From: a virus
Virus record (IMG/VR): IMGVR_UViG_3300000265_000002
Coordinates: 24,352 to 47,086 of that record
DNA: 22,735 nt
Reading direction: 5' to 3' (one strand)
Shown piece after piece: positions 1 through 22,735 of this stretch. Each line of letters begins with the position of its first letter. Position 1 is the stretch's first letter. The notes beneath the pieces were generated by a model that did not search any database, was not told the origin of the DNA, and saw nothing but the letters and a program-made list of their open reading frames with translations. Both the position numbers and the translations under genes were made by a program.

Positions 1-1
1 T

Positions 2-3000
2 GATAAAATCTTCTTAGATGTATTTGATACGGCAGGTATTAAGAGTACCTATTCGGCAACTATTGTTATGCCGAATGCAGATTTTACTGATGGCATTTAT
101 GGCGCATATAGAAGAGACGATTTAGAGTTTTCATCAAAGAAACAGTTCTCAGTAAGAAGAACAAATACTGATACTGAGAATGACATTTTCAATAATGTCA
201 TTTCTTTCAATGAACCTCACCAATTCTTAACTGGTGAATCTGTAAGAATATTATCTGATAATGGTAACTTACCTGATGGTATTGAAGAGGATAGAGTTTA
301 TTTTGTTATTACAGATTCTCTAGATCCAGTTGGATTAGGAACTACACAGATCAAACTGGCAACATCACTATCAGACTCCTTCCAAGAAAATGTGGTATCT
401 ATTAATGAAAAAGGCGGAAACTTAAAGATTATCAGTAAAGTATCTGATAAAGTTGCTGGAGATTATGGACATCCTCTCCAATGGGATGATCAATACAATC
501 AATGGTATTTAAATGTATCAAAGATTTCTGTCAGTAATCTAGGAGAAAATGATCTTTATAATGGTATTGTTGGACTTGGAACGACATCTCTTGGCAATGC
601 TACATCCAGAACTTACTTTAAGAGAAAGATTGATAATAGATCATATTCTGACAACCTCTATAGTTTGAGATTTGTTATTCCAAAAGATTCTAACATTGAA
701 TCTAGAGATCCACTTGATTCATTTATTTTACAAGAATCTAGTGCAGGCATTACAACATCTACAGAAGTTGTAAAGTATTTTGATCCAACAGGATCACTAT
801 CACTATCAAACTCAACAGAACTTAGAAATCCAAGATTTATTTCCACATGTAGTTGGAGTGCTGGTCAAATCACTGTTGGCACAGAACTACCACACGATCT
901 TGTTTCTGGTTCTGAAGTAACTATTATTAATGCTATCAGTGCTAATAATACTGATGGAACATTTAATAAAGGTTATAACGGATCATTTACTGTTACTGGT
1001 GTCAATAACTCTAGAGAGTTTACCTATAACTATGAATATGATCCAGGTGCATTCCAAAGTGATGTAAATACGAGAGACGAAAATCTTCCACGTTTCTATA
1101 AGAGTAAGTTAAGAAATACTTTCCAAGCATATAAGATTGAGAATGTTAAGCAATACATTCCAAGTTATCAGGATGGTGTTTATCATATTATTCCACTAAG
1201 AGCTTCAGAGTCTCCTATTGTTGCACCATTTACTGATAAGAAATATACACAGTCTTTAAGGAATCTATATCCTAGACTTGATAGAGACAATCTAGTATCA
1301 GATCCAAAAGAAGCAAGATCATTTGCTACCTCAGAGAAGATTGGTATTGTTGTTGTAGATGATCCACACAATAGTTTGACTAAAGAATCATCAAGATCAT
1401 TCTTAAAAGATCTTGGTGTGGGTGTTGGAGTAACACACATTGTATCTGATAGTGTGGGAGTATCCCATACAATCTTTACTGATATTGATCATAGTCTTTT
1501 TGGTATTACAAACCTAAGTATCCAAAGTATTGGATCTCAATATATTCCAGGCATTTACTATAATGTCCCATTAACATCTGGAGTATCATCAACTACAGGA
1601 TTTAATGCAACTGCTAGAGTGAGCGTTAGTGCTGCTGGTACTATTACAGATGTTACTATCATGAATCCTGGTAGTGCATATGGTATTGGTAATACATTAT
1701 CACTTGCAACAAATATAAGCAGACAGGTTGGATCGTATGATGCGACAGTAAGAGTTGAAGGTATTAATAATGCAACTGGCGAAACTCTAGAAGTTTCTGG
1801 TATTGGAACTGGTAACTATACAAATCTGTATAGAATCTCTGGATATGAAGTTGGAGATGCTAAGAAGGTATTTGCTTATTCATCTGAAGATATTATAGAA
1901 CCAAATACTGGTGTAAATAGAATCATCATTAGATCTACTGATAATGCTTCGATTATTAATGTTGGTAGATCAATCAAATCTTCCAGTGTCATTTATGATA
2001 ATAGAGTTGGAGTTGCTACCTTTACATTCCCAAGAGCTCATGGTTTCTCTGTAGATGATAAAGTTAGAGTTGGTGGAGCAACAACTGAAGTATTCAATGG
2101 AGACTTTATTGTTAAGTCTGTAGAATCTACAAGTTCTTTTGTTGCACCAACAAAGTTAAGTATCAATGTTAAAGGGTGGGATACTATAACTCCTATCGGA
2201 ACTCCTATCTTCCATCCACATGGTTTAACATCAAGAGGAGGAACAGTTTCAAACGAATCTGAACTATATTCTTCAAGACTATTCACTACTTATGCTGGTG
2301 TTTCTACACAAATCGGATATACTATTAATGTATTCGACTCTAACAATGACCCAATCACTATTAACAGCGCAGTAGAAAGAGGGTTTAAACTTGGGGATTA
2401 TGTTCAGATTGGAAATGAGATTCTAAGAATCAGATCTGGAGTTTCCAGCGATACTGTATATGTTTTTAGATCTCTACTAGGAACTGCAAAAGAAACTCAT
2501 AGAAATACTAGCGTAATCAATAAGATTAAGGTACAACCTATTGAGTTTAGAAGAAACTCTATTATTAAAGCTTCTGCACATACGTTTGAATATGTTGGTT
2601 TTGGTCCTGGTAACTATTCAACATCACTACCAGATAAGCAAGATAGAGTTCTAGGTTCACAGGAAGAAGTTCGCGCTATTTCTGAAAAGAATGAAGGTGG
2701 CGTGGTATTCTTCAGTGGAATGAATAGTAATGGAGATTTCTATACTGGTAACAAGAGAATCAACTCTTCTACTGGTGAAGAAAATCTGTTTGATCTACCT
2801 GTACCAACAGTAACTGGTGAAGAACCAGATAAATCTAAATCAATCTTTGGTTTTGAGGTACTATCTCCAATGGAGATTAGTATTGGTAGAGCTATTAGAG
2901 TTGAAGGTGGAAAGGACAAGAACGTTGTATCAAGATTTGATGGTCCAGTAATCTTTAATAACAAACTCACATCATATTCTACTAAAGGTATTGAAGCAAA

Positions 3001-4213
3001 CTCCTTATATCTCCAGGGTTCTGAAAACGTATCTAGAAAGTATACTTTATCTGGAACAAAACCAGATTATACTGGAAACTATGGTGATATCGTATTTTAT
3101 TCAGATCCTAAGGATAAGGGATATACTGGATGGGTTTATACTCAAGAAAATAGATGGATGAATTGGGGATTTATTGGTGGACCAGCAATCCAACTATCAA
3201 CAAATAATAATAATGTAGGATTTATTTCTGCAATCAATATTGTTGGTCTAGGTCTGACATTAACCACTCAATACACTTCAGGTGCTAATGGTGGTATTTC
3301 TACTATTATTATTGATGATAATCCACTGATTGCCATTTCAACTGGTCCTTATAACCAACTTGTTGGTAATGCCAATCAAATGAACTTTGTTGGTGGTGGT
3401 ATTACACTATCACAGATTGGACCTGCTGGAATAGTTACCGTCTACATGGAGAAGATCAATGTAGAAGCACTAGCACCATCTGGTCCATATCAGTCCATTC
3501 AGTTTTATGAAAGCGATGATACATTTGGCGGTGTTCCTTATTTTGCGTATAACAATGTAACTGGAACACTTGATATTGGTCCTACATCTTGGACAAGTGA
3601 TGGATTTGTAAGCTTTGGAACTACAAATCCAACATCTAAAGTTGAGATTTATACTGCTGCTGAAAGAGCACTTTATATTAACTCTACTTCTGGTACTGGT
3701 GAGATTGTAAGGATTGAAAACGTTGGTAGTGACCTGAGTCCATTCATCATTGATATTGATGGTAACGTTGGTATCAATACTGGAAATGTTCTAGCAGGTA
3801 TTTCTCTACAAGTTAATGGTAATATTGGTGTTGTTGGAGATATTAGATTCTTCAATCCAAATCAATCATTCTATGCTGGATTTAAGGCACAGGATGACCT
3901 TAGCACTAATCTTGTTTGGGAACTTCCAAAGATTGTTGGTTCTGCTAAGAGTATTATGATTAGTGAAACTTCTGGAACTATTGGATGGTCTACAATCTCA
4001 GATCTATTAGCAATAACATCAACCGATGCTCTACCTGAAGGAGATGCAAATCTTTATCATACTGTTCAAAGAGTTGTTAATGCTTACATGAACTCTTTAG
4101 GAAAACAGGTTGGTATTGCAATCACGTATAATCCAACTACACAAAAGATTGATTATGAGATATGTTTAGAAGAAGGTAAATATTTCTTCTCTAGTTTTGG
4201 AGTTATGCTTTGA
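2..4213 (+). CDS. Giant phage tail-fibre/baseplate-type structural protein (5' partial)
   Basis: The reading frame is open to the left edge: 22 sense codons precede the first in-frame ATG at 68, so the true start lies upstream and 68 is probably internal. About 1400 residues are visible. The N-terminal two thirds contain repeated modules built around an H-(G/Q/D)-hydrophobic...G..V.V core (EPHQFLTGESV, LPHDLVSGSEV, RAHGFSVDDKVRV), like the FCCH-type beta modules found in many phage tail proteins. The last third resembles cyanophage fibre proteins: GDIVFYSDPKDKGYTGWVYT, then SFGTTNPTSKVEIY, GNVGIN and an EGDANLYHTVQRV segment near the C-terminus. The protein is rich in Ser, Thr, Gly, Asn and Ile, with almost no Cys. 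A strong terminator follows directly. The structural role is well supported by composition, size and neighbours; its exact place in the tail is not known. Confidence 0.8.
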   Translation, partial: DKIFLDVFDTAGIKSTYSATIVMPNADFTDGIYGAYRRDDLEFSSKKQFSVRRTNTDTENDIFNNVISFNEPHQFLTGESVRILSDNGNLPDGIEEDRVYFVITDSLDPVGLGTTQIKLATSLSDSFQENVVSINEKGGNLKIISKVSDKVAGDYGHPLQWDDQYNQWYLNVSKISVSNLGENDLYNGIVGLGTTSLGNATSRTYFKRKIDNRSYSDNLYSLRFVIPKDSNIESRDPLDSFILQESSAGITTSTEVVKYFDPTGSLSLSNSTELRNPRFISTCSWSAGQITVGTELPHDLVSGSEVTIINAISANNTDGTFNKGYNGSFTVTGVNNSREFTYNYEYDPGAFQSDVNTRDENLPRFYKSKLRNTFQAYKIENVKQYIPSYQDGVYHIIPLRASESPIVAPFTDKKYTQSLRNLYPRLDRDNLVSDPKEARSFATSEKIGIVVVDDPHNSLTKESSRSFLKDLGVGVGVTHIVSDSVGVSHTIFTDIDHSLFGITNLSIQSIGSQYIPGIYYNVPLTSGVSSTTGFNATARVSVSAAGTITDVTIMNPGSAYGIGNTLSLATNISRQVGSYDATVRVEGINNATGETLEVSGIGTGNYTNLYRISGYEVGDAKKVFAYSSEDIIEPNTGVNRIIIRSTDNASIINVGRSIKSSSVIYDNRVGVATFTFPRAHGFSVDDKVRVGGATTEVFNGDFIVKSVESTSSFVAPTKLSINVKGWDTITPIGTPIFHPHGLTSRGGTVSNESELYSSRLFTTYAGVSTQIGYTINVFDSNNDPITINSAVERGFKLGDYVQIGNEILRIRSGVSSDTVYVFRSLLGTAKETHRNTSVINKIKVQPIEFRRNSIIKASAHTFEYVGFGPGNYSTSLPDKQDRVLGSQEEVRAISEKNEGGVVFFSGMNSNGDFYTGNKRINSSTGEENLFDLPVPTVTGEEPDKSKSIFGFEVLSPMEISIGRAIRVEGGKDKNVVSRFDGPVIFNNKLTSYSTKGIEANSLYLQGSENVSRKYTLSGTKPDYTGNYGDIVFYSDPKDKGYTGWVYTQENRWMNWGFIGGPAIQLSTNNNNVGFISAINIVGLGLTLTTQYTSGANGGISTIIIDDNPLIAISTGPYNQLVGNANQMNFVGGGITLSQIGPAGIVTVYMEKINVEALAPSGPYQSIQFYESDDTFGGVPYFAYNNVTGTLDIGPTSWTSDGFVSFGTTNPTSKVEIYTAAERALYINSTSGTGEIVRIENVGSDLSPFIIDIDGNVGINTGNVLAGISLQVNGNIGVVGDIRFFNPNQSFYAGFKAQDDLSTNLVWELPKIVGSAKSIMISETSGTIGWSTISDLLAITSTDALPEGDANLYHTVQRVVNAYMNSLGKQVGIAITYNPTTQKIDYEICLEEGKYFFSSFGVML

Positions 4214-4215
4214 TA

Positions 4216-4247
4216 AAAAAAGGGAGGGTTTGATCCCTCCCTTTTTT
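4216..4247. terminator. Bidirectional rho-independent terminator between convergent genes
   Basis: A perfect hairpin: six A plus GGGAGGG (4216-4228), loop TTTGAT (4229-4234), then CCCTCCC plus six T (4235-4247). The A/T flanks make it a terminator on either strand. It lies two bases past the stop of the left plus-strand gene and one base from the stop of the minus-strand gene (TAA at 4251-4249), so it serves both converging transcripts. Confidence 0.93.
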
Positions 4248-4248
4248 A

Positions 4249-4881
4249 TTAACACTCAGGCATTACTAAGACGTTATATGTGATTTGTTGTTTTGCTGGA
4301 GAGAGTGGTGCTCTTGTTCTCCAATCCAGAGCAATCTTTTTTCTAGCTGCAAACTCGATAGATTGTCCTGGTTTTAGGAAATACTCAGTTGGGAGTGGAA
4401 CTTCTTGCAGTCTTCCCCACTTTCTCCACCAGTTCCAACCATATCCATAGAAATAATATTGTCTGGTGTTTAAGATTTCTTCTCTTGAAAATAAGAACAT
4501 ATATCCATTTGGATTATCTCCTCCACCATCTCTATTTCTTTGGAATCCCCACCAATATCTCCAATACCATCCATAGTTTAGACTCAATGAAGAAAGGTTC
4601 CTTCCAATAATACCTTCAATCCAGTCAGTTTCAATATCTGGAAGGTTTGGTAACTGAATGTAGGTTGCAACAGTTTCAGTGGTTGTTCTTCCAAAAGAAT
4701 CTACTTCTGGTCCAGGAAACCTTTCTCCAGGAGTTAGGATTCTAATCTCATTAGTTCCTGTACCTTCAATAGAAAGATAGTTAAAAATAACCCTTACATT
4801 TCCACCAGTATTATTGGTATACAGTGTAAAATCGTTCTGCGCACAAAAGTAACCAGTCAATACTTCAGTAATCGATGCCAT
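4249..4881 (-). CDS. Aromatic-rich late protein of unknown function on the opposite strand
   Basis: A 210-residue protein that is the only gene in the window on the minus strand. It starts MASITEVLTGYFCAQNDF and ends YNVLVMPEC. The N-terminal half looks like a small beta domain (NVRVIFNYLSIEGTG). The middle is strikingly rich in Trp, Tyr and Arg (YGWYWRYWWGFQRN at about residues 103-116, YGYGWNWWRKWG at about 145-156). A C-terminal segment with FLKPGQSIEFAARKK resembles the edge of a beta-sandwich virion protein. There is no signal peptide or membrane span. A late-promoter match (AATAAATA) lies 25 bases upstream of its ATG and no good ribosome binding site is seen. Its position inside the fibre block suggests a virion or adhesin-associated part, but I do not recognise the family. 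Confidence 0.75.
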   Translation of the reverse strand: MASITEVLTGYFCAQNDFTLYTNNTGGNVRVIFNYLSIEGTGTNEIRILTPGERFPGPEVDSFGRTTTETVATYIQLPNLPDIETDWIEGIIGRNLSSLSLNYGWYWRYWWGFQRNRDGGGDNPNGYMFLFSREEILNTRQYYFYGYGWNWWRKWGRLQEVPLPTEYFLKPGQSIEFAARKKIALDWRTRAPLSPAKQQITYNVLVMPEC

Positions 4882-4905
4882 TTTATCTTTAGAATACTTG
4901 TTCTA

Positions 4906-4913
4906 TATTTATT
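4906..4913 (-). promoter_or_regulatory. T4-type late promoter, minus strand
   Basis: The minus strand reads AATAAATA, matching the cyanophage late consensus NATAAATA, 25 bases before the ATG of the minus-strand gene. The octamer is exactly the loop between the inverted arms GTTCTA (4900-4905) and TAGAAC (4914-4919). Confidence 0.65.
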
Positions 4914-4919
4914 TAGAAC

Positions 4920-4927
4920 TATAAATA
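4920..4927 (+). promoter_or_regulatory. T4-type late promoter, plus strand
   Basis: TATAAATA is a perfect match to the T4 late -10 motif, 38 bases before the ATG at 4965. It is followed by a purine-rich ribosome binding site, GAGGGGAGAG (4946-4955). It sits six bases from the minus-strand late promoter, so the two form a divergent pair. Confidence 0.85.
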
Positions 4928-4964
4928 GTTAAAAATTTCAACTAAGAGGGGAGAGTGAACCTCA

Positions 4965-6713
4965 ATGGCAATTCAGAAGAACTTTGTCGTTAAAAATGGT
5001 CTTGAGGTAAGTGAAGCTCTAATCTATGCAGACAAAATTGCCGATCAAGTAGGTATTGGTACGACAAGTATTGACGGTAACTGCAAAGTAGAAGTTAGGG
5101 GCAATATTAAGGTTAGGAACTTATACCTTGCAGAAACGCTTGGTATTGGATCAATACCAAATCTGCAAGGAACAACGGTAGACTATGGATATGGTCGAAT
5201 ACTATCAGGTATTGTAACGTCTATTGTGGGCACGTCTTTGACGTACTCGTCGGGTGTAATAAACAAGTTTTATTCAGTATCGGGATTTGTAACATCTCTT
5301 GCTGGATCTGGAGTAACGTATACAAATGCGTATCTCACAAATATTGAAAACACTCATTTAAAAGTATCTGGTATTTCAACCTTTGATGCTGATGTAAGAT
5401 TTGAAGATACCAGAAAACTAAAGTTTGGTAATAGTGATGATTTTGAGATTTATCATGATGGTTCAAATTCTTATATTCGTGATGTAGGTGCTGGTAACGT
5501 CTATATTGATTCTGTTGATGGTTCTATCAATCTTAGAGTCAATGGTACTGAAAATGCTATTGTTTGTAATGAAAATACTTCTGTAGGTTTATATTATAAT
5601 AATGTCCAGAAACTGTCAACCACAGCTGAGGGTATACAGGTTGATCCTGGCGTTTCTGTTGGGAATACTGCTGGACAACCATATTCTTCACAAGATCTTG
5701 CTGTATTCCAGACCACTAACCAAAATCTATCTAAGTTAAGAATCGTTGAGAATAGAGATGTAACTGGAACAACTTGGCAATCTGCATACACAAGGATCCA
5801 AAAGACTATTGGATCCACTGACATGGGTTATATCCAGTTTAATGGTCAAGGAAACTCCAAAGGTATGGAGTTTGGAACTCAAAACGATGAAAAGTTTGCC
5901 CAGTTTATCGAAGATGGATCTGTAGAACTTTATTACGATGATGTTAAAAAGTTTGAAACTATTTCAGATGGTATTAAAATCTATGATGACACAGTAAATG
6001 CTGGTATTTTAGATTTCTCCCCAAATGGAATAGTAACATCAAGATCTGGAATCGTAACTTATTATGGCGATGGTAATAACCTAGATCTATATTACAATGA
6101 TGCTACTGGTATTGGTATTGGAACAACAGGTGGACTTGTAGGTTATGCAGTAACATTTTTAGACCTTAAAGGTGATGGTATTTCTACTGCATATTATGGT
6201 GGTCCGCAAGGCATTACAACCATTTTCTTTGAAGATAAGAAAGCAGGTACAGTTGCAATCGGTACATTACCACCACCAAATCCCAAAAATGGTCAAACTT
6301 GGTATAGTACAGAATATGCTAGGACATTTGTTTATATTAAAGAAGATGCTCTGGGATATGGTGGAGCAGCAAATGTCTGGGTAGATGCAGCACCATTTAA
6401 CGTTGGTATTATTTCTGCTCTATCCAGAGTTTCATTTGATCCAGGAACACCATCACAACCAGCAATATATTTCAGTGGAGACACATCAACTGGAGTGTAC
6501 TCTCCAAGTTCAGGAAACTTTAATATAGTTTCTTTAGCAAGCACTATTATAAATGTTACTCCAAAAGGAGCAAATGTTTATGGTGGAGATGGACGTGACG
6601 GATATCTAACCGTAAATGAATCGGGTATAAACGTAGTTGGAGTTGCAAGTGTCAATAATAAAAAGATAATAGATCAAGTAACAGCATATGCTTATAGTGT
6701 AGCATTATCATAA
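4965..6713 (+). CDS. Phage tail-fibre-like structural protein
   Basis: A 582-residue protein starting MAIQKNFVVKNGLEVSEAL, a start common in cyanophage fibre proteins. It has an early VGIGTT motif at about residues 29-34 and then a beta-repeat region: LKFGNSDDFEIYHDGSNSYI at about 150-170, followed by variants of a hairpin unit (VGLYYNNVQKLSTTAEGIQV, VELYYDDVKKFETISDGIKI, LDLYYND) at about 206-225, 320-340 and 372-378. Such units are typical of trimeric beta-rich fibre shafts. The C-terminal part carries a GQTWYSTEYARTFVY segment and a SGDTSTGVYSPSSGNF segment like the end of other fibre shafts. The start is supported by GAGGGGAGAG and by a late promoter just upstream. It is very probably a late virion protein; which fibre it belongs to cannot be told. 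Confidence 0.85.
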   Translation: MAIQKNFVVKNGLEVSEALIYADKIADQVGIGTTSIDGNCKVEVRGNIKVRNLYLAETLGIGSIPNLQGTTVDYGYGRILSGIVTSIVGTSLTYSSGVINKFYSVSGFVTSLAGSGVTYTNAYLTNIENTHLKVSGISTFDADVRFEDTRKLKFGNSDDFEIYHDGSNSYIRDVGAGNVYIDSVDGSINLRVNGTENAIVCNENTSVGLYYNNVQKLSTTAEGIQVDPGVSVGNTAGQPYSSQDLAVFQTTNQNLSKLRIVENRDVTGTTWQSAYTRIQKTIGSTDMGYIQFNGQGNSKGMEFGTQNDEKFAQFIEDGSVELYYDDVKKFETISDGIKIYDDTVNAGILDFSPNGIVTSRSGIVTYYGDGNNLDLYYNDATGIGIGTTGGLVGYAVTFLDLKGDGISTAYYGGPQGITTIFFEDKKAGTVAIGTLPPPNPKNGQTWYSTEYARTFVYIKEDALGYGGAANVWVDAAPFNVGIISALSRVSFDPGTPSQPAIYFSGDTSTGVYSPSSGNFNIVSLASTIINVTPKGANVYGGDGRDGYLTVNESGINVVGVASVNNKKIIDQVTAYAYSVALS

Positions 6714-6726
6714 TATCATTTCATCC

Positions 6727-6734
6727 CATAAATA
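6727..6734 (+). promoter_or_regulatory. T4-type late promoter
   Basis: CATAAATA matches NATAAATA. It lies 30 bases before the ATG at 6757, with a good ribosome binding site AAGGAG (6741-6746) in between. Confidence 0.85.
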
Positions 6735-6756
6735 ACATTCAAGGAGTCTTAACACA

Positions 6757-9700
6757 ATGGCAAAGAAACTAGTATACAACTACACATTTAACCCAGGTGC
6801 TGCTGGTGTTGGTAATATAGTCATACATGGTTACTATCCACTAAAAACATTATTATTGGTTACTAATGTAACTGATAGTCAGATTATCTTTAGTTTTGCT
6901 GATCCCACTTATGCAGGATCTGTAGATTATAGTGATGCTACTGATGAAACCACTATTATCTTCAACTACGATACATCCAGCATGGATGCATCTGATCAAA
7001 TTCAAATCTTTGTAGATGAGCAAGAAGCAAAGATTGATTTTTCAGAAACATTTGTTGATCCTGTAAGTAAACTAAGAGTTTCCAATCCACAAAACCTCAT
7101 TGATACTGACTTTGAATATGGTCTACAACCAACTAAATGGGAAACCATAGAACTTGTTAATAATATACCATCATTTTATTCAAAAGACTCCCAATATTCG
7201 ATTGAAGATGTTGCTATTGTAGAAGCAATCAATAGATCTTCAACTGTTACAGTTACTACATCAACACCCCATGGATTATCTGTTGGTGTTCCTATTGACG
7301 TTCAAGGACTAACAAGTCGAACAGCTGAAGGAAAGTTTTTGATTACATCTGTACCTTCAACAACTAGTTTCACTTACGTTGCAAAAGAGAATCAGATTTT
7401 AGAACAAGGTGCTGTCAATATTAATACCTCGTATACAACTATTAGAACTGGCGAGTTTTTTATTGGATCCGATATTAAGTTTAGAGAAGATGATGGATTA
7501 AGTTCAGATAATAGATCCAATAGTACAATCAATGTAACAACTGATTATGTTCATGGATTCACTCCAGGATCAAACTTTTATGTTACAAACACTGTAGGTT
7601 CAAAGCAATATAGACTGGGATATGTAACTAACGATCTTGCTTCTGACGATAGACCTAATGTTGATTTTGAAGATACCATTGAAACTAGCGGTACTATTAC
7701 TCCAACATTAACAGAAACAAAGAAAATGACGGGCACATACGCCCTAAAGTTTGATGTAAACTCTGTTAGTACTGTTGATAATAGCATTACTTGGCCAAAT
7801 CATAGATTAAGAGCAGGTGACGTTTTATTATATGTTCCTCCTTCTGGGGATACTGAAATCGGAGGACTTCAAAGATTTCAACTCTATTATGTAAAGCAGG
7901 CATTGACTGAGGATAAAATCACTCTTTGCGAGACATCAACTTCAAATACTGTTGCGGTTAATCCAGAAATCAATCTCACTTCTACTGGCACTTCTAACTT
8001 TGGAAGACATCAGTTGATTTTGGCATATGAGTATTATGTTTTGGCATCTTTCGATACCTCTTGGATTAGAATGATTCCAAGACATAGAGGATATGGATCT
8101 GGATCTGGATGGGATAGAAGATCAAGTTCGCAATACTATCCACATGGATTAAGTGGTAGAAAAGCACAAAGATGTAAGTTTATTTTTAAAAATTATAGTC
8201 TAAACAACAGTTGGACTGGCAATAGATCAGTTTATGCAACAAATCGAAATGTAAACTATACATTAGGAAAATCAGGAACAACTCCTGATGGATATGACTT
8301 TATTGAAGATTTCTCTAGATTTGATCTCCCACATCCAAATAATCCCGCAGTCAATACATCAGAACCAAACGATACTTGGAGTGATGAATATAGATCTTGG
8401 AGTAGATATTTTAGTTATGGTATTAGGTTTCAAGAACCAGGTGTAGGATATATTTTCACAGTTGATTTGGATTTTGATACTGAAGGAGACTCAATTTATG
8501 TTGAAAACCATGGCGTGAGTGTTGGTTCGGCAGCAACTGCATATTTCGAAAAGACTGGCGGCGGAAATGCGGTAACAAGATCTGATGTTGTTACTACTGA
8601 GAACGTGGCACCAACAACGACAGTATTTTCTGGCGATTTAAATGTCAATGTAACTGCTATATCACCAGATAGATTGAGAATAGGTGATCTGAATAGATTG
8701 CAACAATGGAATGGATCCTATAATCTAACATTATATAGAAATAATGGAACAAAAGATACCTTCCATGTTCCTGCTGTTGGTGGGATATCTAATAATGAAA
8801 CTATATTTGTTGAAACAACAGGTACAGCAACTTTGCCTACGGGATTAACTGGACCAGTTAAACCAGAAAAAGGCAATGTTCAAGCGGTATATAATGCTTC
8901 TACAAGAGCATTAGATACTATTAGAGAAACACTTACTTCAAACTCACTATCTACACTTTTAGCATATAACAATAGTCAAGAGTATTATCCTTTTGTTAAT
9001 AGTGATATAACTGTTGATGGTGGCATACAAAGATTGGGTTGGAGAAGAACTGTACTTACGGTTGCTGGTTATTATCCAGAAGGATCTGGAAATACTGCAA
9101 ATATTTGGTCAACAACTAGCAAGGACTTTACATCACTAACTGGATGGGCAAATGGTCAAGCATTTGATCCTTTCGATACTACAAATCGTGCTGGTGAAGG
9201 TTGGTACATGTGCATCACACCGTTTACGGGTCAAAATACAACCATTCCTTACTGGGTTAGTGTAAAGCAAATACCAGAATACATTGAAGATAATCCAGAA
9301 GTAGGTGCAAATACATTCTTATGGTCCAATAGACTAAATGAAGACTTTCCACCAACAACCTTATCAAGTCTAACAAACAATGCCAACTCTGAAGCAAACT
9401 GGACTGATGTTACTGGTTCTCAAGCAGGGTTAGGTTGGAAATATACTCATGAAGCAAGATGGTATAGGGCAACTGTGATCAGTCATGGTTATATCTTCTT
9501 ACAGGTAACAATAGCAAATAACACCTGGCCACAATATAAACCACAAAATACTGCTTTTGATATTTCTGCTGTTCTACCATTTGAATCATCAGGCAACGTA
9601 TCTGGACAAAGATATATTATTTGCTGTGTTATCCCAATCAAAAATAATACTGCTACTACAAACTTTGGTCTTACTGGAACTATCTACACCTTCCAAGAAC

Positions 9701-12700
9701 TTGCAGATATTGTTGCAAATGAAGTAGCAGAGACTCTATCCAACCCAGTATTAACTGTTGGTATAAACACAGTAAAATCTAGAGTCGTATCAAATACTAG
9801 ATTAGCACTGCAAAATGATGATGGAGTTCTTTACAACCTTAGTGGTTTTGGAACTGCTTCTCCTGGTGGAAGTGTTGTCATCAGTACAGAAGAAAAAACA
9901 GGTGGTGTTGATGGTTACTACCAAGCATATTCTGTAGATAGTAACTCATTTAAACTGGGCACAAATACAGCTATCGCTGAAAGAGTAGTCGAGTGGGATT
10001 ATCAGAATGCAAATTCATTATATATTACTTCGGTTAATCACAAAATACCAAACAACCAAAAAGTAGTATATGATGAAATATCTGGTGGTATTCCTGGATT
10101 AACAACTAATACAGAATATTATCTCGATGTCACTGGTCCAGATACATTTGGATTTAAAAATAGTATCAGTGGTGATAGGATTACGATGGGCAGTACTTTG
10201 AGTGGTTCATTCAAACTAACTGTCAATAGTATTGCAGGTATCTCATCGATTCCAGGAACGGTTTCTATCTCAACTGTATCTAAAGTTATTACTGGAACTG
10301 ATACTGATTTCCCAAGGTATTTTAAAGTTGGAGATGATTTTATAGTTGAAAATACCACTGTATCACCCTCAGAATACTTTAGACTTACCGTTGATTCTAT
10401 CGTTGATAACACTGCTTTAATACTAAGAGAATCTCCAGGAATATCTAGTGAGACTGCAAGACTGTTTGTTCCAACAAAAATCAATGTTAGACCTGATGGG
10501 ACAAATGTTCATAGACCTTTCGATGGTGGCGTTGAAATAACAGCAGGTAGTTCACCTAATAGCAATATTGTACGTCAAACTCGTAAATACTTTAGATATC
10601 AGTCAGGTAAAGGTATTCAATGTTCTCTTGCTATCAACTTCAATCCTCCAAGACAAATCGTATCTATGTTCGGTCAAACTAACGGAACATTAGTTGACAA
10701 TCAAGACTATGAAGTTAATATAAGAAATAGAGCATCTTCTGCATATATTTCATTTGGGGAAGATAGAAATGGTAATGTCTTATCTGATAACTCTAAGATT
10801 ACTGTTTATGATATTGACACCTTAACTCTTAATATTGGTGCTCCAGGAAATCCTCTTTGGATTAAATCAGCACCAACAACGGGTATAGGTGATTCTATTT
10901 CACAGACATATGTAACTAATAATGGAACTGATGAAGGAAGCATTGTATTTGATACCACTACAGTTGGTGTAGGAACGTATTATTATCAGTGTGAAAATTC
11001 TTCTCCTATGGGTGGTGAGATTGAAGTTCTTCCAACTCCTTCTGCTGGTCCAGGTGAAACTTTTGTTAAGTTCTCTACATTAACTCCTCATGGATTATTG
11101 AAAGGAAATGATGTCAAAATAAGAGGTGCTGGTGATTCTGCATACGATGGTTCTTATGAGATTGTGGCAGTAAACAATGAAGATGCATATTATATTTCTT
11201 CAACAACATCTGCAACTTCTATTGTTTCTTCCCCATCATTAGAATACAATATCCAAGAGTGGAATAATAGTGCAGTTAGATGTGGATTGTTTGATTTCCA
11301 AAATGGATTCTTCTTTGAATATGACGGATCTACATTGTATGCGGTTAGAAGATCATCAACTTTCCAACTTCCATTAAGAGCAGATGTGACTTTCCGTAGT
11401 CATATTGTCAACTGGACAGCAGGCGCTAAGTTTACTAATAAAGTAGACGTTAATGATTATATTGTTATTAGAGGAACTTCATATAAAGTGACTTCAGTTA
11501 CTGATGAACAACTTAATATTCAACCTGCATATAGAGGTACAAGTGATGTTGGTATTACTATTACCAAGACAGTTGATACTAAAGTAGCACAGCAAGATTG
11601 GAATATTGATAGAGCAGATGGAACTGGTCCATCAGGATTTAAACTTGATAAGACCAAAATTCAAATGGCATATTTAGATTATTCTTGGTATGGTGCTGGT
11701 AAGATTCGCTTTGGATTAAAAGATACTTATGGTCATGTTAAGTATTTCCACGAGTTCATTCATAATAACCTCCTAGATGAAGCATATATGAGATCTGGTA
11801 ACATCCCAGGTAGATATGAAATCACTAACTTTGGTGGGGTTGTTCCGTCATACATTCCATCACTATTCCACTGGGGTACTTCAGTCATGATGGATGGTGG
11901 ATTTGATGATGATAAAGCATATCAGTTTACAGCAACTTCCAACACACTTGTGTTCACAAACGGTGATGGTGATTCTGCGAATACTACAGCAAACTCCGAT
12001 GTTTATTATTCTTCGAGAGATGGTAAAAGAGACTGGTATTTAAGACTATTTGTTGCTCCTGCTAACTTGAGTAAGTTTACTAGTGGTTCTGCACTTTATA
12101 CAGTGGATGGGCAACTAAATGGAGAGACTGTTAACAGAACAGGATTCTTTGGATCTAATGGTTTTGTTGACATCTTTATTGGTCATACACATGGAAATCA
12201 AAACTTAGATATTACACCAAGTATTGTTTCTAGCACAACTATCTACATTGGTGCTCCTCCATCAGGAGGAGGTACTGCGGTTGAACTAGGTCCAGATGTT
12301 GAGATGCCAGTTATTAGTATTAGACTTGCTCCATCTGTTGATAACAACCTAACTGGTCCTGTAGGTTCAAGAGATATTATTAACCGAATGCAGTTACAGT
12401 TGAAGTCATTAGGTATTACATTAACACATGATTGTAATGTTGACCTGATCTTAAATGGATCTATTGATAATAAAGATTTCGCAGCAGTTGATACACCTTC
12501 ACTATCCGAACTTATTGTTCATGATGGCGGAGATCAACTAAAGAATGGAACTAGGGTGTTCTCATTCAGAGCATCTGGCGGTGCTGAAGATGCAACAGGT
12601 GCAAGACTTGGATCAACAACTGACTTTGATTTAACTAGCATTACTGACTTGGGTAATAGTATCTTAGGTGGGGATGATGTTTTCCCCAACGGTCCAGACC

Positions 12701-12801
12701 TATTGACCATTGCAGTTTCACCTATTGATACCTCTGGTGTTAATGCAACTTCTCCTCTGAAAGTTTCTGCTAGAATCACCTGGACAGAATCTCAAGCATA
12801 A
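6757..12801 (+). CDS. Very large (2014-residue) virion structural protein
   Basis: The protein starts MAKKLVYNYTFNPGAAGVGN and has an N-terminal beta domain with IQIFVDEQEAKIDFSETFVD and LIDTDFEYGLQPTKWE (about residues 82-130), stretches I associate with large cyanophage structural proteins. Repeated H-(G)-hydrophobic modules follow: TPHGLSVGVPIDVQGL at about 170-185, a weaker one near 1090 (VNHKIPNNQKVVYDEISGG) and TPHGLLKGNDVKIRGAG near 1440. Between them is a Tyr/Arg/Ser-rich stretch (RHRGYGSGSGWDRRSSSQYY, about residues 448-467) and long beta-rich, Asn/Thr-rich sequence. The C-terminus ends with KVSARITWTES. There is no transmembrane segment or enzymatic motif I can see. It has its own late promoter and a strong AAGGAG site. 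The size fits a long distal fibre or a baseplate-to-fibre connector. A structural role is secure; finer placement is inference. Confidence 0.85.
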   Translation: MAKKLVYNYTFNPGAAGVGNIVIHGYYPLKTLLLVTNVTDSQIIFSFADPTYAGSVDYSDATDETTIIFNYDTSSMDASDQIQIFVDEQEAKIDFSETFVDPVSKLRVSNPQNLIDTDFEYGLQPTKWETIELVNNIPSFYSKDSQYSIEDVAIVEAINRSSTVTVTTSTPHGLSVGVPIDVQGLTSRTAEGKFLITSVPSTTSFTYVAKENQILEQGAVNINTSYTTIRTGEFFIGSDIKFREDDGLSSDNRSNSTINVTTDYVHGFTPGSNFYVTNTVGSKQYRLGYVTNDLASDDRPNVDFEDTIETSGTITPTLTETKKMTGTYALKFDVNSVSTVDNSITWPNHRLRAGDVLLYVPPSGDTEIGGLQRFQLYYVKQALTEDKITLCETSTSNTVAVNPEINLTSTGTSNFGRHQLILAYEYYVLASFDTSWIRMIPRHRGYGSGSGWDRRSSSQYYPHGLSGRKAQRCKFIFKNYSLNNSWTGNRSVYATNRNVNYTLGKSGTTPDGYDFIEDFSRFDLPHPNNPAVNTSEPNDTWSDEYRSWSRYFSYGIRFQEPGVGYIFTVDLDFDTEGDSIYVENHGVSVGSAATAYFEKTGGGNAVTRSDVVTTENVAPTTTVFSGDLNVNVTAISPDRLRIGDLNRLQQWNGSYNLTLYRNNGTKDTFHVPAVGGISNNETIFVETTGTATLPTGLTGPVKPEKGNVQAVYNASTRALDTIRETLTSNSLSTLLAYNNSQEYYPFVNSDITVDGGIQRLGWRRTVLTVAGYYPEGSGNTANIWSTTSKDFTSLTGWANGQAFDPFDTTNRAGEGWYMCITPFTGQNTTIPYWVSVKQIPEYIEDNPEVGANTFLWSNRLNEDFPPTTLSSLTNNANSEANWTDVTGSQAGLGWKYTHEARWYRATVISHGYIFLQVTIANNTWPQYKPQNTAFDISAVLPFESSGNVSGQRYIICCVIPIKNNTATTNFGLTGTIYTFQELADIVANEVAETLSNPVLTVGINTVKSRVVSNTRLALQNDDGVLYNLSGFGTASPGGSVVISTEEKTGGVDGYYQAYSVDSNSFKLGTNTAIAERVVEWDYQNANSLYITSVNHKIPNNQKVVYDEISGGIPGLTTNTEYYLDVTGPDTFGFKNSISGDRITMGSTLSGSFKLTVNSIAGISSIPGTVSISTVSKVITGTDTDFPRYFKVGDDFIVENTTVSPSEYFRLTVDSIVDNTALILRESPGISSETARLFVPTKINVRPDGTNVHRPFDGGVEITAGSSPNSNIVRQTRKYFRYQSGKGIQCSLAINFNPPRQIVSMFGQTNGTLVDNQDYEVNIRNRASSAYISFGEDRNGNVLSDNSKITVYDIDTLTLNIGAPGNPLWIKSAPTTGIGDSISQTYVTNNGTDEGSIVFDTTTVGVGTYYYQCENSSPMGGEIEVLPTPSAGPGETFVKFSTLTPHGLLKGNDVKIRGAGDSAYDGSYEIVAVNNEDAYYISSTTSATSIVSSPSLEYNIQEWNNSAVRCGLFDFQNGFFFEYDGSTLYAVRRSSTFQLPLRADVTFRSHIVNWTAGAKFTNKVDVNDYIVIRGTSYKVTSVTDEQLNIQPAYRGTSDVGITITKTVDTKVAQQDWNIDRADGTGPSGFKLDKTKIQMAYLDYSWYGAGKIRFGLKDTYGHVKYFHEFIHNNLLDEAYMRSGNIPGRYEITNFGGVVPSYIPSLFHWGTSVMMDGGFDDDKAYQFTATSNTLVFTNGDGDSANTTANSDVYYSSRDGKRDWYLRLFVAPANLSKFTSGSALYTVDGQLNGETVNRTGFFGSNGFVDIFIGHTHGNQNLDITPSIVSSTTIYIGAPPSGGGTAVELGPDVEMPVISIRLAPSVDNNLTGPVGSRDIINRMQLQLKSLGITLTHDCNVDLILNGSIDNKDFAAVDTPSLSELIVHDGGDQLKNGTRVFSFRASGGAEDATGARLGSTTDFDLTSITDLGNSILGGDDVFPNGPDLLTIAVSPIDTSGVNATSPLKVSARITWTESQA

Positions 12802-12809
12802 TAATCCTC

Positions 12810-12838
12810 AGAGGGTATAAAACAGTTTTATACCCTCT
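12810..12838 (+). terminator. Long hairpin, possible weak terminator or transcript-processing site
   Basis: A perfect 13-base-pair stem (12810-12822 with 12826-12838) closes on a three-base CAG loop nine bases after a stop codon. No T-run follows (CTCTTCATAAAT), so it is not a canonical rho-independent terminator. It may stabilise the 3' end of the upstream message. The next late promoter begins four bases later. Confidence 0.55.
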
Positions 12839-12841
12839 CTT

Positions 12842-12849
12842 CATAAATA
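12842..12849 (+). promoter_or_regulatory. T4-type late promoter
   Basis: CATAAATA matches NATAAATA, 26 bases before the ATG at 12868 and directly after the 13-base-pair hairpin. Confidence 0.8.
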
Positions 12850-12867
12850 TTTCAAAAGCAGATAAAA

Positions 12868-14862
12868 ATGTCACCTATCAACTTTCCAGATAGTCCTACT
12901 CCAGGAGATGTCTTTAGAGACTTTGATACTGGGTACAAATATGAATATGATGGCGTAGTTTGGAAAAGTTACGTCGATGGATCATCATCAAGTATCAAAG
13001 TTATTGATGATGTTTCATCACTATTTGATAGTTTTCAAAGAACTTTTGAGTTGAGAGTTGGTGGGACGTTATTTTATCCAATCAGTGCTCAACATATTAG
13101 AGTAGCACTTAATGGAGAACTGCAAACACCATATACAGATTATACCGTATCTGGAGCACAGATTACATTCGATGTTCCACCAACACCAGGAACTGAGTTT
13201 TCTGTTGTCAATCTTCTGGTCACAGCAGAGTCTCCATACACTGAAAGTTATCTAACCAATCTAGACGTAGAGAATAAAGTTACAGCATTATCTGGTGTTG
13301 TAACTACTATTCTTGGAACTAATATCGAATATGTTGGGGTTGGTTCTTTTGGTACTGTTGCGATTGGAGAAACTGTTGTTATTAACTCTGATCAAGGATT
13401 AGAGAATATCCTTTCTATTGACCCTACTACATCACAGACAATCTATGATTCTTTATTAGTAAGTCCAACTGAAAACTTTCCTAACATTAATGTAGCAGGC
13501 GTTTCTACATTAGGTTTTATTACATCAACTGATGGATTATTCGTATCATCAAATAGTACTACACCAACTGTTGAAATAACACAAAATGGTCTTGGAGATG
13601 CTGCAATAATCTATGGAAGAGTTGGTATCAATACTTCTGAACCCAATCGAAATGCAACGATTTATGGAACTGCAAATGTTATTAATAAAAACGCTTTTGA
13701 TTCAGAAACTATTATAGGTTCTTATTATGTTGAAGTTGGTGCATTTCTGAGTGGAATTGGTACTCCAAGTACATCCATAGATTTGCATGGAGGATCTCCA
13801 GACTATGTTGACTACAGTACAAGATTATTAAGGAATGCTGGTCCTGATGGTTCTTTCATGATAATGCAAAGGGGATTGGGGAACATTGAAATAAATGGAG
13901 TTGATGGAGCTGGATTTTATATTACAAGTGGTGAATCAATAACCTTTTCAATTGATGGAAATAGTGGAAATGTTGGTATCAATACCACTGATGCGTCCGA
14001 AAAACTAGTTGTTGTAGGTAATGCCATTGTCAGTGACAGAGTAAGTATTGGTAGTACACTTAAAGTTCTTGAAGATGCTTGGGTAAGAAATACCTTAAGT
14101 GTTGGAAGTTCAGAAGTTTTGGGTAGCGTTCCTACAGATGAAGGTGTAATCTCTGCTGTTGGTAATGGTAAGAATGTTATTATCATCCAAGCAGATGAAA
14201 ATACTGATGATAGAGGATTAGCATTTAGAAATGAGTTTGATCGTTATGCTGCATATATCAATCTAGCACCAAATAATATTCCATATCAAGGAGATCTTGT
14301 ATTTGGACATGCAGTAATCAACGTTGCTAATGTTGATGACGTTCCTGAAATACTGAGATTAAGTAATGGTGGTGTTGGTATTGGAACCACCATTGCAAGA
14401 GAGTCTCTGCATGTTTTTGGTGGAACAAGACTTGAAGGTGATGTATATCTCAGGGGAGGTATGTTGGTTGAGAAATCAATAACCTCAAATGGTAGTGTTG
14501 GAAATCAAACATTAACTCCTATAGGTCTTTCTACGGGAACAAGTTTTTTCTATGATGCTGTCGAACTTGGAGAAATGATACCTCACTTCAGATATGATGC
14601 ATCAACAACATTGTATGATTCGTTAGATATTGGCGAATCTGTTACAGTTTCTATATCTGCAAATACAAATAACATAGGATTCTGTACAACTATCTACATT
14701 GATGGTGCATTACAATATCTGTACTGGCCAAATGGTGTAGTACCAACAACTACCGCTGCCCAATCACGCGACAAATATGTATTTAATATCATGAAGACAG
14801 GTGTTCCACCAAATGAATGGACAGTTATGGCAACAGTTTCCAACAACATTCTAGTCTCATGA
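12868..14862 (+). CDS. Phage tail-fibre-like structural protein
   Basis: A 664-residue protein. Its N-terminus has PDSPTPGDVFRDFDTGYKYE followed by YDGVVWKSY, the short motif (two aromatic-Asp-Gly-Trp turns) found at the front of many phage fibre proteins. A beta domain follows with VALNGELQTPYTDYTVSGAQ (about residues 90-109), a unit known from phage adhesin stems. The shaft contains repeats of GRVGINTSEPN, GNVGINTTDASEKL and GVGIGTTIARESL at about 251, 368 and 505, each followed by a short strand, as in trimeric shafts. The C-terminal 80 residues have an IYIDGALQYLYWPNG segment seen at the end of other cyanophage fibre proteins. No good ribosome binding site precedes the ATG. Its stop overlaps the start of the next gene (ATGA at 14859), so the two are probably made together. 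Confidence 0.85.
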   Translation: MSPINFPDSPTPGDVFRDFDTGYKYEYDGVVWKSYVDGSSSSIKVIDDVSSLFDSFQRTFELRVGGTLFYPISAQHIRVALNGELQTPYTDYTVSGAQITFDVPPTPGTEFSVVNLLVTAESPYTESYLTNLDVENKVTALSGVVTTILGTNIEYVGVGSFGTVAIGETVVINSDQGLENILSIDPTTSQTIYDSLLVSPTENFPNINVAGVSTLGFITSTDGLFVSSNSTTPTVEITQNGLGDAAIIYGRVGINTSEPNRNATIYGTANVINKNAFDSETIIGSYYVEVGAFLSGIGTPSTSIDLHGGSPDYVDYSTRLLRNAGPDGSFMIMQRGLGNIEINGVDGAGFYITSGESITFSIDGNSGNVGINTTDASEKLVVVGNAIVSDRVSIGSTLKVLEDAWVRNTLSVGSSEVLGSVPTDEGVISAVGNGKNVIIIQADENTDDRGLAFRNEFDRYAAYINLAPNNIPYQGDLVFGHAVINVANVDDVPEILRLSNGGVGIGTTIARESLHVFGGTRLEGDVYLRGGMLVEKSITSNGSVGNQTLTPIGLSTGTSFFYDAVELGEMIPHFRYDASTTLYDSLDIGESVTVSISANTNNIGFCTTIYIDGALQYLYWPNGVVPTTTAAQSRDKYVFNIMKTGVPPNEWTVMATVSNNILVS

Positions 14863-15659
14863 ATCTAGATTTTAATACTAAGCAGAAACCTTTCGATACT
14901 TTTGGATCATTTTCTTCTGGAATTATAACTCCAACCTCACAAAGTGGTAGAAGTCCATATGATCCTGGGATTAGTGCTTATGATATCAAAAGAAGGTATC
15001 CAGATTCTCCTAATGGTTTTTATTGGATTAAAGGTGCTAATGGGAATGCAATACCTGTTTGGTGTCAGATGATCGATAATGGTAATGGTTTTGGGTGGAT
15101 GTTAATCGCTACTGCTCAAGGTAATGGTAATACTGCTGCTGGAAATGCAGCATCATCAGCTATACATACTACCGCCGCTGTAGGTGAAATTGATCTTTCT
15201 ACTGGCACTATTCCATCAGCATATAAGATTTCAGATGTAGATATAAACTATTGGACATCTAGAGCACGTCCACAACTAGATCACCCAAAACTTGTAAGTA
15301 CACCAGTTTTTGGACTTGCGTGTCCTGCTACAGTTCCTGCTAATAAAAATCTATGGTATGGAGAAGTCATTGAATGGTTCATTCCAGATACTAATTGGAC
15401 TAATAATAACATAGATTTTAGGGGGAAAAACACTGGGACATTTAGTAATAGAGGTTATGATACCTATAGTCAATATTTTTTAGGAACACCACTTAATAAT
15501 AACTCATTCCTTTCTGGAACATATACTGGATTTGGTCCAACTCTATTTGAAAGTTATGATTCATGGGGAAATCAAATAATATTTGGTGCAAATATTGGTG
15601 GTGGTTTTTTTCAAGGGGAATTGAGAACTAATGGATTTTGTTTCTATCGTGCAGGATAA
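14859..15659 (+). CDS. Putative fibre-tip adhesin with a fibrinogen-C-like segment
   Basis: I chose the ATG at 14859 because it forms an ATGA overlap with the preceding fibre gene. An in-frame ATG at 14817 would add 14 residues but lies deep inside that gene, and neither has a clear ribosome binding site. The 266-residue product has, at about residues 40-83, YDIKRRYPDSPNGFYWI, then PVWCQM, then GNGFGWMLIA. This closely follows the fibrinogen-related domain opening (C..I....P..PSGVYWI....PF.VYCDM..DGGGWTLI), with Cys69 kept and the usual first Cys absent. Fibrinogen-type domains bind acetylated sugars and other surface ligands in animals and in some bacteria and phages. The rest is Gly/Asn-rich and ends FCFYRAG. 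As the last gene of the fibre cluster, in the place where T4 relatives keep adhesins, it is a good candidate for cell-surface recognition. The domain call rests on motif reading only. Confidence 0.7.
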   Translation: MNLDFNTKQKPFDTFGSFSSGIITPTSQSGRSPYDPGISAYDIKRRYPDSPNGFYWIKGANGNAIPVWCQMIDNGNGFGWMLIATAQGNGNTAAGNAASSAIHTTAAVGEIDLSTGTIPSAYKISDVDINYWTSRARPQLDHPKLVSTPVFGLACPATVPANKNLWYGEVIEWFIPDTNWTNNNIDFRGKNTGTFSNRGYDTYSQYFLGTPLNNNSFLSGTYTGFGPTLFESYDSWGNQIIFGANIGGGFFQGELRTNGFCFYRAG

Positions 15660-15662
15660 AAC

Positions 15663-15676
15663 CAGTTTATAAACTG
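15663..15676. repeat. Perfect 14-base palindrome
   Basis: CAGTTTATAAACTG equals its own reverse complement. It begins four bases after the adhesin stop and lies eight bases before the terminator stem. It could be a small hairpin or a protein-binding site; no function can be read from it. Confidence 0.5.
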
Positions 15677-15683
15677 TCCACTT

Positions 15684-15710
15684 AACCCCGCAGCAACGCT
15701 GTGGGGTTTT
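15684..15710 (+). terminator. Rho-independent terminator closing the tail-fibre block
   Basis: An 11-base-pair stem, AACCCCGCAGC (15684-15694) with GCTGTGGGGTT (15698-15708), has one G-T pair and an AAC loop. It ends in TTTT (15707-15710). Confidence 0.88.
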
Positions 15711-15738
15711 ATACTATATGGGTATCCATGAGGTGAAC

Positions 15739-15837
15739 ATGTCAACCACAGATAAAATCATTTTTGTGGGATCCTTTTTCATTTTAATGAACTGGGGTGT
15801 TCGCGTTAGTAATGCAACCTTTGAGTTTTTGTTCTGA
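15739..15837 (+). CDS. Small 32-residue putative membrane protein
   Basis: An ATG at 15739 has a good ribosome binding site, GAGGTGA (15730-15736), and opens a 32-codon frame ending at TGA 15835-15837. The product starts MSTTDK, continues with a hydrophobic segment (IIFVGSFFILMNWGVRV, residues 7-23) long enough for one membrane span, and ends FEFLF. Its stop overlaps the next start as TGATG, so translation of the zincin-like gene is probably coupled to it. That gene has no ribosome binding site of its own, which supports this frame being real. I do not recognise the family. Confidence 0.6.
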   Translation: MSTTDKIIFVGSFFILMNWGVRVSNATFEFLF

Positions 15838-16268
15838 TGTTGTACTTAGAACAGTCAGGAAAGGGGTCTAGAAGACTCTCTAAGGACGTTGTAACGTGGT
15901 TTATGTGGAAATACCTTCCTAGACACAATATAGAGGTTTCTTTGCTTCATAGAGGTCTTTTAAGAGAAGGTGTTTATGGGTGGTGTAGCGTACAAGATTG
16001 TGATCATCGACCAAGATCCTTTTTGGTTGAGGTTCATAATAAACTAGACCAAGACACTTTCATTAAAATTTTACTACATGAACTTTGGCATGTCAAACAG
16101 TTTGTTACTGGTGATATGAGAGACAAAAAAGGTAAAAAACACTGGAAAGGAGTTGACATCTCTGATGTTGACTATGATGACGATCCTAGTGAGATTGAAG
16201 CAACTGAAATGGAAAACCCATTGCATTACGAGTACAGTCTTGACAGACTCATCGGATCCATTGTATAA
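15837..16268 (+). CDS. Small zincin-like putative metallopeptidase
   Basis: A 143-residue protein with HELWHVKQF at residues 81-89. H81, E82 and H85 fit the HExxH zinc and catalytic motif, and the helix before it (DTFIKILL) fits the usual hydrophobic lead-in. A PSEIEA segment at 117-122 provides a Glu in the position where small zincins of this type carry the third zinc ligand. Residues 1-75 show an N-terminal helix (WFMWKYLP) and a strand (SFLVEVHNKL). It has no signal peptide, so a cytoplasmic role is expected. Proteins of this size and motif occur in many T4-like phages, often labelled hypothetical or SprT-like; the substrate is unknown. Its start overlaps the stop of the small membrane protein (TGATG). 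Confidence 0.65.
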   Translation: MLYLEQSGKGSRRLSKDVVTWFMWKYLPRHNIEVSLLHRGLLREGVYGWCSVQDCDHRPRSFLVEVHNKLDQDTFIKILLHELWHVKQFVTGDMRDKKGKKHWKGVDISDVDYDDDPSEIEATEMENPLHYEYSLDRLIGSIV

Positions 16269-16306
16269 TCGCTTTGTCAGTATTGGAGTTCATTAAAGAC
16301 TAATCT

Positions 16307-16501
16307 ATGAAAAAGAAGTTTGTTTCTCTTGTTCCTTTGAGTTCAGCAGCAAAGTTTCGATTTGCCACTGAAATGGATCATTTTCACGCATGTATGGTTT
16401 TAGGAGAGACTGATGACATGTTTGATTTGGTTTCTTTGAATGGTCAGTATTTGACTAAAGTTCCTAAGAAAGGGAACTCTCACTGGCAAGTTGTTAAATA
16501 G
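16307..16501 (+). CDS. Small hypothetical phage protein (64 residues)
   Basis: Starts MKKKFVSLVPLSSAAKFRFA and ends HWQVVK. It is predicted beta/alpha with no membrane span, and has a HFHACMVLG segment at about residues 24-32 and a basic C-terminus (KVPKKGNSHW). The nearest purine-rich site, GGAG at 16285, is about 18 bases from the ATG, so initiation is not well explained. It lies in a run of short genes on the same strand, 38 bases after the zincin-like gene. No family recognised. Confidence 0.6.
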   Translation: MKKKFVSLVPLSSAAKFRFATEMDHFHACMVLGETDDMFDLVSLNGQYLTKVPKKGNSHWQVVK

Positions 16502-16524
16502 TTTTACATTAGAGTATTCTAACT

Positions 16525-16722
16525 ATGAAAGATCAGTACACTATTGACGACGGCGAATCCAAACAAGACAAATGGAATCGTGGTCTTGATATTTTTATTG
16601 AATCAGTGCATAAACCAGATCCTGCACTAAGGCAATGTGCCCATAATCAAAAGTGTTACCATGAGTTAATGGAAGTGAGAGATAATGTATTGAAATACTT
16701 AAATACACTTAGATGGCATTGA
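16525..16722 (+). CDS. Small hypothetical phage protein (65 residues)
   Basis: Starts MKDQYTIDDGESKQDKWNRG and is mostly helical and charged. Two Cys lie six residues apart (CAHNQKC, about residues 38-44), which might bind a metal or be chance. The C-terminus is LKYLNTLRWH. The next gene begins one base after its stop, so they form an operon. No family recognised. Confidence 0.6.
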   Translation: MKDQYTIDDGESKQDKWNRGLDIFIESVHKPDPALRQCAHNQKCYHELMEVRDNVLKYLNTLRWH

Positions 16723-16723
16723 A

Positions 16724-16918
16724 ATGAACTATAAACCATATAGTCCTGAGTGGCACAGATATAGGTATTTGAAGGAAGCGATTGATAAGTACCTGGATGA
16801 TTATGTTGATAATCAGGATATCATGAATGATATTTTAGATATTATCTGCGATCGTTCAGAAATAGCATACAAAGAGTTTAGTAAACTCAATGAACTAGAA
16901 GCAAAATTGCGTAACTAA
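16724..16918 (+). CDS. Small hypothetical phage protein (64 residues)
   Basis: Starts MNYKPYSPEWHRYRYLKEAI. It is helical, acidic in the middle (DYVDNQDIMNDILDIICD) and ends LEAKLRN. It begins one base after the previous stop and the next gene begins one base after its own stop, so all three are translated from one message, probably with coupling. No family recognised. Confidence 0.6.
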   Translation: MNYKPYSPEWHRYRYLKEAIDKYLDDYVDNQDIMNDILDIICDRSEIAYKEFSKLNELEAKLRN

Positions 16919-16919
16919 A

Positions 16920-17237
16920 ATGCTTTCAACTCAATACAGACTAAAACTAGAGTTTATTTGCAAATGTATTGTAAATGGGGAAGATGTAAAACTTGAAGAT
17001 ATTATTTGGGCAGAGAAACTTGCTAAAGCAAATACTACTGCAAGGGATTGGTTAAACAAAGCACGCAGAAAGGCAGCAAATCCTGATATACAGGAGGGAA
17101 GTATGGATGATTTTATGAATAAAATGGGTTTAGGAGATCCTGACCCATCAAATCATCGCACTGGTTTCGGTAGTGCTGATGAAATAGTAGACTGGTTTAA
17201 GCAAGACAAACCAGATGATTGGCGCACTCGTGATTGA
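16920..17237 (+). CDS. Conserved-looking small phage protein of unknown function
   Basis: A 105-residue protein. The N-terminal half is helical (CKCIVNGEDVKLEDIIWAEK, residues 15-34, then LAKANTTARDWLNKARRKA). The C-terminal half is polar, with FMNKMGLGDPDPSNHRTGF (about residues 65-83), a stretch I associate with conserved hypothetical proteins of T4-like cyanophages, and ends WFKQDKPDDWRTRD. It has no membrane segment or enzymatic motif. It begins one base after the previous stop; an internal purine-rich site (CAGGAGGGAAG, about 17091-17101) sits before an in-frame ATG at 17103, so a shorter internal product is conceivable. Confidence 0.65.
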   Translation: MLSTQYRLKLEFICKCIVNGEDVKLEDIIWAEKLAKANTTARDWLNKARRKAANPDIQEGSMDDFMNKMGLGDPDPSNHRTGFGSADEIVDWFKQDKPDDWRTRD

Positions 17238-17241
17238 TTTA

Positions 17242-17487
17242 ATGAATACCTACAACTCAACACTTCTAATAATCTTTGGTATTGTTGGATACATAATGAT
17301 AGTTGACAAAAATGTTGCAGACTATTTTATTTTTTTAACTAAGATTATTGGGTTAAATGTTGAGAGGTTGTATTGGATGATACGGTTGCATCCTAAAAAC
17401 TTTGTAACAACCTGGATCAGCAACCAAAAGTATGATAAGATTGCAAGGCAGATGCACAAGGAGTTCCAAGACCGCAGTGATCAGTGA
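17242..17487 (+). CDS. Small putative membrane protein (81 residues)
   Basis: I start it at ATG 17242, four bases after the previous stop, rather than at 17215, which would overlap that gene by 23 bases. The product has one clear membrane span (STLLIIFGIVGYIMIV, residues 6-21) and a second, weaker hydrophobic stretch (DYFIFLTKIIGLNV, residues 27-40). A basic, helical C-terminal tail follows (NQKYDKIARQMHKEFQ), so it is probably anchored with the tail inside the cell. No family recognised. Confidence 0.6.
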   Translation: MNTYNSTLLIIFGIVGYIMIVDKNVADYFIFLTKIIGLNVERLYWMIRLHPKNFVTTWISNQKYDKIARQMHKEFQDRSDQ

Positions 17488-17854
17488 CAGCATTTACAAA
17501 CTTGCTATTGAAGTTGCAAAATCATCACTCTCAAAAAAGAAAGTTGGTGCAGTTTTACTAAACAAAAGCAAAGTAGTTGTTTCTGGCACTAATCTAGAAA
17601 CAAAATCACATCCTCTACAGGCAAGATTTGCTGAACGTGCAGGACTCAAAGAAAAGATTTATCTTCATGCCGAGATTTCCGCACTTGTCAAATGTAGAGA
17701 AGAATGTGATACTATAGTAGTTGCACGAGTTAATCCTCAAAACAAACTTCGAATGGCACGTCCATGCCCAATCTGTGAACTGGCACTAAAAGAAGCAGGG
17801 ATTACAAAAATCCATTACACTACAAACCAAGGTTTTCTTTACGAGTATCAATGA
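17477..17854 (+). CDS. Cytidine/dCMP deaminase-like protein
   Basis: I start it at GTG 17477, which gives MISDSIYKLAIEVAKSSLSK, the normal opening helix of the fold. AAGGAG (17458-17463) lies 13 bases upstream. An ATG at 17432 would add 15 unlikely residues inside the previous gene. The 125-residue product has the two zinc motifs of the cytidine deaminase superfamily: HAE at 64-66 (H64 ligand, E66 catalytic) and PCPIC at 96-100 (C97 and C100 ligands). VGAVLL and VVVSG before them form the first strands. It is shorter than T4 dCMP deaminase and lacks the extra region used there for a second zinc and dCTP control. A role in the phage pyrimidine nucleotide supply is the simplest reading; another base-deaminase substrate is possible. 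It overlaps the previous gene by 11 bases. Confidence 0.75.
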   Translation: MISDSIYKLAIEVAKSSLSKKKVGAVLLNKSKVVVSGTNLETKSHPLQARFAERAGLKEKIYLHAEISALVKCREECDTIVVARVNPQNKLRMARPCPICELALKEAGITKIHYTTNQGFLYEYQ

Positions 17855-18153
17855 TGAACAAACCTTATCACGATAAAATGAAAGAGCGTCTTAGTGATGT
17901 TGTTTTTGAATATCTTTCCGATAAAGAATCACTGCCACTATTTCTATCAGACTTAAATGAAATATTTAAAAGTAACTATGACTACTTCAAAACTTATGCA
18001 GATGGGTGTAAAGAAGTTTTAAATAAACTTCCTGTTTATCGCAACGATCTTGTTGAGTACTCCAAGTATTATTATGATCGAGATCGTAATCGAAGCACCC
18101 CAATCAATAATGCTTCTAAAAAGGATTGGGATGACTTTTGGGATGGTTTGTAA
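17851..18153 (+). CDS. Small hypothetical phage protein (100 residues)
   Basis: Starts MMNKPYHDKMKERLSDVVFE. The first ATG overlaps the deaminase stop as ATGA, and a second ATG directly follows (17854). It is mostly helical and rich in Tyr and Asp, with LPLFLSDLNEIFKSNYDYFK at about residues 28-47 and a charged C-terminus, KKDWDDFWDGL. No catalytic or binding motif is visible. It resembles hypothetical proteins common in cyanophage small-gene clusters, but I cannot name it. Confidence 0.6.
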   Translation: MMNKPYHDKMKERLSDVVFEYLSDKESLPLFLSDLNEIFKSNYDYFKTYADGCKEVLNKLPVYRNDLVEYSKYYYDRDRNRSTPINNASKKDWDDFWDGL

Positions 18154-18323
18154 TGGCAAATAACAAATGGAACATTGATGATGATGAGAGTCTATACGAG
18201 ATCATCATGAACTTAGAAAAAAGAGTAAATGAGTTAGAAAAAGAAAATGTGGGAACCACAAACACACTTTACGAAATCTTAAACACTTTAGAAACAATCC
18301 AATGGCACTATCAAAATCAGTAG
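18153..18323 (+). CDS. Small coiled-coil-like protein (56 residues)
   Basis: The start at 18153 overlaps the previous stop as TAATG; a start at 18138 would only add five residues. The product, MANNKWNIDDDESLYEIIMN onward, has an acidic lead and then a heptad-like helix (LEKRVNELEKEN, residues 21-32) and a second helix (LYEILNTLETIQWHYQNQ). It is probably a small oligomeric protein. No family recognised. Confidence 0.6.
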   Translation: MANNKWNIDDDESLYEIIMNLEKRVNELEKENVGTTNTLYEILNTLETIQWHYQNQ

Positions 18324-18499
18324 AAGAAAGTTTGAATGAAGCGGAGAGTAATCTTCGCAATGCTCTAGCATTTGCTGCTAGACAAGAAAGACCTCTTGTT
18401 TGTAATAACATCTCCAAACTTATTTTGGATATTGAACATATCAAGTCTTTTGATGAACTACTAGATACTATTGATCAATCTATTCAGATTGACAAATAA
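18302..18499 (+). CDS. Small hypothetical helical protein (65 residues)
   Basis: Starts MALSKSVEESLNEAESNLRN, helical throughout, and ends DTIDQSIQIDK. It overlaps the previous gene by 22 bases in another frame and has no good ribosome binding site, which fits translational coupling. The segment ALAFAARQERPLVCNNISKL (residues 21-40) is the most distinctive part. No family recognised. Confidence 0.6.
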   Translation: MALSKSVEESLNEAESNLRNALAFAARQERPLVCNNISKLILDIEHIKSFDELLDTIDQSIQIDK

Positions 18500-18539
18500 A
18501 CTACAAACAAGTAAACTTACGGAGTAACCTAAAGAAGAA

Positions 18540-18773
18540 ATGAAGTACCTCTACGTTGTCGATCATTTTGTTCCATTCCCATCCTCTGAATATGGTGGTA
18601 TTTGGAATGTAGTCGCTTCAAATAATGAAGAATGTTTTGATTTGATTACAGATTTTGATGCAGATGATAATGTTGGGCATTATTCTGATCTACGACAAAA
18701 CATTATGAAAGCAAGGGTATTTCCTCTTGCACAAGATATTGAATCATCAGTAATCGCTGAGTTTACAACATGA
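18540..18773 (+). CDS. Small conserved-looking phage protein (77 residues)
   Basis: Starts MKYLYVVDHFVPFPSSEYGG, a stretch I associate with small conserved cyanophage proteins. It seems alpha/beta: strand MKYLYVVD, then WNVVASNNEECFDLI, then a helix. AAAGAAGAA directly before the ATG is a weak ribosome binding site. Its stop overlaps the next start as ATGA at 18770. Function unknown. Confidence 0.65.
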   Translation: MKYLYVVDHFVPFPSSEYGGIWNVVASNNEECFDLITDFDADDNVGHYSDLRQNIMKARVFPLAQDIESSVIAEFTT

Positions 18774-18949
18774 AGTTTTCATTAAAATCTAAAGTCTGTT
18801 ACAAAGATTTGTATGGATTTGTAGATTTTATTGACAGTGAGTGTATAGTTATTCAACTACCAACACCACCAGGTAGACATCCTCCAAGAGTTGTTGTTTA
18901 TCACTATGACTTTGATAAAGTCAAAGTTTTGAAAGATAGTGATAAATAA
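18770..18949 (+). CDS. Small beta-barrel-like protein (59 residues)
   Basis: A 59-codon frame from the ATG at 18770, which forms an ATGA overlap with the previous stop, to TAA at 18947-18949. The product, MKFSLKSKVCYKDLYGFVDF onward, alternates short strands (KVCYK, YGFVDFID, CIVIQLP, VVVYHYDF, VKVLKD) with a Pro-rich turn (PTPPGRHPPR), the pattern of a small SH3/KOW-like barrel. Similar short proteins occur next to the preceding gene type in cyanophages. The last codons contain the late promoter GATAAATA for the next genes. Confidence 0.62.
   Translation: MKFSLKSKVCYKDLYGFVDFIDSECIVIQLPTPPGRHPPRVVVYHYDFDKVKVLKDSDK
18941..18948 (+). promoter_or_regulatory. T4-type late promoter inside the end of a gene
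   Basis: GATAAATA matches NATAAATA. It is formed by the last codons and stop of the 59-residue gene and lies 29 bases before the ATG at 18970. Confidence 0.65.
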
Positions 18950-18969
18950 TAAAAAATACTATTACTAAA

Positions 18970-19146
18970 ATGGCAAGATTAATGGCAAAACTAGGACTAG
19001 GTGTTTCCGTTGCGGATTTCAACAACGATGAACACGTTGAAGATAGGACACCAACAGTCACTGCTGTTGCAGATGATATCTCTGTGTCAGAACCTGAAGG
19101 TAAACTTAATCTAGGTATTTCTGTAGATACTGATCTTGATGAATGA
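18970..19146 (+). CDS. Small acidic late protein with an internal repeat (58 residues)
   Basis: A 58-codon frame from ATG 18970 to TGA 19144-19146. An in-frame ATG at 18982 is an alternative start. There is no ribosome binding site, but a late promoter lies just upstream. The product begins MARLMAKLGLGVSVADFNND and is strongly acidic after residue 15. LGLGVSVADFNND (residues 8-20) and LNLGISVDTDLDE (residues 46-58) look like two copies of one unit. Late expression suggests a virion or assembly role. Its stop overlaps the next start (ATGA at 19143). Family unknown. Confidence 0.5.
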   Translation: MARLMAKLGLGVSVADFNNDEHVEDRTPTVTAVADDISVSEPEGKLNLGISVDTDLDE

Positions 19147-19355
19147 TTAAAAAACGAGTTCAACCAGAAACTCCAACAAAACCTTTCAATGAAACCTTTC
19201 CTTTTGGTCTAAGTTGGACCACAAAAGAAGGAAAGAAAGAACTTGAACACTTTGCTTATTTTCCCTACGATGACTACAGATCAAGATACGTGCAACGATT
19301 CAAAAGTGAAGGAGGCAGAAAGTTCAAGCGATTCAAAACCAAACCAAGAGTATGA
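19143..19355 (+). CDS. Small basic hypothetical protein (70 residues)
   Basis: Starts MIKKRVQPETPTKPFNETFP with an ATGA overlap on the 58-residue gene. The middle (FGLSWTTKEGKKELEHFAYF) looks folded and the tail is very basic (GGRKFKRFKTKPRV), as in nucleic-acid-binding proteins. Its 3' part overlaps the next gene out of frame by about 86 bases. No family recognised. Confidence 0.55.
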   Translation: MIKKRVQPETPTKPFNETFPFGLSWTTKEGKKELEHFAYFPYDDYRSRYVQRFKSEGGRKFKRFKTKPRV

Positions 19356-19560
19356 GTGGATTGATGATGTTTTCCGCGTAGAAGAAACACGTTTTATGTG
19401 GAAAAGTGTCCGTAAAGATAATGGTAAAGACTTTTTATTTGGTGTTACTAAAGAAGCGGTGATTCATATGTCACGCTGGCATCTTAAATGTGAACAAGAA
19501 GGAACTCTTGAACAACATACAAAAGTAGTTGGAGATGGTTTTGTTGGTGGAAAACTATAA
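19270..19560 (+). CDS. Hypothetical late-region protein overlapping its neighbour (about 96 residues)
   Basis: The start is uncertain. ATG 19270 gives MTTDQDTCNDSKVKEAESSS onward. A TTG at 19243 with a better purine-rich leader (GGAAAGAAAG) would add nine residues, and ATG about 19396 would make a short form. The conserved-looking part begins after the overlap with the previous gene: EWIDDVFRVEETRFMWKSV, then FLFGVTKEAVIHMSRWHLKC. The Ser/Asp-rich N-terminus lies wholly in the overlap and may be a by-product of the other frame. The stop codon is part of the late promoter TATAAATA for the next gene. Function unknown. Confidence 0.55.
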   Translation: MTTDQDTCNDSKVKEAESSSDSKPNQEYEWIDDVFRVEETRFMWKSVRKDNGKDFLFGVTKEAVIHMSRWHLKCEQEGTLEQHTKVVGDGFVGGKL

Positions 19561-19563
19561 ATA
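19556..19563 (+). promoter_or_regulatory. T4-type late promoter overlapping a stop codon
   Basis: TATAAATA is a perfect T4 late motif, 32 bases before the ATG at 19588. Its bases 19558-19560 are the TAA stop of the upstream gene. Confidence 0.82.
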
Positions 19564-19587
19564 ACACTAAACTGTGTTTATATAAAA

Positions 19588-20025
19588 ATGAAGTCTTACA
19601 AAGAGTTTGTTTCTGAAGCATTCAAAAGAACTGGCAAGAAAATATCCTTTGTAAGACTTCATCATGGGTCTGATGAAGACTCAGTAAAATCAATCAAAAA
19701 GAGTGGTCCTAGACCTTCACCTAAAGGTAGTGAGGGTCCAGGACATTATGTCACTCCAGATAAAAAGAAAGCATCAAAATATGCTGAGTTTACTTCTAAA
19801 TCAAGAAAGAAGAAACCAGCAGTAGTATCATATAGAGTTTCAAAGAAAAGGATTACTAATACAGATAGTATTCCAAAAGGACTTACATCTCAAAAGAAAA
19901 CTACAAGTGAGAAACCAGTTGTAAGAAATACACGAACTGGTCATGTTGCCATGGACGCTGACTATGCGAATAAGAAAATGATTCGTAAGACAGAACCTAT
20001 TATTCGTCGTAAGAGGAAAAAGTAA
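19588..20025 (+). CDS. Putative packaged head protein with an ADP-ribosyltransferase-like segment
   Basis: A 145-residue, very basic protein (C-terminus RRKRKK). The N-terminus, MKSYKEFVSE followed by A11, matches the capsid-targeting sequence of T4 internal head proteins (MKTYQEFIAE followed by A), which the prohead protease gp21 cuts after the Glu. Residues 24-68 resemble the front of ADP-ribosyltransferase/PARP folds: LHHGSDEDSVKSIKKSG, then GSEGPGHYVTPD, then KKASKYAEF, matching HG(T/S)...I...G.....G.GiYfT.d...A..Ya. H26 and Y54 would be the first two active-site residues; a third (Glu or His) is not evident, so activity is uncertain. A perfect late promoter precedes it and TAATG couples it to the next gene. 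T4 packages a larger transferase, Alt, so a packaged small analogue is plausible. Alternatively it is simply a DNA-binding internal protein. Confidence 0.6.
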   Translation: MKSYKEFVSEAFKRTGKKISFVRLHHGSDEDSVKSIKKSGPRPSPKGSEGPGHYVTPDKKKASKYAEFTSKSRKKKPAVVSYRVSKKRITNTDSIPKGLTSQKKTTSEKPVVRNTRTGHVAMDADYANKKMIRKTEPIIRRKRKK

Positions 20026-21746
20026 TGGCAAAGGGAAACGTTGGTAATACTAAAGAATATGTTCAATGTTTAGCATTTGCTCATTTTGCCATCCACAAAT
20101 ATCCTACAAAAAAAGAAGATCAAGAAGAACATAAAAATTCTTTTTATAACCTTTTTGTTACTTCTATAGATCGAAAAAAATATGATATTAAAAAGTCAAA
20201 TCTTAGAGAATATAAAAACTATTTGGGGACAAAATTTCCTTTTATTAGATGTTTAAGAGATTTTAAAACAAAAGTTGGTGAAAGAGGTAAATCTAAAGGA
20301 AAGATTATCGCAGATACTACAGGGCAAAAAGTATATGATGTTGCATTGGAACTTTATAAATCTAAAGTTATTGGTCAAAACTGGGAAAATTATGAATTTC
20401 TAGATCAAACTGATACTTTTACTCAAACTGTAAAAGATGCTGCATTAGAAAAAATTAAAAACGTTTTAGGAATAACATTCAAACTTGATATGCTAGCAAG
20501 TTTTGATATGTTTATTGTTCATAAACAAAAAAAGAACAAAATATTAGATGAAATAAACACTCATATAATAAATGCAGATGATGCAACTATATTGAGAAAC
20601 TATTCATTAAATCAACATACTTATAGAACTATATTAAATCGACATTTTAAATCTTCTTCAAATATAAGACCTCTAGTTGCCGTCTCACTTAAATTGCCAG
20701 GAACTATCGAACAAAAAAAATATATAAACATAGTTGGAACAGAAAATGTAAAGAAAGAACTATCTGAATATATTGATCCATATACTAAATTTTTAACTCT
20801 AGCAATATCATCTAAACCAAATGAGTTAAAATCATTGATAGAAAATCTAATAAAAATAGAATATGGTGAATTTAGAACGGGTTCCAATATATTAACTTGG
20901 GAATTGCCAGTATCTTTTAGATATAAAGTAGCAGCACAAAAGGTGTTTGGTAGAGATATTGAACCATTAAGTGATATGAATTATAAAATAGTTTTTCTTG
21001 CTCAAGGATATGGTGCTGGATGGAATGGATTTGTGAAGGTTGGAAAACAAGGTCCACCTTGGACTGGTGGAGGTGCAGCATCAACATTTGAATTTTTCTA
21101 TGAACAATATCCAGAATACTCTAAGGTTATACAGAAATTAGTTCAGTTAAGAGCAAAAGCTTTTAATTATGTTTTAACTGGTAAAGAAAATGGAAAAATA
21201 GATACTTCTACTTTTTCAAATAAGTTAAAATCATTATATCAAGGAGCACTAAGAGAAATAACAACCAGAAAAATACTAGTTAATACTATTGGTGTGAAAT
21301 ATACTAACATTGAGAAATTTTTTAATCTTTATGATGAGGAAAATAAAAGTAAAGATAGTATGACAATGTATCAAGTTGCCGTTATTAATTTAGTTAGGGG
21401 GAAAATAAATCCTTCAATTAAAATAACAAACAAATACGCAAGTTTTAATATGGATGTTGGTAAAAAATCAGAAAGGAAAGCAACATCTTCTGAAACTCAA
21501 AAAAGAATAAAGGCACATTATGCACATGCACAACTTGCGTGGTTTACTTTTATTGGTGGAAAGAGTTATCAAACATTTCTCAAGCAAAGAATGTTTTTGA
21601 ACATATATGGAGTTATCAGCAAAAAGGGATATAAGATATTTGATTACAATAAAAATATTACCACAGTTAAAAGTGGAATCACCGCAGCAATGAAAGGTAT
21701 GCCTAAAGCAGCATTTGACTCTGCTCCTCACTTGTTACTGTCATGA
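20025..21746 (+). CDS. Large basic protein of unknown function, possibly nuclease-like
   Basis: A 573-residue protein, MAKGNVGNTKEYVQCLAFAH onward, whose start overlaps the previous stop as TAATG. By eye it is more A-rich than its neighbours, with many AAA and ATA codons, which suggests a separate origin. Asp161 in LASFDMFIVHK and, 60 residues later, LVAVSLKLPGT (S221, K223) resemble the D...(S)xK core of divergent PD-(D/E)XK nucleases found in some phages. A Gly-rich stretch (GYGAGWNGFVKVGKQGPPW, about residues 326-344) and a helical basic C-terminal half follow. No signal peptide or membrane span. It is co-transcribed late with the putative packaged protein and may be its partner or a second packaged protein. 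The nuclease reading is weak. Confidence 0.65.
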   Translation: MAKGNVGNTKEYVQCLAFAHFAIHKYPTKKEDQEEHKNSFYNLFVTSIDRKKYDIKKSNLREYKNYLGTKFPFIRCLRDFKTKVGERGKSKGKIIADTTGQKVYDVALELYKSKVIGQNWENYEFLDQTDTFTQTVKDAALEKIKNVLGITFKLDMLASFDMFIVHKQKKNKILDEINTHIINADDATILRNYSLNQHTYRTILNRHFKSSSNIRPLVAVSLKLPGTIEQKKYINIVGTENVKKELSEYIDPYTKFLTLAISSKPNELKSLIENLIKIEYGEFRTGSNILTWELPVSFRYKVAAQKVFGRDIEPLSDMNYKIVFLAQGYGAGWNGFVKVGKQGPPWTGGGAASTFEFFYEQYPEYSKVIQKLVQLRAKAFNYVLTGKENGKIDTSTFSNKLKSLYQGALREITTRKILVNTIGVKYTNIEKFFNLYDEENKSKDSMTMYQVAVINLVRGKINPSIKITNKYASFNMDVGKKSERKATSSETQKRIKAHYAHAQLAWFTFIGGKSYQTFLKQRMFLNIYGVISKKGYKIFDYNKNITTVKSGITAAMKGMPKAAFDSAPHLLLS

Positions 21747-21781
21747 AACTGGCACATTGATGATCTCACTGCAAGTTGATA

Positions 21782-21790
21782 TGTTATACT
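21782..21790 (+). promoter_or_regulatory. Possible extended -10 promoter
   Basis: TGTTATACT fits the extended -10 form TGnTATAAT with one mismatch, 22 bases before the ATG at 21812. No convincing -35 box lies at 16-18 bases. It would give separate, host-polymerase-type expression of the next gene. Confidence 0.45.
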
Positions 21791-21811
21791 AGAATTGTCT
21801 TAAGGAGATCA

Positions 21812-21994
21812 ATGAAGTTTAATTTTTCTGATTTTGCGAATAGAGAAGAAGCAATTAGTTCAGTAGAAGAATCTATTGAACTGATTGTTGATTGCTATTC
21901 TAAAGATTCTTTGTTGGATAACTATCTCGATGAAGAAACTATTGACAAGTTGAGATTTATTCTCAATGATATTTCGGAAGGAAATATTAAATAG
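21812..21994 (+). CDS. Small acidic hypothetical protein (60 residues)
   Basis: The start at 21812 is fixed by a strong ribosome binding site AAGGAG (21802-21807), four bases away; an upstream in-frame ATG at 21776 lacks one. The product, MKFNFSDFANREEAISSVEE onward, is acidic and helical, ending NDISEGNIK. A terminator follows 21 bases after the stop, so it is probably a single-gene unit. No family recognised. Confidence 0.68.
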   Translation: MKFNFSDFANREEAISSVEESIELIVDCYSKDSLLDNYLDEETIDKLRFILNDISEGNIK

Positions 21995-22015
21995 AACCAG
22001 TTTGCGATCCGTCAC

Positions 22016-22042
22016 ACCACCTCTTCACAGGGGTGGTTTTTT
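22016..22042 (+). terminator. Rho-independent terminator
   Basis: A nine-base-pair stem, ACCACCTCT (22016-22024) with AGGGGTGGT (22029-22037), contains one G-T pair. It has a four-base loop and is followed by T to 22042. Confidence 0.85.
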
Positions 22043-22052
22043 ATTGTATACT
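22024..22052 (+). promoter_or_regulatory. Sigma70-like promoter nested in a terminator
   Basis: TTCACA (22024-22029, five of six to TTGACA) and TATACT (22047-22052, five of six) are separated by 17 bases. The -35 box occupies the loop of the terminator hairpin. It would drive the gene starting at 22074. Confidence 0.55.
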
Positions 22053-22073
22053 ACATTCATACGAATCAAACAA

Positions 22074-22328
22074 ATGGGCAAAAGTAAGTTCTTCACCGAT
22101 TGTACCAATCATCATACGTTTTCACTCGATCACGTTGTGTCAATTACTAAACACACTAGAGTTGCTGTCAGATCACCCTTTGATATACTTGGCTATCAGA
22201 TTGAGATCACTCTTCTTATATGTGAAGAGGTACAGGATTTAACAATTACCTTTCTTCCTGATAATAAAGATGAGAGAGATGCGGAGTTTAAACGATTGTG
22301 TAGAGCACTATCAAAAACCACTTCCTAA
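22074..22328 (+). CDS. Small hypothetical protein (84 residues)
   Basis: I start it at ATG 22074, MGKSKFFTDCTNHHTFSLDH onward, because the longer frame from 21966 would run back through the terminator and overlap the previous gene. The protein is mainly beta strands (HVVSITKHTRVAV, YQIEITLLIC, LTITFLPD) and a final helix (ERDAEFKRLCRALSKTTS). It has no membrane span or catalytic motif, and no clear ribosome binding site. Family unknown. Confidence 0.6.
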   Translation: MGKSKFFTDCTNHHTFSLDHVVSITKHTRVAVRSPFDILGYQIEITLLICEEVQDLTITFLPDNKDERDAEFKRLCRALSKTTS

Positions 22329-22336
22329 AAGGAGGT
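22320..22336 (+). promoter_or_regulatory. Small hairpin that hides a strong ribosome-binding-like sequence
   Basis: ACTTCCT (22320-22326) pairs with AGGAGGT (22330-22336) through one G-T pair and a three-base loop, across the stop codon of the 84-residue gene. The right arm is a near-ideal ribosome binding sequence, but no convincing gene starts at the right distance. No T-run follows, so it is not a clear terminator. Confidence 0.35.
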
Positions 22337-22366
22337 CGTGTGCGCTTCGCAAAGTGGCATAGTTCC

Positions 22367-22395
22367 TTGTCTCAGTCCCCTGAGAGTGCTATAAT
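22367..22395 (+). promoter_or_regulatory. Sigma70-type promoter for the helicase gene
   Basis: TTGTCT (22367-22372, four of six) and a perfect TATAAT (22390-22395) are separated by 17 bases, 24 bases before the helicase ATG. The spacer holds a small inverted repeat, CTCAG (22371-22375) and CTGAG (22380-22384). It is probably an early promoter read by host polymerase. Confidence 0.7.
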
Positions 22396-22418
22396 AACTC
22401 TATTGAATCACACACCAC

Positions 22419-22735
22419 ATGACCATCACTCTTCGTCCTCACCAGGAAGATGCTGTCAAGGCAATGCTGAAGCATGATCGTGGCCAGGTTCTGATTCCGA
22501 CTGGTGGTGGAAAGACCATGTGCATGATTCATGATACTCATACACATTTCAAACTATTCGACAATCAAGTTCATGTGGTAGTCGCCCCCAGAATCTTGTT
22601 AGCAGATCAATTGTGCTCTGAGTTTCTTGAGCACATCGATGCTCATGTGCTCCATGTGCATAGTGGAGATACAGAACACTTTAGCACCACAAAAGCAAAG
22701 ACCATCAAAGCATGGTCTGAGAATGTTGATGGTAA
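22419..22735 (+). CDS. SF2 DEAD/DEAH-type helicase, N-terminal part (3' partial)
   Basis: The frame from ATG 22419 is open to the right edge, giving 105 residues. It begins MTITLRPHQEDAVKAMLKHD, a Q-motif-like start with Q9. The Walker A motif PTGGGKT is at 27-33, followed by motif Ia at about 53-64 (VVVAPRILLADQ). These are the first motifs of superfamily 2 helicases such as UvsW, RecG-like or restriction-enzyme helicase subunits; the class cannot be told without the missing part. T4-like phages use such enzymes for recombination-linked replication. The sequence looks richer in G and C than the small genes before it. It has its own sigma70-type promoter, so early expression is likely. The bases before the ATG (CACACCAC) give no ribosome binding site. 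Confidence 0.85.
   Translation, partial: MTITLRPHQEDAVKAMLKHDRGQVLIPTGGGKTMCMIHDTHTHFKLFDNQVHVVVAPRILLADQLCSEFLEHIDAHVLHVHSGDTEHFSTTKAKTIKAWSENVDG

What the first reader, a model, noticed from the sequence alone, without database searches (positions are those of the whole stretch)
19556..20025. Small ADP-ribosyltransferase-like protein carrying a T4-type capsid-targeting N-terminus
Seen: MKSYKEFVSE followed by A at the N-terminus, LHHGS and GPGHYVT spaced as in ART/PARP folds, a very basic tail, and a perfect TATAAATA late promoter. Known: T4 internal proteins IPII and IPIII start MKTYQEFIAE-A and are cut there by gp21, and T4 packages the transferase Alt for injection. Inference: this phage packages a short transferase-like effector into its head and delivers it with the DNA. 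A 145-residue version would be far smaller than Alt.
Basis: partly seen in the sequence, partly recalled or inferred. Interest (0 to 1): 0.78.

Follow-up and report, generated by a model that had tools for sequence, protein, structure and literature searches.

The report
Capsid-tagged ADP-ribosyltransferase-like phage protein
A T4-like phage, probably of cyanobacteria, carries a small protein that joins T4's "pack me into the head" tag to an ADP-ribosyltransferase-type domain; relatives in a Salmonella and a Dickeya phage have been detected in purified virus particles, so it is probably delivered into the cell with the DNA, although whether this version is an active enzyme is unsettled.

Summary
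The ORF at 19588-20025 (145 aa) starts MKSYKEFVSE-A behind TATAAATA at 19556 and carries LHHGS and GPGHYVT. The residues reported to target T4 IPIII to the head (4 and 7) are aromatic and Phe in 19 of 19 aligned sequences; the processing Glu10 is kept in 18. A Sajous1 homolog (gp116, 35% identical over residues 1-94, tag included) has 10 spectra in a published virion proteome; a LIMEstone1 homolog (ORF173, Tyr at 7) has one peptide. Neither paper's text mentions 'ribosyl'. Two of three such homologs tested pass Pfam's ART-PolyVal cut-off, and a model of one matches diphtheria toxin and PARPs moderately. The window's clade keeps the catalytic His and Tyr, but the Glu invariant in the homologs is Lys, Ser or Arg in 13 of 13, so transfer activity is open. 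Two further findings: the tag, under late promoters, precedes 37 BLASTP-separate protein clusters in viral contigs; and the gene behind the ART, whose start overlaps its stop, is replaced by a distant homolog between two phages over 99% identical on both sides. Verdict: a new variant of a known kind (T4 internal protein plus polyvalent-type ART); packaging likely, chemistry and target unknown.

The parts
19556..19563 (+). T4-type late promoter box TATAAATA
   Evidence: perfect copy within 60 nt of the start in 8 of 14 relatives
19588..20025 (+). gene for the 145-aa CTS-tagged ART-like protein
   Evidence: homologs
19588..19617 (+). residues 1-10, capsid-targeting-like decapeptide MKSYKEFVSE; predicted cut after Glu10
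   Evidence: Y/F4 and F7 in 19 of 19, E10 in 18 of 19, A11 in 13 of 13 of this clade; T4 rules in PMC9026906 section 10
19657..19671 (+). LHHGS, ART motif 1; His26 invariant
   Evidence: H26-G27-S28 invariant in 19 sequences
19735..19755 (+). GPGHYVT, ART motif 2; Tyr54 invariant
   Evidence: Y54 invariant in 19 sequences
19936..19956 (+). TGHVAMD, motif of this clade; H119 and D123 invariant in 13 of 13; D123 is a candidate for the missing third catalytic residue
   Evidence: the role is inference
19999..20022 (+). basic C-terminal tail IIRRKRKK
20025..21746 (+). 573-aa partner gene; its ATG overlaps the ART stop (TAATG); member of a fast-evolving family exchanged as a cassette in relatives

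Best explanation
The gene encodes an internal head protein. Expressed late, it is drawn into the prohead scaffold by its first ten residues, which work like the capsid targeting sequence (CTS) of T4 IPI-III. The prohead protease then probably cuts after Glu10, and the freed 135-residue basic protein stays with the packaged DNA and enters the host with it. There it acts at the first moment of infection through an ART-fold domain related to those of polyvalent proteins, most likely modifying or blocking a host or defence component. Shown: sequence, tag, homology, and published virion detection of two homologs. Inferred: packaging in this phage, cleavage, injection, NAD chemistry, target, and a cyanobacterial host.
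For: Tag: residue 4 aromatic and residue 7 Phe in 19 of 19, Glu10 in 18 of 19 aligned sequences, down to 22% overall identity, while the stretch behind varies in length. The 21-residue N-terminus alone has one PHROG hit at E up to 1, the 'internal head protein' family (E 0.056). Virions: Sajous1 gp116 with 10 spectra, LIMEstone1 ORF173 with 1 peptide. Independent check of the tag: in 74 distinct ORFs chosen only by late promoter plus residues 1-7, a [LIVMFC]xE[ASGNTC] site lies within the unselected residues 8-14 in 46, against a mean of 0.7% (maximum 2.7%) in control windows. Domain: homologs L026 and L034 pass ART-PolyVal (42.3 and 41.1 bits, cut-off 31.2). The model of L026 (pLDDT 73.5, pTM 0.69) matches diphtheria toxin (Z 8.3, 3.8 A, 130 residues), a cyanophage A4 pre-ejectosome chain (Z 8.7, 4.1 A, 120 residues) and PARPs (about Z 7). 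T4-type gp23 and gp21 protease are in 2 of 6 records searched, the own record and five relatives. A Photo_RC (psbA/psbD-type) gene is in the record of L003, 97-99% identical to the window where they align.
Against: The homologs' Glu column is K, S or R in 13 of 13 sequences of this clade. The window protein's own model is poor (pLDDT 53, residues 91-145 below 50) and its best matches have Z 7.0 or less; even the homolog's Z of 8 to 9 is only just above the 7 to 8 that the tool calls typical for models without a clear match. LIMEstone1 ORF173 has Tyr, not Phe, at residue 7 and rests on one peptide; the Sajous1 paper warns that low spectrum counts may be contamination. gp21 was not found in the own record or three others, all possibly fragments. 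In three relatives the decapeptide is internal, about 70 residues into a longer ORF, with no Met directly before it, unlike T4. Not all tag-like starts are in virions: 3 of 4 in Sajous1 (p 0.068; 0.012 for at least 10 spectra) and 2 of 5 in LIMEstone1. L036 has His at residue 10. One tagged ORF elsewhere is an endolysin-like glucosaminidase, an odd cargo for injection.
Confidence: 0.66

Rival explanations
1. The protein is packaged but is a catalytically dead ART-fold protein: it binds NAD, ADP-ribose or a host or defence protein and blocks it, as T4 IPI blocks a restriction enzyme.
For: The Glu invariant in six aligned homologs is lost in 13 of 13 sequences of this clade, while H26 and Y54 stay. 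T4 IPI is an inhibitor and IPIII overcomes an unknown defence (PMC9026906, PMC9391042, passages).
Against: His26, Tyr54, H119 and D123 are all invariant in the clade, which fits a kept active site; H-Y-D active sites are described for ARTs of polyvalent proteins (PMC5512222 section 9).
Confidence: 0.35
2. A KptA/Tpt1-like NAD-dependent RNA or DNA phosphotransferase, perhaps part of an injected nucleic-acid repair kit with the tagged polynucleotide-kinase-like protein encoded next to it in one relative.
For: The best VIA-align rows for the window model are Tpt1/KptA (Z 7.0, 2.9 A, 80 residues). A CTS-tagged P-loop kinase gene lies directly upstream in G004; it hits AAA_33 and a polynucleotide kinase PHROG.
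Against: Only chain residues 88-172 of Tpt1 align, so the N-terminal lobe with most of Tpt1's catalytic residues (recalled) is missing. Much of the aligned C-terminal part of the model has pLDDT below 50. In G003 the kinase gene is far from the ART gene.
Confidence: 0.1
3. The N-terminus only looks like a CTS; it is a general signature of late structural proteins in these phages, and the protein is a scaffold or DNA-condensing head protein rather than an effector.
For: The tag stands on many other late proteins of unknown function. The protein is very basic (pI 10.55).
Against: The T4 tag residues and a cleavage-type site are both present, and an ART-type domain with invariant His and Tyr is not needed for DNA binding.
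Confidence: 0.15
4. A chance resemblance of an unrelated small ORF to both T4 internal proteins and ARTs.
For: Pfam scores of the window protein are below the curated cut-offs.
Against: 196 phage records (E up to 1) and 27 viral loci hold matches; in the 60 rows listed, each match runs from residue 1 through the ART motifs.
Confidence: 0.02

Closest known systems
T4 internal proteins IPI, IPII, IPIII
   Same: N-terminal decapeptide: as in IPII and IPIII, aromatic 4, Phe 7, Glu 10, Ala 11.
   Different: The body here is an ART-type domain. Residue 8 is Val instead of Ile. The 60 nt before the T4 ip genes show no perfect TATAAATA.
T4 Alt (head-packaged ADP-ribosyltransferase)
   Same: An ART-superfamily protein carried in the head and delivered at infection (for this protein inferred).
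   Different: Alt is 682 aa, of the R-S-E class (PMC5512222), and its N-terminus MELITELFDED is not IP-like; here 145 aa with H and Y motifs.
ART domains of polyvalent proteins (ART-PolyVal, PF18760; DUF3990, PF13151)
   Same: Homologs L026 and L034 pass the ART-PolyVal cut-off and align with the window protein from the tag through the ART core.
   Different: Stand-alone domain behind a CTS instead of a module in a large protein; this clade is below the cut-off and lacks the homologs' Glu.
Vi01_183 / Sajous1 gp116 / LIMEstone1 ORF173 (phrog_4700)
   Same: Same gene family, tag plus ART core; gp116 and ORF173 are listed in virion proteomes.
   Different: They keep the third-motif Glu. Most records name them hypothetical or structural; single ones say N-acetyltransferase or DarB-like antirestriction, and UniProt calls the Mutine one ART-PolyVal-like.

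Membership tests
T4-type CTS-bearing internal protein | First ten residues with the targeting determinants (residues 4 and 7) | tested here: met
   Y/F at 4 and F at 7 in 19 of 19 aligned; LIMEstone1 ORF173, not in that alignment, has Tyr at 7
T4-type CTS-bearing internal protein | Processing determinants (residues 8 and 10, L/I-x-E) | tested here: inconclusive
   E10 present; residue 8 is Val here, I or L in 11 of 13 of this clade; cleavage not testable
T4-type CTS-bearing internal protein | Present in the virion | not testable with these tools
   Listed for two homologs in published proteomes; this phage is a metagenomic record
T4-type CTS-bearing internal protein | Phage encodes a gp21-type prohead protease | tested here: inconclusive
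   Found in 2 of 6 records searched, not in the window's own 47-kb record, which may be a fragment
ART superfamily, H-Y-[E/D] class | His in motif 1 and Tyr in motif 2 | tested here: met
   H26 and Y54 invariant in 19 of 19
ART superfamily, H-Y-[E/D] class | Third acidic residue | tested here: inconclusive
   Homologs' Glu column is K/S/R in 13 of 13; D123, invariant in 13 of 13, is a candidate, but the alignment register is uncertain
ART superfamily, H-Y-[E/D] class | ART fold | tested here: inconclusive
   Window model pLDDT 53, best Z 7.0. Homolog model: moderate matches to ART-fold entries, Z up to 8.8
ART-PolyVal PF18760 / DUF3990 PF13151 | Score above the curated cut-off | tested here: not met
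   17.3 of 31.2 and 20 of 32.2 bits for the window protein; PF18760 met by 2 of 3 homologs tested
Alt/VIP2 (R-S-E) ARTs | Arg-Ser-Glu active site | tested here: not met
   H and Y motifs instead; class definition from PMC5512222
ART superfamily, H-Y-[E/D] class | NAD-dependent ADP-ribosyl transfer | not testable with these tools
   needs purified protein
KptA/Tpt1 phosphotransferases | N-terminal lobe with catalytic residues (recalled) in front of the ART-like lobe | tested here: inconclusive
   Only chain residues 88-172 align; the window protein has 18 residues before the aligned part, which is too few for that lobe, but model confidence is low

The most novel reading that the evidence does not exclude
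The T4 capsid-targeting decapeptide is a general shipping label of T4-like and cyanomyovirus-type phages, in front of dozens of unrelated cargo families, so that the injected proteome can be read off genomes. This protein is one such cargo: an ART with a rewired active site (H-Y-D123, or none) that works with a translationally coupled partner exchanged as a cassette between otherwise near-identical phages, as a fast-changing first-strike or anti-defence locus.
Probability: 0.35. Interest if true: 0.85.

Novelty: new variant of a known kind. Interest (0 to 1): 0.62.

Why it matters
It links two known ideas that I did not find joined in the searches made: the T4 CTS, studied on T4's own internal proteins, and polyvalent-type ART domains, predicted to be injected. 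The same tag-plus-ART gene in cyanophage-like phages and in Ackermannviridae, with virion evidence for the latter already in print, makes injection of an ART testable in easily grown Salmonella phages. If the tag can be trusted in cyanophage-like phages, cargo injected into cyanobacteria could be predicted by sequence.

Tried and rejected
Alt homology: rejected, different motifs and N-terminus. PDB sequence searches with the family profiles gave nothing better than E 0.31 (deoxyadenosine kinase, tankyrase, PARP15) and are not used as proof. The partner gene: no Pfam, PHROG, PDB or phage-record match worth naming (the window's own; six relatives; one relative against phage records; the family profile against the PDB). 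hhalign found no kinship between it and 67 tagged ORFs (best probability 1.5%). TATAAATA by itself: not significant. PADLOC hits (PDC-M13B, E 3e-5) say nothing on this phage's role. A fixed-spacing promoter-plus-tag pattern in the window gave no match because I set the gap to 23 instead of 24 bases.

Rows dropped before counts: L010, L011, L012, L016, L023 repeat earlier loci; L003's protein was left out of A2 as 99% identical; L008 holds only the last 23 residues and was left out; L018 duplicates L017; six of 13 loci of the Ackermannviridae type went into A2. LIMEstone1 ORF173 was not in A2. 'This clade' means the 13 IMG/VR-type sequences, window included; I did not look up habitats or hosts. 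'Ackermannviridae' for L024-L036 rests on length and identity to named records; taxonomy lines were seen for Vi01, Sajous1 and LIMEstone1. The first count of cleavage-type sites (54 of 74 in residues 7-14, control mean 0.9%) let the selected Phe7 serve as first letter, so the stricter count (46 of 74 in residues 8-14) is the one used. LIMEstone1: 150,000 of 152,427 bases scanned; the looser pattern hit 15 frames, eight at or one codon from annotated starts, of which I judged five CTS-like by eye (ORF007, 079, 080, 167, 173).

Full report
What is there. The window is part of a 47,086-base virus record. The first 977 residues of its large tail-fibre ORF (68-4213) are 37-43% identical to Synechococcus, Prochlorococcus and uncultured marine phages in the rows listed. 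The record of L003, whose DNA is 97-99% identical to the window where the two align, carries a Photo_RC gene (psbA/psbD-type), so the host is probably a cyanobacterium (inference). The finding's ORF is real: 19588-20025, 145 aa, TATAAATA 24 nt upstream, its stop overlapping the start of the next gene.

The tag. According to a review (PMC9026906, section 10 read, passages of section 9), the first ten residues of T4 IPIII suffice for entry into the head, residues 4 and 7 matter most for targeting, 8 and 10 for processing, and gp21 cuts after L/I-x-E. In an alignment of 19 sequences (13 of this clade, 6 of the Ackermannviridae type) residue 4 is Y or F in 19, residue 7 is F in 19, residue 10 is E in 18 (His in L036), and residue 11 is A in all 13 of this clade, while the stretch behind differs in length. 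The first 21 residues alone have a single PHROG hit, the internal head protein family phrog_2667 (E 0.056). T4 as control: the strict pattern finds IPII, IPIII, gp61.1 and gene 38 (probably a false match) at annotated starts, and two unannotated frames; IPI fits only the first seven residues.

A departure. In L014, L015 and L019 the decapeptide sits about 70 residues inside a longer ORF with a late promoter before the long start and no Met directly before the decapeptide. It is thus kept even where it is not the translation start, which argues for a protein-level role but is unlike T4.

Virion evidence. tblastn at E up to 1 finds 196 phage records, 150 of them named Salmonella phages; the best are 35% identical over residues 1-94, tag included, and none covers 80% of the query. 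In Sajous1 the homolog is gp116, listed with 10 spectra in CsCl-purified virions (PMC10892097, Table 6 read); the paper warns that low counts may be contamination. In LIMEstone1 it is ORF173, found through the Vi01 homolog, 28% identical to the window protein over residues 1-108, with Tyr at residue 7; it is listed with one unique peptide (PMC3296691, section with Table 2 read) and annotated as a confirmed structural protein with a putative late promoter just upstream. The main text of the first paper does not contain 'ribosyl' or 'internal head', that of the second not 'ribosyl' or 'internal'. Of 214 Sajous1 CDS, four start with the strict pattern (gp82, 116, 215, 216); three are among the 60 products detected (hypergeometric p 0.068), all three among the 33 with at least 10 spectra (p 0.012). 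In LIMEstone1 two of five tag-like starts, ORF080 and ORF173, are marked confirmed structural.

The domain. The window protein scores below the curated Pfam cut-offs for DUF3990 and ART-PolyVal. Of three homologs of the Ackermannviridae type, L026 and L034 pass ART-PolyVal and L036 does not. A model of L026's protein (pLDDT 73.5) matches, by Foldseek at E about 0.001, an anti-CRISPR protein (6kyf; recalled to be the ART AcrIF11), a cyanophage A4 pre-ejectosome chain, MbcT, diphtheria toxin and PARPs; by VIA-align the catalytic domain of a Streptomyces insecticidal protein (Z 8.8), the cyanophage chain (8.7), diphtheria toxin (8.3) and PARPs (about 7). These are moderate values. The window protein's model is poor (pLDDT 53); its best rows are Tpt1/KptA at Z 7.0, and most of the 43 rows shown are named as ART-type enzymes or toxins; Z below 8 may mean only a common arrangement.

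The active site. His26 and Tyr54 are invariant in all 19. The column that is Glu in all six aligned Ackermannviridae-type proteins is K in 11, S in 1 and R in 1 of the 13 of this clade. The clade has invariant R116, T117, G118, H119, M122 and D123. ARTs of polyvalent proteins are described as H-Y-D (PMC5512222, section 9 read), so D123 may stand in; the register of the alignment there is uncertain. This is the chief reason for not calling the protein a transferase.

The neighbour. In 9 of 14 loci examined, window included, plus a tenth that runs off the contig, the gene directly behind the ART encodes a 573-694 aa homolog of the window's 20025-21746 product, starting from 1 nt of overlap to 40 nt after the ART stop; three loci have no ORF of at least 100 aa starting within 160 nt, and one has an unrelated ORF. 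Searching with the L003 partner gave L190, where an ART gene also stands in front, L189, where none was found in the 3 kb upstream, and L191, which begins inside the partner and cannot tell. L003 and L004 are 99.7% identical up to the first bases of this gene and 99.8% identical again from 2.36 kb on, with no nucleotide match between; their partners are about 24% identical over 288 residues. The window breaks from both within 15 nt of the same place and resumes with L004 only in a 32-nt match. So in one pair with known flanks the partner was exchanged as a cassette behind a constant ART. In G004 a tagged P-loop kinase gene overlaps the start of the ART gene instead.

How wide the tag is. Residues 8-14 were not selected for, yet 46 of 74 distinct ORFs have a cleavage-type site there (control mean 0.7%, maximum 2.7%) and Glu stands at position 10 in 44 of 74. 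The 67 ORFs of at least 90 aa fall in 37 BLASTP clusters, including cytidylyltransferase-like proteins and a glucosaminidase (ten ORFs scanned against Pfam and ten against PHROGs). I did not classify these contigs.

In print. Searches of the held open-access library: 'capsid targeting' with 'cyanophage' gives one paper, the T4 review PMC9026906; 'ADP-ribosyltransferase' with 'Ackermannviridae' gives five, seen only as listings; the other searches showed no paper on a CTS-tagged ART in title or abstract start. PMC9503650 (passages) argues that about 44% of the phage ARTs found there lie in contexts suggesting head packaging; its main text does not contain 'DUF3990' or 'Ackermann'. PMC9391042 and PMC3012670 were seen as passages, and passages of PMC11721090 and PMC3121705 had no 'ribosyl'. 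Most subscription papers are not held, so novelty is stated only against these searches.

Verdict.

Noticed in passing
window 20025-21746; L003:8441-10435; L004:2072-3958: Fast-evolving 573-694 aa protein family directly behind the ART gene; replaced by a distant homolog between L003 and L004, which are over 99% identical on both sides; no known family found.
   Followed up: partly
L062-L141: Tag-like N-termini under late promoters on 37 BLASTP-separate protein clusters in viral contigs, with an unselected cleavage-type site in residues 8-14 of 46 of 74 ORFs.
   Followed up: partly
L047:1501-2139; L049:886-1521 (minus strand): CTS-tagged P-loop kinase (AAA_33, polynucleotide-kinase-like); in G004 its end overlaps the start of the ART gene.
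   Followed up: partly
L126:3678-4856 (minus strand): Another tagged ORF whose start (LYHFTSVKGLQSIL...SLTRD) looks ART-like by eye; no Pfam or PHROG match at E 0.01.
   Followed up: no
T4 NC_000866 18966-19130: T4 gp61.1 begins MKTFKEFIKED, an IP-like N-terminus on a 54-aa hypothetical protein.
   Followed up: no
G002:C1:76961-78555: Photo_RC (psbA/psbD-type) gene matched in two pieces about 660 bases apart, possibly interrupted by an intron.
   Followed up: no
L014:76-285; L015:5791-6000; L019:5788-6000: About 70-residue N-terminal extension in front of an internal decapeptide in three relatives.
   Followed up: partly
window 15837-16268: 143-aa ORF matching phrog_10499 (E 2.5e-40), with weak metallopeptidase-like Pfam hits.
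   Followed up: no
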